Positions 1 through 64,000 of a DNA stretch of 64,000 nucleotides are shown here, one piece after another. The position numbers were made by a program, and so were the translations under genes. The DNA lies in contig NZ_JASHHX010000020.1 in NCBI RefSeq assembly GCF_030056575.1, positions 1-64,000 on the forward strand. The letters run 5' to 3'. The notes under the pieces were generated by a model that saw nothing but the letters and a program-made list of their open reading frames with translations, ran no database searches and was not told where the DNA came from. The stretch is from Rhodoblastus sp. 17X3 (GTDB lineage Bacteria > Pseudomonadota > Alphaproteobacteria > Rhizobiales > Beijerinckiaceae). Every line of letters starts with the position of its first letter. Position 1 is the first letter of the stretch.

Positions 1-2
1 AG

Positions 3-188
3 GTCGCCGACTTCAATGGCGATGGAAAGGCTGACGTTCTCTGGCGCAACACCAACGGCGCGCTCTACGACTGGACAATGAACGGTTCGCAAATCGAGTC
101 CAGCCAGCCAATCACCTACCAAGGCGCGGCGGTTAACCTGGGCGGCTGGCACATGCTTGCCACGCCGACAAACCAGGCGTTCGGCTGA
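3..188 (+). CDS. FG-GAP/VCBS repeat protein, C-terminal fragment
   Basis: An open frame enters from the window edge and ends at TGA, giving the last 61 residues of a larger protein. It begins VADFNGDGKADVLWRN, the typical FG-GAP/VCBS signature in which the Asp/Asn/Gly loop (D-F-N-G-D-G-K-D) binds calcium in a beta-propeller blade. It ends in a blade-like segment with GGWHMLATP. Such repeats usually belong to large secreted or surface proteins. The N-terminus, any signal peptide and the full domain order lie outside the window. An IS3 remnant starts about 135 bp downstream, so this may be an accessory region. Confidence 0.6.
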   Translation, partial: VADFNGDGKADVLWRNTNGALYDWTMNGSQIESSQPITYQGAAVNLGGWHMLATPTNQAFG

Positions 189-323
189 GTTGCCTGTGCT
201 CAGAGCCACATTGCCCGCCAAAGCTAATGTCGGCATTGTTGTCGACATGATCGTCTCGTTAAACCCACTCGGATTGGCATAGACGAGCGTTTCTTTCAAC
301 GTCGCGTTGTAGAGCCAGCCAAC

Positions 324-350
324 TGAGCACCTCCCCGAAAATTGGACACT
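324..350 (+). repeat. Putative left terminal inverted repeat of the IS3 element
   Basis: The sequence TGAGCACCTCCCCGAAAATT, followed by GGACAC, begins with TG and contains the CCCCGAAAATTGGACA type of end common in IS3-family elements. It lies about 55 bp before the orfA start, the usual distance. No partner repeat could be found downstream. Confidence 0.55.
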
Positions 351-403
351 GACGGAAGCTACGATCTGATGTTTGCTGGTCTCCAAAGACGAGGAGATCA
401 GAC

Positions 404-697
404 ATGTCGAAGCGCAGAAACCATGACGCCGCGTTTAAGGCGCGCGTCGCCCTGGAAGCCTTGAAGGGCGAGAAGACCGCATCCGAACTGGCGACGGCTT
501 ACGGCGTGCATCCCACCATGATCCACCAGTGGAAGAAGGCGCTGCTCGAAGGGGCGACCGACATTTTCGAACGTGGGGCCAAGAAGAAGGCCGAGATCGA
601 CGAGGGCGCCGTCCGGGACCTGCATGCCAAGATCGGGGAGCTGGCGGTCGCCAACGATTTTTTGTCCAGAAAGCTCAAACCCTGGACCGGGAAGTGA
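404..697 (+). CDS. IS3-family transposase OrfA
   Basis: OrfA is 97 residues long and appears intact. Residues about 8-60 hold a helix-turn-helix of the IS3 OrfA type (KARVALEALKGEKTASELA, then YGVHPTMIHQWKKAL), which binds the terminal repeats. The C-terminal half is a leucine-zipper-like helix (EGAVRDLHAKIGELAVAND) used for multimerisation. Translation starts at an ATG preceded by GAGGAGA. In IS3 elements OrfA regulates transposition and is fused to OrfB by a -1 frameshift. A T6 tract near its 3' end fits that. With OrfB truncated, OrfA is probably only a remnant. Confidence 0.8.
   Translation: MSKRRNHDAAFKARVALEALKGEKTASELATAYGVHPTMIHQWKKALLEGATDIFERGAKKKAEIDEGAVRDLHAKIGELAVANDFLSRKLKPWTGK
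658..663 (+). other. Candidate -1 frameshift slippery tract (T6)
   Basis: Six T residues precede G near the end of orfA. Slipping back one base here converts the OrfA frame (AND-F) into the OrfB frame (FFVQKAQTLDRE), as expected for IS3-family OrfAB fusion proteins. The relative frame of orfB (-1) agrees. No downstream stimulatory structure was assessed. Confidence 0.5.
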
Positions 698-705
698 GGC
701 GCGGC

Positions 706-1227
706 ATGATCGAGCCTGACCATCCAGCGCTATCGATCGGCATTCAGTGTCGCCTGCTGTCGATCTCGCGGTCATCGTTCTACTACGAGCCGCAGGGCGA
801 GACGGAGCTGAACCTCGCTTTGATGCTGCTTATCGACAAACAGTTCCTGGAGACGCCGTTCTACGGCGTCCAGCAGATGACCTGGCATTTGCAGAATGAA
901 GGCCATCCGGTGAATGTGAAGCGCATCCGGCGGCTCATGCGCTTGATGGGGCTGATGCCGATCTACCAGAAGCCGAACACCAGCAAGCCAGCGAAGGGAC
1001 ACAAGACCTATCCCTACTTGTTGCGGGGCCTGCGGATCGAGCGCCCAAATCAGGTCTGGTGCGCCGACATCACCTATCTACCGATGAAGCGAGGCTTTCT
1101 TTATCTGATCGCCATCATGGACTGGCACACGCGCAAGGTGCTGACCTGGCGGATAGCCCTTCCCCCTCAGCCATCACTCACCTTAAAGCTCGCCAAAGCA
1201 CAGCCAGAGTCCGATCGGGACCGATAG
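706..1227 (+). pseudogene. IS3-family transposase OrfB, truncated
   Basis: The frame carries the N-terminal HTH_21-like region of OrfB (YGVQQMTWHLQ, VNVKRIRRLMRLMGL) and the start of the rve integrase core with the first catalytic Asp (QVWCADITYLPM). Similarity ends after DWHTRKVLTWRI. The regions with the second Asp and the Glu of the DDE triad are absent, so the enzyme cannot be active. The last 24 or so residues before the stop (rich in Pro, Leu and Lys) are read-through of foreign sequence. The ATG at 706 is the usual OrfB-only start, but normal expression would be as an OrfAB fusion from 404. Confidence 0.75.
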
Positions 1228-1351
1228 ATGAATACGGCGCCTGAGACAGCCAGCCGTTGCAAAATTTTCTCAAGTGGGAATGCCTCCCCATAGTCCGCCT
1301 ACTCCTGCTGGACCGTGGTATTTTTTTGAGGAATCACTTTACCCCAGGTCA

Positions 1352-1366
1352 GAACAAAAAAAGAAC
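1352..1366 (+). promoter_or_regulatory. LexA/SOS box of recA (GAAC-N7-GAAC)
   Basis: GAACAAAAAAAGAAC is an exact match to the direct-repeat SOS box of alphaproteobacteria, GAAC-N7-GAAC. It ends directly before the likely -35 element and about 85 bp upstream of the recA ATG, so LexA bound here should block recA transcription until DNA damage. Confidence 0.85.
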
Positions 1367-1394
1367 TTGCGGGCCGGAACAAATCGCGTACATT
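1367..1394 (+). promoter_or_regulatory. Probable recA promoter
   Basis: TTGCGG (1367-1372) and TACATT (1389-1394) are spaced by 16 bp and lie immediately downstream of the SOS box. They form a plausible sigma-70-type promoter. The assignment rests on spacing and position only. Confidence 0.5.
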
Positions 1395-1451
1395 GACGCA
1401 ATACAAGTTCATTGCATCTGCGCCGCCAGCCGTGCCAAAAGGATAGAGCCC

Positions 1452-2528
1452 ATGTCGCAAGCGAATCTCCGCCTCGTGGAAGGAACCTCCGTGGACAAGA
1501 CCAAGGCTCTAGACGCCGCCCTGGCACAGATTGAACGCGCCTTCGGCAAGGGTTCGATCATGCGGCTCGGCAAAAACCAGCCGGCAACGGAAATCGAAAC
1601 CATTTCCACCGGTTCGCTCGGACTTGACATCGCCCTTGGCGTCGGCGGTTTGCCGAGGGGCCGCATCGTTGAGATCTACGGACCGGAATCCTCGGGCAAG
1701 ACGACGCTCGCGCTCCACACGATCGCCGAGGCGCAGAAAAGCGGCGGCGTCTGCGCCTTCGTCGACGCGGAACACGCCCTCGACCCGGTTTACGCCCGCA
1801 AGCTTGGCGTCCACCTTGACGATCTGCTGGTTTCCCAGCCCGATACCGGCGAACAGGCGCTTGAGATCACCGATACGCTGGTCCGCTCTGGCTCCGTCGA
1901 CGTTCTGGTCATCGATTCCGTCGCGGCTCTGGTGCCGCGCGCCGAAATCGAAGGCGAAATGGGCGAAGTCCAGCCCGGCCTGCAGGCCCGCCTGATGAGC
2001 CAGGCCCTGCGCAAGCTCACCGCCTCGATCTCCAAATCGAGGACCATGGTGATCTTCATCAACCAGATCCGCATGAAGATCGGCGTGATGTACGGCTCGC
2101 CGGAAACCACCACTGGCGGCAATGCGCTGAAATTCTATGCCTCGGTGCGTCTCGACATCCGCCGCATCGGCGCGATCAAGGACCGCGAGGAGGTCACCGG
2201 CAACCAGACCCGCGTCAAGGTCGTCAAGAACAAGGTGGCGCCGCCATTCAAACAGGTCGAATTCGACATCATGTATGGCGAAGGCGTCTCGAAATTCGGC
2301 GAATTGGTCGATCTCGGCGTGAAGGCCGGCGTGGTTGAGAAGTCCGGCGCATGGTTCTCCTTCGATAGCCAGCGCCTGGGCCAGGGCCGCGAAAACGCTA
2401 AAAGCTTTCTGAAAGCCAATCCCGAAACGGCGGCGCGTATCGAACAGACCATCCGGGAAAACGCCGGCCTGATCGCCGAGCGCATTCTCGAAAATATCGA
2501 CCCAGCCGCTGAAGACAGCGACTCCTGA
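1452..2528 (+). CDS. recA: Recombinase RecA
   Basis: RecA (358 residues) forms ATP-dependent filaments on single-stranded DNA, drives homologous recombination and triggers LexA self-cleavage. The Walker A motif GPESSGKT is at residues 77-84, followed by the DAEHALD and [12 protein letters not shown] (L2 loop) segments and a short acidic C-terminal tail ending AAEDSDS. The frame is open much further upstream, but the ATG at 1452 ([11 protein letters not shown]) matches normal RecA N-termini and lies downstream of the SOS box, so the longer version is rejected. The gene stands alone, with alaS about 235 bp downstream on the same strand. Confidence 0.97.
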
Positions 2529-2674
2529 CGCCAGCCTCGCGGCCGCTTTCCCAAACAATCGGTGAGAAGCAAAAAATATCGGAGATCGACGGCCTCGCCG
2601 CCGTCCTCCGCCCATATCGGCGCGACCGACCGTTTAAGGATTATATGCCGACTACTCTCGACAGGCCCTTGACC

Positions 2675-2686
2675 TATCTATAGATA
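2675..2686. repeat. 12-bp perfect palindrome upstream of alaS
   Basis: TATCTATAGATA is a perfect palindrome in the 236-bp spacer between recA and alaS, about 80 bp before the alaS ATG. It could be an operator or chance. I do not recognise it as a known site, and nothing else was recognised in this spacer. Confidence 0.35.
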
Positions 2687-2764
2687 AAGCCGCCCGCCTC
2701 GCAGCAGGACTGCGCGTGAATTTCGGGAGCCTGAGCGAGGCCAAGCGGAGAGTCGAGAGCATCC

Positions 2765-5422
2765 ATGAGCGGCGTCAACGAAATCCGGTCCACTTTTCTC
2801 GATTATTTCGCCAAGAACGGTCACACCACCGTCGAATCTTCTTCCTTGGTCCCCCGCAACGATCCGACATTGATGTTCACCAATGCCGGGATGGTGCCGT
2901 TCAAGAATCTCTTCACGGGCGCCGAGAAGCGGGACTATACCCGCGCCGCCTCCGCGCAGAAATGCGTCCGCGCCGGCGGCAAGCACAATGATCTCGACAA
3001 TGTCGGCTACACAGCACGACATCACACTTTTTTCGAGATGCTCGGAAACTTCTCCTTTGGAGATTATTTCAAGGAGCAGGCGATCGTCCTGGCCTGGAAC
3101 CTGATCATCAAGGAATTCGGCCTTCCCAAGGATCGGCTGCTCGTCACCGTCTATCACGACGACGACGAAGCTTTCTGCCTCTGGAAAAAGATCGCCGGCT
3201 TCTCCGACGACCGCATCATCCGCATCGCGTCGAGCGACAATTTCTGGTCGATGGGCGAAACCGGCCCCTGCGGCCCCTGCTCCGAGATCTTCTACGATCA
3301 GGGCGAAGCCCTTCGCGGCGGCCCGCCCGGCAGCCCGGATGAGGACGGCGACCGTTTCCTCGAATTCTGGAACCTCGTCTTCATGCAGTTCGAACAGGTC
3401 GCGCCGGGCCAGCGGGTTCCGCTCCCGCGGCCGTCGATCGACACCGGCATGGGCCTGGAGCGCATCGCCGCCCTGATGCAGGGCGTCCATTCGAATTTTG
3501 AAATCGACTTGTTCCGCGCCCTCATCCGCGCCGTCGCGGACGCCACCGGCGTCGAACCGGACGGCCCGATGCAGGCGAGCCACCGCATCATCGCCGATCA
3601 TTTGCGCGCCTCGGCTTTCCTGGTCGCGGACGGCGTGCTGCCAGCCAACGAAGGCCGCGGCTATGTCCTGCGCCGGATCATGCGCCGCGCCATGCGCCAC
3701 GCCCAGATGCTCGGCGCGCGCGATCCGCTGATGTGGCGTCTTGTCCCGGCGCTGGTGCGGGAAATGGGCGCCGCCTATCCGGAATTGTCCCGCGCCCAGC
3801 CGCTCATTGAGGAGACCCTCAAGCTCGAAGAAACCCGGTTCCGCACCACGCTGGCGCGCGGTCTCGCGATCCTGGACGAGGAGACCCGCGACCTCATCGA
3901 GGGCCAGAGCCTGTCGGGCGATGTCGCCTTCAAGCTTTACGACACCTATGGCTTCCCGCTCGATCTGACGCAGGAAGCGCTGCGCGCCCGCAAGATCGGC
4001 GTGGACAAGACCGCCTTCGACGCCGCCATGGAGCGCCAGCGCGCCGAAGCGCGCAAGGCCTGGACGGGTTCCGGCGACGCGGCGACCGAAACGGTCTGGT
4101 TCGCGATCAAGGACAAGGTCGGCGCGACCGACTTCCTCGGCTATGAGACCGAGTCGGCCGAAGGCGTGGTGGTCGCCCTGGTGCGCGACGGCGTCGAACG
4201 GGATGCGCTCAAGACCGGCGAAAAAGGCCTCGTCATCCTCAATCAGACGCCGTTCTACGCGGAGTCAGGCGGCCAGGTTGGCGACACTGGCGTCCTTCAC
4301 GCCGGCGAAACCCGACTGCGCGTCGAAAACACCGTCAAGAAGGTCGGTGATCTTTTCATTCACGAAGTCGTCGTGGAGCGCGGCGAGGTCAGGCGCGACA
4401 TGGCGCTTCAGCTCGATGTCGATCACGAACGCCGGAGCGCGATCCGCGCCAACCATTCCGCCACCCATCTCCTGCATGAAGCCCTGCGCGAAGTGCTCGG
4501 CGACCATGTTGCGCAAAAAGGCTCTCTCGTCGCCGCCGACCGGCTGCGCTTCGATTTCGCCCATCCGAAGCCCGTCACCGATCAGGAGCTGGCGCAGGTC
4601 GAAGATATCGCCAATCGCGTCATCCTTGAGAACGCGGCGGTCTCGACGCGCCTGATGGAGGTCGATCAGGCGATCGAATCGGGCGCGAAAGCCCTCTTCG
4701 GCGAAAAATACGGCGACGAAGTCCGTGTCGTCTCCATGGGCGGCGGCGCCCGTCGCGCTTTCTCGGTCGAACTTTGCGGTGGCGTTCATGTTTCCCGCAC
4801 GGGCGACATCGGCCTGGTGTCGATCGTCGGCCGCAGCGCGGTCGCCGCCGGCGTCCAGCGCATCGAAGCCAAGACCGCCGCTTCCGCGCGCCATCATTTG
4901 AATTCCGAGGCGCGGGTCCTTCGCGATCTGTCCGGATTGCTGCGCGCGCCAGTCGAGGACGCCGCCGACCGCCTTGCCGCGCTGCTTGAGGAACGCAAGA
5001 AGCTCGAACGCGAACTGACCGAGGCGCGCAAGAAGCTCGCCATGGGCGGCGGAGGAGGAAACGCCGAAGAGCCGGTGCGTCAGGTCGCGGGCGTCAAGCT
5101 CTTTGCGCGCGCTATTTCCGGCGTGGAGATGAAGGATCTCAAATCGCTCGCCGACGAGGCGAAGCAGTCGATCGGCTCCGGCATCGTGGCCATCATCGGA
5201 GTCGCCGAAGACGGCCGCGCTGGCGTCGTCGTCGCCGTGACGCCGGATCTGACGACGAAATTCAACGCAGTCGACTTCGTGCGCCTCGCGTCCGAAAAGC
5301 TCGGCGGCAAGGGCGGCGGCGGCCGGCCCGACATGGCGCAGGCGGGCGGCCCCGATGGCGCCGCAGCGGACCAAGCGCTCGCGGCCATCGCCGAACTGCT
5401 GGAGCAGCGCGCCGCATCCTGA
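2765..5422 (+). CDS. alaS: Alanyl-tRNA synthetase
   Basis: This 885-residue class II synthetase attaches alanine to tRNA-Ala. The N-terminal catalytic domain has motif 1/2 sequences ([29 protein letters not shown]) and GMGLERIA of motif 3. The editing domain carries the zinc-binding set HSATH (about residues 564-568) and CGGVH (from residue 671), which hydrolyses mischarged Ser/Gly-tRNA. The C-terminal DHHA1 region ends with [13 protein letters not shown]. Length and domain order are normal for the full enzyme. The ATG at 2765 gives the usual N-terminus. It converges on the MoxR gene, with a hairpin between them. Confidence 0.97.
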
Positions 5423-5427
5423 ACCGG

Positions 5428-5451
5428 GTCAGGCCGCGCCGGCGGCCTGAC
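5428..5451. other. Stem-loop between convergent alaS and MoxR genes
   Basis: GTCAGGCCGC and GCGGCCTGAC form a perfect 10-bp stem around a 4-base loop, six bases after the alaS stop and eight bases from the end of the convergent gene. There is no T tract on either side, so it is at best an imperfect intrinsic terminator or a 3'-end stabiliser shared by both transcripts. Confidence 0.5.
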
Positions 5452-5459
5452 TTAATGGC

Positions 5460-6305
5460 TCAGCGGTTTTCCCGGCGATGCAGGAACGCCAGCCGCTCGA
5501 ACATGTGGACGTCCTGCTCGTTCTTGAGCAGGGCGCCGTGGAGCGGCGGAATCAGCCTGGACGCGTCGCTTTCGCGCAATTGTTCGGGCGTGATGTCCTC
5601 GCTGAGAAGCAGCTTCAGCCAATCCAGCAATTCCGAAGTCGAAGGCTTCTTTTTGAGGCCAGGAACCTCGCGCATCTGGAAGAACAGTCTCAACGCCTCT
5701 TCGATCAGGCTTTTCTTCAGATCCGGGAAATGGGCGGCGATGATCGCCTCCATCGTCGGCTTGTCCGGAAACTTGATGTAGTGGAAAAAGCAGCGCCGCA
5801 GGAACGCGTCGGGCAATTCCTTTTCGTTGTTCGAGGTGATGATGACGAGCGGCCGTTTCTTCGCGCGGATCGTTTCGCCCGTCTCGTAGACGTGGAACTC
5901 CATCCGGTCGAGCTCCAGCAGCAGATCGTTCGGGAATTCGATATCAGCCTTGTCGATCTCGTCGATCAGCAGCACCAGAGGCTCATCCGCGACGAAAGCC
6001 TCCCAGACCTTGCCGCGCTTGATGTAGTTTCCGATCTCGCTGACGCGGGGGTCGCCCAGCTGTGAATCGCGCAGGCGCGACACGGCGTCATATTCATAAA
6101 GACCCTGCTGCGCCTTGGTGGTCGACTTGATGTGCCAGGTCAGCAAACGCGCGGATAAAGCGCTTGCGACCTCTTCGGCGAGGACCGTCTTGCCCGTCCC
6201 CGGCTCGCCCTTCACGAGCAGCGGACGCTCGAGGGTCACGGCGGCGTTCACCGCCACCTGAAGGTCCTTGGTCGCGACATAGGTTTTAGAACCACTGAAA
6301 CGCAT
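5460..6305 (-). CDS. MoxR-family AAA+ ATPase
   Basis: This 281-residue cytoplasmic AAA+ protein is of the MoxR type. Walker A is GEPGTGKT (residues 33-40). Walker B is VLLIDEIDKAD at about 110-120. Sensor 1 is VIITSNNEKELPDAFLRRC, followed by a small helical lid domain. MoxR ATPases work as chaperone-like factors with a von Willebrand (VWA) partner to mature metal- or cofactor-containing enzymes or assemble complexes. The likely partner is the VWA protein at 7960, but it is on the other strand and separated by an outer-membrane protein gene, which is unusual. The substrate cannot be deduced. Confidence 0.9.
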   Translation of the reverse strand: MRFSGSKTYVATKDLQVAVNAAVTLERPLLVKGEPGTGKTVLAEEVASALSARLLTWHIKSTTKAQQGLYEYDAVSRLRDSQLGDPRVSEIGNYIKRGKVWEAFVADEPLVLLIDEIDKADIEFPNDLLLELDRMEFHVYETGETIRAKKRPLVIITSNNEKELPDAFLRRCFFHYIKFPDKPTMEAIIAAHFPDLKKSLIEEALRLFFQMREVPGLKKKPSTSELLDWLKLLLSEDITPEQLRESDASRLIPPLHGALLKNEQDVHMFERLAFLHRRENR

Positions 6306-6782
6306 GCTTTTTCCGGGCCTTTCCCTGGCGGTCCGCCCCGCGCAGAAGACGTGGGCGAACGGCGGATTTCACGCAATGTGGCGCCGCAACAGGCAAGGGG
6401 CAAGCATTGGGCGACAAATCACGCGAATCGAAATGACCGCTTTGTGAGCATTTCTGGGCGTCGAACCAGTGGGGGTCCGCGCCATATTGCGCTGCAAAAT
6501 CCTACCTAAGTCGGAAGTCGTGTATTTTCTGTAGGTTAGGCAGACCTCCGAACCATCCCAAAATGTGACATTTCTACAACTCGCGGAATCCGATTGCGCC
6601 AAAAAGGCGGAAACGTGGCGGGTGTGGCTGCGCGGACCTTTCTTTCCATTTTCCCAATCGACTATTGTAGAGGCCTCGGATGTCCCGTGCTGAATTATTG
6701 AAGCCAAGGCTGAATAGGCGCCACGGGAACGAAGTAAAGAGTTTGTTAACACTGAACTGAAGCCCTCGGGAGGGGTATTCAA
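6306..6782. other. 477-bp intergenic region between MoxR and porin-like genes
   Basis: Both neighbours are transcribed away from this region, so promoters for both should lie here. A strong ribosome-binding site (GGGAGGGG, 6768-6775) precedes the downstream ATG by seven bases. A palindrome TGTTAACA lies at about 6743-6750. The middle part is relatively AT-rich, as expected of a promoter region. I recognised no RNA gene, riboswitch or conserved coding sequence. Confidence 0.4.
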
Positions 6783-7730
6783 ATGAACATTAAGGCTAAA
6801 CTTCTCGGCGCCGCGATGGGCGCTCTCGGCCTCTGCGGCCTGAGCTCCGCCGCCCTCGCCGGCTCGACCAACCCGCCCGGCGAGCGCGCCGGTCTCGACC
6901 TGGCGACCCCGCTGCCGGAAGGCATCTATTTCGTCAACATCACCGGCGTCGGCAACTGGCGCGACGCGGTGCCGGGCGCCGATTCGAACTTCTCCTACAA
7001 CGTTCCGATTGTCGCCTGGTCGACCCCCTGGAACATCCTCGGCGGCCACATCCAGCTGCTCGTCGCCGCTCCGGAAATTCTCGCCGGCGAAAACTATCGC
7101 AATCCGCTCGCCATCGGCGGCCGCAGCACCTTCTATGCCCAGACCATCTACAACCCCTTCGTCGCCGGCCAGATCGCCTGGAACTTCGGCAACGGGTTCA
7201 GCGCTTCGCTGTTGTCGGGCGCCTATATCGGCATCAGCAACGCCGGCACCTTCGACAACGCCTTCAATCACACCACCTTCCACGAGCAGTTGGCCTTGGC
7301 CTATCATGGCGGCGGCTGGAATGCGACCGCCAACCTGATGGTCGGCTTCCTGACCGACCAGGGTTCTTGCTCTGCCTTCGGCATTGTCCCGAGCTGCCAG
7401 AACAACGACTATTTCAACTATGACCTCGCCCTGACCCACACCTTCGGCAAGTGGGAAGTTGGTATGGTGGGCTATGGCTCGACCGACTTCGGCGGCTATG
7501 GCGCGGGCTTCAATAACTCCGGCATCTACCATCAGGCCTATGCCAACCAGTCCCAGTTCGCCCTCGGCGGCCTGATCGGCTATAACTTCGGCCCGGTGAT
7601 CACCCAGTTCATCGTCTCGACCGACGTTTACACCCAGAACTACAACAACAAGCAGACCCAGTTCCTGGCTCACGTCATCGTCCCGCTGTGGGCGCCGGAA
7701 GCCCCGAAGGCCGTCGTCGCCAAGTACTGA
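6783..7730 (+). CDS. Outer-membrane protein of the phenol-degradation MetA-like (porin/transporter) family
   Basis: A 315-residue protein starts with a clear signal peptide (MNIKAKLLGAAMGALGLCG, cleavage near SAALA-GS). The mature part consists of alternating aromatic and polar strands (for example FYAQTIYNPFVAGQIAWNFG, FSASLLSGAYIGIS) and ends near an aromatic terminal strand, as in beta-barrel outer-membrane proteins. The N-terminal PEGIYFVNITG region recalls the SphA/phenol_MetA_deg family, whose members are proposed channels for hydrophobic substrates. Translation is likely strong, given the near-consensus ribosome-binding site, and a strong terminator follows, suggesting an abundant monocistronic transcript. 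The substrate is unknown. Confidence 0.7.
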   Translation: MNIKAKLLGAAMGALGLCGLSSAALAGSTNPPGERAGLDLATPLPEGIYFVNITGVGNWRDAVPGADSNFSYNVPIVAWSTPWNILGGHIQLLVAAPEILAGENYRNPLAIGGRSTFYAQTIYNPFVAGQIAWNFGNGFSASLLSGAYIGISNAGTFDNAFNHTTFHEQLALAYHGGGWNATANLMVGFLTDQGSCSAFGIVPSCQNNDYFNYDLALTHTFGKWEVGMVGYGSTDFGGYGAGFNNSGIYHQAYANQSQFALGGLIGYNFGPVITQFIVSTDVYTQNYNNKQTQFLAHVIVPLWAPEAPKAVVAKY

Positions 7731-7743
7731 TCATCTGATCAGT
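7726..7743 (+). repeat. Inverted repeat at the end of the porin-like gene
   Basis: ACTGATCA and TGATCAGT form a perfect 8-bp inverted repeat around two bases and overlap the TGA stop of the porin-like gene. It may form a small hairpin ahead of the main terminator, or be incidental. Confidence 0.35.
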
Positions 7744-7775
7744 CTGGCCGATCTTCGGAACGGATCAAAAATATC

Positions 7776-7807
7776 GCCGACGATGGTTCGCCATCGTCGG
7801 CTTTTTT
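7776..7807 (+). terminator. Strong intrinsic terminator of the porin-like gene
   Basis: GCCGACGATGG and CCATCGTCGGC form a perfect 11-bp stem around the tetraloop TTCG, followed directly by six T residues. This is a textbook rho-independent terminator 45 bp after the stop codon. Confidence 0.93.
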
Positions 7808-7959
7808 GTGCGCCGTATCGTTCGCAAGTCCATTTTCGGAGCGCGGCTTCCCCCTGCCCTGTTCATCCTGTAGCTTCCCCATGTTGGCTCCGGTTCGACG
7901 CCGGCAATCGCGTTGAACGGCCTTCGACGAATTTCGGACTGCCGGAAGGCCCGGGCCCC

Positions 7960-9135
7960 ATGCTGATCAATTTTTTCGCCGCGCTGCGCGAAGCGCAGAT
8001 TCCGGTCTCTCTGCGCGAATATCTCACCCTGTGCGAGGCGCTCTCCGTCGATCTGGCCGAGAAATCGGTCGAGGAATTCTATTTTCTCGCGCGCGCCTGC
8101 CTGGTGAAGGACGAGCGCAATCTCGACAAGTTCGACCGTGTGTTCGGCCAGACTTTCAAGGGGCTCGAGTCGGGGGCCGATCTGGCCGAAAAGGCCGCGA
8201 TCCCGGAAGAATGGCTCAAGAAGCTGGCGGAGAAATTCCTCACCGACGAGGAGAAGAAACAGATCGAGGCGCTCGGCTGGGACAAGCTGATGGAGACGCT
8301 GAAAAAGCGTCTCGAAGAGCAGAAGGAACGTCATCAGGGCGGCGGCAAATGGATTGGCGCCGCCGGAACCTCGCCCTTCGGCGCCTATGGCTATAATCCG
8401 GAGGGCGTCCGCATCGGCCAGGACGGCAACCGCAATTTCCGTGCGGTCAAGGTCTGGGACAAGCGCGAATTCAAGGATCTCGACGGCGACGAAGAACTGG
8501 GGCCGCGCAATATCAAGATCGCCCTGCGCCGCCTGAGGAAACTCGCCCGCACCGGCGCCGCCGAGGAACTGGACCTCGAAGGTACGATCGGCGCGACAGC
8601 GCGGCAGGGCTTTCTCGACGTGAAATTGCGGCCTGAACGGCGCAACGCCGTCAAGGTGCTGCTGCTGCTCGACATCGGCGGCTCAATGGACTGGCATATT
8701 CAGCAGGTCGAAGGCCTCTTCGCCGCCGCCCGCAGCGAATTCAAGCATCTCGAACATTTTTACTTCCACAACTGCCTTTACGAAGGCGTCTGGAAGAACA
8801 ACCAGCGCCGGCATTCGGAGCGAATGGCGACCTGGGACCTGCTCCACACTTTTCCGCATGATTACAAGCTCATCCTGGTCGGCGACGCCGCGATGAGTCC
8901 CTATGAGATCATGACGGAGGGCGGTTCTGTCGAGCATTATAATGCGGAAGCCGGCAAGGTCTGGCTCGAACGCGCGCTGCAATGCTGGCCTCATGCGGTC
9001 TGGCTCAACCCAACGCCCGAGGAGCATTGGCGTTACACGCAATCCATCGGGATGATCCAGAGGATCATGGAAAACCGCATGTACCCCCTCACCCTGCAAG
9101 GAATTGAGGGCGCGATGAAGGAATTGACGCGTTAG
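7960..9135 (+). CDS. VWA domain protein (CoxE-like)
   Basis: This 391-residue cytoplasmic protein has an N-terminal helical part (LINFFAALREAQIPVSLREY) and a C-terminal von Willebrand A domain with a MIDAS-like loop DIGGSMD at about residue 238. Proteins of this kind (CoxE-like, formerly DUF58-type neighbours) pair with MoxR ATPases in cofactor or enzyme maturation. The MIDAS has Gly in place of the middle Ser of DxSxS, a variant I believe recurs in this family. The ATG at 7960 was chosen because the upstream open frame crosses the terminator region and has no family resemblance. The probable ATPase partner is the MoxR gene at 5460-6305. Confidence 0.85.
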   Translation: MLINFFAALREAQIPVSLREYLTLCEALSVDLAEKSVEEFYFLARACLVKDERNLDKFDRVFGQTFKGLESGADLAEKAAIPEEWLKKLAEKFLTDEEKKQIEALGWDKLMETLKKRLEEQKERHQGGGKWIGAAGTSPFGAYGYNPEGVRIGQDGNRNFRAVKVWDKREFKDLDGDEELGPRNIKIALRRLRKLARTGAAEELDLEGTIGATARQGFLDVKLRPERRNAVKVLLLLDIGGSMDWHIQQVEGLFAAARSEFKHLEHFYFHNCLYEGVWKNNQRRHSERMATWDLLHTFPHDYKLILVGDAAMSPYEIMTEGGSVEHYNAEAGKVWLERALQCWPHAVWLNPTPEEHWRYTQSIGMIQRIMENRMYPLTLQGIEGAMKELTR

Positions 9136-9137
9136 AA

Positions 9138-9158
9138 CGGCGCGGGAAACCCGCGCCG
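9138..9158. other. Stem-loop between convergent VWA and TPR genes
   Basis: CGGCGCGGG and CCCGCGCCG form a perfect 9-bp stem around AAA, three bases after the VWA stop and between two convergent genes. It lacks a T tract but probably marks both 3' ends. Confidence 0.5.
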
Positions 9159-9190
9159 CGACAGATGTTCACTTCAGCGCGTCGTCCCGA

Positions 9191-10657
9191 TCATTTGCCG
9201 TCGGTCGCCGGCGCTGGCTTCGGGGCCGAATCCGATCCGGTTTCCGGTTTGGGCTGGTCGGCCGCGTCCGGCTTGGCTGGCTCCGGGGCTGGCGACGCCG
9301 GCTCGGCCGCAGGCGCATCGGCTTTCGTCGGGGCGGGCTCAGCCGAGGCAGGCGCGGGTGAGGCAGGCGCGGGTGAGGCTTTCGGCGGGGCGCCTCCATC
9401 CAGCCTGATCACGGGAGAGGGCCTGGACGCGGGCGCGGACTCGACCGCCGGCGCGGGCTCCGCAGACGCAGGCGCAGAAGCGGGTTTGGCCGCCGGGGCC
9501 GGGTCCGCTTTCGGCTCGTGCGCCGCGGGCTTGGGAATTTCGACGCCCGCCGCCTTCAACACGGCGGCGGCCTGAATATATTCGATGAAATTCTTCGGGC
9601 AGATCTCAACCGCCTTGCGCAAGAAGGCCAGACCTTCGTCCCTGGCGTTCTTGGCCAGACGCTCGGCGCCGATATAGAATTGCGCCTCGCATTGGTCGCC
9701 GGGCGTTTTCGCCGCCGCGAGCGTGTTCTGGAGGTCGAGAGCGCCGAGGTCATATTGCGCGACGGGCCAGGGCCAGGCGCCCTGCGTGAATTTCGTCGAA
9801 TAGCGCTGCAATTCCGCTTTGCCTTCCGCTCCGCCTTTGGCCAGGAACAGCCAGAGACCCGGATAGGCGTTCTTGGGGTCGATCTTCAAGGCCAGTTTGA
9901 ACTCCTCGATCGCCCTGGCCTTGTCGCCCTTGACCTCAAAAGCGACGCCGCGATTGAAATGGGCGAAGGCGTTGTTCGGCGAGAGTTCGATAGCGCGGCC
10001 GTAATCCGCGAGCGCCGCGTCATATTGCCCCTTGGCGAGATAAGCGCCGCCGCGTTCGATTAAGGACGCGGCGCCATTGCCGCTCAGTTTGATCGCCTTG
10101 TCATAATCCGCCAGCGCCTTGTCTGCCTCGCCTCTTGCCAGCAGGACATTGCCGCGATCGGAAAAGAGCGCTGCGTTGTTCCCGCCGAATTCGACCGCCT
10201 TGTCATAATCGGCCAGAGCGCGGTCGCCGTCTCCCTTGTCCTGATGGATCATGCCGCGGGCCTGGAACGCGACGGCGTTTTTGCCGTCCAACTCGATCGC
10301 CTTGTCGCAATCTGCCAGCGCCTTGTCTTGCTCGCCGAGCTTTTTCAGCGCGAAACAGCGATTGGAATAGGCCCAGGCGATTTCCTGTCCCTTCCATTTT
10401 CCCGAATCAATCAGCTTGCCGCAGGCCTGGACCCGCGCCTTGGCGGCGACCCTGCCGTCGGAATTGGCGCAGGCGTCCGCTTCCGGCGACTTCGGCGCCG
10501 TCTTGAACGACGGCGTCACGCGCGGAGTCATGAACTGATTGAGGGGATCCGACTGAAAATCAGGGGCGCCGCCCTCCGGAGTCGCGCTTTGCGCGAATGC
10601 TGGCCCGGCAAGGGCCAGAGCGCCGGCCACGGCCAGAAGCCAATCGGCAAGTTTCAT
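9191..10657 (-). CDS. Secreted TPR-repeat protein with Ala/Pro-rich tail
   Basis: The protein has 488 residues. A signal peptide (MKLADWLLAVAGALALAGPA, cleavage near AFAQ) directs it to the periplasm. Residues about 90-265 contain at least five tandem tetratricopeptide repeats of the form A-DYDKAIEL-N-A---RG-----G, a protein-interaction scaffold. Residues about 365-488 are a low-complexity Ala/Pro/Glu/Lys tail that may cross or contact the peptidoglycan. Three Cys pairs in the N-terminal half could form disulphides. It is a single gene, convergent with the VWA gene. The partner is unknown. Confidence 0.8.
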   Translation of the reverse strand: MKLADWLLAVAGALALAGPAFAQSATPEGGAPDFQSDPLNQFMTPRVTPSFKTAPKSPEADACANSDGRVAAKARVQACGKLIDSGKWKGQEIAWAYSNRCFALKKLGEQDKALADCDKAIELDGKNAVAFQARGMIHQDKGDGDRALADYDKAVEFGGNNAALFSDRGNVLLARGEADKALADYDKAIKLSGNGAASLIERGGAYLAKGQYDAALADYGRAIELSPNNAFAHFNRGVAFEVKGDKARAIEEFKLALKIDPKNAYPGLWLFLAKGGAEGKAELQRYSTKFTQGAWPWPVAQYDLGALDLQNTLAAAKTPGDQCEAQFYIGAERLAKNARDEGLAFLRKAVEICPKNFIEYIQAAAVLKAAGVEIPKPAAHEPKADPAPAAKPASAPASAEPAPAVESAPASRPSPVIRLDGGAPPKASPAPASPAPASAEPAPTKADAPAAEPASPAPEPAKPDAADQPKPETGSDSAPKPAPATDGK

Positions 10658-10867
10658 TTTTTTCTCCCGCAGAGTCTGGCGCGACGCCGATTCGAGGCCT
10701 TCCCGCGCAGAAGCGTTAGCTTATAGCCCACCAACGAAAAAGCCGAAAATGCATCGCCAAAACGTGAGCGGTCCCGCTCCCTTGGAACGATCCGCCCTCA
10801 AACCCGGCGCCGGCGGGCGCGTGGACACCATTTCCAGTCTGTCAAAAAGCCGTGCTAACTTGGCCTT

Positions 10868-11365
10868 ATGCGCCGCCTCATCCTCTTCCGCCATTCCGAA
10901 GCCGTCCATTCCTCCAGATACCGCGACCATGAAAGGCCGCTGACCGATGCTGGCCGCAAGGACGCCGCGCATGCAGGCGCGCGTCTGGCGGAGTTGAACC
11001 TGCCAGTCGATCTTGTCCTGCTCTCGGACTCACAGCGGACGCGCGAAACCTGGGAAATCGCCGGGCCGCATCTGGCGAACGCGCCCGGGAGTCGGCTCGA
11101 AAAGAGCCTCTATGAAGCCGAGCGCCACCATCTGATGGATCTGGCGCGCGCGCAGCCGGACTCGGTCAAATGCTTAATCCTTGTCGGGCATAATCCCTCC
11201 ATCGCGGAATTTGCGGCGCATTTCGCCGGAAGCGGCGAACGCGAGGCGCTCAAGCGTCTCGGCAAGGGCTTCCCGCCCGGCGGGATCGCCATTTTCGATA
11301 TCGAGGATGCGGAATGGCGGAAATTGCGCTGGGGCGACGGAACCCTGACCCATTTCCTCGCCTGA
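10868..11365 (+). CDS. SixA-type histidine phosphatase
   Basis: At 165 residues this is a short member of the histidine phosphatase (phosphoglycerate mutase-like) superfamily. The catalytic His motif is LFRHSEA at residues 6-12 (RHS instead of the commoner RHG). The second His is in LVGHNPSI. The length and the RPLTDAGRKDA segment match the SixA branch, which removes phosphate from phospho-histidine domains or small molecules. No operon partner is evident. The true substrate cannot be told from sequence. Confidence 0.85.
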   Translation: MRRLILFRHSEAVHSSRYRDHERPLTDAGRKDAAHAGARLAELNLPVDLVLLSDSQRTRETWEIAGPHLANAPGSRLEKSLYEAERHHLMDLARAQPDSVKCLILVGHNPSIAEFAAHFAGSGEREALKRLGKGFPPGGIAIFDIEDAEWRKLRWGDGTLTHFLA

Positions 11366-11623
11366 GGGCGCAGCAAACCTCAATCTCACCGTAAACTTTT
11401 TGTAAATTATGTTTTTAAAACATTTATTTACCACGTTTTTTTCAGTATTTGCGCGAGCGACGTAGCGCGAAACTTGCGCTAGATCGCACAATCCATTGTT
11501 TTACAATAATTTTTTTACTTCACGCATCGCTGCGCCAAGAAATCGACGCGCGCCGGCTACCGCTCGGCCCATTCGTGATTAAATGATCGGCAAGGGTTCA
11601 GCTCGAATCCGCCGGAGCCCGCC

Positions 11624-13126
11624 TTGTCCGCCCTGACCGATTTTTTCAGCGAGGCGCGCAACAGCGCCGCCAGTCTTGCTGATGTCTTTTCCCGCGGCCG
11701 CGGGATGCGGCTGGGCGTCACCGGCCTGTCACGCGCCGGCAAGACCGTCTTCATCACCGCCCTCGCCCAGCAACTCACCACTCTGGCGCACGCCGCCGCC
11801 GAAGGCCGCAAGAATCCGCTCCCCGTGTTCCGCCTCGCCGCCGAGGGCCGCCTGTTTTCCGGACGGCTGGAGCCGCAGCCCGACGACCATATCGCCCGCT
11901 TCGCCTTCGAGGACCATGTCGCCGCGCTGACCGGCTCAGACCCTTCGGGCGCCGACCGGCACTGGCCGCAATCGACCCGCCAGATCTCGGAACTGCGGCT
12001 GACGCTGGATTTCGAGCGCCGCGAAGGCTTTCGGCCTGGCCCGTCGCAATTCACCATCGATATTGTCGATTATCCGGGCGAATGGCTGCTCGATTTGCCG
12101 CTGCTGGAGAAATCCTATCGCGAATGGTCGCACGAGACGTTCGAGACCAGCGCGGCCGCCGCGCGCGCGCCGCTCGCCGCCGAATGGCGCGGCTTTTCCG
12201 CCGGTCTCGACCCGGCCGGACCTGAGGACGAGCTTCTCGCGCGGCGGGCGACGGAATTATTCACGGCCTATCTGCGGGCCGCGCGCTCCGACGCCTATGC
12301 CTTGTCCACCCTGCCGCCGGGGCGCTTCCTGATGCCGGGCGACCTCGAAGGCTCGCCCGCGCTCACCTTCGCGCCGCTGCCGCTGGCCGAGGGGGCGGAA
12401 ATCGCCTCGGGCACGCTGGCGGCGATGATGGACCGGCGCTACGAGGCCTATAAAAGCCATGTCGTGAAGCCGTTCTTCCGCGATCATTTCTCGCGACTGG
12501 ACCGCCAGATCGTACTGGTGGACGCCCTCGCAGCGCTCAATTCCGGGCCAGCCGCCCTGCGCGACCTGCAACATGCGCTTAACGACGTGCTCGCCGCCTT
12601 TCGCGTGGGGCGCGGCAATGCGCTGACGCGGCTGCTCCGCCCGAAGATCGACAAGATTCTCGTCGCCGCGACCAAGGCCGATCATCTGCACCACCTCAGC
12701 CACGACCGGCTGGAGGCCATTTTGCGGCAATTGACAGCGCGCGCCATTTCCCGCTCGGAATTTTCCGGCGCGAAAGTGGACGTCATCGCGCTGGCCGCCG
12801 TCCGGGCGACCCGGGAGGCCGCCGTGCGGCGGGGGCGCGAGACCATCGACGCCATCGTCGGCGTGCCGCTCGCCGGGGAAACGCTCGACGGCCAGACGTT
12901 CGACGGCGTCGCCGAGGCGGCGATCTTTCCCGGCCAATTGCCCGTCGATCCGCGCGAGGCTTTTCGCGGCGACGCCCTGGCGCTGGCGGAGGGCGACGCG
13001 GATTACCGCTTCCTGCGCTTCCGTCCGCCCGTTCCCTCCTTCAACCCCGATGGCGCCCCCCTGCCCGCGCCCCATATCAGGCTGGATCGCGCCTGCCAGT
13101 TCCTGTTTGGAGACCGGCTGTCATGA
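11624..13126 (+). CDS. ycjX: YcjX-family P-loop protein (DUF463)
   Basis: The protein has 500 residues. A P-loop GLSRAGKT at about 34-41 and a switch-like VDYPGEWLLDLPLL identify the YcjX family of predicted GTP/ATP-binding proteins. The start is taken as TTG at 11624 (MSALTDFFSEA), because this gives the usual short helical lead before the P-loop and no ATG lies suitably close. It overlaps ycjF by 4 bp (ATGA), so the two are translationally coupled. In enterobacteria ycjX-ycjF are part of the phage-shock/stress regulon. Here psp genes are not visible and the function is unproven. Confidence 0.88.
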   Translation: MSALTDFFSEARNSAASLADVFSRGRGMRLGVTGLSRAGKTVFITALAQQLTTLAHAAAEGRKNPLPVFRLAAEGRLFSGRLEPQPDDHIARFAFEDHVAALTGSDPSGADRHWPQSTRQISELRLTLDFERREGFRPGPSQFTIDIVDYPGEWLLDLPLLEKSYREWSHETFETSAAAARAPLAAEWRGFSAGLDPAGPEDELLARRATELFTAYLRAARSDAYALSTLPPGRFLMPGDLEGSPALTFAPLPLAEGAEIASGTLAAMMDRRYEAYKSHVVKPFFRDHFSRLDRQIVLVDALAALNSGPAALRDLQHALNDVLAAFRVGRGNALTRLLRPKIDKILVAATKADHLHHLSHDRLEAILRQLTARAISRSEFSGAKVDVIALAAVRATREAAVRRGRETIDAIVGVPLAGETLDGQTFDGVAEAAIFPGQLPVDPREAFRGDALALAEGDADYRFLRFRPPVPSFNPDGAPLPAPHIRLDRACQFLFGDRLS

Positions 13127-14184
13127 GTGACCGGCCCAAATCACGCCCCCGCGCCTTCCGCCTCGACGAGCTTGCCCCCGGCCAGAAGCGCGATTTCCTG
13201 CTGGAAGAGCGGCCCGACGCCTTCGAGGCCGAAGCGGCGCTGCTGGTCGGCGACGCCGCCGAACAGGCCGCGGAAGAGGCCCAGGCGCGCGGCTTCCTGC
13301 GCCGCACGGCCTTCAGCTGGGGCGGGCTGCTGCTCTCCTCGCTCGGCGGTCTCGCCGCCTTTTCCTTCGGGCTCTGGCTAGACCAGCTGGTCGAATCCCT
13401 GTTCGCGCGGTCCGCGGCGCTCGGCGCGCTCGGCCTCGGCCTTGCAGGCCTTGCCATTCTGGCCATTTTGGCGCTGATCAGCCGCGAAATGCTGGCCATC
13501 TTCCGCCAGCGCAAGATCGCGCTGCTGCACAAGGCGCTGGCGCTGGCGCATGAGACCGACGACCGCGAACTGGCGCGGGAAAAAATCGGCGAGCTCGCCG
13601 CCCTCTACGAAGGCCGGCCGGAAACGTCAGGCGCCCGCCTGCATCTCGGCGAGCTGCGCAAGGACATTGTGGACGGCCGCGATCTGATCGACATCGCCGA
13701 ACGGCGATTAATGCCCGCGCTCGATTCCGCCGCGCAGCAAGAGATCGCCTCGACCGCCAAGCGCGTGTCGCTGGTCGCCGCGATCAGCCCGCGCGCCGCG
13801 ATCGACATGATTTTCGTCGCCGCCATGGCGCTGCGCCTGATCCGGCGCATCTCCGAAATCTATGGCGGACGCCCCGGAATGCTGGGGGCGTGGCGGCTGG
13901 CGCGCGCCGTGGGCGCCCATCTCGCCATCACCGGCGGCATGGCGCTCGGGGACGGGCTGGCCCAGCAGATCATAGGACACGGTCTCGCGGCGAAAATCTC
14001 GGCGCGTCTCGGCGAGGGCGTCCTGAACGGCACCCTGACGGCGCGCATCGGCCTCTCGGCCATGTCGGTCTGCCGCCCCATGCCCTTCCTGTCGGAAAAA
14101 CAGCCGGGCCTGCGCGACGTCGCGCCCTTCCTGTTCAGCGATTCGGGAAAAAGCGGCTCAGCCGCTCCCGAACGTCAGCCCTGA
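13123..14184 (+). CDS. YcjF/TIGR01620-family membrane protein
   Basis: This 353-residue inner-membrane protein has an N-terminal cytoplasmic segment, two hydrophobic helices (LLLSSLGGLAAFSFGLWL at about 65-82 and a second at about 102-122), and a C-terminal DUF697-like region (DMIFVAAMALRLIRRISEIYGG). It overlaps ycjX by 4 bp and presumably forms a functional unit with it at the membrane. Its 3' end overlaps the convergent ferredoxin gene by 10 bp. Its exact role is unknown. It is conserved in alphaproteobacteria as the partner of YcjX. Confidence 0.83.
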   Translation: MSDRPKSRPRAFRLDELAPGQKRDFLLEERPDAFEAEAALLVGDAAEQAAEEAQARGFLRRTAFSWGGLLLSSLGGLAAFSFGLWLDQLVESLFARSAALGALGLGLAGLAILAILALISREMLAIFRQRKIALLHKALALAHETDDRELAREKIGELAALYEGRPETSGARLHLGELRKDIVDGRDLIDIAERRLMPALDSAAQQEIASTAKRVSLVAAISPRAAIDMIFVAAMALRLIRRISEIYGGRPGMLGAWRLARAVGAHLAITGGMALGDGLAQQIIGHGLAAKISARLGEGVLNGTLTARIGLSAMSVCRPMPFLSEKQPGLRDVAPFLFSDSGKSGSAAPERQP

Positions 14185-14495
14185 CGGTCGGGCGTCTCGA
14201 CGACGAGGCCATCGAGCGCCTCGGTGATCGTGATCTGGCAGGACAGGCGCGAATTGGGGCGCGGGTCCACCGCGAAATCCAGCATATCGGTTTCCATCGG
14301 GCTGGCCGCCGGCAATTTGTCGAACCATTCCGGCGCGACATAGACGTGGCAGGTGGCGCAGGCGCAGGCCCCGCCACATTCGCCGAGGATTTCATCAATG
14401 CCGATCTTGACGGCCGTTTCCATCACCGTCATGCCCGGTTCCGCTTCAGCCTCGCGCCTCTCGCCGGTGGAGCTGACATAGACGACCTTGACCAT
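14175..14495 (-). CDS. [2Fe-2S] ferredoxin, adrenodoxin type
   Basis: A 106-residue ferredoxin with the adrenodoxin-type cluster ligands C40-x5-C46-x2-C49 (in GECGGACACATCHVY) and C86 (RLSCQIT). Such proteins pass single electrons to P450s, to Fe-S or heme biosynthesis, or to oxygenases. The position alone, with no isc/hsc genes around, does not tell which. The length and lack of extra domains are typical. It starts at an ATG at 14495. Confidence 0.9.
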   Translation of the reverse strand: MVKVVYVSSTGERREAEAEPGMTVMETAVKIGIDEILGECGGACACATCHVYVAPEWFDKLPAASPMETDMLDFAVDPRPNSRLSCQITITEALDGLVVETPDRQG

Positions 14496-14641
14496 AGAAC
14501 AATTCCCGAATCTGGCGCTCCCGCGCCGCGTGCTGCGCCCTTCTAATCAGGATTGCCCTGTTTTGCCACCTTTGAGGGCGACAAAAATCGCGGCCTCCGG
14601 CCATCAATTCGCCGGTTTTACGCGCGTCTTGCGCCGATGGA

Positions 14642-14950
14642 TCAGTCGAACTCGCCCGAGCTCGGCGGGTTGAGGGTCAAAAAGGCCGCGCCCACGGTCT
14701 CGGGGGCGTAGCCGCTGGCCGCCGCAAAATCCAGCAGGCTTCTCTCGTCGCCGGCGAGAAAGGTCAGGACGCCGGCCAGAAAGCCGGGCTGGCTTGCCGC
14801 CGCGCGCAAATGGCCGAGGTCGAGCCCGGACAGCGCGAGAAAGCGCGACAGGCGCTCGGGGTCGCCGGCGATATGGCTCAGCCCGGCGATCGCGATCTTT
14901 TCCGCGTCGTCGCGGTCGATTTTTCGGGGGACAGGAGGACGCAAAACCAA
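14642..14950 (-). CDS. DUF3572 family protein
   Basis: A predicted 102-residue, mostly helical cytoplasmic protein with the DUF3572 pattern (DAEKIAIAGLSHIAGDPERLSRFLALSGLD and FLAGVLTFLAGDERSLLDFA, both short Leu/Ala helices). The family is small, of unknown function, and found mainly in alphaproteobacteria, often next to divK, as here where divK starts 125 bp away on the other strand. No ATG is available near the conserved start. TTG at 14950 or 14944 is assumed, so the N-terminus is uncertain. Confidence 0.7.
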   Translation of the reverse strand: MVLRPPVPRKIDRDDAEKIAIAGLSHIAGDPERLSRFLALSGLDLGHLRAAASQPGFLAGVLTFLAGDERSLLDFAAASGYAPETVGAAFLTLNPPSSGEFD

Positions 14951-15075
14951 ACGGGACCTTCCATTCGTTCAATACCCTCAATACGTTCGGCGCAAATTTT
15001 CCATTCGTCAATTTATGTCGCTTAAACATGTAAGAATCGGCCGTGAAAATCGCGTCCGAGGCCTGGCGGGGTGAA

Positions 15076-15447
15076 ATGAAAAAAACGGTCCTCATCGTCG
15101 AAGACAATGAGCTGAACATGAAGCTCTTCAACGACCTGTTGGAGGCGCATGGCTATACGACGGTGCAGACCAAGAGCGGCGTCGAGGCGGTCGGCCTCGC
15201 GCGCAGCCATCGTCCGAACCTCATCCTGATGGACATCCAGCTGCCGGAGGTCTCGGGCCTCCAGGTGACGCAATGGCTGAAGGACGACCCCGAGCTGGCC
15301 CATATCCCGGTGGTCGCGATCACCGCCTTCGCCATGAAGGGCGACGAGGAAAAGATCCGGCAGGGCGGCTGCGAGGCCTATTTGTCGAAACCGATCTCAG
15401 TCGTGAAATTTTTGGAAACGGTTCGCAACTATATTCGCGATAATTGA
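15076..15447 (+). CDS. divK: Response regulator DivK
   Basis: A single-domain receiver of 123 residues with the phospho-acceptor D53 in [13 protein letters not shown] and the conserved K in LSKPISV. It has no output domain. In Caulobacter and rhizobia, DivK-P acts on the kinases DivJ/PleC and DivL-CckA to set cell polarity and CtrA activity. A longer frame from GTG 15043 exists, but the ATG at 15076 ([14 protein letters not shown]) gives the standard DivK N-terminus. pleD follows 38 bp later, the usual divK-pleD operon. Confidence 0.93.
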
Positions 15448-15485
15448 CCGCGGCGCTTGACGAAGCGCAGTGAAAGGACCGGCCC

Positions 15486-16853
15486 ATGACGGCCCGCGTA
15501 TTGGTGGTTGACGATCTCCTGCCCAATCTCAAGCTGCTGGAAGCGCGGCTGACAGCGGAATATTTCGACGTCGTCACCGCCACCAACGGGCCTGACGCGC
15601 TGAAGATCTGTGAGCGCGGCGAATGCGACATCGTTTTGCTCGACGTGATGATGCCAGGCATGGACGGCTTTGAAGTCTGCCGCAAGCTCAAGGCCAATCC
15701 CGCGACACTGCATTTGCCGGTCGTGATGGTCACGGCGCTCGACCAGACGGCGGACCGCGTGCGCGGCCTCGAAGCCGGCGCCGACGACTTCCTGACCAAG
15801 CCGATCGACGAAATCGCCCTGATCGCCCGCGTCCGCTCGCTGTCGCGGCTGAAATTCGTGGTCGATGAATTGCGCACCCGCGCGGCGACCTCGGCCAATC
15901 TCGGCGTCACCGACGCCACGCGCCACACGCTCGACGACGGTCTGGGCGGGCGCATCCTGCTGGTCGACGACCGCACCAATTCCGCGCAGCGGATCTGCGC
16001 CGCCCTGCGCGGCCCCTATGAGGTCGACGTCAATATTGACGCGCATGAATCGCTGTTCCGCGCGACCGAACAGGATTACCAGGTCGTGATCGTCAGCCTC
16101 GGCCTCGCCCGGTTCGACGGCCTGCGCCTGTGCAGCCAGTTGCGCTCGGTCGACCGCACCCGCCACACGCCGCTGCTGATTCTGGCCGATCTCGAAGACC
16201 GCCAGCGCATCCTGCGCGGCCTCGATCTCGGCGTGAACGATTATCTCATCCGTCCGGTCGACAAGAACGAAATCCTCGCCCGCGTGCGGACCCAGGTGCG
16301 CCACAAGCGCTATGCCGACAGCCTGCGCTCCAGCCTGCAGGCGGTGATGGAGCTGGCGGTGGTCGATCCCCTCACCGGGCTCAACAACCGCCGCTATCTC
16401 GAATCCCATCTCGCCGCGCTGCTGGATCAGGCCGCCCTGCGTGGGCGTTCCGTTTCGGTGATGATCCTCGACATCGATCATTTCAAGCACGTCAATGACG
16501 GTCACGGCCACGACGTCGGCGACCAGGTGCTGAAGGGCTTCGCCGCGCGGGTAAAACGCTCGGTGCGCGGCTCCGACCTGATGTGCCGGCTCGGCGGCGA
16601 GGAATTCGTGGTCGTGATGCCCGACACCAATCTGGCGACGGCGGAGCTGGTGGCCGAGCGTATTCGCTCGTCGGTCGCTGGAACGCCCTTCCCGCTCGAA
16701 GGCAGCGCGCAGTCGATTCCGATCACCGTCTCGATCGGGCTCGCCGAATCGCCGGGCGTGGAAATCCCCGCCGCCTTCCTCAAGCGGGCGGATCAGGCGC
16801 TCTATCTCTCGAAGAACAGCGGCCGCAACCGCGTCACCGCGGCGGCGGCGTAA
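15486..16853 (+). CDS. pleD: Diguanylate cyclase PleD
   Basis: A 455-residue response regulator with two receiver domains (the first with acceptor Asp at D53 in LLDVMMPGMDG, the second a degenerate adaptor at about 155-275) and a C-terminal GGDEF domain. The active-site motif is GGEEF at 370-374. An RxxD product-inhibition site (RGSD) sits five residues upstream, so feedback control by c-di-GMP is expected. PleD makes c-di-GMP at the differentiating pole to switch from motility to attachment. It lies directly downstream of divK. Confidence 0.95.
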   Translation: MTARVLVVDDLLPNLKLLEARLTAEYFDVVTATNGPDALKICERGECDIVLLDVMMPGMDGFEVCRKLKANPATLHLPVVMVTALDQTADRVRGLEAGADDFLTKPIDEIALIARVRSLSRLKFVVDELRTRAATSANLGVTDATRHTLDDGLGGRILLVDDRTNSAQRICAALRGPYEVDVNIDAHESLFRATEQDYQVVIVSLGLARFDGLRLCSQLRSVDRTRHTPLLILADLEDRQRILRGLDLGVNDYLIRPVDKNEILARVRTQVRHKRYADSLRSSLQAVMELAVVDPLTGLNNRRYLESHLAALLDQAALRGRSVSVMILDIDHFKHVNDGHGHDVGDQVLKGFAARVKRSVRGSDLMCRLGGEEFVVVMPDTNLATAELVAERIRSSVAGTPFPLEGSAQSIPITVSIGLAESPGVEIPAAFLKRADQALYLSKNSGRNRVTAAAA

Positions 16854-16933
16854 GAACGGCTTTCCGGGAAAAAGACGCGACGAACCGGATGACGCTGGAT
16901 TGCGCGGCCAATCCGCGCGATGATCGCGCCGCA

Positions 16934-18112
16934 ATGAAATCCGTGCCCTTTCGCATTCGTCAGGTTGAGCGCATCGAGTCCATTCCGGCTTCGGACTGGG
17001 ACGCCTGCGCCAATCCCCCCGCTTCCGACGCCGAGGCGGGCGAGCGGTTCAACCCCTTCCTGACCCACGCATTTCTCGCCGCGCTGGAGACAACCGGCAG
17101 CGTCGGCAAGGGCGCGGGCTGGCATCCGGCCCATGTGCTGGTGGAGACGCCGGAAGGCCGCCTCGCCGCTTGCGCCCCGGTCTATCTCAAGACCCATTCG
17201 ATGGGCGAATATGTGTTCGACCATGGCCTCGCCGAGGCTTTCGAGCGCGTCGGCGGGCGCTATTATCCCAAGGCGCAGGTCGCCGTGCCCTTCACCCCCG
17301 TCCAGGGCCATCGCCTGCTGGTCGCGGCGGACGCGCCGCCGGGCGCGCGCGAGGCGCTGGCGCTGGGCCTGCGCGCGCTGCGCGAGACGATGGAACTGTC
17401 CTCGCTGCACGTCACCTTTCCCGATTCCGCCGATCAGGCCTTTCTCGAAAAATCGGGCTTCATCCCGCGCAAGGGCCACCAGTTCCACTTTTTCAATCGC
17501 GGCTACCGGAGCTTCGACGATTTCCTGGCCGCGCTGTCGTCGCGCAAGCGCAAGGCGATCCGCAAGGAGCGAGCCGAGGTCCAGGCCGCCGGCCTGACCA
17601 TCGAATGGGTGACCGGCAGCGACCTGACCGAGGCGCATTGGGACGCCTTCTACGCCTTCTACATGGACACCGGCGCCCGCAAATGGGGGCGGCCCTATCT
17701 CACCCGCGCCTTTTTCTCGGCGCTCGGCGCGAAGCTTGCGGATCGCGTGCTGCTGGTGGTCGCGCGGCGCGAGGGGCGGATGATCGCCGGGGCGCTCAAT
17801 CTCATCGGCGACGATGCGCTCTATGGCCGCAACTGGGGCGCTCTGGAACATCTCCCCTGTCTGCATTTCGAGCTTTGCTATTATCAGGCGATTGAATTCG
17901 CCATCGCGCGCGGGCTGAAGCGCGTCGAGGCCGGGGCGCAGGGCGAGCACAAGTTTTCGCGCGGCTATGAAGCCGTGGCGACCTGGTCGGCGCATGAATT
18001 CGCCGACCCGCGCCTCGCCCGCGCGGCGCAGGAGTTTTTCGCCCGCGAGGCGCGGGCCGTGGACGCCATCCTCGCCGATTACGCCGAGAACGCGCCGTTC
18101 AAAAAGGAATGA
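16934..18112 (+). CDS. FemAB-like / GNAT-fold protein (PF04339, former DUF482)
   Basis: This 392-residue predicted cytoplasmic protein has two GNAT-like folds. Characteristic segments include SDWDACA near the N-terminus, FNPFLTHAFLAALE, and in the C-terminal half VEAGAQGEHKFSRGYE, with a closing HEFADPRLARA region. The family is annotated as a putative peptidoglycan biosynthesis/recognition acyltransferase because it resembles FemAB, but no activity has been shown to my knowledge. Starts at 16889 or 16934 are both possible. 16934 (MKSVPFRIRQV) is preferred for length. It follows pleD by 80 bp and may share its transcript. Confidence 0.8.
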   Translation: MKSVPFRIRQVERIESIPASDWDACANPPASDAEAGERFNPFLTHAFLAALETTGSVGKGAGWHPAHVLVETPEGRLAACAPVYLKTHSMGEYVFDHGLAEAFERVGGRYYPKAQVAVPFTPVQGHRLLVAADAPPGAREALALGLRALRETMELSSLHVTFPDSADQAFLEKSGFIPRKGHQFHFFNRGYRSFDDFLAALSSRKRKAIRKERAEVQAAGLTIEWVTGSDLTEAHWDAFYAFYMDTGARKWGRPYLTRAFFSALGAKLADRVLLVVARREGRMIAGALNLIGDDALYGRNWGALEHLPCLHFELCYYQAIEFAIARGLKRVEAGAQGEHKFSRGYEAVATWSAHEFADPRLARAAQEFFAREARAVDAILADYAENAPFKKE

Positions 18113-18133
18113 GGCAAGGAAATGATACCCGGC

Positions 18134-18177
18134 CTTGACCTGAAACGAAGGCTTATCTTGACCTGAAACGAAGGCTT
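18134..18177 (+). repeat. 21-bp direct repeat, two copies in tandem
   Basis: Two identical 21-bp units (18134-18154 and 18157-18177; core TTGACCTGAAACGAAGG) are separated only by AT, giving a 23-bp period. They lie 20-65 bp after the FemAB-like gene, in the 197-bp spacer before the HIT gene. Each contains TTGACC, like a -35 hexamer. They may be a tandem operator or a recent short duplication. Confidence 0.85.
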
Positions 18178-18205
18178 GGGCAGGGTCCCGCACAGCCATA
18201 TCTGC

Positions 18206-18233
18206 CCCTGCTTCCGACCCGTCGGAAGCAGGG
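18206..18233. repeat. 13-bp perfect inverted repeat with 2-base spacer
   Basis: CCCTGCTTCCGAC and GTCGGAAGCAGGG are perfect complements separated by CC. The palindrome could form a cruciform or hairpin, but has no T tract, so it does not look like a terminator. It sits 28 bp after the tandem direct repeat and about 75 bp before the HIT-gene start. Confidence 0.8.
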
Positions 18234-18309
18234 CCGCCGCGCCAGTCAGCGCGGACGCCATCGGTCATTTGCAATGCCCGATGGCTCTGTCCTCTCGCCG
18301 GAGACGCCC

Positions 18310-18744
18310 ATGTCCGCCACCTATGATCCCAATAATATCTTCGCGAAAATCCTGCGCGGCGAGATTCCTTGCGAGAAAGTCTATGAAGACGAGGATACCC
18401 TGGCCTTCATGGACGTCATGCCGCGCTCGGACGGCCATGTGCTGGTGATTCCCAAGCTCGGCGCCCGTAACATCCTCGATGTTCCACCGGAAGTGCTGGG
18501 CGCCCTCATCCTGCGGGTGCAGAAGCTGGCGCGCGCCGTGAAGGCGGCCACGGGCGCTGAGGGGATCACCCTGCACCAGTTCAACGAGCCGGCCGGCGGC
18601 CAGAGCGTGTTCCACATCCACTTCCATGTGATGCCGCGCTGGGAAGGCGTCGCGCTGCGCCCTCATGGCGGCAAGATGGCTGATCCCGCCATGCTGAAAG
18701 CCCATGCCGACAAGATCCGCGCCGCGCTCGCCGCCGAGGAGTGA
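18310..18744 (+). CDS. HIT-family nucleotide hydrolase/transferase
   Basis: A 144-residue cytoplasmic histidine-triad protein. The catalytic motif is VFHIHFHVMPR (H-x-H-x-H). The N-terminal IFAKILRGEIPCEKVYEDED and FMDVMPRSDGHVLVIPK are the standard HIT nucleotide-binding segments of the Hint branch, which hydrolyse adenosine 5'-monophosphoramidates. The ATG at 18310 (MSATYDPNNIF) was chosen. An upstream in-frame ATG at 18274 adds 12 unrelated residues. The convergent azlD gene ends three bases downstream. Confidence 0.92.
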   Translation: MSATYDPNNIFAKILRGEIPCEKVYEDEDTLAFMDVMPRSDGHVLVIPKLGARNILDVPPEVLGALILRVQKLARAVKAATGAEGITLHQFNEPAGGQSVFHIHFHVMPRWEGVALRPHGGKMADPAMLKAHADKIRAALAAEE

Positions 18745-18747
18745 GTT

Positions 18748-19101
18748 TCACCCCATACACCACCACACGGACAGGATGACGACCGCCTCGCCCGCGACGA
18801 TCGCCGCAAAGACCGAGCGTCGCGTGGCGAAAAATCCCGCGGCCGCGACGGCAAGCGCGCCGCCGCGCGCCCAGACCGGCGCAACCGCGAGTTCGCGCGA
18901 AGGCAGCAGGACGATTTTCACCACCACGCCGACCAGCAGGACGGTCGCCACGCTGCGCACGAAGAGGAAAAGCTCGGAATTCTCGTCGATGCGCCGCGCG
19001 ACCACCACGGCGAGCCCGCGCCAGATTTCGCTCGGCAGGAAGCCGAACAGGATCAGCGCCAAATAGGGCGCGAGGGTCGGATCGGCGGAAAAAACGCTCA
19101 T
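18748..19101 (-). CDS. azlD: AzlD-family branched-chain amino acid exporter small subunit
   Basis: A 117-residue inner-membrane protein with about four hydrophobic helices (for example LALILFGFLPSEIWRGLAVVV and VATVLLVGVVVKIVLL) matches AzlD/YgaH, the small subunit of AzlCD exporters. It starts at ATG 19101, overlapping the azlC stop by 4 bp (ATGA), so the two are coupled. The pair is thought to export branched-chain amino acids or analogues. It is the last gene of a probable fnrL-azlC-azlD operon. Confidence 0.85.
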   Translation of the reverse strand: MSVFSADPTLAPYLALILFGFLPSEIWRGLAVVVARRIDENSELFLFVRSVATVLLVGVVVKIVLLPSRELAVAPVWARGGALAVAAAGFFATRRSVFAAIVAGEAVVILSVWWCMG

Positions 19102-19841
19102 GACGTCCGCCGCGCGAGATAGCCGGCGAACCAGGCGCCGCCGCCGCCGACCAGGGCCAGCGCCAGCAGGTCGAAGCCGCCGCCCACAAAGGTCACCATG
19201 ACGGGCGCCAGAACCGCGCCGAACAGCATGGCCAGCCAATCGGCGCCGGAACGCGCCGAGCGCGCGGTGGTGGCGAGGAAATAGATCGGCGAGAGCATCA
19301 TCATGCCCGCCCCGAGCGGCGGCGGCAGCGAACCCATCAGCCAATAGCCCAGCGCCGTTGAAAACGACGTCAGCGTCAGGCAAGTCGTGGCGAGTCCGAA
19401 AAAGAATGGCAGGCGCACAGGGCGCTCGATGTCCGGCAGGCGGCGCAAGGACTCCGCCCAGACCGTCACCGCGATGAAATGGGCGGCGGCGAACAGGACC
19501 GGGAGCGGCGTCCGCTTTTCACGCAACATGGGCAGGACGGAGAGACACATCGGCAGCAGGCGCACGGAGGACAGGCTGACCGCGAGCGCGATGGCCGGCG
19601 GCGCGGTCTTGGCGATGACCGCACCGAAAAACAGCAATTGGCCAGGCCCGGCCCAGACCAGAATGGTGGAAAGCACCGCCGCGCCGACTGGAAAGCCGGC
19701 CGCCCGCGCCAGCGAACCGACGCCCATCAACGAGATGGAAACATAAAAGGCCGGCCCGGTCAGCGCCTGTCGGACGCCCTCAAGAAACCAGCGCCACGAC
19801 CAGTCAAAGCCGGGCGCTTGCGCCGCATCCGCATCGCTCAC
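19098..19841 (-). CDS. azlC: AzlC-family branched-chain amino acid exporter large subunit
   Basis: A 247-residue inner-membrane protein with multiple hydrophobic spans and the AzlC motifs GPAFYVSISLMGVGSLAR and LSSVRLLPMCLSVLPML. Together with AzlD it forms a small-molecule (branched-chain amino acid) exporter. The start is GTG 19841 (VSDADAAQAP), which has GAGG eight bases upstream and lies 11 bp after the fnrL stop. An open frame further upstream overlaps fnrL and has no resemblance to AzlC. Placement behind fnrL suggests oxygen-linked expression, but this is inference. Confidence 0.87.
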   Translation of the reverse strand: MSDADAAQAPGFDWSWRWFLEGVRQALTGPAFYVSISLMGVGSLARAAGFPVGAAVLSTILVWAGPGQLLFFGAVIAKTAPPAIALAVSLSSVRLLPMCLSVLPMLREKRTPLPVLFAAAHFIAVTVWAESLRRLPDIERPVRLPFFFGLATTCLTLTSFSTALGYWLMGSLPPPLGAGMMMLSPIYFLATTARSARSGADWLAMLFGAVLAPVMVTFVGGGFDLLALALVGGGGAWFAGYLARRTS

Positions 19842-19851
19842 AAGGCGAGCC

Positions 19852-20634
19852 TCACATTTCCGCCAGCAGCTCCAGCCGCCGCACGTCGAGCAGGCGCACG
19901 CCGTCCGGCACGATGACAATGGCCTTCTCGCGGGCCAGCCGGGTCATCATGCGGCTGACCGTCTCGACGGTGAGGCCGAGGAAATCGCCGATGTCGAGGC
20001 GGGTCATCGGCAGGGGCACATGGACCGAGGCGCCGTGAATGCGCGCATAGCGGTTGCGCATGCCGATCAGGAAGGAAGCGATCTTCTCCTCCGCCGTGCG
20101 GCGGCCAAGCACCACCATCTGGTCCTGCGCCAGCGTCAGTTCGCGCGAAGCCATGTTCATGACGGCGCGCATCAGGCGGGGCTTCTTGTCGAGCAGATCG
20201 GAAAAGCCGTGGCGCGAGAACTGGCAGATCTTGACCGGCGTCAGCGCGTCGGCGGTGTACATGTGGGTCGGCTGCATCGCCAGGCCGAGAAAATCGCCCG
20301 GCAGCGTGAAGCCCACCACCTGGCGGCGCCCGTCCGGCAGCAGCTTGGACAGCCGCATGGCGCCCGAAGTGAGGTTGGACACGAAAGGCGCGTCGCGGCC
20401 CTGTTCGAACAGGGTGGTCTTGGCCGGGAAGGACACGGTGCGGCCGATTCGCTCCAGCAGATCAAACTCGTCCGGTTCGAGCGCGTCGCAGATGCTCAGG
20501 CCCTTGATCTCGCATTCGTGGCATTCGAGCGCCAGGCCAGGCGCCGCCTTGTGCGCACAGGCGATCGTCCGCGGGCTGGTCTCGATACGCCCGAAGACGG
20601 TGTCGAACAGGACCTTCTCGGCCAGACTTTCCAA
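19852..20634 (-). CDS. fnrL: FNR-type oxygen-sensing transcriptional regulator (FnrL/FnrN)
   Basis: A Crp/Fnr-family regulator of about 260 residues. The four FNR cluster cysteines are present: C-x2-C-x7-C in ECHECEIKGLSICDAL plus a central Cys in VKICQFSRHG. A [4Fe-4S] oxygen sensor is therefore expected, unlike FixK. The C-terminal helix-turn-helix has ExxSR (TVETVSRMMTRL), which reads TTGAT-N4-ATCAA half-sites. The chosen start is TTG 20634 (after GGAAGGAA). The frame continues upstream to TTG 20718, but that would almost abut the FNR box. Cotranscribed with azlCD. Confidence 0.88.
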   Translation of the reverse strand: MESLAEKVLFDTVFGRIETSPRTIACAHKAAPGLALECHECEIKGLSICDALEPDEFDLLERIGRTVSFPAKTTLFEQGRDAPFVSNLTSGAMRLSKLLPDGRRQVVGFTLPGDFLGLAMQPTHMYTADALTPVKICQFSRHGFSDLLDKKPRLMRAVMNMASRELTLAQDQMVVLGRRTAEEKIASFLIGMRNRYARIHGASVHVPLPMTRLDIGDFLGLTVETVSRMMTRLAREKAIVIVPDGVRLLDVRRLELLAEM

Positions 20635-20723
20635 AATATGTTTCCTTCCGGCCCGATGAGCCGCGCGATCCGTCCCAAATTTTGTCTCGGACAATAGCAC
20701 GCTCGCCGAACAGGACAAATGTT

Positions 20724-20737
20724 TTGATCCGTATCAA
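20724..20737. promoter_or_regulatory. Perfect FNR box between fnrL and NAD kinase genes
   Basis: TTGATCCGTATCAA matches the FNR/FixK consensus TTGAT-N4-ATCAA at all ten fixed positions. Its centre lies about 96 bp before the chosen fnrL start. It can act on fnrL (autoregulation), on the divergent NAD kinase gene, or on both. A weak -10-like TATTGT (minus strand, 20691-20696) would place it near -46 for fnrL, slightly off the ideal -41.5. Confidence 0.85.
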
Positions 20738-20894
20738 GGACAGGCGCGAAACGCCCCTTCCCTATCACCCCGCCTCCCGCTAACCATTTGGGAAAGCACG
20801 ATTCACTTGGCGTCGCCCATCGCGGGACTGCGCCTTGCCCCGGCGCATGGCTTCGCCTATTCCTTCGTCTGAACTGGCGCCGCGAAAGGGCGGA

Positions 20895-21701
20895 ATGTCG
20901 GAAGGGAACATGAGCGAATCCTCTGACCACGGGCGCCGTTTCGAACGGATCAATTTTCTGGCGGCGACCACGCCGGAGGCGGAACACGCCCGCGCGCGCC
21001 TCGTCGGCCGCTATGGCGACGTCCATTCCGACGAAGCCGATGTCGTGGTCGCGCTGGGTGGCGACGGCCTGATGCTGCAGACGCTGCACAAGTTCATGGG
21101 CCGGAACATTCCGATCTATGGCATGAACCGCGGCTCGGTCGGCTTCCTGATGAACGAGTTCCGCGAGACCGGCCTGCGCAAGCGGTTGCAGGCTGCGCAA
21201 AGCTCGATCGTCCACCCACTGCGCATGGTCGCCGAAAACCGCGCCGGCGAGACCGCCACCGCCCATGCGATCAACGAAGTTTCGCTGCTGCGCCAGAGCG
21301 CGCAGGCGGCCAAGCTGCGCGTCTATGTCGACGGCCATGTCCGGCTGGAGGAACTCGTGTCCGACGGCCTTCTGGTCGCGACGCCCGCCGGTTCAACCGC
21401 CTATAATCTTTCCGCCAATGGCCCGATCCTGCCGCTCGACGCGCCGCTGATGGCGCTGACGCCGATCTCCGCCTTCCGGCCCCGGCGCTGGCGCGGCGCC
21501 CTTCTGTCCAACAATGCGGAAGTGACGATCGAGGTGCGGGAGGCGGACAAGCGTCCCGTCGCGGCCGTGGCCGATCATTATGAATTCCGCGACGTCACGC
21601 GCGTCCGGGTGACGACGGATCATTCGGTCGGGCTGGAACTGCTGCACGATCCCGGCCATTCCATGGAAGAGCGCATCCTGCGCGAGCAATTCAGGCCGTG
21701 A
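20895..21701 (+). CDS. nadK: NAD kinase
   Basis: This enzyme phosphorylates NAD to NADP with ATP. The 268-residue product has the GGDG motif ([11 protein letters not shown], about residues 55-58), the NEVSLLR segment, and the [19 protein letters not shown] substrate-binding motif. Several in-frame starts exist. ATG 20895 ([19 protein letters not shown]) has AAAGGGCGG about five bases upstream and is preferred, though 20910 is also possible. It is coupled to the following Nudix gene by a 4-bp overlap and lies 160 bp downstream of an FNR box. Confidence 0.93.
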
Positions 21702-22306
21702 CCATGCCCAAGACTGATTTCGACGACAAAGGCGCCCCGCGCGGGCTGCACGAGCAGATTCTCGTGAAGGAGAAATACACTTTCTCGCGGCTCAACTATG
21801 AATTGCGTCGCGCGAGCGGCCGCTGGGACAAGCATGAGCGCAATCTCTTCCGCCGTCCCGACGCTTGCGTCCTCTTGCCTTACGATTCCGGGCGCGGCAA
21901 GTTGCTGCTGACGCGGCAGTTCCGGCTCGGCGCCTATATGAACGATTCCACGGCCGGCCTGCTCGAAGCCTGCGCCGGCACGCTCGATCCCGGGGAAGCG
22001 CCCGACGCCTGCGTCCGCCGCGAGGCGATGGAGGAAATGGGCCTCAAGGTCGGCGAGCCGCGCTTCCTGTTCGAGGCTTTCGTCAGCCCCGCCGCGACGA
22101 CGGAAAAGCTTTATTTCTTTGTCGCGCCCTATGATTCCGAAGCGCGCGTCGCCGATGGCGGCGGCATGGAGGAGGAAGGCGAGGATATCGAAGTCGTCGA
22201 GGCCGGTTTCGCCGAAACGCTGCGCGAGGCGGAAGCCGGCGCGATCCGCGACGGCAAGACCCTCACCCTGCTCTATTGGCTCAAGGCGTCCGGCTTGATG
22301 GGTTAG
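21698..22306 (+). CDS. Nudix hydrolase (ADP-ribose/sugar-nucleotide pyrophosphatase type)
   Basis: A 202-residue protein with a complete Nudix box [20 protein letters not shown] followed by MGL, matching Gx5Ex7REUxEExGU. The N-terminal [23 protein letters not shown] resembles the nucleoside-diphosphate-sugar pyrophosphatase group (NudF/GDPMK-like). It starts at GTG 21698, overlapping the NAD kinase stop by 4 bp. ATG 21704 is an alternative. The partnership with NAD kinase suggests a role in nucleotide or NAD(P) by-product clearance, but this is an inference from order only. Confidence 0.88.
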
Positions 22307-22315
22307 GCGCGCGCT

Positions 22316-23656
22316 TCACGCGGCCAGAAGCTCTTTTTCCAGCGCGACGAGATCGACCACGATGTCGGTTTCGGCTAGAGGCTCGGTCATCGTCTCGACC
22401 TTCGACTCGGGCTCGTCGGCCGTGGCGGGAATCGGGAGGTAATCCGGCGTCTCGGGCGCGGCGGCCGCGACCGGAGGCGCCGCGGCTTCCGCCTGCGCCT
22501 CGCGCAGACGAGACAGCCCCTTGCGGCCCTGCTCGCGCGCGGCGTCGGCCTCGAACCGCCGCAGCAGCGCGATCAGCCGGGCGAGGGACTCGTCCTGCAT
22601 GGCCTCGCACTGGCTCAGGACGAATTGAATGACCGGCAGTCGCAGGGCGCCGCCATCCGCCGCGTCGGCGTTGAGCCCCCCCGGCGTCTTGCCTGAATTA
22701 TTGCCAAGCGCGACCAGAGCGGCGCGGAAGGCGACCATCAAAGGCGCGGGCAATCCGGCCTTGGCGTAAACCGCGGCGAAGGCGGTGGAGGCCGGCTCGC
22801 GGATCAGGCCGGCGACGCGGCGCGGCCCCATGCCGGTCAACTCGACCAGGGTCGCCGCGAATAATCCGGTCTGGCCGCACAGCAGGCCGCGCAGCGCGAG
22901 ACCGGCGGTCAATTGGCCGGAAATGCGAAGATAAGCCGCCAGCGCCGCCGTTTCCTCAGAAAAGGCGGCGCATCCGGCGGCAATGATCATGGCGGCCCGC
23001 TCGCGCGAATCCTTGGCGATGCGCTCGGAGCGCGCGGGCGAAAGCCAGTTGCGCTCCACGGCGTAATCGGCAAGTTGGCGGGCGGCGGCGGCTGCCAGGG
23101 CGGCGCGGACGGCGGCGGGAATCCAGGGGCGGCCCAGCAGCGCCTCGCGCAATTCGGGGTCGCCGCCAAAGCGTTCGATCATGCGCCGCATGGCGAATTC
23201 GGGCAGGTTGGCGCCTTCGTTGACTGCGAGAGCGATCAGCGCTTCACGCGACGCGACCTCGGCCAGTGCGGAAGCGACCGCGGGCGACAATTCGGGACGG
23301 AGCGCGATCGCCGCCTGGGCGACCCTGTCCCCCACCGAGGCGCAGTCGATCAATTGGGCGTCGGTCAGCAGCGGCGAGCGGGCGAGGACGACGGAAGAAA
23401 TATCGGACTGGTCGAGCGCGAGCCCGAGAATGATGGCGGGCGGCGCCTCGACCGCGCTGGCGATGCTTTCGGCGAGCGAACGGCGAACCAGCGGCGAGGG
23501 ATCGTCGAGCATGGCGTAGAGGATCTGTTCGGCGTCCGCGCGCTCCTGCGCTTCCAGATCGCCGTAAAGATAGGCTCGGGCGAGTGCGCCGACGCCCTCG
23601 GCGCGGGCGCTGGCTGGAGCGTTTTCAGACCATTGGATGAATTTGCGAACGATCAT
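22316..23656 (-). CDS. DUF2336 domain protein
   Basis: A 446-residue Ala/Leu-rich, helical-repeat-like protein (HEAT-like) beginning MIVRKFIQWSENAPASAR, as in DUF2336 proteins, which are largely alphaproteobacterial and of unknown function. Repeated patterns such as DDPSPLVRRSLAESIASA and LVRRSLAE-type helices extend over residues about 45-250. The C-terminal 70 residues are an acidic, Ala/Pro-rich tail ending in LVALEKELLAA. There is no signal peptide or membrane span, so it is cytoplasmic. No functional link to the convergent Nudix gene or the divergent CitE-like gene is evident. Confidence 0.75.
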   Translation of the reverse strand: MIVRKFIQWSENAPASARAEGVGALARAYLYGDLEAQERADAEQILYAMLDDPSPLVRRSLAESIASAVEAPPAIILGLALDQSDISSVVLARSPLLTDAQLIDCASVGDRVAQAAIALRPELSPAVASALAEVASREALIALAVNEGANLPEFAMRRMIERFGGDPELREALLGRPWIPAAVRAALAAAAARQLADYAVERNWLSPARSERIAKDSRERAAMIIAAGCAAFSEETAALAAYLRISGQLTAGLALRGLLCGQTGLFAATLVELTGMGPRRVAGLIREPASTAFAAVYAKAGLPAPLMVAFRAALVALGNNSGKTPGGLNADAADGGALRLPVIQFVLSQCEAMQDESLARLIALLRRFEADAAREQGRKGLSRLREAQAEAAAPPVAAAAPETPDYLPIPATADEPESKVETMTEPLAETDIVVDLVALEKELLAA

Positions 23657-23755
23657 GCGAAACCCGCAAAGCTCAGCGCCGCGGCCTTTGCGGCCCGGTT
23701 AACGCAGGATGAGCAAACAAGGTAAAATTTCACTTAATGGTCATATTGATTCGCG

Positions 23756-24499
23756 ATGAAACGACGCGTCGCCCCGGAGACATTCGCCATGCGGTCCCTG
23801 CTAGTCGTACCTGCCGTGTCGCGCCCCGCCCTTGAGGCGGCGCTGGCGAGCGAGGCCGACGCCCTGACGATCGATCTCGCCGGATCCGATGACGCGGAAG
23901 GCCGCGAGGAAGCCGTGGCGATGATCTCGGCGGCGCGGCAAGCGGGCAAGACGGTTCTGGCGCTGATCCATCCCCTCGGCTCCGGCCTGGCCGACGCCGA
24001 TCTCGACGCGGTCATGGCCGCCGCCCCGGACGGGATCATCCTGCCAGACGCCATTGGCGGACGAGACATCCAGCATCTCGGCGCCAAGCTCGCCGTCCGC
24101 GAGGCGGAGAACGGCCTGCCCGACGGCTCGGCCCGCATTCTCGTGCTGGCGGGAGACTCCCCCGCCGCGATTTTCGAACTCGGTTCGCTCTCGCGCGCCA
24201 CCCGGCGCCTGATCGGGATCGGCCGCGACGAGCGGCGGCTCGCGCAAAGGCTCGGGCTGGCGCTGGCGGAGGGCGAGGACAAGCCGGAGCCTTTGCGCGT
24301 CGCGCGCAGCCTGTGCCTCTTCGCCGCCGCCGCCGCTCAGGCCCCCGCTTTCGACTGCGCGGAGCCCGGCGAAGGCGAGGCCTTTGCGCGCATTTGCGCG
24401 CTGGCGGCGCGCGACGGCTTCGCAGGGAAATTCGCCACGACCCCGGAACAGGCGAAAGCGATCAACGCCGCTTTTGCGACACGGATCAGAACCGCGTGA
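23756..24499 (+). CDS. Divergent HpcH/HpaI aldolase/citrate lyase (CitE-like) protein
   Basis: The 247-residue protein resembles CitE/HpcH TIM-barrel enzymes in its start RSLLVVPAVSRPALEAALAS and IIPDAIGG- and GRDER-type segments. It differs at key places. The usual metal-ligand motif (DLED) reads IDLAGSDDAEG, and the substrate-binding Arg/Asn region is replaced by ALIHPLGSGLAD. Its C-terminus (GKFATTPEQAKAINAAFA) does match family members (the GxxxxHP-Q region is altered). It may bind a CoA-ester-like ligand without catalysis, or have a changed reaction. ATG 23789 is an alternative start. Confidence 0.6.
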   Translation: MKRRVAPETFAMRSLLVVPAVSRPALEAALASEADALTIDLAGSDDAEGREEAVAMISAARQAGKTVLALIHPLGSGLADADLDAVMAAAPDGIILPDAIGGRDIQHLGAKLAVREAENGLPDGSARILVLAGDSPAAIFELGSLSRATRRLIGIGRDERRLAQRLGLALAEGEDKPEPLRVARSLCLFAAAAAQAPAFDCAEPGEGEAFARICALAARDGFAGKFATTPEQAKAINAAFATRIRTA

Positions 24500-25064
24500 C
24501 GAGCGCGTCCAGATCGGGCCGCGCGCGGTCCTCAGGCCCTTTTTCCACCCGGCCGATATGGATATAGCCTGCGATCCGCTCCTGTTCGGCGAGGCCGAAG
24601 CGGGTCAGGACCTCGCGGTCATAGGCGGCCCATCCGGTGATCCAGACGGTGCGGAAGCCCATCGCGGTGGCGGCGACCGTGAGAGCCATGCAGACGGCGC
24701 CCGCCGTCAGATGCTGCTCCCATTCCGGAATTTTGACATGGGGCGCGGCGCGCGACACAACCGCGACCACAAGCGGCGCCTGGGCGAAGCGGCTGCGCTC
24801 CGTTTCGACGCGCTGGGCCTCGGCGGTCGGCTCGCGCTTTGCGAAAACATCCGCGAGGATTTCGCCGGCGCGCTGGCGGCCATCGCCTTCGAACACGATG
24901 AAGCGCCAGGGCGTGAGCTTGCCATGGTCCGGCACGCGCGACGCCAGCGTGAGCAGTTCGCGCAATTCGGTCGCGTCGGGGCCTGGCCCACGCATCTGCA
25001 TGGGCGGCGCGGAGCGGCGGGTCGCCAACAACTGGATGGTTTCGTTCTTCAGGCTGTCTGTCAT
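24486..25064 (-). CDS. Nitroreductase family protein (YdjA/RutE-like)
   Basis: A 192-residue FMN-dependent oxidoreductase. Motifs include LLATRRSAPPMQM (FMN phosphate contact), ASRVPDHGKLTPWRFIVFEGD and AAYDREVLTRFGL. The single-domain length corresponds to YdjA-like nitroreductases, which reduce nitro or unsaturated compounds using NAD(P)H. ATG 25064 was chosen (MTDSLKNETIQL). The longer frame up to 25136 lacks a family-like N-terminus. Its 3' end overlaps the convergent CitE-like gene by 14 bp. The substrate is unknown. Confidence 0.85.
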   Translation of the reverse strand: MTDSLKNETIQLLATRRSAPPMQMRGPGPDATELRELLTLASRVPDHGKLTPWRFIVFEGDGRQRAGEILADVFAKREPTAEAQRVETERSRFAQAPLVVAVVSRAAPHVKIPEWEQHLTAGAVCMALTVAATAMGFRTVWITGWAAYDREVLTRFGLAEQERIAGYIHIGRVEKGPEDRARPDLDALVTRF

Positions 25065-25162
25065 GGCGTCATCCGGACTTTTCGCGCTACAAGCCCTAAA
25101 AAGGTCACTTTGTAAACCGATGCCGGAGTAGGCCAAGCGGGCGGAGTACGGGTTTGCGGCGA

Positions 25163-26161
25163 ATGGTTTCGGGATTTTGGGGCGTGAGGGTTCCTCGCGC
25201 GGGTTTGGCAGCGGGTCTGGCGGCAGCGGCTTTATCCTGGCTCGCGTCGCCGGCGCTCGCGCAAACGCCTGAGCTTCCGCCGGCCCTCAACGTGCCGCCG
25301 TTCGTCGGCGCCCCGCCGCCCGCCGCGACGCCCGACCTGCAACCGCCCGCGCCGCCGCCCGAGGCCGTGCGTTCTCCCGTTTCGCTCAACGCCGTTTTCG
25401 CCCCCGGCGACATCCAGGCGATCCGCACCGGCCTGAACTGGCGCGTGTTCGAGGCCCGCGCCAACGCCGACGGCAGCCACGCCCTGATTGCCGAATCCAA
25501 TCAAGCCACGCCGACCTTCCCGCTCGCCGACGGCGATTACATCGTCCATGTCGCCTGCGGGCTCGCGGGGGCGGCCAAATCCATCACGGTCGCCGGCGCG
25601 CCGGTCAGCGATCGCGTCGTGATGAACGCCGGGGCGCTGAAGATCAGCGGCTCGCTTGGCGACGTCCCGATCTCGCCCTCGCGGCTCAACGTCATGGTCT
25701 ATCTTCCAGACCACGACGACCCGGAAGCCAAGCTGATCATTCCCAATCTCAAGGCCGACGAGCCGGAATGCCTGCCCGAAGGCTCCTATCACATCGTTTC
25801 GAAACTGATGGACGTCGCGGCAGGCGCCTCAACCCCGACCAATTCGACTGTTTACGCCGATCTGCGCGTGCAGGCGGGCAAGCTGACCGCCGGCGCCCTG
25901 CGCCATCGCGCGGCGACCATGACGCTCAAACTGGTCAATAACGCCGGCGGCGAGGCGCTGGCCAACACCAGCTTCTCGATCCTCACGCCCGGTGGCGACG
26001 TCATCCGCGAAATGATCGGCGCCTTCCCCTCGCTGGTGCTGTCCGAGGGCGAATATGTCGCAATCGCCCGCCATGAGAACAAGACCTATCAAGCGACCTT
26101 CAAGGTCATCTCCAATCAGGACCGCGACGTCGAGGTCCTGGCGGGCCAGCCCCTGCAGTGA
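25163..26161 (+). CDS. Secreted protein of unknown function
   Basis: A 332-residue protein with a signal peptide (GVRVPRAGLAAGLAAAALS, cleavage near PALA-Q) followed by a Pro/Ala-rich stretch (about residues 35-70). The rest is a repeating beta-rich pattern: LNWRVFEARANADGSHALIA, LADGDYIVHVACGLAG, LSEGEYVAIARHENKTYQAT. These resemble small Ig-like or transthyretin-like carrier sandwiches of about 80-90 residues each, roughly three in number. I know no named family for it. It may be periplasmic or outer-membrane associated. The TTG at 25154 would add three residues. Confidence 0.7.
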   Translation: MVSGFWGVRVPRAGLAAGLAAAALSWLASPALAQTPELPPALNVPPFVGAPPPAATPDLQPPAPPPEAVRSPVSLNAVFAPGDIQAIRTGLNWRVFEARANADGSHALIAESNQATPTFPLADGDYIVHVACGLAGAAKSITVAGAPVSDRVVMNAGALKISGSLGDVPISPSRLNVMVYLPDHDDPEAKLIIPNLKADEPECLPEGSYHIVSKLMDVAAGASTPTNSTVYADLRVQAGKLTAGALRHRAATMTLKLVNNAGGEALANTSFSILTPGGDVIREMIGAFPSLVLSEGEYVAIARHENKTYQATFKVISNQDRDVEVLAGQPLQ

Positions 26162-26264
26162 TCGTCAGTCAGGCCCTCGCCGCCACTTTCGCGTTTTGAC
26201 CCCGGACAAGGCGCTTGCGCCGCGACCGGCGGATAGTCCATTCTCGCCGTCCGGAGCCATTCCC

Positions 26265-26600
26265 ATGCGCCTTCTCGCGATTCGTTCCCTTCTCGCTCTT
26301 TCGGCCTTTGCTTTCTTGTCCGCACAGCCGGCGGCGGCCGCGTCCGACCCCGACCAGGGCGAGAGAATCGCCGAGCGCTGGTGCGCGACGTGCCATATCG
26401 TCGCGGAGAACCAGAAACGGGCCAGCGCCGACGTTCCGAGCTTTTTCGACATCGCCAAGCGCAAGACAAATGGCGACCTGACGTCATTCCTCACCGACCC
26501 GCATCCCAAAATGCCGGACATGAATCTCTCGCGGCAGGAGATCGCGGACATTACCGCCTATATCCGCTCGCTAGCGCCGGACGGCGGCTCCAAGCGCTAA
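26265..26600 (+). CDS. Small monoheme cytochrome c
   Basis: A 111-residue protein with a signal peptide (MRLLAIRSLLALSAFAFLSA, cleavage near AAA-S) and one haem-attachment site CATCH (C40, C43, H44 of the precursor). The downstream MPDMNLSRQEIADITAYIRSL supplies a methionine axial ligand and the C-terminal helix of class I cytochromes c. It is a periplasmic electron carrier. No oxidase or dehydrogenase gene lies alongside, so its partner is unknown. It follows the secreted protein gene by about 100 bp. Confidence 0.9.
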   Translation: MRLLAIRSLLALSAFAFLSAQPAAAASDPDQGERIAERWCATCHIVAENQKRASADVPSFFDIAKRKTNGDLTSFLTDPHPKMPDMNLSRQEIADITAYIRSLAPDGGSKR

Positions 26601-26627
26601 ATTCCAGCGCCCGAATTCCGGAAAGCC

Positions 26628-27095
26628 TCAAACGCCGGGCGTCATCCGCTTGCGCGCCTGCTGAACGCCTCGCTCCAGGGCCGACAGGAAGGCCGAGCGG
26701 TCGCGCGGCGAAAACCCCTTCGGGCCGCCGGTGGTCGCGCCGCCGGAGCGCAGATCCTCCATCAGATTGCGCATCGCCAAAGCCATGCCAATCGAGGCGT
26801 CGTCGAAAATCTTGCCATTGGGCGCCAGCACGAAGGCCCCCGCCTTGACGCAGCGGGCGGCGAGCGGAATATCGGCGGTGACGACGATCTTGCCCGCGTC
26901 GGCCCGCTCGGCGATCCAGTCGTCCGCCACATCCGGCCCCTGCGGCACAAGAACGCGCTCGACCATCGGATGGCGCGGCGCCTGGATGAGCCGGTTGGCG
27001 ACCAGAAAGACTTTCAGCCCATGCCGCGCGGCGACCTTGTAGCATTCGTCCTTGACCGGACAGGCGTCGGCGTCGATCAGGATTACCGGGTCCAT
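26628..27095 (-). CDS. YaiI/YqxD family protein (DUF188)
   Basis: The 155-residue protein opens with MDPVILIDADACPVKDECYKV, the hallmark of the DUF188 (YaiI/YqxD) family, whose fold is PIN-like, with acidic residues that could bind metal. HGLKVFLVANRLI and VVTADIPLAARCVKAGA are further family motifs. No reaction is established. ATG 27095 was selected. The longer frame into the upstream gene has no family support. It is the last gene after the aldo/keto reductase, 25 bp apart on the same strand. Confidence 0.9.
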   Translation of the reverse strand: MDPVILIDADACPVKDECYKVAARHGLKVFLVANRLIQAPRHPMVERVLVPQGPDVADDWIAERADAGKIVVTADIPLAARCVKAGAFVLAPNGKIFDDASIGMALAMRNLMEDLRSGGATTGGPKGFSPRDRSAFLSALERGVQQARKRMTPGV

Positions 27096-27120
27096 GCGCT
27101 CACCACTCAGCAAGCGCCTG

Positions 27121-28164
27121 TCACGGCGCGGGATTGCCGCGAACCTGATGGATCGCGTCGATGCGCCGCAGGATTTCCGGATCGAGACCATGCGGCGCGT
27201 CGAGGATCAGCTTGAGTTGATCGATGTCGGTCGCGCCGATGATATTCGCCGTCACGAAGGGCCGCGAGGTGACAAAGGCGAGCGCAAGATGGACGGGATG
27301 AAGGCCGGACTCGCGCGCCAAAGCCAGGTAATCCTCGATGGCTTCGTCCACGCCCGGCTTCTGGTAACGCTGGCCGCGATCGAACAAGGCGCTGCGCGAA
27401 TTGGCCGGCCTTGCGCCATGAAGATATTTGCCGGTGAGATAGCCTTGGGCGAGCGGCGAATAGGCCAGCAGCCCCACCTGCTCGCGGAAGGCGAATTCGG
27501 CCAAGCCAATTTCGAACTGGCGGTTGAGCAGGTTGTAGGCGTTCTGGATCGAGACGAGGCGCGGCCCCGCGCCCGTCTCGGCGCCGCGCAAGAATCCGGC
27601 GACGCCCCAGGGCGTCTCGTTGGAGACGCCGAAAGCGCGGATCTTGCCCTGCTGGACCAGTTCGCCCAGCGCCGACAAGGTCTCCTCGAAAGAAACGCCG
27701 TCCGGCCCGCCGCGATCCTGATAGACGTTGGAGAGGCCCTCGAACAGGTCCATCGGCCGGTCGGGCCAGTGCAACTGGTAAAGGTCGATATAATCGGTTT
27801 GCAGCCGCTTCAGGGAATTCTCGACGGCGTAGAAAATATTTTTGCGGTCGAGCCGCGCCATTGGGCCGTTGCGATACCAATGCGCCGTGCTGCGCCCGAC
27901 CACCTTGCTGGCCAGAACGATCTTGTCGCGCTGACCTCGCGCGGAAAACCATTTGCCGATGATCGTTTCGGTCGCGCCATAGGTCTCGGCGCGGGGCGGG
28001 ATCGAATAAAGCTCGGCGGTGTCGAAAAAATTGACGCCATGCGCCAGGGCGTAGTCCATCTGCGCAAAGGCGTCGGCCTCGCCGGTCTGCTGGCCATAGG
28101 TCATGGTGCCGAGGCAAATTTCGGAGACCTGCACATCGGTGCGGCCGAGCGGGCGTTTCTGCAT
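27121..28164 (-). CDS. Aldo/keto reductase (Tas-like)
   Basis: A 347-residue NADPH-dependent aldo/keto reductase. The catalytic tetrad is recognisable: Asp and Tyr in GVNFFDTAELYSI, Lys in KIVLASKVVGRS, and His in YIDLYQLHWPDRP. The FGVSNETPWGVA and AYSPLAQGYLTGKY segments are characteristic of the Tas branch. It is a cytoplasmic TIM barrel reducing carbonyl groups. The substrate is unknown. The start is ATG 28164 (MQKRPLGRTDVQVSEICLG). The frame continues upstream into a different gene region, which is rejected. Probably cotranscribed with yaiI. Confidence 0.93.
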   Translation of the reverse strand: MQKRPLGRTDVQVSEICLGTMTYGQQTGEADAFAQMDYALAHGVNFFDTAELYSIPPRAETYGATETIIGKWFSARGQRDKIVLASKVVGRSTAHWYRNGPMARLDRKNIFYAVENSLKRLQTDYIDLYQLHWPDRPMDLFEGLSNVYQDRGGPDGVSFEETLSALGELVQQGKIRAFGVSNETPWGVAGFLRGAETGAGPRLVSIQNAYNLLNRQFEIGLAEFAFREQVGLLAYSPLAQGYLTGKYLHGARPANSRSALFDRGQRYQKPGVDEAIEDYLALARESGLHPVHLALAFVTSRPFVTANIIGATDIDQLKLILDAPHGLDPEILRRIDAIHQVRGNPAP

Positions 28165-28298
28165 TTTCAAACTCCTGAAGCGCGGCGGAGCATAAGCTTT
28201 TGCCGCGCTGCGAAAAGGGTGACGCGGCAAGCCGTCGTTTGCAGCAAGGCATAGTTGTTCAAGCGCGCGCCATGCCGAGGACGCCAAGCCGCGGCCAA

Positions 28299-28862
28299 TC
28301 AGAAGCCGAAATGCAGACGCGCCTGACGCAGGCAGGCCATGAAGCCGGCGAGATCGCCAAGGCCGGGCGACGGGACCTCCGGGCGGATCACCTTGCGGCC
28401 CTGCCCTTTCAGCGCGCAATCGAGCATCAGATTGTCGGCATTGCCGAAATTCTCGATCAGCAAGGCGCGGGCGTCGCAATGCTCGCCCTCGGGCGTGGCG
28501 TGGACGCCGAACTCGCGCGCGACGCGGTCGAATAGCGGCGACGCCACATTGGTATAGGCGAAGACGGGCTTGCCGAGCGCGGCCAAAAAGCCGAGTTCGA
28601 AGGCCGTTCCCGGATCGGCGTTGACGCCGCGAAAGGGCGACAGGTTGAAAATCGCGGCGTCGGCCTCGCGCAGACAAGCGACATTGGCGGCGAAGATTTT
28701 TTCATCCAGCGTCTCGCCCGGCGTGGCCGCCAGATCGTGATCGAGCGGATAAAGGCCGACAAAGCCGAATTCCTCGCACAGGATCTTTTTGCGCGCGCCG
28801 ATCTCGCGCGCATCGGGCAGGAAGACCTCGGGGCCGGCGAGATAGATTTTGGGATTGGACAT
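28299..28862 (-). CDS. Nucleoside 2-deoxyribosyltransferase
   Basis: The 187-residue enzyme starts MSNPKIYLAGPEVFLPDAR, typical of the nucleoside 2-deoxyribosyltransferase fold. The acidic FNLSPFRGVNADPGTAFELGF segment contains the catalytic Glu, followed by a Gly-rich loop. Members swap or hydrolyse the base of (deoxy)nucleosides in salvage. It is a short cytoplasmic single-domain protein. It stands between thrS and the aldo/keto reductase on the same strand, but spacing of over 100 bp on both sides argues against tight coupling. Confidence 0.9.
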   Translation of the reverse strand: MSNPKIYLAGPEVFLPDAREIGARKKILCEEFGFVGLYPLDHDLAATPGETLDEKIFAANVACLREADAAIFNLSPFRGVNADPGTAFELGFLAALGKPVFAYTNVASPLFDRVAREFGVHATPEGEHCDARALLIENFGNADNLMLDCALKGQGRKVIRPEVPSPGLGDLAGFMACLRQARLHFGF

Positions 28863-28978
28863 AGACGGATCGACCCCGAGGTTCAGCGCGCGTCAACGCG
28901 CGGGGCTTCGACTTCCACCCCGCGCATATAGCGCGGAATGGAAGGCTTCTCTCGTCGCAATGAGGGAGCAAGGTTCCG

Positions 28979-30913
28979 TCACGCCCCGCGCAAATCCGGC
29001 GGCGCCGCCTCTTTCGCCAGCGAGGCAAGCGCCTCGTCCAGCGTCGCAAAAGTCTGGGCCTGCGAGCCGAGCCGGCGGATCGAGACAGTGCGGTCCGCCG
29101 CCTCCTTGCGGCCGACGACCAGCAGCGCCGGGATTTTCGCCAGCGACAATTCGCGCACCTTGTAATTGATCTTCTCATTGCGAAGATCGGTGTCGACACG
29201 CAGACCCGCCTTGCGGGCAAGAGCGGCGATTTCCAGCGCGTAGTCGTCAGCGTCCGACGTGATGGTGCAGACGACCGCCTGCACCGGCGACAGCCACAGC
29301 GGCAGATGGCCGGCGAAATGCTCGATGAGGATGCCCGTGAAACGTTCCAGCGAGCCGAAAATGGCGCGATGGATCATGACCGGAGTCTGCTTTTCCGAAT
29401 CCGCGCCAATGTAGAAGGCGCCGAAGCGACCCGGCAGGTTGAAGTCCACCTGCGTCGTGCCGCATTGCCATTCGCGGCCAATGGCGTCGCGCAGGGTATA
29501 TTCGAGCTTCGGCCCATAGAAGGCGCCCTCGCCGGGGTTGACGCCGGTCTTCAGGCCCTGCGCGGCGACGAGATCGAGCACTTTCTGCAAGGCGGCTTCC
29601 GCTCTGTCCCAGTTCTCATCGCTGCCGACTCGCTTGTCCGGTCGCAGCGAAAGTTTCACCACAATGTCGTCGAACCCAAAATCCTTGTAGATCGACATGA
29701 CCATGTCGTTGATCTTCATGGCTTCCGCCATGATCTGATCTTCGGTGCAGAAGATATGCGCGTCGTCCTGCGTGAAGGCGCGCACGCGCATCATGCCGTG
29801 GATCGCGCCCGACGGCTCGTAGCGATGGACGATGCCGAATTCGGCGATCTTCATCGGCAGGTCGCGATAGGACTTCAACCCGTTCTTGAAGATCTGCACA
29901 TGGCCGGGACAGTTCATCGGCTTCAAGGCGAAGACGCGCTCGTCCTCGGTCTTGGTGATGAACATGTTCTCGCGATAGGTCTGCCAATGGCCCGAGGTCT
30001 CCCACAGGGCGCGGTCGAGCACCTGCGGCGTGTTGACCTCGATATAGCCGGCCTCCTGCTGGCGGCGGCGCATGAAGGAGATCAGGGTCTGGAACAGGGT
30101 CCAACCCTTGGGGTGCCAGAAGATCGTGCCCGGCCCCTCCTCCTGGAAATGGAACAGATCCATTTCGCGGCCGAGACGGCGATGGTCGCGGCGCTCGGCC
30201 TCCTCTATCTGCTTGAGATAGGCGTCGAGGTCTTCCTGCTTCGCAAAGGCGGTGGCGTAGATGCGCTGGAGCATCGGCTTGTTCGAATCGCCGCGCCAAT
30301 AGGCGCCCGCGACCTTCATCAGCTTGAAAGCCTGGCCGATCTTGCCGGTCGAGGGCATGTGCGGGCCGCGGCAGAGGTCGAGCCAATCGCCCTGCCTGTA
30401 GACCGAGATCTTCTGGTCGGCCGGAATGGTCTCGACCAGTTCGACCTTGAAGGCCTCGCCATGTTTCTCGAACCAGGCGACCGCCTCGTCGCGGGTCCAT
30501 TCCTCGCGCACGATCGGCGTGTCGGCTGCGATGATCTCCCGCATCTTCCGTTCGATGGCGGCGAAATCCTCCGGCGTGAAGGGCTCGGCGCGGAAAAAAT
30601 CGTAATAGAAGCCGTTCTCGATCACCGGGCCGATGGTCACCTGCGTGCCCGGATAGAGCGCCTGCACCGCGTCGGCCAGCACATGGGCGGCGTCGTGGCG
30701 AATCAGCTCCAGCGCGCGGGGGTCGTCGCGGTTGAGGAATTCGACTTTGGCGTCGGCGTCGATCGGCTTCGCGATATCGACCATTTCGCCATTGAGCATC
30801 ATGGCGACGGTGCGCTTGGCCAGCGAGGGTGAAATGCCCTTGGCGATGTCGAGGCCCGTGGTCCCGGCTTCGTAGCTGCGCTGGGCGCCGTCGGGGAAAG
30901 TAACCGCAATCAT
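28979..30913 (-). CDS. thrS: Threonyl-tRNA synthetase
   Basis: A 644-residue class II synthetase. The N-terminal TGS and editing domains are at about 1-230 (the editing site shows [14 protein letters not shown]). The catalytic core holds the zinc Cys ([14 protein letters not shown]), motif 2 [21 protein letters not shown] and motif 3 near [11 protein letters not shown]. The C-terminal anticodon-binding domain ends [15 protein letters not shown]. It charges tRNA-Thr and removes Ser. The ATG at 30913 ([11 protein letters not shown]) is preferred because AAGGAGA lies five bases upstream, inside the GTG-started extension at 30931. Confidence 0.97.
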
Positions 30914-31092
30914 CCGTTTCTCCTTGCTCACTCGCCGAGACGGGCCGGCGTAAGCTGTTTTTCGGAGCGCTTTCCTATCGCGATTTGCGTTGTGAGCGCA
31001 ATGCGCGCGTGACTAGTCCCTGACTTAGCATTGACGCGCAAGCCAAGGTCGCGCCAAATTGCGCGCCCTGAGAATGGCCCTTCGGTGGTAAA

Positions 31093-31965
31093 GTGGGTAA
31101 TTGGAACAGACAGATCAAAATCGCCTTGCTGGCGATGACGGCCGCGCTCGCAACCGCTTTCGGCAGCTGGTTTCTTGCGACCGGAGAGCAAAGATCCGCG
31201 CCCCCCGCGCCGCCGCTCGCGGCAAAGCCCGTCACGACGACGCCGGTCGCGCCGGAGCCGGTCGAAGAACCGGCCAAAGGCGAGGCCGATGCGCAGATCG
31301 ACCCGCAGCGGCTCGCGGCCTTGCAGGACAAGCTGAAGCGGGCGCCCGAATATGAGGCGTTTTTCGTCCAGCTCCGCAGCCTGTACCCCGCGGACTACGA
31401 CGCCGCGGTCAAGAGCGCGCTCGCCCAGGGAATCGAGACTCACGACAACGCCGCCGACCTGTTCCTGACCCAGGCGGTGCAGGTCCTGCGGCAGAAGCGA
31501 GGCCTGATGGGCGCGCGCGCCGGCGCCGAGGCGCTCGACAGCCTGTTCGACCAGCATCAGAAGGTTTTGGCGCAACTGGCGGCGACCGATCCCGCCCTCT
31601 GCGTCGATTTCCTTACCGGCGCGCCTGCCGAGCGCTTTGTCGCCTTCGCCGGCGCCCATCGCGCCCTGATGGCCGCCGAGGCCCAGGCCGGCCTCGTGGC
31701 CATAGACGATGGCGCGCACAAGAAGATCGACCGCGAGGCGCCCACGACCGAAGATTTCGACGAGCTGGAAAAGGCGCTGCTGGCCAAGGGCATGGACAAG
31801 GCGGCGGTGGCGCAGCTACTCGACGGCAAGGCGCCCAACCCGCCCCTGTCCGACGCCCAGCAATGCCAGAACGGGCTGGTCTATCTCGACGCCATGAAGG
31901 CGATGCCAGACCTCCAGCGCCTGCGGCTATATGCGCTGGCTCTGGAAGTCATGGCGCATGAGTAA
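31093..31965 (+). CDS. Membrane-anchored hypothetical protein
   Basis: A 290-residue protein with one N-terminal hydrophobic segment (IALLAMTAALATAFGSWFL, about residues 10-28), a Pro/Ala linker at about 35-60, and a soluble, mostly helical domain (residues about 70-290) with two cysteines (C170-region LCVDF and QQCQNG). It is probably an inner-membrane-anchored or secreted protein. No family recognised. Starts at GTG 31093 in a region without ATG. The N-terminus is tentative. Its 3' end overlaps yidD (convergent) by 17 bp. Confidence 0.65.
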   Translation: MGNWNRQIKIALLAMTAALATAFGSWFLATGEQRSAPPAPPLAAKPVTTTPVAPEPVEEPAKGEADAQIDPQRLAALQDKLKRAPEYEAFFVQLRSLYPADYDAAVKSALAQGIETHDNAADLFLTQAVQVLRQKRGLMGARAGAEALDSLFDQHQKVLAQLAATDPALCVDFLTGAPAERFVAFAGAHRALMAAEAQAGLVAIDDGAHKKIDREAPTTEDFDELEKALLAKGMDKAAVAQLLDGKAPNPPLSDAQQCQNGLVYLDAMKAMPDLQRLRLYALALEVMAHE

Positions 31966-32323
31966 GGTCAGGACCTGGACTTTCCGGCTCGACCGCTTCG
32001 CACACCGGCCTGCGCCGCCACGCGCCATAGCGCCAGGGGTGCAGCGAATCAGCGCCCGGCGGCGTGTTTTCCGGCACGGGATCGAAGCCGGAATCCCCCC
32101 AGGGATGGCAGCGGCAGATGCGCGACAGGCCGATCCAGCCGCCGGCCCACAGGCCGTGACGGGCGATCGCCTCGTCCGTATAGGCGGAGCAGGTGGGCAA
32201 ATAGCGGCAATTCCGTCCCGCGACGCTGGAGAGCGTGACGCGATAGGTCTGGATCAGGCCGCGCGCCAACAAGGCCGGCGTGCGCGTCACGAGTTTGAAC
32301 AAGCTGGGCAATTGCTTAACCAC
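31949..32323 (-). CDS. yidD: Membrane protein insertion efficiency factor YidD
   Basis: The 124-residue protein has the YidD signature: an amphipathic N-terminus (LIQTYRVTLSSVAGRNCRYLPTCSAYTDEAI) and three conserved cysteines (NCRYLPTCSAY, RICRCHPWG). YidD assists YidC in inserting inner-membrane proteins. It is usually near rpmH-rnpA-yidC, but here it lies alone. The start is GTG 32323. The C-terminal tail (DPVPENTPPGADSLH onward) is longer than usual, and overlaps the neighbouring gene end. Confidence 0.9.
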   Translation of the reverse strand: MVKQLPSLFKLVTRTPALLARGLIQTYRVTLSSVAGRNCRYLPTCSAYTDEAIARHGLWAGGWIGLSRICRCHPWGDSGFDPVPENTPPGADSLHPWRYGAWRRRPVCEAVEPESPGPDLTHAP

Positions 32324-32453
32324 CGGTAAATTTCCGCAATAGACTGTTGCAAGAAAACGACGCCCCCGACAATCTTGATTTTACGGCCAAAAACGCCTGT
32401 CCCGCATACCCCGCCGCTGGTAATCTTTCCGGCAGTATTTGGGGGACGATATA

Positions 32454-33311
32454 TTGAAAATTTCGCAGCGCGCGCTGGCCATAGCCGCCACTCTCGTCTC
32501 GGGCGCCGCCCAGGCGGACGAGTATAATCTGCCGGGGCTCATCACCCCGCCGCCGGGAACGTCGGCGGAATGGATTGTCGACGTGTCCGCGATGGGCGGC
32601 ATTGCGCCGAGCTTCCCCGGCTCCAAGAACTATTCCTTTTTCGGCCTGCCCGGGATCGCGATCCGCCGCGTCGGCGAGCCCGAACGTTTCAGCTCCCCTG
32701 ACGACAGCCTGAGCCTGGCCATTCTGAAGAACAGCTGGTTCGCCGTCGGTCCGGCCGGCCGCTGGGTCAGCGATCGCAACGTCCGAAACTATCCCGAGCT
32801 TTTCGGCCTCTCTGACGTCAACGCCTCGATCGAGGTTGGCGGCTTTTTCGAACTCACGCCGGTTCCGTGGGCGCGCGTCCGCGGCGAGGTCCGCAAGGCG
32901 GTTTCCGGCTATGACGGCTGGGCGGCCTATCTCGGCGGCGACATCTGGCAGAAATGGGGCCGGCTGACGCTTTCGATCGGCCCGCGCCTCGATTTCGGCA
33001 ATGATCAATACGCCTCGGCCTTCTTCACGGTCCAACCCTGGCAAGCGGCGCTGAATCAGTGGTCCGGCGGTCGCCTGACGGCCTATAGGGCGACTGGCGG
33101 CCTCGTCGACGCCGGGGTCACGGCTGCGGCGCGTTACGAACTGTCCGACACCTGGCGCGTCAGCGCCTATGGAACCTATCAGGCGCTCACCGGCAGCGTG
33201 GCCAACAGCCCTGTCGCGACGCGCGCTGGCTCCACCAACCAATTTGCCGCCGGTATCGAGCTTCGCTACAGCTTCCTCACCAAGGATCTCTATTGGGTGC
33301 CGAAGTTCTGA
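32454..33311 (+). CDS. MipA/OmpV-family outer-membrane protein
   Basis: A 285-residue outer-membrane beta-barrel of the MipA/OmpV family. The signal peptide runs MKISQRALAIAATLVSGAAQ-A. Strand-like segments include WIVDVSAMGGIAPSFPGSKN, SRNVRNYPELFG-type loops, GGFFELTPVPWARVRGEV and a C-terminal LRYSFLTKDLYWVPKF ending in Phe, as needed for barrel insertion. MipA in E. coli scaffolds murein enzymes, but most members are uncharacterised. TTG 32454 is selected because GGGGGA lies eight bases upstream, better than TTG 32439. Confidence 0.8.
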   Translation: MKISQRALAIAATLVSGAAQADEYNLPGLITPPPGTSAEWIVDVSAMGGIAPSFPGSKNYSFFGLPGIAIRRVGEPERFSSPDDSLSLAILKNSWFAVGPAGRWVSDRNVRNYPELFGLSDVNASIEVGGFFELTPVPWARVRGEVRKAVSGYDGWAAYLGGDIWQKWGRLTLSIGPRLDFGNDQYASAFFTVQPWQAALNQWSGGRLTAYRATGGLVDAGVTAAARYELSDTWRVSAYGTYQALTGSVANSPVATRAGSTNQFAAGIELRYSFLTKDLYWVPKF

Positions 33312-33342
33312 TCGTTTCGGCGCTCAATCCCTGAATAAACGC

Positions 33343-33375
33343 GCGGCCCGGAGTTTTCGGGCCGCGTTTTCTTTT
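33343..33375 (+). terminator. Intrinsic terminator after the MipA-like gene
   Basis: CGCGGCCCG and CGGGCCGCG form a perfect 9-bp stem around a 7-base loop, followed by TTTTCTTTT. It lies about 30 bp after the stop and also faces the end of exoR, so it may serve both strands. Confidence 0.88.
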
Positions 33376-33394
33376 GCCTGCGCTTGTGGACGGT

Positions 33395-34216
33395 TCAGTT
33401 GCGCTTCTTGAGATGTTCTTCGAGATAGACCAGCGCAACCTGCCGATCATTGTCATTGGCCGTTTTCAGGTCCTGGTCATAGAGCGACCGCACCCAATCC
33501 TGGTTCTTGCCATTGGCGCCTTCGCGCGCCAGCGTCAGCCACATCAGGCCCCGCGCGCGCTGGCGCGGCACGCCGTCGCCGGCGAAGAGCAGATGGCCCA
33601 GCAGAGCCTGGGACTCGACATGGCCCTTTTCCGCCGCGAGATTAAGCCAGCGCGCCGCCTGGCGGCTGTCCTTGGCGAGGCCGGCGGCGCCGTCCATATA
33701 AAGCCGGGCGAGATTATATTGCGCGTTGGAATCGCTGAAATTGGTCGCCGCATAGAGGAACATGCGCATCGCCTGTTCCGGGTCCGGCCGCAGGCGGGAG
33801 CCGGAAATGCCATTCAGCTGGAACACGCCGACCGCGACAAAGGCGCTGGCCACCACCGACTTTTCGCGCCAATTGGCGTTGTCCTCGTCATATTTGTCGA
33901 CGATCTGCTGGAAATATTGATAGGCCTTGTAGTCATCGCGCGGGACGCCGTCGCCATCGGCGTACATCTTGCCGAGTTTCCATTGCGCGAGCGGTTCGCC
34001 GCCGGCGGCGGCGTATTTCAGGGCTTCGACCGACGAAGCCGGATTTCCGGCGCGATAGCTCTCCAGCGCCGCCTGCAACGCCTGATGCGGATCCTTGAAA
34101 ATATCGAGCGTCTGATCGGACGGCGAGCCCTTGACGGGACCGTCGAAGGCAAGAGCCGACGCACCAGCGGAAGCGGCGAGAAAGCATGCAAGAAAAATTC
34201 GCCCGAACGCCGCCAT
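33395..34216 (-). CDS. exoR: ExoR-like periplasmic regulator (Sel1 repeats)
   Basis: A 273-residue secreted protein with a signal peptide (MAAFGRIFLACFLAASAGAS) and at least four Sel1-type repeats: AAGGEPLAQWKLGKMYADGD, YNLARLYMDGAAGLAKD, AEKGHVESQALLGHLLFAGD. It also matches rhizobial ExoR in QWKLGRMYADGDGVP- and RGLMWLTLAR-type positions. ExoR binds the sensor kinase ExoS in the periplasm and restrains the ExoS/ChvI system that controls exopolysaccharide, motility and envelope stress. The kinase and regulator are not in this window. The assignment rests on repeat order and motif recall, not on a computed alignment. Confidence 0.75.
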   Translation of the reverse strand: MAAFGRIFLACFLAASAGASALAFDGPVKGSPSDQTLDIFKDPHQALQAALESYRAGNPASSVEALKYAAAGGEPLAQWKLGKMYADGDGVPRDDYKAYQYFQQIVDKYDEDNANWREKSVVASAFVAVGVFQLNGISGSRLRPDPEQAMRMFLYAATNFSDSNAQYNLARLYMDGAAGLAKDSRQAARWLNLAAEKGHVESQALLGHLLFAGDGVPRQRARGLMWLTLAREGANGKNQDWVRSLYDQDLKTANDNDRQVALVYLEEHLKKRN

Positions 34217-34640
34217 AACAAAAATTTCTCCTGACGGAACGACCTTTCAGCCGTCCTTACGCAATACGAACTAGCGTCTCGTTTATGGCTGAATCGCGGC
34301 GACGTCTTTTCAAACTTTGGGCTTTCTGAAGTTGAATTCCGGCTGTGGCGCCCGAGCCACAAAAATACATTTCGGCCAACATTCGCCAATCCCCGGCAAT
34401 TGCTTGATTCGCTTGGCTCAAACGTAGAATCGCGGAAAAAAGTTGCAAAAGAACCAAGCTTTTCGCTCGCAAAAAATTGAACGCCTCGCGAGGGTCCATA
34501 CATAATGAAAAGAGGGTTGAAAAAGGACGCCGCCCGCTTGCCGGAAGGCCTCCCCAAAAGGCCGTCGGCGGGGCTTTGCCGGGAGGCTTCCAGAGACGCC
34601 CGCGCCGCACTAGACTGATGATCCTTCGCCCGGAGACGCA
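34217..34640. other. 424-bp divergent intergenic region of exoR and mntH
   Basis: Both neighbours start at its edges, so promoters for exoR and mntH should lie here. It is comparatively AT-rich in the middle. I see a possible 37-residue frame from ATG 34505 but no support for it. I could not identify a clear Mur, MntR or Fur operator, nor an RNA gene. Confidence 0.35.
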
Positions 34641-35963
34641 ATGCTGAACCCGACGCCCCTGCTGCCGGTCGAGCGCGACGGTTTTTCCGCCGCGCGAGGG
34701 TCCGTGCGCGCTGCGCCCGGCGGCGGCGTCTTCGCCCGTTTCATGGTTTTCGTCGGCCCCGGCTATCTGGTCGCGACCGGCTATATGGATCCCGGCAACT
34801 GGGCGACATCGCTCGCCGCGGGCTCGCAATTCGGCATGAAGCTGCTGTTCGTGGCGGTGCTTTCAAGCCTCGTGGCCATCCTGTTCCAGGCGCTGTCAGC
34901 CCGGCTCGCCTTCGCGGCCGATCTCGACCTTGCGCAGGCCTGCCGCCGCCACCTCCCCCGCCCTGTCGCGATATTCCTCTGGGCGACGCAGGAGCTGGCC
35001 ATTCTGGCGACGGATCTCGCGGAGGTGATCGGCACGGCCATCGGGCTCGGCCTGTTGTTCGGCCTGCCGCTGTGGCTTGGCGCCATCGTCACGGCGCTCG
35101 ACGTCGCGCTGATCCTCGCCTTCGAGCGTTTCGGCTTCCGCAAGCTCGAAGCCTTCGTGATCGCACTGCTGATCGTCATCGCCTGCTGTTTCGCGCTCCA
35201 GCTCGCGCTCGCCCGGCCCGACTGGAGCGCGGCGGCGCACGGCCTGCTGCCGCCGGCGGACCTGCTGAGCAATCCAACCATGCTCTATCTCGCCGCCGGG
35301 ATCATCGGCGCGACCATCATGCCGCACAACCTGTTCCTGCATTCCGGCGTCGTGCAGACCCGCGCGACGGGGTCGGACCTTCCGGCGCGGCGCGAGGCGA
35401 TCCGCTTCGCGATGACCGATTCCGCGATTGCGCTGCTGTTCGCCATGACCATCAATGGCGCGATCCTGATCCTCGCGGCCTCAGCTTTCTTCGCCCATGG
35501 CCAGGGCGAGGTGACCGACTTTTCGCAGGCCTATCGGCTGATCGCCCCGATCCTCGGCGCGCCCATCGCCGCCAAGCTGTTCGGCGTGGCGCTGGTCGCC
35601 TGCGGCCTCAATTCCTCGCTCACCGCGACACTGGCGGGCCAACTCATCATGGACGGCTTCCTGCGGCTGCGGCTTCGCCCTGTCGCGCGGCGGCTCATTA
35701 CCCGCGCCCTGACGATCATTCCCGCGGTCACTGTCACGGCTCTGGCGGGCGAAGCCGCGACCGGCCAGCTGCTGGTGCTGTCGCAGGTCGCGCTGAGCTT
35801 CGCCCTGCCCTTCGCGCTGGCGCCATTAGTGTGGTTCACGGGCTCGCGCCATGTCATGGGCCCGCTGGTCGCCAGCCGGGCGGCGACCTATGCCGCCGCC
35901 GCTCTGGCGATAGGCCTGAGCCTGCTCAATCTCAAACTGATCTATGACGCCGTGGCGGGTTAG
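34641..35963 (+). CDS. mntH: Nramp-family divalent metal (Mn/Fe) transporter
   Basis: A 440-residue inner-membrane protein with about 11 transmembrane helices. The Nramp metal-binding motif is [11 protein letters not shown] in TM1 and [12 protein letters not shown] in TM6. It is a proton-coupled importer of Mn(II)/Fe(II). The upstream spacer and the usual ribosome-binding site (CGGAGA) point to the ATG at 34641. Its stop overlaps the convergent valS gene by 4 bp. Regulation by Mn or Fe is typical of the family but not visible here. Confidence 0.92.
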
Positions 35964-38734
35964 CTGAGCATTTTGAGAGCGGCGGTCATCTTCTCCAGCC
36001 GCGCCAATGCCGTTTCGCGGCGCTCCTGCTGTTCCTCGACCACCTCTTCCGGCGCACGGCGCAGGAAGTCGGCGTTGCCGAGCTTGGCGTCGATCTTGGC
36101 TATTTCCTTCTGCTCGGCCGCGACGCCCTTTTCGAGCCGCGCCCGTTCGGCGGCGAAGTCGATCACGCCGGCCAGCGGCAGCGCCAGCGCCGTGCCGCGC
36201 GCGACCACCTGCACCGATTGCGGCGGCGCCTTTGGGACCATTTCAATCTCCGAGAGCCGCGCCAGCCGCTTGATCGTCTCGGCCCAGCGCCCGGCCCGCT
36301 TCGCGTCTTCCTCGCTGGCGCCGACCAGCGCCAGAGGAATTTGCGCGCCTGCCGGCACGTTCATTTCGGCGCGCACGGAACGAACCTGCGAAACGACGTC
36401 CACCACCCAGCCGGCTTCCGCCTCGGCCTCGGCGTCCTCAAGCCCACGCAGATCCGGCCACAGGGCCAGAACCAGCAGGGAGTCGCGCTTCAGGTCCTGG
36501 CCGCGAATGGTCCAGATTTCCTCGGTGAGGAAGGGCATGAAGGGGTGCAGCAATTTGCAGATCTGGTCGAGCACGAAGGCGACCGTATCGCGCGCCTCGT
36601 TCTTGGCCGCGCCGTCCGGCCCCTGCAGCAGCGGCTTGGCTAGCTCCAGATGCCAGTCGCAGAAAATGTTCCAGACGAAGCGATAGGCCGCCTGCGCCGC
36701 CTCGTTGAACTTGTAGGCGACCAGAGCCGTCTCGACCTCGGAGACCGCGCGCGCCGTCTCGCCAATGATCCAGCGGTTCAGCACTTCTTTGACCTTGGTG
36801 GGGTCGAAGCCCGTCCGGCCCTTGCACTCGTTCATTTCCGCGAAGCGCGTGGCGTTCCACAGCTTGGTCGCGAAATTGCGATAGCCCTCGACGCGCGCCG
36901 GAGCGAGCTTGATGTCGCGCCCCTGCGCCGCCATGGCGGCGAGGGTGAAGCGCAGCGCATCGGCGCCATAGGTGTCGATGAGCTGCAGGGGGTCGATGAC
37001 GTTCCCCTTGGACTTCGACATTTTCGCGCCCTTCTCATCGCGCACCAGCGCGTGGAGATAGACGTGGCGGAACGGAACCTTGTTCTGGAACTGCAGCCCG
37101 AACATCATCATGCGGGCGACCCAGAAAAAGATGATGTCGAAGCCGGTGACCAGCACGTCGGTCGGATAGCGCGCGGCGAGGTCGTTCTGCTCTTCCGGCC
37201 AGCCGAGCGTGGACATCGGCCACAGGCCCGAGGAGAACCATGTGTCCAGAACGTCCTCGTCGCGCGTCAGCAGGCCTTCGGCCTTGTCGGGGTCGGAGGC
37301 GATGGCCTCGGCCTCGGCGTCGCTGTAGATCTCGCGGGTGACGGCGTCGGCCAGGGCGTCGGCCAGGGCCTCTTCCTCGGTCTCGGCGACATAGACCGCG
37401 CCCCAGGGCGAATACCAGGCCGGGATCTGATGGCCCCACCACAGCTGGCGCGAGACGCACCAGGGCTGGATGTTCTCAAGCCAGTCGAAAAAGGTCTTTT
37501 CCCAGTTCTTGGGGACGAAACTCGTCTCGCCCGAACGCACCGCCGCGAGCGCCGGACCCGCGAGGGTTTTGGCGTCCACATACCACTGGTCGGTGAGCCA
37601 GGGCTCGATGACGACGCCGGAGCGGTCGCCATGCGGAACCTGATGCTCATGGGCCTCGATGGTCTCGATCAGGCCCTGCGCCTCCATGGCGGCGATCACC
37701 GCCTTGCGCGCGTCCTCGCGGGAAAGGCCGTGCAGGCTCTCCAGCGTGTCTGACAAATCATCGTTCTCGATCACGCCTTCAAGGAAGGCTTCGTTCTCGC
37801 GCAGGATGACGCGCGCCTCGGCGTCCAGAATATTGATGAGAGGCAGCTTGTGACGGGCGCCGACTTCGAAATCGTTGAAATCATGGGCTGGGGTGATCTT
37901 GACCGCGCCGGAGCCCTTTTCCGGGTCGGAATAACTGTCCGCGACAATGGGGATCAGGCGGCCGACCAGGGGCAGCCGCACGAAGCGGCCATGCAGGTGG
38001 AGATAACGCTCATCCTCGGGATGGACCGCGACCGCCGTGTCGCCGAGCATGGTTTCTGGCCGCGTCGTGGCCACGACGATGAATTCGCCGGTCGCCGCGC
38101 CATTCTCGTCCGCCAGCGGATATTTGAAGTGCCAGAGCGAGCCTTTGACGTTCTGGGACGCCACCTCGATGTCCGATACCGCGGTCAGCAGTTTCGGGTC
38201 CCAGTTGACGAGGCGCTTGTCCTTGTAGATCAGCCCGGCGCGATAAAGCTCCACGAAGGCTTTCAGCACCGCCCGCGACGAGCCGGGGTCCATGGTGAAC
38301 CGTTCGCGCGACCAGTCGCAGGAGGCGCCGAGGCGTTTCAGCTGGTTGACAATCGCGCCGCCCGATTCCGCCTTCCAGTCCCAGACCTTTTCAAGAAAGG
38401 CCTCGCGGCCGAGATCGCGGCGCCCGGGCTCGCCGGCGGCGGCGAGGCGGCGCTCCACCACCATCTGGGTCGCGATGCCGGCGTGGTCCGTGCCCGGCTG
38501 CCACAGCACATTCTTGCCGCGCATGCGCTCGAAGCGGCAGAGAATGTCCTGCAGGGTGTTGTTGAGCGCATGGCCCATGTGGAGCGAGCCGGTGACATTC
38601 GGCGGCGGAATGACGACCGTGAAGGGCGTCGCTCCGACTCGTTCCGGACGATCGGCGCGAAAGGCGCCCTCAGCCTCCCATTCAGCCGCGATGCGGCTTT
38701 CCACGGCGGCGGGGTCGAAAGTCTTGTCCATCAT
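35960..38734 (-). CDS. valS: Valyl-tRNA synthetase
   Basis: A 924-residue class I synthetase. The HIGH-equivalent motif is in [19 protein letters not shown]. The editing (CP1) domain occupies about 190-390. KMSKS is found as [15 protein letters not shown]. The anticodon-binding domain follows, and a C-terminal coiled coil ([20 protein letters not shown]) contacts tRNA. It attaches Val to tRNA-Val and edits Thr. The start is ATG 38734 (or 38731, [13 protein letters not shown]). The open frame before it is not part of the family. Confidence 0.97.
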
Positions 38735-38851
38735 GAGCTGCGAACCGGATTCAGGCGGGAAGCGAATTCCGCGCACAAAAACCGAGCGCAGCCCGCAAGT
38801 CAATGAGTTTGGGACTCGAGGGCGCCAACGGGAAACCGGAAACTGGCGTGA

Positions 38852-39952
38852 TCAGCCGCGTCCGCGCGCGATCCGCTCGATTTCCGCCCGCACGAGACGC
38901 TCGACGACGACGGGGAGATTGTCGTCCAGCCAGGACTTGAGCATCGGACGCAGCATCTCCCGCGCCACGCGCTCGATCATGTCGGGATCGCGCAGCAGGA
39001 CGCTTTCGGTGAGGGCCTCGAACGAGGCGCCGATCCGGGCCCCGATGGCGGGCGAGAGCAGCGGCGGGTCGGATTCAGCGACGGCAGGTGACGGCGCCGG
39101 AATGCGCCTCGTCCCCAGCCGCGGCGCGGGCGATTCGGGCGCCTGCGCTGCAACGGGCGCGAGCGCGGGCTCAGGCGACGGCGCGGGTTCCAAAACGGCC
39201 TCGGCCTGCGGCGCGGCGGGCGCCCGGGGCGACGGCGCCGAGACCTTGAGACGGGCTTCGGCGAGACTGGAAACGGTCGAGACCGGCGTCACCGCGGCTT
39301 CCGGCGCCTCGACGGCAAGCTCGTGCGCAGGCTTTTTCAGCGGCTCCGTCGCCGTTGCCGTTTCGACGTTTTTGACGGCCTGCGGCGCCAGAATCACCTG
39401 CGGCGCCTGGACAGCCTGCGCGGCCGGCGCAGCCTGAGGCGCCGCCACGACCCGCGGCGCGGGGACGGCCTGCGGCGCAGGGACGGCCTGCGGCGCTTGG
39501 GCGGCGTCCGCAATTGTGGCCTTCGCGACGACGGGGCGCGCCTGCGGCTCAGAGGGCGCGAAATCGCGCAATTTCAGCGTCGGCGCCTTTTGCGGCTCGG
39601 ATGAAGGGGAGGAGTGGCCCGACCCGGCGCGCGACGCAGGCGGCTGGAAAATGGAAACGGTAGGACGCTCCTGCGTCGAGGCCGCCTCTCCGCCACGGAA
39701 CAGGCGCTCCCCAAGGCCCAGAAAGGCGTCGGCCACCGAACTGACGGGCTTCGACGGCGCGGGCGCCGCGGGCGCAGGCGTCTCCGCCACACGCGGCGCG
39801 GCGGCCGCGCGCGCGGTGCGACTCAGCGGCAGCGCGTCGTCGTCGGCGATAATCCGGCGAATCGACGCCAGAATGTCGTCCATCGACGGCTCCTGCGCGG
39901 CGGGCTCGGGTTTCGGAGAATTGGAAAGAGACGGGCCGTTCGGTGCGCTCAT
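38852..39952 (-). CDS. popZ: PopZ-like polar organising protein (DUF2497)
   Basis: A 366-residue protein with a short conserved N-terminal helix (EPSMDDILASIRRIIADDD, about residues 21-39), a long low-complexity Pro/Ala/Gln/Val-rich disordered middle (including repeated PQAVPAPQAV), and a conserved C-terminal helix set (MLRPMLKSWLDDNLPVVVERL, then VRAEIERIARG). This is the PopZ plan: the C-terminal part oligomerises into a polar microdomain that anchors ParB-parS and cell-cycle kinases. It lies 117 bp upstream of valS, as in many alphaproteobacteria. ATG 39970 is an alternative start. Confidence 0.85.
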   Translation of the reverse strand: MSAPNGPSLSNSPKPEPAAQEPSMDDILASIRRIIADDDALPLSRTARAAAAPRVAETPAPAAPAPSKPVSSVADAFLGLGERLFRGGEAASTQERPTVSIFQPPASRAGSGHSSPSSEPQKAPTLKLRDFAPSEPQARPVVAKATIADAAQAPQAVPAPQAVPAPRVVAAPQAAPAAQAVQAPQVILAPQAVKNVETATATEPLKKPAHELAVEAPEAAVTPVSTVSSLAEARLKVSAPSPRAPAAPQAEAVLEPAPSPEPALAPVAAQAPESPAPRLGTRRIPAPSPAVAESDPPLLSPAIGARIGASFEALTESVLLRDPDMIERVAREMLRPMLKSWLDDNLPVVVERLVRAEIERIARGRG

Positions 39953-40101
39953 GGCCTTGGAAGCTCGCATGCGAATCAGAAGAACTTTAAATTGCGCCCG
40001 CAGGCGCGGACGCGCAAGGCGAGAGCGCCGCTTCCGGAGAAGAGCGCACCGCTTTTTTCGACGCTTGTGCGTCTAGATTCGTGCGAGGTTCGCCGACGGC
40101 C

Positions 40102-41511
40102 TTAGCGGCCGTCAGGCGTGTTCAGCCCGAAGAAGCGATTCTTGGTCTGGTCGTAATGGTGGTTCGGATCATAGGCGACCACGCCGAGACCCAGATTGCG
40201 CGCCGTCAGGCGGCCGATCGCGGCCATGACCGCATAGGAGGCGACCACGCGGTCGTGCTGGGCCTGAACGAGCTGCACGCGCGTATTGAGCAAGGTCTGC
40301 TCGGCGTTGAGGACGTCGAGCGTCGTGCGCTGGCCGACCTTGGCTTCTTCGCGCACGCCGGTCAGCGCGATTTCAGCGGCCTTGACCGCCGCCTGGAAGG
40401 ACGTGATCGCCGCGCGGGACGACTGCAGGTTGCCCCAGGCGGTCACCACGTCCGAGCGGACCTTATAGCGCTGGGTTTCCACCGCGAGGCGGGCCTGGCT
40501 CAGTTTTTCCTTGGACTGGCGTACCTGGGCGTATTCGGAGCCGCCCTGATAAATCGGCACGTTGAGCACGCCGACCACCGAAGCGGTGTAAACGTTATAG
40601 TTCGGAATGCCCTGCGAATTGGTCTGGTTCTGCACCTGCGCCTGAACGCCGACCTGCGGCAACAGCGCGCCCTCATAGATCTTGACCTGATCTTCCGCGA
40701 CATCGACCTGATGCAGCGCGCCAATAATCGCCGGATTTTCCGACAGGCCCGTCGCCACCGCGAGATCAAGCGTGGGCGGCAGCAATTTCTCGATCGGCTG
40801 CGCGGGCTGCAATTGCTTCGGCTCGACGCCGATGACGCGCCGATAATTTGCCATGCTGGCCTGAAGCCTGGCTTCCGCGACAGCGACGTCGGCGGTGCCG
40901 TTCGCCAGCGACGATTCGGCCTGGGCGACGTCGGTGCGCGTCACTTCGCCGACCTGGAAGCGGTCCCGGGTCTGCTGGAGCTGAACCTGTAGAACCTTGA
41001 CGTTATTGCGGCGCAGACCCAGCACGGCGGTGTCACGCAGCACGTCCATGTAGAAGGTCGACGCGTCCCCGAGCGTCGAGATCTCCGAGCCGCGCAGGCT
41101 TTCGCGCGCGGCCAGCACGCCGGACTCGGCCTGATCGACCGAATTCGCCGTGCGCATGCCGTCGAACAGCGTCTGGGTCAAGGTAACGCTGCCGGTGGAG
41201 GGATTGGTGAGATATTGCTGATTGCTTCCGGCCTGACCCAACGTATTGCCCGAGCGGGTGTACTGACGGCCCAGCGTGCCCTGCGCGTTGACCTTGGGCA
41301 GCCAGCCGGCCTTGGCGCCCGGCACGGTTTCATCCTGCGCACGAACGCCCGCCCGCGCCTGATTGACGTCGGGGTTGTTCGAATAGGCGCGCGACAGCGC
41401 GCCGGACATGGATTCCGCCGCAGCCGGACCGAGGCAAAGCGCGTAGGTCGCTAGCGTCAAGCCGACAATCGAGGAGCGCCGCAAGTTTCTAATCCCTGTT
41501 TCGCGCCACAT
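40102..41511 (-). CDS. TolC-family outer-membrane efflux/type I secretion protein
   Basis: A predicted 469-residue outer-membrane channel. After a signal peptide (STIVGLTLATYALCLGPAAA-E type) come two OEP/TolC repeats: SRAYSNNPDVNQARAGVRAQDE with DASTFYMDVLRDTAVLGLR, and a second with LSENPAIIGALHQVDVAEDQ and VTAWGNLQSSRAAITSFQAA. The C-terminal ARNLGLGVVAYDPNHHYDQT is typical of alphaproteobacterial TolC. The start at 41511 (MWRETGIRNLRRS) is uncertain. 41565 is also open. It follows the pcm gene (226 bp spacer), a pairing seen often in alphaproteobacteria. Confidence 0.88.
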   Translation of the reverse strand: MWRETGIRNLRRSSIVGLTLATYALCLGPAAAESMSGALSRAYSNNPDVNQARAGVRAQDETVPGAKAGWLPKVNAQGTLGRQYTRSGNTLGQAGSNQQYLTNPSTGSVTLTQTLFDGMRTANSVDQAESGVLAARESLRGSEISTLGDASTFYMDVLRDTAVLGLRRNNVKVLQVQLQQTRDRFQVGEVTRTDVAQAESSLANGTADVAVAEARLQASMANYRRVIGVEPKQLQPAQPIEKLLPPTLDLAVATGLSENPAIIGALHQVDVAEDQVKIYEGALLPQVGVQAQVQNQTNSQGIPNYNVYTASVVGVLNVPIYQGGSEYAQVRQSKEKLSQARLAVETQRYKVRSDVVTAWGNLQSSRAAITSFQAAVKAAEIALTGVREEAKVGQRTTLDVLNAEQTLLNTRVQLVQAQHDRVVASYAVMAAIGRLTARNLGLGVVAYDPNHHYDQTKNRFFGLNTPDGR

Positions 41512-41735
41512 GCGGAAAGGAAAACCCTGCCGCAGGCGAGACGTCCGGCCAGACAATTCGGCCATGATATTGTGATGAAAATCAGCGATGTGAGCTTCCG
41601 CGTCAACCGCACGCCCGCGGAAACTTCCCGATTCCGCGGGCTTGGTGAAGGAATCAGCGCAAATAGTCGGAGACTGAGCCCCAAAAGCCACAACCGAGAC
41701 GGCGTCCAGAACGGGCGTCTGACGGCGCGCGCCGC

Positions 41736-42419
41736 TCAAAACACGAATTCCGGCGGCCTCGAGAATGCGGGAATCGCGCCTGCGGATGCGTCGAACAGCG
41801 TGCGCGGGCTGAACGTCCCGCCTCCACGCGTGAACAAGATCGCCTTGCCGACCCGCGCGCCCGGGCGTTCCGACACGATCGAGAGCAGGCGGCCGTTTTC
41901 GGTCAACTGGTCAAAAAGGGCGCCGAACTCGCCCTGGGTCTCGCCGTCGACGATGATGACGTCGAAGGGTCCCTCGCCCGGCGCGCCGAGCGCCAGCGGC
42001 CCGACGATGGACTTGGCGTTGGTCAGGCCGAGGGTTTCGAAATTGGCCTTGGCGCGCGCGCCGAAACTTTCGTCCACGTCGAGACTCACGACGCTGCCGA
42101 CCAGTCCAGCGATCAGGGCGGCGGCATAGCCAGTGGCGCCCGCGACGACGAGGACGCGCTCGCCCTCGCGCAACTGGGCGTCCTTGAGCAGGCGCGCGAG
42201 AATCAGCGGCGCGGTCATTTCGCGGGGCGTCTGGCTGGCGAGCGGCAGGCGGGCGTCGGAATAGGCGAGGCCGACCTGGGCCGGATCGACGAAAATCTCG
42301 CGGGGAACGGCCTTGATGCGCGCCTGAACGCCGAGATCCGGCACGTCGAAGGTGCGAATCTGCCGCTCGACCATGGTTTCCCGCAGCGCGGCGGAAGCCG
42401 CAAATTGCTGATTTTGCAT
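41736..42419 (-). CDS. pcm: Protein-L-isoaspartate O-methyltransferase
   Basis: A 227-residue SAM-dependent methyltransferase that repairs isoaspartyl residues. The motif I region VLVVAGATGYAAALIAGLVG and the VERQIRTFDVPD N-terminus with DARLPLASQTPREMTAP (substrate-binding) identify the Pcm family. Motif I has AGATGYAA in place of the usual GxGSGY, a variant worth noting because it may lower activity. The start is ATG 42419 (MQNQQFAASAALRETMVERQ). It lies upstream of tolC on the same strand. Confidence 0.8.
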   Translation of the reverse strand: MQNQQFAASAALRETMVERQIRTFDVPDLGVQARIKAVPREIFVDPAQVGLAYSDARLPLASQTPREMTAPLILARLLKDAQLREGERVLVVAGATGYAAALIAGLVGSVVSLDVDESFGARAKANFETLGLTNAKSIVGPLALGAPGEGPFDVIIVDGETQGEFGALFDQLTENGRLLSIVSERPGARVGKAILFTRGGGTFSPRTLFDASAGAIPAFSRPPEFVF

Positions 42420-42614
42420 CGCTCGCCCGTCAAAAATAGTCAGGGCCTGCAAGGGACTCGGCCCTGCCAAGCCGTTTGGGCTTTATAAGCGCCGCCCTTG
42501 CTTCTGTCCACTTCCCGCGGCGCCGCCGAAAGTCGGACGCGTTTGCCGACGCGGCGCCAGGCGCCTATCGTGACCGCCAGATTCTTGAACGCGACTCGAA
42601 ACAGGGAGGCCAAT

Positions 42615-43181
42615 TTGGACGACTCGCCCACCGAACATTTCGAACATGCCGAACACGCCCAGCATGTCGCCCATACCGGCGACCGCAGCCTGGCCATGAT
42701 TTCGATCACCATCGCCGTGCTCGCCGTGCTGGCGGCGACGGTGGGAAGCCTCGAAACCATCGAGACCGCCGCGACGATCGGCGCCAAGAACCATTCCGTG
42801 CTGCTGCAGACGAAGGCGAGCGATGCCTGGGCCTTCTACCAGGCCAAGAGCATGAAGCAGAATCTCTACGCCGCCCTGGCGGAGACTGCTGGCGCAAAAC
42901 GCCAGGAGTTCCTTGACAAGGCGCAGCGCTATGCCGAGGAGCAGAAGGAAATCGAGGGTGAGGCCAAGGATTACGAGCACAAGGCTGAGGCGGCGTTCGA
43001 AGGCAGCGAGGCCCACGAAAGGCGCCATCATATTCTGACCATCGCCGTCACCCTGCTCCACATCGCCATCGCGGTAGCGACCATCGCCATCATCCTGCGC
43101 GGCATGTTGTGGCCCTGGCGCGCGGCGGTCGGGCTCGGCGCGGCCGGCGCGATCGCCGCCGCTTTCGCCTATTTGAGTTGA
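42615..43181 (+). CDS. DUF4337 family inner-membrane protein
   Basis: The 188-residue protein starts at TTG 42615 (LDDSPTEHFEHAEHAQHVAH) with a near-perfect GGGAGG five bases upstream, whereas the longer frame from 42498 has no such site. It has a His/Glu-rich start, a first membrane span (MISITIAVLAVLAATVG), a soluble helical middle (FYQAKSMKQNLY to EKEIEGEAKDYEHKAEAAFEG), and two C-terminal spans. The DUF4337 family is of unknown function. No partner gene is evident. Confidence 0.75.
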   Translation: MDDSPTEHFEHAEHAQHVAHTGDRSLAMISITIAVLAVLAATVGSLETIETAATIGAKNHSVLLQTKASDAWAFYQAKSMKQNLYAALAETAGAKRQEFLDKAQRYAEEQKEIEGEAKDYEHKAEAAFEGSEAHERRHHILTIAVTLLHIAIAVATIAIILRGMLWPWRAAVGLGAAGAIAAAFAYLS

Positions 43182-43251
43182 AAATGGGGCGCGGCCCCAA
43201 AAAAAGTCACGATTGCAATCCAATGTGGACGGGAACTTCGTATTGAAAGCG

Positions 43252-43288
43252 GCGGCGGGCGACTGGAATCGCCCGCCGCTCTTGTTTA
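43252..43288 (+). terminator. Probable terminator after the DUF4337 gene
   Basis: GCGGCGGGCGA and TCGCCCGCCGC form an 11-bp stem around a 6-base loop, followed by TCTTGTTT. It lies 70 bp after the stop and about 60 bp before the radical SAM gene. The T tract is interrupted, so the strength is uncertain. Confidence 0.65.
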
Positions 43289-43348
43289 TGGTCGCGCCCT
43301 CCCTTGTTGGTTGCGGCCGACACTGTCCGCGTGACGAAAAGAGCGTTC

Positions 43349-45103
43349 ATGGCCGAAAAAATTTTCGAGCTCCATCTGATCAAGCCCTCGCATTACGACG
43401 ACGATGGTTACGTTATCCAGTGGTACCGCTCCGCCATTCCGTCCAACAGCCTCGCGGCGCTGAACGGGCTCGCGGCGGATAGTTCGCGCCGCCATGCGCT
43501 GGGTCCCGACGTGCGAATCCAGATCTTCGCCTATGACGAGACCAATGTCCGGGTCGACCCCGAGAAGATCGCACGCTCCATCGCCAAGGCGGGCCAGGGC
43601 CTTGCCTGTCTGGTCGGCGTGCAGTCGAACCAGTTCCCCCGCGCCCTGGACCTCGGGCGTCGCCTCCGCGCGGCGGGCGCGCCCACCGCCGTCGGCGGCT
43701 TCCACGTCTCCGGCTGTCTCGCCATGCTGCCGAAACTTCCGGCCGACATCCGCGAAATGCAGGACCTCGGCGTCAGCCTCTTCGCCGGCGAGGCGGAAGG
43801 CCGGCTGGACGATGTTTTGCGCGACGCGATGAACGGGACGCTGAAGCCGCTCTATAATTTCATGGACGACCTGCCGAGCGTGGAAGACACCCCGACGCCG
43901 TTCCTCCCGGCCGAAGTCGTCAGCCGCACCACGGGCGCGGTCACCAGTTTCGACGCGGGGCGCGGCTGTCCTTTCCAGTGCTCGTTCTGCACCATCATCA
44001 ACGTCCAGGGCCGCAAGTCGCGCCATCGCAGCGCCGACGACGTCGAGCGGATTATCCGCGAGAATCTCGCCCAGGGCATTCACAGCTTCTTCATCACGGA
44101 CGACAATTTCGCCCGCAACAAGAACTGGGAGCCGATCTTCGACCGGCTGATCGAACTGCGGGACTCGGGGCTGAACTTCAGCTTCATCATCCAGGTGGAC
44201 ACGCTCTGCCACCGCATTCCGAATTTCATTCCCAAGGCGGCGCGCGCAGGCGTCAAGCGCGTGTTCATCGGCCTTGAGAACATCAATCCGGCCAATCTCG
44301 TCAGCGCCAAGAAGAAGCAGAACCGCATCGCCGAATATCGCGTGATGCTGCTGGCGTGGAAGCGTGCGGGCTGTTTCACCTACGCCGGCTATATTCTCGG
44401 CTTCCCCGCCGACACGCCGGAATCGATCCGCCGCGACATCGCGATCATCCAGCGCGAACTGCCGCTCGACATGCTGGAATTCTTCTTCCTGACGCCCCTG
44501 CCCGGCTCGGAAGACCATCAGCGCCTCGACAGGGCCGGGGTCTGGATGGACCCCGACATGAACAAATACGATCTCGAACACGCCGTCACCGCGCATCCTA
44601 AGATGAGCAAGGCGGAATGGGAGGCGATTTATCACGAGGCCTGGGAGCTGTATTACTCGCCGGCCCATATGGAAACGATCATGCGGCGCGCCGCCGCCGT
44701 CGGCACCTCGCCCGGCAAGGCTTTGTTCCTGCTGATATGGTTCTGGGCCGCCGTGAAGGTGGAAAAGGTCCATCCGCTCCAGGGCGGCTATCTGCGCCGC
44801 CGCGTCCGCCGCGACCGGCGTCCGGAGCTGCCGCTGGAAAACCCGCTGGTGTTCTATCCGCGCATCATCGCGACCCATATCGTCAACCACGTCCGGGTCG
44901 GCGGGCTGGCGCTGAAATTGTGGAAGCTGCGGCGCGAGCTTCGCCATGATCCGAATGCGCGCAATTACACGGATCTGGCGCTGACGACGCCGACCGACGC
45001 GGATCTTGACGATCTGGAAATGTTCAACAACAGCGACTCGTCGCGCGCGGCCGGCGACAAGGCCAAGGCGCAAGCGGCCAAGCAGCACATCGCCGCCGAA
45101 TAG
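43349..45103 (+). CDS. B12-binding-type radical SAM protein of unknown substrate
   Basis: A 584-residue protein with an N-terminal cobalamin-binding-like Rossmann region (residues about 1-150, for example VGVQSNQFPRALDLGRRL and AVGGFHVSGCLAMLP), then a radical SAM domain with C207-x3-C211-x2-C214 in GRGCPFQCSFCTIINVQG, and a C-terminal helical extension (about 430-584) with Lys/Arg-rich segments (VRRDRRPELPLEN). Such enzymes do radical methylation or rearrangements of lipids, antibiotics or other metabolites. This one is not one I can name (hopanoid HpnP/HpnJ are possible comparisons). It is a single gene between two terminators. Confidence 0.8.
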   Translation: MAEKIFELHLIKPSHYDDDGYVIQWYRSAIPSNSLAALNGLAADSSRRHALGPDVRIQIFAYDETNVRVDPEKIARSIAKAGQGLACLVGVQSNQFPRALDLGRRLRAAGAPTAVGGFHVSGCLAMLPKLPADIREMQDLGVSLFAGEAEGRLDDVLRDAMNGTLKPLYNFMDDLPSVEDTPTPFLPAEVVSRTTGAVTSFDAGRGCPFQCSFCTIINVQGRKSRHRSADDVERIIRENLAQGIHSFFITDDNFARNKNWEPIFDRLIELRDSGLNFSFIIQVDTLCHRIPNFIPKAARAGVKRVFIGLENINPANLVSAKKKQNRIAEYRVMLLAWKRAGCFTYAGYILGFPADTPESIRRDIAIIQRELPLDMLEFFFLTPLPGSEDHQRLDRAGVWMDPDMNKYDLEHAVTAHPKMSKAEWEAIYHEAWELYYSPAHMETIMRRAAAVGTSPGKALFLLIWFWAAVKVEKVHPLQGGYLRRRVRRDRRPELPLENPLVFYPRIIATHIVNHVRVGGLALKLWKLRRELRHDPNARNYTDLALTTPTDADLDDLEMFNNSDSSRAAGDKAKAQAAKQHIAAE

Positions 45104-45124
45104 GCGAAGCCGCTTTCAAACGAG

Positions 45125-45157
45125 AAAGCCCCGGCGAAAACCGGGGCTTTTGTTTTT
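45125..45157. terminator. Bidirectional-looking terminator after the radical SAM gene
   Basis: AAAGCCCCGG and CCGGGGCTTT form a perfect 10-bp stem around CGAAAA, followed on the plus strand by TTGTTTTT-type bases. It lies between the radical SAM stop (plus strand) and the stop of the convergent small secreted protein, and the minus-strand side reads CTTTCTCG, so it works mainly for the plus strand. Confidence 0.85.
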
Positions 45158-45160
45158 CGC

Positions 45161-45652
45161 TCAGCTCTTCAGCTTGGCGTTGCACTGGCTGTAATAGCCG
45201 CCGCCCTTCTGGATCCATTTCAGGCCGCCGTTGCCGCCGGTCGCCTTGTTGGCCTTATATTGATCGAGGCAGGTGTGCATGATCGCCTTGCCGGGCGTTT
45301 CGCTCTTGTAGGTCGGGCTGACAGCCGTCGGGAAGACGGCGGGGCCGGAATCGGCCGGAGCGGCGGGCTTGGCCGCGGCTGCGGGCTTGGCCGGCGCGGC
45401 CGGCGCCGGTTTGGCCGGAGCGGCGGTCGTGGCCGCGGGCGCGGCGGGGGCCGCGGCGGCGGGCTCAGCCTTCAGTTCGGCGCGACATTTCGAGGAAAAC
45501 TGCAGATAGGTCAGGCCGCCGGTCGTGTTGGCGGCCTTGGCCGCCTGCCACTTGTCGGCGCATTGCTTCATCACCGATTCTTCGGCTTGGGCGGCCCCTA
45601 GACCAAAAAGCGCCACGGCGCCGGCGAGCATGAGGGCGGAACGAATGGACAT
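45161..45652 (-). CDS. Small secreted protein with two cysteine repeats
   Basis: A 163-residue protein with a signal peptide (MSIRSALMLAGAVALFGLGA, cleavage near AQA-E). The mature part has two similar modules, each of the form C-x3-W/Y-x-A-x(2)-A-...-GGL-(10)-C: QCADKWQAAKAANTTGGLTY near 28-57 and TCLDQYKANKATGGNGGLKW near 125-155. They are joined by an Ala/Pro/Lys linker (about 60-105). Similar Cys-module proteins are common in Rhizobiales exports, but no function is known to me. GGGGAG lies about seven bases upstream of the ATG. Confidence 0.75.
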   Translation of the reverse strand: MSIRSALMLAGAVALFGLGAAQAEESVMKQCADKWQAAKAANTTGGLTYLQFSSKCRAELKAEPAAAAPAAPAATTAAPAKPAPAAPAKPAAAAKPAAPADSGPAVFPTAVSPTYKSETPGKAIMHTCLDQYKANKATGGNGGLKWIQKGGGYYSQCNAKLKS

Positions 45653-45835
45653 GGACGGCTCCCCAGAGAACCGGCCCCGCAAAACACGGCGCCGGATTAA
45701 GGCCAAGCTTTCGAATTTTTTCGTCCCCGTCAATGCTGCGCCATGACAAAACGCCGTGAAGTCGCGCGGATCAAAAACCTGCGAAAGCGTAAGGTTGATA
45801 GCGAAGCGGGGCTGAACGGGCGCTGAACGGCGCTT

Positions 45836-45864
45836 CAAAAGAAAACCGGGGCTCGAGGCCCCGG
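45836..45864 (-). terminator. Terminator after the cytoplasmic cyclophilin gene
   Basis: Reading the minus strand, CCGGGGC and GCCCCGG pair around a 5-base loop and are followed by TTTTCTTTT. It lies about 30 bp past the cyclophilin stop at 45894, a standard intrinsic terminator. Confidence 0.85.
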
Positions 45865-45893
45865 CGAAGTCGTTTGCTCAGCTGGTCTTGTGC

Positions 45894-46349
45894 TCAGCTG
45901 ATTTTGGCGGAGACGATCTTGTCGGGATCGCGCACCGGCTCGCCGCGCTTGATCTTGTCGACATTTTCCATGCCCGAGATCACTTCGCCCCAGACCGTAT
46001 ATTGCTTGTCGAGGAAGCGCGCGTCGTCGAAGCAGATGAAGAACTGCGAATTGGCCGAATCGGGATTGGCCGCGCGGGCCATCGAGGCCGTGCCGCGCAC
46101 GTGCGGCGCGCTGTTGAACTCGGCCTTGAGGTTCGGATATTTCGAGCCGCCGGTGCCTGTGCCGTGGGGGCAGCCCGTCTGGGCCATGAAGCCTTCGATC
46201 ACGCGGTGAAAGACGACGCCGTCATAGAAGCCTTCGCCGACCAGCTTCTTGATATGGGCGACGTGACCGGGCGCGAGATCGGGGCGCATGCGGATCACCA
46301 CCTCGCCCTTGGTGGTTTCCAGCGTCAGTAGATTGCCTTCGTCAGACAT
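45894..46349 (-). CDS. ppiB: Cyclophilin-type peptidyl-prolyl isomerase, cytoplasmic
   Basis: A 151-residue cyclophilin that interconverts cis and trans prolyl bonds during folding. Motifs FHRVIEGFMAQTGCPHGTG (with active-site Arg and Phe/Met) and SANSQFFICFDDARFLD-type residues (NSQFFICF) are present, as is YTVWGEVISGMENVDKIKRGEP. There is no signal peptide. It lies about 30 bp downstream of an exported paralogue, which shares most motifs, so the two likely form one operon and came from a duplication. Confidence 0.94.
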   Translation of the reverse strand: MSDEGNLLTLETTKGEVVIRMRPDLAPGHVAHIKKLVGEGFYDGVVFHRVIEGFMAQTGCPHGTGTGGSKYPNLKAEFNSAPHVRGTASMARAANPDSANSQFFICFDDARFLDKQYTVWGEVISGMENVDKIKRGEPVRDPDKIVSAKIS

Positions 46350-46379
46350 GGGATTTTCCTGCCTCTGTGGAGAATTGCG

Positions 46380-46946
46380 TTATTTCGCGTCGGCGCCGAG
46401 TTTCATGCTGATGATCTTGTCCGGATTCACCGGCGGCTCGCCCCGTTTGATCTTGTCGACATGGTCCATGCCGGAAATCACCTCGCCCCAGACGGTATAT
46501 TGACCATCGAGGAAGGGCGAAGGCGCGAAACAGATGAAGAATTGCGAATTGGCGGAATTGGGCGACGACGAACGCGCCATGCCCAAAGTGCCGCGCCCGA
46601 AGGGCGCCTTGGAGAATTCGGCGGGAATGTTCGGAAGGTCCGAGCCGCCCATGCCGGTGCCCGTCGGGTCGCCCGTCTGGGCCATGAAGCCCTCGATCAC
46701 GCGATGGAAGACGATGCCGTCATAGAAACCGCGCTTCACCAGCGTCTTGATCTGCTCGACATGTTTCGGCGCGAGATCGGGACGCATGCGGATGACCACG
46801 GGGCCGTCCTTGAGCTGCATGGTAAGCAGGTTCGACGGGTCTTCGGCCCCAAACGCGGCCCCGCTCGCGGCGATGGCGCTGGCGGCGCCAAGCGAGAAGG
46901 CGCCAAATTGGCGACGGTTGAGACGCCGCGCGGAAAGATCGGTCAT
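46380..46946 (-). CDS. Cyclophilin-type peptidyl-prolyl isomerase, exported (Tat-like signal)
   Basis: A 188-residue paralogue of the neighbouring cyclophilin with an N-terminal extension carrying a twin-arginine-like motif (NRRQFGAFSLGAAS) followed by a hydrophobic segment and an AFGA-E cleavage region. The isomerase core has FHRVIEGFMAQTGDPTGTGM and NSQFFICFAPSPFLDGQYT. It is therefore expected in the periplasm, possibly exported by Tat, while its neighbour works in the cytoplasm. The 30-bp gap suggests cotranscription with ppiB. coaD lies just upstream (10 bp), so the order is coaD-ppiA-ppiB. Confidence 0.9.
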   Translation of the reverse strand: MTDLSARRLNRRQFGAFSLGAASAIAASGAAFGAEDPSNLLTMQLKDGPVVIRMRPDLAPKHVEQIKTLVKRGFYDGIVFHRVIEGFMAQTGDPTGTGMGGSDLPNIPAEFSKAPFGRGTLGMARSSSPNSANSQFFICFAPSPFLDGQYTVWGEVISGMDHVDKIKRGEPPVNPDKIISMKLGADAK

Positions 46947-46956
46947 GCTTCCTCCA

Positions 46957-47460
46957 TTAGTTCTTCGCCGCCGCCTTCAGCCGTAGGGCCTCCACGACGA
47001 GGGGCGGCGCGAAAGCCGATACGTCGCCGCCCATCTGGGCGATCTGACGCACCAGAGTGGCCGTTATATGCCGCACATTGAGCCCGGCGGGAAGAAAAAC
47101 CGTCTGCACCTCCGGGGCCATGACCCCGTTCATGCCGGCCATGGACATTTCGTAATCGAGATCGGACCCGTCGCGCAGGCCGCGCACGATCACGCCGGCG
47201 CCAGCCTCTCGCGCCGCCTCAACGGCAAGCCCTGAAAAGGTGACGACCGACAATTCGCAGTTGCGCGCCGCCGCATCGGCCTTGCAGACCTGCTCGATCA
47301 TTTCCGCCCGCTCCTGGACCGAAAAGAGCGGAGCCTTGCCGGGATGGACCCCAATAGCCACAACCAGCCGATCGCACAGCCCGGACGCGGCGCGGATCAC
47401 ATCGACATGGCCATTGGTGACGGGATCGAAGGAGCCCGTATAGAGCGCGACGCGTTGCAT
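46957..47460 (-). CDS. coaD: Phosphopantetheine adenylyltransferase
   Basis: A 167-residue cytoplasmic enzyme joining ATP and 4'-phosphopantetheine to form dephospho-CoA, the penultimate CoA step. The nucleotidyltransferase motif is [18 protein letters not shown] (T/HxGH type) and [18 protein letters not shown] is also typical. The ISSTLVR-like segment appears as [17 protein letters not shown]. Length matches the family. It is the first gene of a compact minus-strand unit with two cyclophilins. Confidence 0.95.
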
Positions 47461-47735
47461 GATGCATTGCTACAGAAAGCCGGGGATTCGCGCAACTTTC
47501 GCCGGGCCGGCGGCAGCCCCGTCGCGCCGTTCGACTTGGCGCCGAAAGCGGTTTTGGCGCGAGCGTTCGTTTGCGAACGGAAAGACGACGGGCGATCGAA
47601 CAGAATATGCGCGCAAACCAATATTTCGTCGTCGCCCCCAATGGGTGGCGGGCTCCGCGGGAGACCGAGACCCGCGCAACCACAATCAGGCTTCGCTTCC
47701 CATATGCCGCAGCTTGACCCTTCGTGGCCGCATGT
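47461..47735. other. 275-bp intergenic region, coaD to receptor
   Basis: This divergent spacer must hold the coaD promoter and the left part of the receptor promoter. The region has fragments of frames but no coding sequence I can support. It ends in a palindrome at 47736-47750. No RNA gene recognised. Confidence 0.35.
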
Positions 47736-47750
47736 TGTTATATTATAACA
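47736..47750. promoter_or_regulatory. Zur-like palindromic operator upstream of the TonB-dependent receptor
   Basis: TGTTATATTATAACA is a perfect 15-base palindrome (7+1+7). It matches the core TGTTATA-W-TATAACA that I recall for Zur-type zinc-uptake operators. It lies 37 bp before the chosen receptor start, so bound protein would block transcription. The zinc link is inference from the motif. Confidence 0.65.
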
Positions 47751-47787
47751 TAACATGCAATCTTGGACTCGAGCGTGGGAAATGACG

Positions 47788-49953
47788 ATGCGGCCGTATC
47801 ATGTGTTCATATTGGGCTGCGTGGCGGCGCTGCCGGCCGGCGGCCGCGCCCGGGCCGAAATGGCGACAGCCCTTCCCGACATTGACGTCACCGCCTCGCG
47901 GCCCGAGCAGACTCCGGCAGCGGAGTTGCGCCCTCTCGCCGAGAAGACGCAAGCGCTCGATCAGGCGCGCGCCAATATCCCGCCCCCTTTGGGCGTGAGC
48001 GCCTACAGCATCGGCGCCGCCGCGATCGCCCAATCGCCGCAAGGCGACAACGCGCCGCTCAACCAGGTTCTGCTTCAGGCGCCGGGCGTATCGCAGGATT
48101 CGGCGGCGAGCGGCCTGTTTCACGTCCGAAATGAACACGCCAATGCGCAATATCGCGTCAACGGCGTCATGTTGCCCGAAGGCGTGTCGGGATTCGGCGT
48201 CCTCCTCGACACCCGGTTCGTTGGCGGCGTCTCGCTCCTGACCGGCGCGCTGCCGGCGCAATTTGGGCTCCATACGTCAGGAATCGTCGATGTCGTCAGC
48301 AAGAACGGCGTCTTCGACGGCGGCGGCTCGATCGGCGTCTATGGCGGCAGCCATGGAACGATCACGCCCAGTTTCGAATATGGCGGGACGTCGGGGCAGA
48401 CGCAGTATTTTGTCACAGGCAATTTCTTGCAGAGCAATCTCGGCATCGAAAACACGACGCCGGCCCTCAACGCCATTCATGACCGGAATCAGTTGAGCAA
48501 GTTCTTCGGCTATGTCTCGACCATTCTCGACGATGGCTCGCGGCTGAGTTTCATGACGGGCAGCGCCATAGGAACCTATCAGATCCCGGCGACGCCCGGG
48601 CAGACGCCATTTCCCGGCGTCGCCGCGCTGATGCCGTTTTCCGCCTATTATCCATCCTCGGCCGTAGCGGAAAACCAATATGAGGCCAGCCTCTACAATG
48701 TTCTGGCCTGGCAGAAATCCATCGGCGCGCTTGATTTCCAGGTCGCCTATTTCTCGCGCTACAGCGCCGTTCATTTCATGCCGGATACTTATGGCGATCT
48801 GCTGTACAACGGCGTCGCCTCCGATGTCCTGCGCGACAGCTTCCTGAATGGCGTCAATGCCGACGCCGCATATCGCTATAACGAAGCGCATACGATCCGC
48901 GGCGGCTTTTACGGCAGCGGCGAGGAGACCTATTCCCGCAACGCGTCCTTCGTCTTCGCTACCGGCGCCGACAGCAATCCCTATGGGTCGCCTTTCCCCG
49001 CGCCAGTCGACCAAAGCGCGAAATTCGGCTGGCTGCTTGGAGCCTATATCCAGGACGAGTGGAGAATCAGCCGGCAACTGACGCTCAATGCTGGCATCCG
49101 CTTCGACCAGATGGTTCAATATGTCGACGGCAATCAGTTCAGCCCGCGCATCAGCCTGACCTATGCGCCGCTCGACGGGACGAACATCCATGCCGGTTTC
49201 GCGCGCTATTTCACGCCGCCATCGCAGGCCCTCAGCGCGGCGGTCAATCTCGGCCTGTTCTCCAACACCACCGCGGCGCCGGCCGTCACCCAGTCCGGTT
49301 CGGTCCTGCCCGAGCGCGGGAGTTATGTCGATGTGGGAATAGACCAGAAGGTTCTTCCGGGCCTTACGCTCGGTATCGACGGCTATCTCAAATGGGCAAA
49401 GGACCTCCTCGACGATGGCCAGTTCGGCCAGGCTTTGGTCCTCACCGCCTTCAATTACGCGAAGGGCTACAATCAGGGGCTCGAATTCAAATTCAATTAC
49501 GAGCAAGGCGACTTCCGCGCCTATGGCAATCTCGCGCTGGCGAAACAAATGGCGACCAATGTCGTTTCAAACCAATATCTCTTCGATCCCGACGAACTCG
49601 CCTTCATTTCGACCCACAATGTCTACACCGATCATTCGCAGACGCTCACTGCGTCGGCAGGCGCGTCCTATCTCTGGAATGGCCTGCGATTCAGCGCCGA
49701 CATGATCTACGGCGGCGGTATGCGCGCGGGCTTCGCCAACACCGCAACCGTAGCGCCATATGTGCAGGTCAACGCCGGCGTCATGGATGAGCTGAAATTC
49801 GCGCCAGACATGAAGCCGCTGACGCTGCGCTTCGATGTCGTCAATCTTTTCGACACGATTTATCAGATACGCGACGGCAGCGGCATCGGCGTCTTTGCGC
49901 CCCAATACGGGCCGCGGCGCGGCTTTTTCATCGGCATTTCACAGAAGATCTGA
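47788..49953 (+). CDS. TonB-dependent outer-membrane receptor
   Basis: A receptor of about 721 residues. The signal peptide is MRPYHVFILGCVAALPAGGR. A TonB-box-like LPDIDVTASR follows, then a plug domain (residues about 65-210: LNQVLLQAPGVSQDS, YRVNGVMLPEGVSGFGVLLD, QFGLHTSGIVDVVSKNG), and a 22-stranded barrel ending in RRGFFIGISQKI. Upstream starts at 47755 and 47782 are also open. 47788 is preferred because the first lies inside the operator. A perfect Zur-like palindrome suggests zinc-regulated uptake (ZnuD-like), but there are no His-rich loops and the substrate is unproven. Confidence 0.85.
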   Translation: MRPYHVFILGCVAALPAGGRARAEMATALPDIDVTASRPEQTPAAELRPLAEKTQALDQARANIPPPLGVSAYSIGAAAIAQSPQGDNAPLNQVLLQAPGVSQDSAASGLFHVRNEHANAQYRVNGVMLPEGVSGFGVLLDTRFVGGVSLLTGALPAQFGLHTSGIVDVVSKNGVFDGGGSIGVYGGSHGTITPSFEYGGTSGQTQYFVTGNFLQSNLGIENTTPALNAIHDRNQLSKFFGYVSTILDDGSRLSFMTGSAIGTYQIPATPGQTPFPGVAALMPFSAYYPSSAVAENQYEASLYNVLAWQKSIGALDFQVAYFSRYSAVHFMPDTYGDLLYNGVASDVLRDSFLNGVNADAAYRYNEAHTIRGGFYGSGEETYSRNASFVFATGADSNPYGSPFPAPVDQSAKFGWLLGAYIQDEWRISRQLTLNAGIRFDQMVQYVDGNQFSPRISLTYAPLDGTNIHAGFARYFTPPSQALSAAVNLGLFSNTTAAPAVTQSGSVLPERGSYVDVGIDQKVLPGLTLGIDGYLKWAKDLLDDGQFGQALVLTAFNYAKGYNQGLEFKFNYEQGDFRAYGNLALAKQMATNVVSNQYLFDPDELAFISTHNVYTDHSQTLTASAGASYLWNGLRFSADMIYGGGMRAGFANTATVAPYVQVNAGVMDELKFAPDMKPLTLRFDVVNLFDTIYQIRDGSGIGVFAPQYGPRRGFFIGISQKI

Positions 49954-50050
49954 GCCGCGACGGACATCATGAAACCCGTGACGCGAGCGTCAGGAGACAT
50001 CGCAGCGTCGTCGCGCGAAGCCCGCCACAGGCCCCTTGCGGAGGCGTCCC

Positions 50051-51541
<1,491 letters not shown>

Positions 51542-51621
51542 TCAGTAACCTCCAAAACCTTCCTTGGTCCCGCTGCGCAAAACCGGATTCGAGCGTCCGC
51601 AAGCGGAAAGGCCGAACCGGC

Positions 51622-52779
51622 TCAACTGTCGCGGCTGGAATATACGGGCATCAAAATCCGGAAGAGCGTTTTTCGCGGAAGGGATTCGCATTCTATGACG
51701 CCGCCATGGTCGCCGATGATCTTCGCCACCAATGCAAGTCCGAGGCCAGAACCTGAAGCTTTGGTGGTGACGAAGGGATCGAACAGATGGGGCATCAGGT
51801 CTTCAGGCACGCCGGGACCATTGTCGCGCACGCAGAATTCGAGCGGCAGGCTGACCGGAGACGCCCGGCCCGGCGCGCGGATGCGCACGCCCGGGCGATA
51901 GGCGGTCGTCAGCTCGATCTCGCCTTCCAGGGCGTCGTCGCCGATGGCCTCGGCGGCGTTTTTGACGAGATTCAGAAAAACCTGGACCAGTTGGTCGCGA
52001 TTGGCGAGCACCGGCGGCAGAGACGGGTCGTAATTCTCGGTGAAGCGGATGCGCCGGGCAAAGCCCGCCTGGGCGATGCGGCGAACGTGCTCCAGCACTT
52101 CATGAATATTCACCGCGCCGCGCTCGACCGGACGCCCGTCGGAAAAGGCCTCCATGCGATCGACCAGCGCCACGATGCGGTCGGTTTCGTCGCAAATCAG
52201 GCGGCAAAGCGCGCGATCCTCATCGCCGACCGCCGTATCGAGCAATTGCGCCGCGCCGCGAATGCCGGAGAGCGGGTTCTTGATCTCATGGGCCAGCATG
52301 GCGCCCATGGCCGAGAGCGAGCGCGCCGCGCTGCGATGGGTCAGCTGGCGGTCCATCTTGTCCGCGATGGTGCGCTCCTGCAGCATGATGACGACGCCGT
52401 CGTCGAGATTGGGCAAGGGCGCAATATAGATGTCCACGTAACGCTCGGCGCCGATCTTCGGCGTGCCGAGATCGACCCGATATTCATTGATCGGCGCGCG
52501 GCGCTGGCGGACCATTTCGACCGACGGGATCAAGGGCGAACCGAACGGCAGCAGATCCTGAAACCTGGTGCGGCGCAGGGCGTTGCGGGACATGTCGAAA
52601 AACAGCTCCGCCGCCGGATTGACGTCGCGGATCGAGCCGTCGCCCGCCACCGACAGCAGCGGATGCGGCAGCGCGTTGATCAATTGCGACGACGGGCAGT
52701 CGGCGAGATCCGAACCTGCCAATTCATCAGTCAATAAATCGAGCCCGCTGCCTTTTTTATGAGCATGTTTCGTTTTCAT
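51622..52779 (-). CDS. ntrB: Nitrogen regulation sensor kinase NtrB
   Basis: A 385-residue soluble sensor kinase/phosphatase. An N-terminal PAS domain ([40 protein letters not shown]) is followed by the H-box [20 protein letters not shown] (His is the phosphorylation site), then an ATP-binding domain with N-box [19 protein letters not shown] and [13 protein letters not shown]. With PII it responds to nitrogen status. The start is ATG 52779 ([12 protein letters not shown]). It overlaps the dusB stop by 4 bp, so the two are coupled. Confidence 0.95.
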
Positions 52780-53843
52780 GCCGCCTCCGCTTCGGACTTG
52801 CACTGATAGAGACGGGCGAGAAGGTCGAAGACCTCGCCCGTATCCTCGCTTTCAACGAGGCGCCGGCGCGACGTCAGATCCAGCCCGCCGCCGTCCCGCG
52901 CCGCGACATCGGCATAGGCCGCCAGATGTTTGCGGGCGTGACGCAGGCCCTGGGCCGGGCCGAGCAGATCGAGCAGACTAGCCAGATGTTCCTGCGCGGC
53001 CTCGCGGCGCGCCTGCCACGACGGGCCGGGCCGCTCGCAGCCGCTGCGCAGAAAATAGGCAATGTCGCCAACAAGCCAGGGCTGGCCGAGCGCGGCGCGA
53101 CCGATCATGGCCGCTTTCGCGCCGGATTGCGCCAGCATGGCGCGGGCGTCCCACGGCGAGCGGCAATCGCCATTGGCCACCACAGGAATGTTCACGGCCT
53201 CGCAAACCGGACGGATCGCCGTCCAATCCGCCTCGCCGCGATAGAATTGCTGGCGGGTGCGGCCGTGGACGACCACCATCGCGGCCCCCTCGGCCTCGGC
53301 GCGGCGCGCAAGCTCCGGCGCATTGCGCGACTCGTCGTCCCAGCCGAGCCGCATCTTGACGCTGACGGGAACCTTGACCGCCCCCGTCACCGCCGCGATC
53401 AGCCGCGCGGCGTGGTCGAGATCGCGCATCAGCGCCGAGCCCGCAGCTCCGCCGACCACCCGTTTCGCGGGGCAGCCCATATTGATGTCGATAAGATCCG
53501 CCCCGGCGCCTTCGACCAGCCGCGCGGCCTCCGCCATGCTGTCCGGCTCGCAGCCGGCGATCTGAACCGCATGGGGCGAGACGCCATCGCCGAGCGCGCG
53601 CGGCGCGCTCTCGCGCCCGCCCTTGCCGCCGGCGCTCCGGGCGAAATCGTCGCTCGCCACCATTTCGGAAAAGGCCAGCCCCGCGCCGAAGCGCCGCGCG
53701 ATGCGACGCATGGCGAGATCTGTCACGCCGGCCATAGGCGCGAGAAAAGCCGGCGCTTCGACCACGAGAGCGCCGATCCGAACAGGTTCGGAAGCTGCGC
53801 CTGCATGACGCGCGCTGCCCACCTGTTGAGCAAAGTTGTCCAT
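52776..53843 (-). CDS. dusB: tRNA-dihydrouridine synthase DusB (NifR3)
   Basis: A 355-residue flavoenzyme that reduces uridine to dihydrouridine in tRNA. Key segments are [20 protein letters not shown], the catalytic Cys in [40 protein letters not shown], and [16 protein letters not shown] (FMN binding). It is the first gene of a dusB-ntrB-ntrC operon, an arrangement typical of alphaproteobacteria and known in older literature as nifR3. The start is ATG 53843, 107 bp from the divergent ispDF gene. Confidence 0.95.
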
Positions 53844-53950
53844 GCCTGCATTTTAGACAGATTTTTTGCCTTCGCAATGCAAAAGCGATGGCAAATTGAC
53901 CTTTGCACGGATTCGGGCGACATGTCGCACCGAAGAAAAGGCGAGAGAAA

Positions 53951-55168
53951 ATGGCCGGGAACAGCGGGACTTTCGACGCGGGCGAGGCGATCTTCCTGGT
54001 CGTCGCGGCGGGACGCGGCGCGCGCGCGGGCGCGGGCGGACCAAAGCAATATCGCGAGCTGGCCGGACGTCAGGTTTTGACCCGCACGCTCGAAGCCTTG
54101 CTCAATGGCGCGCCAGAGGCCCGGGCCCTGGTGACGATTCATCCCGACGATCTCGATCTTTACCAGGGCGCCGTCGCGCCGCTGCCCGACAGTCTGCGGG
54201 AGCGGCTGCTTGAGCCGGTGTTCGGCGGCGCCACGCGGCAGGACAGCGTCTGCAACGGGCTGGAGGCGCTCGCCGCGCTTGGCGCCGCGGACGACGCGTC
54301 GGTGCTCATCCACGACGCCGCGCGGCCCTTCGTCGCGCCGGGTCTGATCGCGCGCGCGCTCGACGCCGCGCGCGAAAAGGGCGCGGCGGTTCCCGGCCTC
54401 CCCGTCATCGACACTATCAAGAAGGTCGCGGAGGACGAGCGCATCGTGGCGACGCCGGAGCGCGCGACGTTGCGCGCGGTTCAAACGCCGCAGGCCTTCC
54501 GCCTCGCGCTCATCCTCGCCGCCCATCGGGCCGTTCGCGCCGATGGCTGCCGCGAACTCACAGACGACGCCGCCGTCGCGGAATGGGCCGGCCACTGCGT
54601 CTTCGTCTTTCCCGGCGAAGCCGCCAATATCAAGCTCACGACAGCCGAGGACTTCTTGCGCGCGGAGACCAGAATGCTCAATGATCTTCCTGACGTCCGC
54701 ACGGGTCAGGGTTTCGATGTCCACGCCTTCGGCGAGGGCGACCATGTCTGGCTCGGCGGCGTGCAGGTGCCGCACGACCATGGGCTGGTCGGCCATTCGG
54801 ACGCCGACGTGCTGCTGCACGCCATCACCGACGCCGTGCTGGGCGCCATCGCCGATGGCGACATCGGCGCGCATTTCCCGCCGAGCGATCCACAATGGCG
54901 CGGCGCCGCGTCAGACCGCTTCCTGCGCCACGCCGTCGCGCGCGTCGCGGCGCGCGGCGGCCGCGTCGCCCATATCGACGCCACCCTGATCTGCGAACGC
55001 CCCAAGGTCGGCCCGCACCGCGACGCCATCCGCGCCCAGATCGCCGAAATCATGGACCTGCCGCTCGATCGCGTGGCGGTGAAGGCGACGACCTCGGAAC
55101 GCCTCGGCTTCACGGGACGTCAGGAAGGCATTGCCGCGCTCGCCATGGCGACGGTGCGGCTGCCGTAA
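53951..55168 (+). CDS. ispDF: Bifunctional IspDF (MEP isoprenoid pathway)
   Basis: A 405-residue fused enzyme. IspD (residues about 10-230) transfers CMP to 2-C-methylerythritol 4-phosphate; motif [20 protein letters not shown]. IspF (about 240-405) cyclises the product; motif [20 protein letters not shown] with metal-binding Asp/His and [18 protein letters not shown]. Together they carry out steps 3 and 5 of the non-mevalonate route. The fusion is common in alphaproteobacteria. ATG 53951 ([15 protein letters not shown]) was chosen over an upstream in-frame ATG at 53903. Confidence 0.95.
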
Positions 55169-55183
55169 GCGCCTGGAGGAAAG

Positions 55184-55717
55184 ATGCGCGATGAAATTCT
55201 CGTCCTGTCGCGGCGCGTGCTCGACGCCTGCATCGCGCGCAAGCTGAAGATCGCCGTCGCGGAATCCTGCACCGGCGGCCTGATCGCCGCCGCGCTGACG
55301 GAAATCGCCGGTTCGTCCGACGTGTTCGAACGCGGCTTCGTCACCTATAGCAACGAGGCCAAGCAGGACCTGCTCGACGTGCCGGCGGCGTTGATCGCGG
55401 CGCGCGGCGCGGTCTCGGCGGAGGTCGCCGAGGCCATGGCGCTTGGCGCGCTGGCCCATTCGCGCGCCCAGCTCGCGCTGTCGGTGACCGGGGTCGCCGG
55501 ACCGGGCGGCGGCTCGGCGGAAAAGCCGGTCGGGCTGGTGCATTTCGGCCTCGCCCAAAGCGAGCGCCCGACCGTGCTGCAGCGGAAACATTTCTCCGGC
55601 GGGCATTCCGCGAGCGCCCCCGGCAAGGAGCTTTCGCGCGCGGAAATCCGCCGCCAGGCGGTGCTGACCGGGCTGCAAATGCTGCTCGAAGCCGCCGCGC
55701 CGCAATTGCGGGCCTGA
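55184..55717 (+). CDS. pncC: Nicotinamide-nucleotide amidase (CinA C-terminal domain)
   Basis: A 177-residue protein consisting of the CinA C-terminal amidase domain only, without the competence-damage (MoCF-like) N-terminal domain. The motif KIAVAESCTGGLIAAALTEI contains the catalytic Ser, followed by VFERGFVTYSNEAKQDLLDV and TGVAGPGGGSAEKPVGLV. It deamidates nicotinamide mononucleotide to nicotinate mononucleotide in NAD recycling. It lies 15 bp after ispDF and 18 bp before matB, so the three are likely one operon. Confidence 0.93.
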   Translation: MRDEILVLSRRVLDACIARKLKIAVAESCTGGLIAAALTEIAGSSDVFERGFVTYSNEAKQDLLDVPAALIAARGAVSAEVAEAMALGALAHSRAQLALSVTGVAGPGGGSAEKPVGLVHFGLAQSERPTVLQRKHFSGGHSASAPGKELSRAEIRRQAVLTGLQMLLEAAAPQLRA

Positions 55718-55735
55718 GCCGAATTGGAGGCTGAC

Positions 55736-57256
55736 TTGTCCAATCATCTGTTCGATCTGATCGCGTCCAGAATTCCCGATCCTGAAAAGATCTTCATCCA
55801 GTCGCTCGACGGCGCGTCGATTTCCTACCGTCAGATGCTCTCGGCCAGCGCGCGCTACGCCCATGCGCTCGTCGCGCTCGGCGTCGAGCCCGGCGACCGC
55901 GTCGCCATGCAGATGGAGAAGTCCCCATCCTTCCTGTTCATCTATCTGGCCTGCGTGCGCGCCGGCGCGGTGTTCCTGCCGCTTAACACCGCCTATACGC
56001 CGCATGAGGTCGGCTATTTTCTTTCCGACGCCCAGCCGAAGCTCATCGTCTGCGATCCGGAGCGCGCCGATTCGCTGGCAGACGCCGCCGCACAGGCCGA
56101 TGTGCGGATCGTCGTCCACGGACACGGGCAGGATGGCGAGCTTTATGATCTCGCCGCCGCCAGCCCGCCGGATTTTTCCAATGTGGCGCGCGGCGCCGGG
56201 GATCTCGCCGCCATCCTCTACACCTCCGGGACCACTGGGCGCTCCAAGGGCGCCATGCTCTCGCATGACAATCTGGCCTCCAACGCCCTGACGCTGGTCG
56301 AATACTGGCGCTTCACGCCGGAGGACGTGCTCATCCACGCCCTGCCCGTCTATCACACCCACGGCCTGTTCGTGGCGACCAACACCATCCTGCTCTGCGG
56401 CGGGTCGATGATCTTCATGCCGAAATTTTCCGGCCCGCAAATTCTCGAAGCCATGAGCGCGCGGCCCGACCGCCTGCGCGGCACGGTGCTGATGGGCGTG
56501 CCGACCTTCTACACGCGCCTGCTCGACGAGCCGGGCCTGAACCGCGAGGCTTGCGCCCATATGCGGCTGTTCATTTCCGGCTCGGCGCCCCTGCTCGCGG
56601 AAACCCATCGCGCTTTTTCCGAACGTACCGGCCAGGCCATTCTCGAACGCTATGGCATGACCGAGACCAATATGAGCACATCGAACCCCTACGACGGCGC
56701 GCGGGTCGCGGGCACGGTGGGCTTCCCCCTGCCCGGCGTGTCGCTGCGCGTGGCCGATCCCGAGACCGGCGCGGCGCTGCCGAAGGGCGAGATCGGCATG
56801 ATCGAGGTGAAGGGACCGAATGTCTTCACCGGCTATTGGCTGATGCCGGAAAAGACAGCGAGCGAATTTCGCCCCGACGGCTTTTTCATCACCGGCGACC
56901 TCGGCCTGATCGACGACGACGGCTATGTCCGCATCGTCGGGCGCGGCAAGGACCTCATCATCAGCGGCGGGCTGAACATCTATCCCAAGGAAGTCGAGCA
57001 CGAGATCGACTCCCTGCCCGGCGTCGTGGAGAGCGCGGTGATCGGCCTGCCGGACCCGGATTTCGGCGAAGCCGTCGCGGCGATTGTGGTGCGGGAAAAA
57101 GGCGCCGCCATCGACGAAGCGGCGATTCGCGCGGCGCTGCAGGACCGGCTCGCGAAATTCAAATGGCCCAAGGCCATCTATTTCGTCGAGGAACTGCCGC
57201 GCAACACCATGGGCAAGGTTCAGAAAAACGTTTTGCGCGCGAATTACGGCGCCTAG
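55736..57256 (+). CDS. matB: Malonyl-CoA synthetase-like AMP-forming acyl-CoA ligase
   Basis: A 506-residue ANL-superfamily ligase. The AMP-binding P-loop is LYTSGTTGRSKGAMLSHDNL. GMTETNMSTSNPYDG and GDLGLIDDDGYVRIVGRGKD are motifs of MatB-type malonyl-CoA synthetases, and the catalytic Lys lies in RNTMGKVQKNVLR. It converts malonate plus CoA and ATP to malonyl-CoA. TTG 55736 follows an ideal GGAGG, better than TTG 55724. The MatB assignment rather than another acyl-CoA ligase is probable, not certain. Confidence 0.87.
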   Translation: MSNHLFDLIASRIPDPEKIFIQSLDGASISYRQMLSASARYAHALVALGVEPGDRVAMQMEKSPSFLFIYLACVRAGAVFLPLNTAYTPHEVGYFLSDAQPKLIVCDPERADSLADAAAQADVRIVVHGHGQDGELYDLAAASPPDFSNVARGAGDLAAILYTSGTTGRSKGAMLSHDNLASNALTLVEYWRFTPEDVLIHALPVYHTHGLFVATNTILLCGGSMIFMPKFSGPQILEAMSARPDRLRGTVLMGVPTFYTRLLDEPGLNREACAHMRLFISGSAPLLAETHRAFSERTGQAILERYGMTETNMSTSNPYDGARVAGTVGFPLPGVSLRVADPETGAALPKGEIGMIEVKGPNVFTGYWLMPEKTASEFRPDGFFITGDLGLIDDDGYVRIVGRGKDLIISGGLNIYPKEVEHEIDSLPGVVESAVIGLPDPDFGEAVAAIVVREKGAAIDEAAIRAALQDRLAKFKWPKAIYFVEELPRNTMGKVQKNVLRANYGA

Positions 57257-57783
57257 ATTGGCTCGTCGCGCGGGATGCGGAAGGCCTCCCGGCGCGGGCC
57301 GGCGTGCGTCATGCGCCGCCGGGCGCCGATGCGGTCGCCCTCCTCCATCGGTCCGAGATCGAACTCGCTGTCTGGAAAGACGACCAGCGCGCGATGGCCG
57401 ATGCGGACGAGGACGAGACGGTCGTCGCGCTCGGCGAGCCGCGCCCATTGCTTGATCTTGTCGAGAAAGGGCCGCCGCCGCCAGCCGTCAGGCTGGCTGG
57501 CGTCGACGTGAACCGCGACCATGCGGCCATCTCCTTCCAAAGTGACGACGAGCTTCGCGCGGTCCGGACGCCAGTCCTCGCCGAGATCGGGATTGGTCAG
57601 AAAAGCGCAGGTGAAATCGCGGCATTCCGCCGGCCGCTGCGGATAGATCGCACAGCCGGCGCCCGGGCGGCAATCGGCGCACCAGCGGCCCGGCGGCTTG
57701 TCGATCTCGGCGATCTTCATCACCTTGCAGCACAGCGTGCAGGAGCCGCAGCTGCGACCCTCCAGAACCTGAAGCGGCGGCAA
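57253..57783 (-). CDS. YkgJ-type cysteine-cluster protein
   Basis: A 176-residue cytoplasmic protein with a CxxCxxC-rich N-terminus (SCGSCTLCCKVMKIAEIDKP, WCADCRPGAGCAIYP, ECRDFTCAFL), as in the UPF0153/YkgJ family of Cys-cluster, presumably zinc- or iron-binding proteins. The middle and C-terminal half (residues about 75-176) is a basic, Arg-rich domain with no family known to me. The start is taken as TTG 57783, which is not preceded by a good ribosome-binding site; the upstream stop lies only two bases away, suggesting translational coupling with the preceding gene. Confidence 0.7.
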   Translation of the reverse strand: MPPLQVLEGRSCGSCTLCCKVMKIAEIDKPPGRWCADCRPGAGCAIYPQRPAECRDFTCAFLTNPDLGEDWRPDRAKLVVTLEGDGRMVAVHVDASQPDGWRRRPFLDKIKQWARLAERDDRLVLVRIGHRALVVFPDSEFDLGPMEEGDRIGARRRMTHAGPRREAFRIPRDEPI

Positions 57784-57785
57784 AT

Positions 57786-58352
57786 CTAGAACTGCGGCTT
57801 GCGGTAATGCGCGAGATCGGCGGTCGGCGTCACCGATTCCGGGTCGTAATCATGCTGCGCCAATTCGCGCGCTGTCTTGTCGCCGGCCGCCGCCGACTTG
57901 TCCACCAGCGCCTTGCCGAGCGCGCGGTCCTGCGCGACGCCATGGCCGCGCAGCAGATCGAGGCCGTAATTCAGCTGACCGATCGACGAGCCGGTGTCGG
58001 CCAGGCGCTTGTCCCAGTCCGCCGCCCTGGCCGGGTCCGAGGGGCGGTCATAGCCGTTTTCCTCGGTCCAGGCCGCCCAGGGCACGGCGTAAACGTTGTT
58101 ATGCTCCGCGCAGCGCTCGAAAATGCGCCGCGCCGCGTCGTGCCAGCCCATCTTGGCGAGGGGATAGCCATACATGCACATGCCGGGGTCGAAGCGCGCC
58201 TCCTTGGACCGCTCGACCCAATATTCGATACTCAGCTCGGACGGCGGGTTGAGCGTTCCGGAGTCGTCCACGCCACTGGTTTCGGCGCGCGCCGGCGCCG
58301 CGAAGGACGCCCCGGTCAACAAAGTGGCGATCAAAAGCCTTTTGCCGATCAT
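57786..58352 (-). CDS. Secreted Sel1-like protein, copy A
   Basis: The 188-residue protein has a signal peptide (MIGKRLLIATLLTGASFAAP, cleavage near ARA-E). Mature residues include RIFERCAEHNNVYAVPWAAW and GQLNYGLDLLRGHGVAQDRAL, the Sel1-repeat type (alpha-helical solenoid), and a distinctive C-terminus ARELAQHDYDPESVTPTADL. It is clearly a paralogue of the gene directly upstream (58385-58942), with the same Cys and motif order. A secreted interaction protein is likely. Its position downstream of pqqA and the two-component system is notable. Confidence 0.75.
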   Translation of the reverse strand: MIGKRLLIATLLTGASFAAPARAETSGVDDSGTLNPPSELSIEYWVERSKEARFDPGMCMYGYPLAKMGWHDAARRIFERCAEHNNVYAVPWAAWTEENGYDRPSDPARAADWDKRLADTGSSIGQLNYGLDLLRGHGVAQDRALGKALVDKSAAAGDKTARELAQHDYDPESVTPTADLAHYRKPQF

Positions 58353-58384
58353 TTCAACCTTCCCCCCGGAAGCTTATTGCGTGG

Positions 58385-58942
58385 TCAGAACTGCGGATGG
58401 CGATAGCGCGCCTTGTCGGCCTCGGGCGTGACCGATTCCGGATCATAATCATGCGCGATCAGCTCGCGGGCGGTCGAATCGCCGCCGGCGGCCGCCAGGT
58501 CGATAAGGGATCTGCCGGCCGCGCGGTCGAGTGGTGCGCCATGGCCGCGCAACAGGTCGAGGCCGTAATTGAACTGGCCGATCGGCGAGCCGGCGTCGGC
58601 GAGGCGCTTGTCCCATTCGGCCGCCTTGACCGGGTCGGAGGCGCGGTCGTAGCCATTCTCCTCCAGATAGGACATCCACGGCATGGCGTGCAGATTGCCG
58701 TTATTGGCGCAGCGCTCGAAAATGCGGCGCGCCTCCTCATGCTGGCCGGTCTTGTCGAGGAAGACGCCGTAGCCGCACATGTGCGGGTCAAAGCGCTCTT
58801 CGGTCGATTTCGCCGCCCAATATTGCATGTCCAGCACCTGAGGGTTCAGCTCCCCGACCTGTTCGGTCGCTGAAGACCCGGCGATGGCGGGCGCGACGCC
58901 CAGGGCGAGGACGAGCGCACAGGCTGCAAGAACGAGTCTCAT
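58385..58942 (-). CDS. Secreted Sel1-like protein, copy B
   Basis: A predicted 185-residue paralogue of the downstream gene. The signal peptide is MRLVLAACALVLALGVAPAI. The mature part has HEEARRIFERCANNGNLHAM, YDRASDPVKAAEWDKRLADA and the repeat FNYGLDLLRGHGAPLDRAAG, then ARELIAHDYDPESVTPEADK. Both copies share motif order and two cysteines, indicating a recent tandem duplication. ATG 58942 follows GGAG by six bases, better than the longer frame to 58954. Confidence 0.75.
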   Translation of the reverse strand: MRLVLAACALVLALGVAPAIAGSSATEQVGELNPQVLDMQYWAAKSTEERFDPHMCGYGVFLDKTGQHEEARRIFERCANNGNLHAMPWMSYLEENGYDRASDPVKAAEWDKRLADAGSPIGQFNYGLDLLRGHGAPLDRAAGRSLIDLAAAGGDSTARELIAHDYDPESVTPEADKARYRHPQF

Positions 58943-59039
58943 CCGCATCTCCAATCAGTCGTCGGCCGCCTGCTCCAAATGCAAAATGGCCGCCCCGCGC
59001 AGCGGAAGCGACCAGAGCGTATGGAGGAAGAACGAAGGG

Positions 59040-59073
59040 GCCGACGCGGCGTGGAAGGATGCGCCGCGTCGGC
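59040..59073 (-). other. Strong stem-loop just after pqqA
   Basis: GCCGACGCGGCG and CGCCGCGTCGGC (12 bp, perfect) enclose a 10-base loop, starting about eight bases after the pqqA stop on the minus strand. It lacks a T tract, so it may stabilise the pqqA transcript or partly attenuate downstream reading. Confidence 0.75.
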
Positions 59074-59080
59074 AAAAATG

Positions 59081-59158
59081 TCAGATTTCAGCGGACATAT
59101 AGGAAGTGACTTCCATGCCGCAGCAAACTTCGCAAACTTCCGGAGCGGTCCAGGTCAT
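59081..59158 (-). CDS. pqqA: PQQ precursor peptide PqqA
   Basis: A 25-residue peptide beginning MTWTAPEV and ending GMEVTSYMSAEI, with Glu16 and Tyr20 in the E-x3-Y arrangement that PqqE crosslinks to build pyrroloquinoline quinone. AAGGGAGA precedes the ATG by six bases. Three cysteines at residues 9, 12 and 13 are unusual among PqqA peptides I know. It is too short for ordinary gene finding. No pqqB, pqqC, pqqD or pqqE gene lies beside it. The two-component genes upstream and Sel1 genes downstream give a methanol-oxidation-like context. Confidence 0.9.
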   Translation of the reverse strand: MTWTAPEVCEVCCGMEVTSYMSAEI

Positions 59159-59272
59159 AGCTTTCTCCCTTTGAAAGACTTGTTTCGTCGAGCGTCTTCG
59201 ACGCATGACCTTTTATAGGCAAGCCCCCGGCGCGATGCGTCAGCCGCGCGCGAGAAAATTGTAAGATTTTTG

Positions 59273-59977
59273 TCAGGCGTCCTCGTCATAGCGGTAGCCG
59301 ACGCCATGAACCGTCTTGATGATGCTGGGATGGGCGGGGTCGATCTCGATCTTGCGCCGTAGCCCGGAGACATATTGGTCGAGCGCCCGGCTGTTGGGCA
59401 TGTAGTCGCGGCCCCAGGCGGCGTCGAACAATTCATCGCGCGAGACCGCCTTGCCCTTGCGGGCGCTCAGGGCCTGAAGGATCGCCAGTTCGCGCGGCGC
59501 GAGGTCGATGCTTTGCCCGCCGCGCCACGCGCGCAAAGCCTCGGGGTCGATCTCCAGATCGCCCATGCGCAGGCGCGCCGGGGAGCCGGCCGGCGCGCCC
59601 CCCGGAGCGGGGACCGCGCGGGCGCGGCGCAGCGCGGCCTTGATCCGCGCCACCAGCTCGCGGGCCGAAAAGGGCTTGGCGATATAATCGTCGGCTCCGA
59701 TCTCAAGCCCGATCACCCGGTCGATCTCGGCCCCGCGCGCGGAAAGCAGCAGGATCGGCGTCTGGGCGTCGCGCGCGCGGATGCGGCGGCAGAGGTCGAG
59801 CCCGTCGAGATGCGGCATCATCACGTCGAACAGGCACAGCGACGGCGCTTCCTCGGTGAAGGCGCGCCAGGCCGCCTCGCCGTCTTCCGCGACGATGCAG
59901 TCTATGCCCTCCAGCGACAGCAGATCGACCAGCCCGGCGCGGAGGTTGGGATCGTCTTCGGCGATGAGAATTTTCAT
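59273..59977 (-). CDS. OmpR-family response regulator
   Basis: A 234-residue regulator: receiver with acceptor D51 (SLCLFDVMMPHLDGL) and conserved K in YIAKPFSARELVARIK, a Gly/Pro/Ala-rich linker, and a winged-helix DNA-binding domain (LAPRELAILQALSARKGKAV, RDYMPNSRALDQYVSGLRRK, HPSIIKTVHGVGYRYDEDA). ATG 59977 (MKILIAEDDPNLR) overlaps the kinase stop by 4 bp, so it is translationally coupled. The kinase above is its probable partner. It may control pqqA, which lies 115 bp downstream. Similar pairs (MxbDM) regulate methanol oxidation in Methylobacterium. Confidence 0.9.
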   Translation of the reverse strand: MKILIAEDDPNLRAGLVDLLSLEGIDCIVAEDGEAAWRAFTEEAPSLCLFDVMMPHLDGLDLCRRIRARDAQTPILLLSARGAEIDRVIGLEIGADDYIAKPFSARELVARIKAALRRARAVPAPGGAPAGSPARLRMGDLEIDPEALRAWRGGQSIDLAPRELAILQALSARKGKAVSRDELFDAAWGRDYMPNSRALDQYVSGLRRKIEIDPAHPSIIKTVHGVGYRYDEDA

Positions 59978-61458
59978 CCTTTCCCCTCGTCGGGTTTGGC
60001 CTCGATCGTGGCGCGCGCGCAAAGGCCAGGATCGGTGCCGCTCAGCGCGAAACCGCCGCCATTGGCGCGCGCCAGTTCCTGCACGATCGAAAGCCCGAGC
60101 CCGTGCGACGGTTTGACTTCGGCGCCCTGCGACGCGGCCGCCCCATAGTCGCGCACGGCGAGCGCGAGCAGACCGTCGCGCCAGTCGATGGCGACGTCAA
60201 TCCTCCCCGGGGCGTATTTGCGGGCGTTGTCGATCAGATTGACGAGGATGCGCTCGAAAGCGCCGGCGTCGAAACGCAGCCGCGGCTGCGCGCCGCAATG
60301 CACCTCGCAATAGCAGCCCGAAGCCGCCATCAGCTTTTCGTAGCGGGCGACCACGCGCCGCGCCAAAGCGCAAGGATCGCCAACGGAGGTTCTCGGCGGC
60401 GGGGCCGCGCCGCGATCGCCATGAATGGTTTCGCCCGCCAGCGCGTCAAGCCGGTCGATTTCCTCCGACAGCACGCCGCAATAGCGATTGACTTCCGGAA
60501 CGCCGCCCGCCTTGCGCGCGATGAGTTCGGCGTAGAGTTTCAGATTGGCGAGCGGCGTACGCAAATCATGCGACAGCCGCGCGGCCAGCGCGGCGCGTGC
60601 AGCGTCTTCCGCCAGCCGCGCCTTTTCCGCCCGGCGCGCCTGCCAGACCAGCAGCAGCCAGACCAGCGCGAGGGGCGCGGCGAGCGCGAGTCGGCCGAAC
60701 GCGCTGTGGCTCGGCGCCGGCGCGCCCCCGGCGTCGACCGCCCAGCCGTGCAGGGCGCCCGTCTGGACAAAGGATTCAAAGCCTTCGGGCGCCTCACCCT
60801 TTTTCCAGATCACCCTGTCGAACGGATCGCGCAGGCGAAAGGCCCAGCCCGGATAGGCCCGGCTGCGCGCGTTCAGGGCTGCGATCATAGTGGGAAAGAC
60901 GAAGCGGCTGTTGAGCGCGAGACAGGTCTCCTTGCGCGCGTCGCCCGCGCCGATGCGGCGGCATTCGAAATAATAGGCGCCGGACGCATTGGGGAACCAG
61001 CCATTGACGAAATCGCCATCGTGCAGAAGATTCGCCGCGTCGATCAGCGTGCGCAGCTTTTCTTCCCACATTTTGGGCGCGGCGAGCGGGTCTTCCGGCG
61101 GAAACAGCGTGCGGTCGCCTTCGCGGATCAGCACGAGCAATTCCATGTCATAGCCGGAAATGACTCGCCAGAGCGCCTGCGGCGGATCGAGCCCCTCCGC
61201 GGTCGCGCGCGCGACATTGATCTCCGCATATAGCGCGAGTTCCGTCACCTCGTTCGCCGCCGCGTAGCCGAGCGCCTCGGCCGCCCGCTGCGATTGACGG
61301 CGCGCGCTCTCCCGCAGCGCGAGATAATCGGCGTCGAGCCATTGCGCGGCGAGAAGGGCGACGAAGGCGAGCGGCAGGGCGTAAAGCAGAGCCTGCCGGG
61401 CCGTCGCCGCCCAGTTCTCGCGCGAGAGCGGCGGAATTTTCGCGCCGCCAGTGGTCAA
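59974..61458 (-). CDS. Membrane histidine kinase
   Basis: A 494-residue sensor. TM1 is at about 22-42 (LLYALPLAFVALLAAQWL), a periplasmic domain of about 210 residues (45-253) with several aromatic residues, and TM2 at about 257-275. Then a HisKA helix with phospho-acceptor H297 (AARLSHDLRTPLANLKLYAE) and ATP-binding domain (N-box LVNLIDNARKYAPG, G-box SHGLGLSIVQELARANGGG). Its start overlaps the MxaD-like gene stop by 4 bp, and its stop overlaps the regulator. The signal sensed is unknown. Confidence 0.92.
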   Translation of the reverse strand: MTTGGAKIPPLSRENWAATARQALLYALPLAFVALLAAQWLDADYLALRESARRQSQRAAEALGYAAANEVTELALYAEINVARATAEGLDPPQALWRVISGYDMELLVLIREGDRTLFPPEDPLAAPKMWEEKLRTLIDAANLLHDGDFVNGWFPNASGAYYFECRRIGAGDARKETCLALNSRFVFPTMIAALNARSRAYPGWAFRLRDPFDRVIWKKGEAPEGFESFVQTGALHGWAVDAGGAPAPSHSAFGRLALAAPLALVWLLLVWQARRAEKARLAEDAARAALAARLSHDLRTPLANLKLYAELIARKAGGVPEVNRYCGVLSEEIDRLDALAGETIHGDRGAAPPPRTSVGDPCALARRVVARYEKLMAASGCYCEVHCGAQPRLRFDAGAFERILVNLIDNARKYAPGRIDVAIDWRDGLLALAVRDYGAAASQGAEVKPSHGLGLSIVQELARANGGGFALSGTDPGLCARATIEAKPDEGKG

Positions 61459-61949
61459 TTTTTGGGGAAAGCCTTGGCCAGAGCGTCAAGACCACCGCGA
61501 TAGACGCCAGCGACCGCCTTGCGGGCGGCTTCGGCTTCCGTGCCGGCTGCGGGCTTGAAGGACGAGGACCACACGACTTCGCTGCCCTGGCTGTCGGGCT
61601 TGACCGTGATGGTCGAGACATAGCCCGTGACCGGCAGCACCTTCTGGTTCGAGCCATTGTCGAGGATGCGGTAGGAATAGCTGTTCGGCTTGTTCTGCAC
61701 GATCGCTTCCCACAGGATCGGGCCGCCGAGATCGAGCCGGCGCTGCGAATCCGCCTTGTCGCCGTCGGAAGCTTCGGTCGACTTCACCGCCGGATGCCAG
61801 GACAGATCGCTGAAATGGCCGATCTTTTCCCAGACCTTGGCGGGCGGCGCGGCAAGCTTCACCGTCTCCGTCACCTTCACGCGTTCCGCCGCATGAGCGG
61901 AAAGTCCACCAAGCGCCATCAGCGCCGTCGCGATTGCAAGTTTCTTCAT
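61455..61949 (-). CDS. Periplasmic MxaD-like SRPBCC protein
   Basis: A 164-residue protein with a signal peptide (MKKLAIATALMALGGLSAHA) and a START/SRPBCC fold (VKVTETVKLAAPPAKVWEKI, GHFSDLSWHPAVKSTEASDG, a C-terminal helix KAVAGVYRGGLDALAKAF). Periplasmic proteins with this plan include MxaD, which supports electron transfer between PQQ methanol dehydrogenase and its cytochrome. Here it is the first gene of an overlapping MxaD-like-kinase-regulator unit. GGAGG lies five bases before ATG 61949. Family placement is by motif and location, not by an alignment. Confidence 0.75.
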   Translation of the reverse strand: MKKLAIATALMALGGLSAHAAERVKVTETVKLAAPPAKVWEKIGHFSDLSWHPAVKSTEASDGDKADSQRRLDLGGPILWEAIVQNKPNSYSYRILDNGSNQKVLPVTGYVSTITVKPDSQGSEVVWSSSFKPAAGTEAEAARKAVAGVYRGGLDALAKAFPKN

Positions 61950-62095
61950 GAAGTCCTCCCTTTGAGGGTAATGGCGCGTCGACCGCAGGGTTGGGCCCCT
62001 GACTGAAACGTGAGCGCGTCCATTTGCCAATGCGCCACAAGTTGCGGCAAAAAAGAAGGGGCAGAATGTAAGAATTTTGTCTGACCGGAGCGCCC

Positions 62096-62878
62096 ATGCC
62101 GCAGCCAGCCCCTTTTTCGCCCCGCGCGGCGGCGCGCGTGCTTGCGCGTGTTTCTCCCCGAGTGCTCGCGCTTGGCGATTGCGCGGCGACAATCAGTTTC
62201 GGCGAATCCATCGCGCCGGACATCCATGCGCGGGTAAAGGCCTTCTGCGGGGCGCTCGCTGAGGCTGGCCCTATCCCCGGCCTCAAGGAATGGGCGCCGG
62301 CCTTCGCCTCCGTGACCTTGTGGTACGACCCGGACAGGATCGCCTTCGCGGAACTGGCCGGACGCCTCGCGGATCTGGCCGAACAGCCTGCGCGCGGCGG
62401 CGGGACGGGCGCCCTGTTCGAAATTCCTTTCTGCGCGGAGGACAATCTCGCTCCGGATCTCGACGAGGTCGCAGCGCTCAAGGGCCTGAAGCGAGAGGTT
62501 TATCTGGCGCGTTTTGGCGGGCTGGTTTTCGAAGTCTATATGCTCGGCTTCCAGCCCGGCTTCGCCTATCTCGGCGGCTTGCCGGACGCGCTTTCCGCGC
62601 CGCGGCTGGCGACGCCTCGCAAGGTCGTTCCCGCCGGCTCCGTCGCCATCGCCGACGGCATGTGCGCGGCCTATCCCTACGCCAGCCCCGGCGGCTGGCG
62701 CCTCATCGGACGCACGCCCGCGCCGCTGTTCGACATCGGCAATGCGGCCCGCCCCGCCCTGCTCGCGCCGGGCGACCGCGTGCGCTGGCGCGCCATCTCC
62801 CGGCGCGAATTTGATGCGCTCGAATCCCGCTGGCGCGCGGAGGGTTTCCAGCCTGACAGCCTGCGGGCGGCGTCATGA
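62096..62878 (+). CDS. pxpB: 5-oxoprolinase subunit B (PxpB/KipI-like)
   Basis: A 260-residue protein of the KipI/PxpB family (residues about 20-255: VLALGDCAATISFGESIAPD, VEVYMLGFQPGFAYLGGLPD, KVVPAGSVAIADGMCAAYPY). Three-component 5-oxoprolinase (PxpABC) converts pyroglutamate to glutamate with ATP. The gene starts at ATG 62096 with CGGAG six bases upstream, diverges from the MxaD-like gene, and overlaps pxpC by 4 bp. Confidence 0.92.
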   Translation: MPQPAPFSPRAAARVLARVSPRVLALGDCAATISFGESIAPDIHARVKAFCGALAEAGPIPGLKEWAPAFASVTLWYDPDRIAFAELAGRLADLAEQPARGGGTGALFEIPFCAEDNLAPDLDEVAALKGLKREVYLARFGGLVFEVYMLGFQPGFAYLGGLPDALSAPRLATPRKVVPAGSVAIADGMCAAYPYASPGGWRLIGRTPAPLFDIGNAARPALLAPGDRVRWRAISRREFDALESRWRAEGFQPDSLRAAS

Positions 62879-63882
62879 GCGTGCGGCTCGCCGTGATCCG
62901 CGCCGGCGTCGGGGTCGCGGCGCAGGATTTCGGCCGCAAAGGCTTTCGCGCGCTTGGCGTTCCACTGTCAGGGGCGCTCGATCCGCTCCTGCTCGCCGCC
63001 GCCAACGCCCTCGCCAGCGCGCCAGATGATTCGGCGGGTCTGGAGATTCTGCTCGCAGCGCCAGAATTGCGCGTCGAGAAAGGCGCGCTGCGCATCGGTC
63101 TCGCCGGCGACCTGTCCGGCGTTCTCACCCGCGCCGGCGGCGCCCGCGAAAACATTCCCTCGTGGCGAGGGCTGATCCTGCGCGAAGGCGACGCGCTTGC
63201 GCTACGGCTGGGGCGCGGCCCAGCCTATCTCGGCTTCTCGGGCGGCCTCGACCTGCCGCAGGTCCTCGGCGCCCGCGCGACCCTTTTACGCGCCGGATTC
63301 GGCGGATTGGAAGGCCGCGCTCTGCTGGCGGGCGACGCGCTCTGCTGCGGCGCGGCGGCGGCAGGCGATTTTATCGCTCCGCCGCTGCTTCATGAGCCCG
63401 GCCCGATCCGCTTCATCCCCGGTCCGCAGTCCGATCATTTTTCGCCCGAGGCGCTGGCGCTTTTCGCCGCCGCCGAATGGCGCGCCGGCGCCGAAAGCGA
63501 CCGCATGGGCCTGCGGCTATCCGGCCCGCGCCTGACGCACAGCGCGCGCGGCGCGAATATCGTCTCGGACGGCGCGACGCCCGGCGCGATCCAGGTTCCC
63601 GGCGACGGCCAGCCGATCGTTTTGCGCGCGGATTGCCAGACCTCCGGCGGCTATGCCAAGATCGGCTGCGCGATCTACGCCGACCTGCCCCGGCTGGCCC
63701 ATGTCGCGCCCGGCGACATTGTGACCTTCGCGCCGGTCGATCACGCCGAAGCGGCGGCGGCGCGAAGCGGGTCGCGCGAAAATTTCGCGCGATGGCGGCG
63801 GGAAATCGCCCCGTGCGATGGATGGGATCCGGAAAAATTGTGGAGCGAAAATCTCATCAGCGGCGCCACCTCCGGCCAATGA
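62875..63882 (+). CDS. pxpC: 5-oxoprolinase subunit C (PxpC, biotin-dependent carboxyltransferase-like)
   Basis: A 335-residue protein of the KipA/PxpC type (AIRAGVGVAAQDFGRKGFRA, VPLSGALDPLLLAAANAL, YLGFSGGLDLPQVLGAR, RFIPGPQSDHFSPEALALFA, MGLRLSGPRLTH). It overlaps pxpB by 4 bp, so the two subunits are made together. It forms the catalytic complex with PxpB and PxpA. pxpA starts 19 bp further downstream. Confidence 0.93.
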   Translation: MSVRLAVIRAGVGVAAQDFGRKGFRALGVPLSGALDPLLLAAANALASAPDDSAGLEILLAAPELRVEKGALRIGLAGDLSGVLTRAGGARENIPSWRGLILREGDALALRLGRGPAYLGFSGGLDLPQVLGARATLLRAGFGGLEGRALLAGDALCCGAAAAGDFIAPPLLHEPGPIRFIPGPQSDHFSPEALALFAAAEWRAGAESDRMGLRLSGPRLTHSARGANIVSDGATPGAIQVPGDGQPIVLRADCQTSGGYAKIGCAIYADLPRLAHVAPGDIVTFAPVDHAEAAAARSGSRENFARWRREIAPCDGWDPEKLWSENLISGATSGQ

Positions 63883-63901
63883 AATTGGGCGGCGCGACAC
63901 C

Positions 63902-64000
63902 ATGACCGGACAAAGACAAATCAACCTCAACGCCGACCTCGGCGAGAGCTATGGCGCCTGGCGCATGGGCGACGACGCGCGCCTGCTGCCGCTGGTGCAA
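63902..64000 (+). CDS. pxpA: 5-oxoprolinase subunit A (PxpA, LamB/YcsF), start only
   Basis: The first 33 residues (MTGQRQINLNADLGESYGAW, then RMGDDARLLP) match LamB/YcsF-family PxpA proteins, whose N-terminal NLNADLGESYGAW is a hallmark. The gene is cut by the window edge. It completes the pxpB-pxpC-pxpA operon for pyroglutamate use. Confidence 0.93.
   Translation, partial: MTGQRQINLNADLGESYGAWRMGDDARLLPLVQ

Follow-up and report, generated by a model that had tools for sequence, protein, structure and literature searches.

Additional pqqA genes have been reported in several methylotrophs. For example, Methylorubrum extorquens AM1 carries the orphan copies pqqA2 and pqqA3, with changed expression, and Methylovorus sp. 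MP688 holds five pqqA copies (PMC11317620). The Methylophilaceae have from 3 to 12 copies (PMC4109929), and the three copies of the Beijerinckiaceae bacterium RH AL1 respond to lanthanides (PMC10848612). Five pqqA genes were also found in a methanol-grown PQQ producer, one of them in a pqqABCDE set, one in a pqqADE set and three standing alone (PMC9851590). With regard to control, MxbDM and MxcQE of Methylobacterium and AgmR and PedS2-PedR2 of Pseudomonas govern PQQ dehydrogenases or the pqq operon (PMC5784242, PMC9260416, PMC12997753). In one species the supply of PqqA was reported to be rate-determining, and earlier work that called pqqA dispensable had left the orphan copies unexamined (PMC11317620).

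The orphan gene described here and the array upstream of it bear on the question of why methylotrophs retain more than one pqqA. This question becomes testable because the orphan has a conserved array, of a kind also placed ahead of pqqC and pqqB, with a candidate regulator alongside. The gene lies in a 64,000-nucleotide stretch of Rhodoblastus sp. 17X3 DNA, hereafter the window, on the contig designated C13 of genome G000.

An extra pqqA gene away from the PQQ biosynthetic loci

The gene is located at 59081..59158 on the minus strand. Its translation from 59158 to 59081 gives the 25-residue peptide MTWTAPEVCEVCCGMEVTSYMSAEI followed by a stop codon, and the plus-strand reading of the same bases gives an unrelated product. 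The peptide scored 42.1 bits against PF08042 (curated cut-off 21.1, Pfam) and 38.5 bits against TIGR02107 (curated cut-off 20, NCBIfam). It presents Glu16 and Tyr20 within GMEVTSY, in the E-x-x-x-Y spacing, and cysteines at positions 9, 12 and 13. The Glu and Tyr of PqqA are the residues crosslinked by PqqE. The original prediction had called a PqqA gene here from its ATG, ribosome-binding site and GMEVTSY motif, and had noted the three cysteines, naming neither the strand nor the two-component pair and the array nearby. This call was borne out on the minus strand, and the comparison with curated PqqA that it proposed placed the peptide above the cut-off of both families.

An orthologue, identified by its neighbours, was present at the orphan locus of all 11 Rhodoblastus genomes, each of which gave a PqqA match. 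Among these 11 orthologues, pooled pS was 0.300 and pN 0.075, a pN/pS of 0.25 that is rough because just 75 bases enter it, and the variable sites were distributed over the three codon positions as 5, 4 and 11. The gene is under purifying selection. A spurious open reading frame was rejected for 59081-59158 on account of the profile scores above the cut-offs and the conservation of the orthologues. The locus is a true extra pqqA copy, encoding an ordinary PqqA peptide in an orphan position, and the peptide most likely serves as a precursor that is converted to PQQ.

The PF08042 search of the whole genome returned four pqqA matches, on C13, C5, C1 and C23, whereas 14 control genomes gave no match at all. 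Genome-wide profile searches placed pqqB, pqqC and one pqqE on C1 and a second pqqE over the cut-off on C23, with no pqqB, pqqC or pqqE match on C13; four additional pqqE matches and a weak pqqB match on C12 were below the cut-off. The pqqD gene was seen on C1 and C23, at the loci read there. The gene order on C1 was pqqA, pqqB, pqqD, pqqE, a PedF-type cytochrome, a periplasmic-binding-protein-like gene and a PQQ alcohol dehydrogenase. We take the last three to be XoxG, XoxJ and XoxF, the family searches on the same genes giving only PedF, substrate-binding protein and methanol/ethanol dehydrogenase. The pqqC gene was also on C1, about 7 kb away from pqqE and apart from pqqABDE. In addition, the genome yielded five PQQ alcohol dehydrogenase matches, four of them over the cut-off. 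Across the genus, pqqC and pqqE were each found in 11/11 genomes, and so was pqqB with pqqD beside the operon pqqA. The window copy is thus an orphan, since the pqqABDE operon, pqqC and a pqqADE set lie elsewhere in the same genome. The absence of pqqB-E neighbours noted in the original prediction agreed with the lack of pqqB, pqqC and pqqE matches on C13, and the whole-genome search for pqqBCDE and further pqqA copies that it suggested settled in favour of the first of its two readings, an orphan or extra copy with its partners elsewhere.

The remaining pqqA loci of this genome differ in their surroundings. The C23 locus (L098, G000:C23:163000-177000) holds a pqqA-pqqD-pqqE set without pqqB or pqqC adjoining, neighboured by SerC-like, dihydroorotate-dehydrogenase-like and radical SAM genes. 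The same PqqA type, together with a second pqqE, is carried by G005 to G008, and a pqqA-D-E set also occurs in G123. On C5, another orphan pqqA (L096, G000:C5:97059-97115), encoding MAWTTPELCEICVGMEVTSYLSAEI, lacks the array; a gene for a PQQ alcohol dehydrogenase lies about 3.6 kb away.

The second reading of the original prediction, a related peptide with a cysteine-based modification, fared less well. Glu16 and Tyr20 were retained in 11/11 orthologues at the orphan locus. The operon PqqA of the same genome, identical to the orphan at 21 of 23 aligned residues, shares Cys9 and Cys12, so that such a modification is unsupported, two of the three cysteines being present in the operon copy as well. 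Beyond the genus, 26 of the best-scoring PqqA-family loci (L070-L095) were sampled, of which 25 yielded 26 readable peptides and L073 none, and an equivalent of Cys12 was found in 24 of these 26 peptides. Position 13 of the orphan peptide is Cys in 6/11 orthologues and Val in 5/11, and this residue is the sole orphan-versus-operon difference common to all six Cys13 genomes. The neighbouring proteins searched with Pfam (six in addition to PqqA) and with NCBIfam (five) included no recognizable modifying enzyme, and the profile search gave no PqqE-type radical SAM match on C13. A cysteine-modified peptide was consequently rejected as the main reading, in view of the Cys9 and Cys12 shared with the operon copy and the frequency of Cys12 in the family.

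A further pqqA copy was observed in G007 (L110:2432-2509, on G007:C101), encoding MTWTAPDVCEVCCGMEVTSCMSAEI, with Tyr20 replaced by Cys and the cysteines kept. Having lost Tyr20, its product should be unable to give PQQ, and the gene may be either a copy in decay or an artefact of assembly. It was left out of the 11-orthologue counts on the basis of this replacement, the lack of a match to the neighbours of the locus and an upstream region that did not align with the array; no array was seen in that alignment.

The upstream array and its 17-bp core

The orphan gene is preceded by a ribosome-binding site, GGGAG (59165..59169, minus strand), six bases 5′ of the ATG and found upstream of all 11 orthologues. 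Further upstream, TATAAA (59212..59217, minus strand) is a possible –10 element located downstream of the array. TATAA occupies this position in 5/11 orthologous sites (G000, G001, G002, G004 and G005), the other six differing, and a scan for sigma-70 consensus promoters upstream of the orphan reported none. On the other side, a 12-pair hairpin (59040..59073, minus strand; –26.4 kcal/mol, z –5.45 against 200 shuffles) begins seven bases past the stop codon. It is followed by a terminator-like hairpin with a T-rich tail (58987..59014, minus strand), from a scan of 601 bases that gave two overlapping sites against a shuffle mean of 0.6. The orphan pqqA is probably monocistronic, with a predicted promoter of its own.

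The alignment of the regions upstream of the orphan orthologues revealed a conserved block. The array at 59232..59275 (minus strand) is composed of four 11-bp half-sites, TGACAAAAATC TTACAATTTTC TCGCGCGCGGC TGACGCATCGC, and we predict that a response regulator binds it as its operator. The neighbouring response-regulator gene ends inside the array, the first TGA of which serves as its stop codon. Tandem repeats with a period of about 11 bp are typical of OmpR/PhoB-type regulators, and the binding sites of OmpR-type proteins resemble one another among members of the family.

The pattern AWTCTTACAAWWTTCT, derived from the conserved block upstream of the orphan and allowing at most one mismatch, had 15 matches in the 11 genomes and none in the reversed control: 10 at the orphan, by construction, two in the pqqA-pqqB gap of the close relatives G000 and G005, and three elsewhere. 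The sequence AATCTTACAA was seen upstream of pqqC, where the extended motif was found in 11/11 genus genomes with 0 to 2 mismatches. Searched with at most one mismatch, the 17-bp core TGACRAWWWTCTTACRA gave 32 matches in the 11 genomes, 25 of them at pqq loci, and the reversed-pattern control gave none. These matches comprised 10 at the orphan pqqA, 10 at pqqC, four in the pqqA-pqqB gap (G000, G004, G005 and G007), one on C23 and seven at other places. All 22 exact matches were at pqq loci (the orphan, pqqC, pqqB and one pqqADE), a figure that is partly circular because the core had been derived from known sites at pqqA, pqqB, pqqC and C23; the orthologous sites are also not independent of each other. 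The one-mismatch matches were divided into three at pqq loci and seven elsewhere. Base composition predicted about 0.01 exact and 0.54 one-mismatch matches over the 11 genomes, the latter exceeded by the seven non-pqq matches. What stands firm is that the exact core occurs four times in a single genome, always at a pqq locus.

The individual sites are not alike in form. With at most one mismatch, the core precedes pqqB in just 4/11 genomes. Its distance from pqqB within the pqqA-pqqB gap is about 1.1 kb in G004 and about 0.2 kb in the other three (G000, G005 and G007). The four-step form found at the orphan recurs at the pqqB site of G000, the two upstream regions being alike beyond the 17-bp core. 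The pqqC site contains only the first half-site and part of the second, between flanks that differ from those of the orphan. On C23 the exact core is about 210 bp upstream of the pqqA and oriented away from it. In G009 the kinase-regulator pair and pqqA are kept and the array has three mismatches. By array scoring, both the operon copy and the C5 copy of pqqA in G000 lack an array, as does the operon pqqA of G070 and G123, these three operon copies being the ones scored. Likewise, none of the stretches examined at PQQ dehydrogenase genes (on C20, C26, C5 and C23:200000-214000) matched AWTCTTACRAWWTTCT with at most two mismatches.

Among the one-mismatch cores, an orthologous pair (G000:C2:53973-53989 and G005:C1:76304-76320) precedes glyoxalase and GMC oxidoreductase genes, loci that are possible further members of the regulon. 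At the one-mismatch core of G004:C3, the one nearby protein scanned gave no family match.

The presence of a likely shared binding site before other PQQ genes suggests, from the placement of these motifs, a control switch for cofactor supply. Moreover, the core provides a 17-bp sequence tag that can be used in searching related bacteria for a PQQ regulon.

Neighbouring genes and a second genus

The response regulator (59273..60022, minus strand) has the OmpR/PhoB-type architecture of a receiver and a Trans_reg_C domain (PF00072, PF00486), with orthologues in related genomes. It is preceded by a sensor histidine kinase with HisKA/HATPase domains according to Pfam (59974..61458, minus strand), whose N-terminal sensor region would be periplasmic. 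Regulator and kinase were near the orphan pqqA in 9/11 genus genomes, all but G001 and G010. In these two the pair is elsewhere in the genome and the array is kept at the orphan, so the linkage between the pair and the orphan is not absolute. In G003 the regulator and pqqA are about 0.9 kb apart.

The kinase sensor region had no credible Pfam match. It was found in 14 of 150 genomes, namely 11/11 Rhodoblastus, G031 and G070 of the genus g22, and one weak match with internal stops, and two of its cysteines were invariant in 14/14 aligned sequences. The structure model of this region had a mean pLDDT of 77.9, and the best matches of the fold search were sensor domains such as those of KinD and CqsR, a resemblance that serves as a lead only because the TM-scores were about 0.3-0.5. 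When the kinase was compared with plasmid records, 218 records were returned, none covering 80% of the query, and the best 10 of 218 matched the kinase core only.

A similar association was observed in g22, in the four genomes of that genus with a PqqA match (G031, G070, G123 and G100). In G031, G070 and G123 a kinase and a regulator (62-70% identity for the regulator) are divergent from a pqqA. In G100, where the arrangement was seen partly, a partial kinase (28% identity over 109 residues) lies at a similar distance from pqqA, and no regulator was seen. G070 and G123 hold a pqqA-B-D-E operon elsewhere in the genome. Upstream of all four g22 orphan genes there is a four-step array with an 11-bp period, whose fourth step starts with TGAC. 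The four-step scores were reached by 0 of 6493 control windows in each of the four genomes, and the two-step scores by 0, 11, 124 and 11 of 6493 (G070, G031, G123 and G100, respectively); the control windows overlapped and came from six stretches, and the scoring weights were taken from Rhodoblastus. A paralogous kinase-regulator pair was noted in G005 (L182, G005:C39:40000-54000), with an array-like stretch behind the regulator and then a DUF3047 protein, without pqqA.

Downstream of the orphan are two tandem relatives, here named SelA (58385..58954, minus strand) and SelB (57786..58352, minus strand), both with weak Sel1 repeats below the cut-off; the signal-peptide-like start of SelA suggests that it may be secreted. 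At least one Sel1-like gene was near the orphan pqqA in 10/11 genus genomes, with none in the 10 kb read in G009. Homologues of SelA were found at 33 loci, eight in the genus and 25 outside it. The eight genus loci all carry the orphan pqqA, and none (0/8) has an XoxF match. Of the 25 extra-genus loci (L045-L069), 23 are beside XoxF, XoxG or XoxJ matches (21 with XoxF and two with XoxG/XoxJ only) and two have none, and pqqA is present at two (L045 and L058). As judged from gene neighbourhoods, this context of SelA ties the orphan neighbourhood to methanol-type dehydrogenases, and the Sel1-like proteins are perhaps an unnamed accessory of the xoxF-type enzymes.

Candidate functions and comparison with known systems

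The explanation that we favour, and hold with reasonable though not full confidence, is that the orphan pqqA acts as a regulator-driven supply of precursor for shared PQQ enzymes, controlled by the neighbouring kinase and OmpR-type regulator through the four-step array. The gene would be transcribed from its own promoter, with the regulator most likely binding the array and presumably activating rather than repressing. The kinase would respond to a signal, perhaps some small molecule linked with alcohol oxidation, and so increase both the precursor peptide and the processing enzymes, as suggested by the site of the same kind before pqqC in the genus and before pqqB in several species. The peptide would then be crosslinked between Glu16 and Tyr20 by PqqD/PqqE of the pqqABDE operon or of the C23 set, and the resulting PQQ could serve the PQQ alcohol dehydrogenases of the genome. 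A stronger form of this explanation, to which we give tentative credit while leaning against it, proposes a dedicated two-component system for PQQ supply. Its kinase would sense PQQ or a periplasmic product of alcohol oxidation and switch a private pqqA together with pqqC and pqqB, the orphan being the control knob in at least two genera.

A different assignment of the array would leave the orphan under some other regulator and the adjacent pair in charge of something else. The genomes G001 and G010, in which the array persists at an orphan without the pair, fit such an assignment, as do the similarity of OmpR-type sites within the family and the different neighbours of the paralogous pair in G005. 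We nevertheless regard it as unlikely, given that the pair accompanies the orphan in 9/11 genus genomes and does so again, differently arranged, in the second genus, with both genes in three genomes and a partial kinase in the fourth. The orphan could also be a redundant duplicate without special regulation, which matters for gene dosage only and inherited its array from the pqqB promoter by duplication; the 21/23 residues shared with the operon copy and the likeness of the orphan and pqqB upstream regions past the core speak for it. This origin seems improbable, however, because the core also precedes pqqC between different flanks, the second genus has a four-step array of the same 11-bp period next to this regulator pair, and the operon pqqA lacks such an array in the three genomes scored (G000, G070 and G123).

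The peptide might also have ceased to be a PQQ precursor and have become a cysteine-modified product, a signal or a metal ligand. Cys13, which distinguishes the orphan from the operon copy in 6/11 genomes, and the further G007 copy, which lost Tyr20 and kept its cysteines, are compatible with such a change of role. We consider it very unlikely, since Glu16 and Tyr20 persist in every one of the 11 orthologues, Cys9 and Cys12 belong to the operon copy as well, position 13 is Val in 5/11 genomes, and the neighbours scanned include no modifying enzyme.

With regulator-driven precursor supply as the preferred reading, the locus can be set against the systems described above. It resembles the orphan and extra pqqA of methylotrophs, in which several pqqA genes are usually accompanied by one set of the other pqq genes, as far as the accessible parts of those papers describe. 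It departs from them in its surroundings, as the same parts describe neither a two-component pair adjoining the orphan nor an operator shared with pqqB or pqqC (PMC11317620, PMC4109929, PMC10848612). The methanol-grown PQQ producer is alike in layout, C1, C23, C13 and C5 here matching its combination of a set, a pqqADE group and separate pqqA genes. However, it is another organism, pqqC is here apart from pqqABDE, and the control of its separate pqqA is undescribed in the portion of that report at hand (PMC9851590). MxbDM/MxcQE and AgmR/PedS2-PedR2 are set apart from the present pair by their descriptions, which in the parts available place no orphan pqqA beside them (PMC5784242, PMC9260416, PMC12997753). 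In the open-licence literature searched, no orphan pqqA was described as accompanied by a two-component pair of its own and by an operator of the kind that also serves pqqB and pqqC. The orphan pqqA as such is already known from other bacteria, and the new part is its arrangement with a regulator pair and a shared array.
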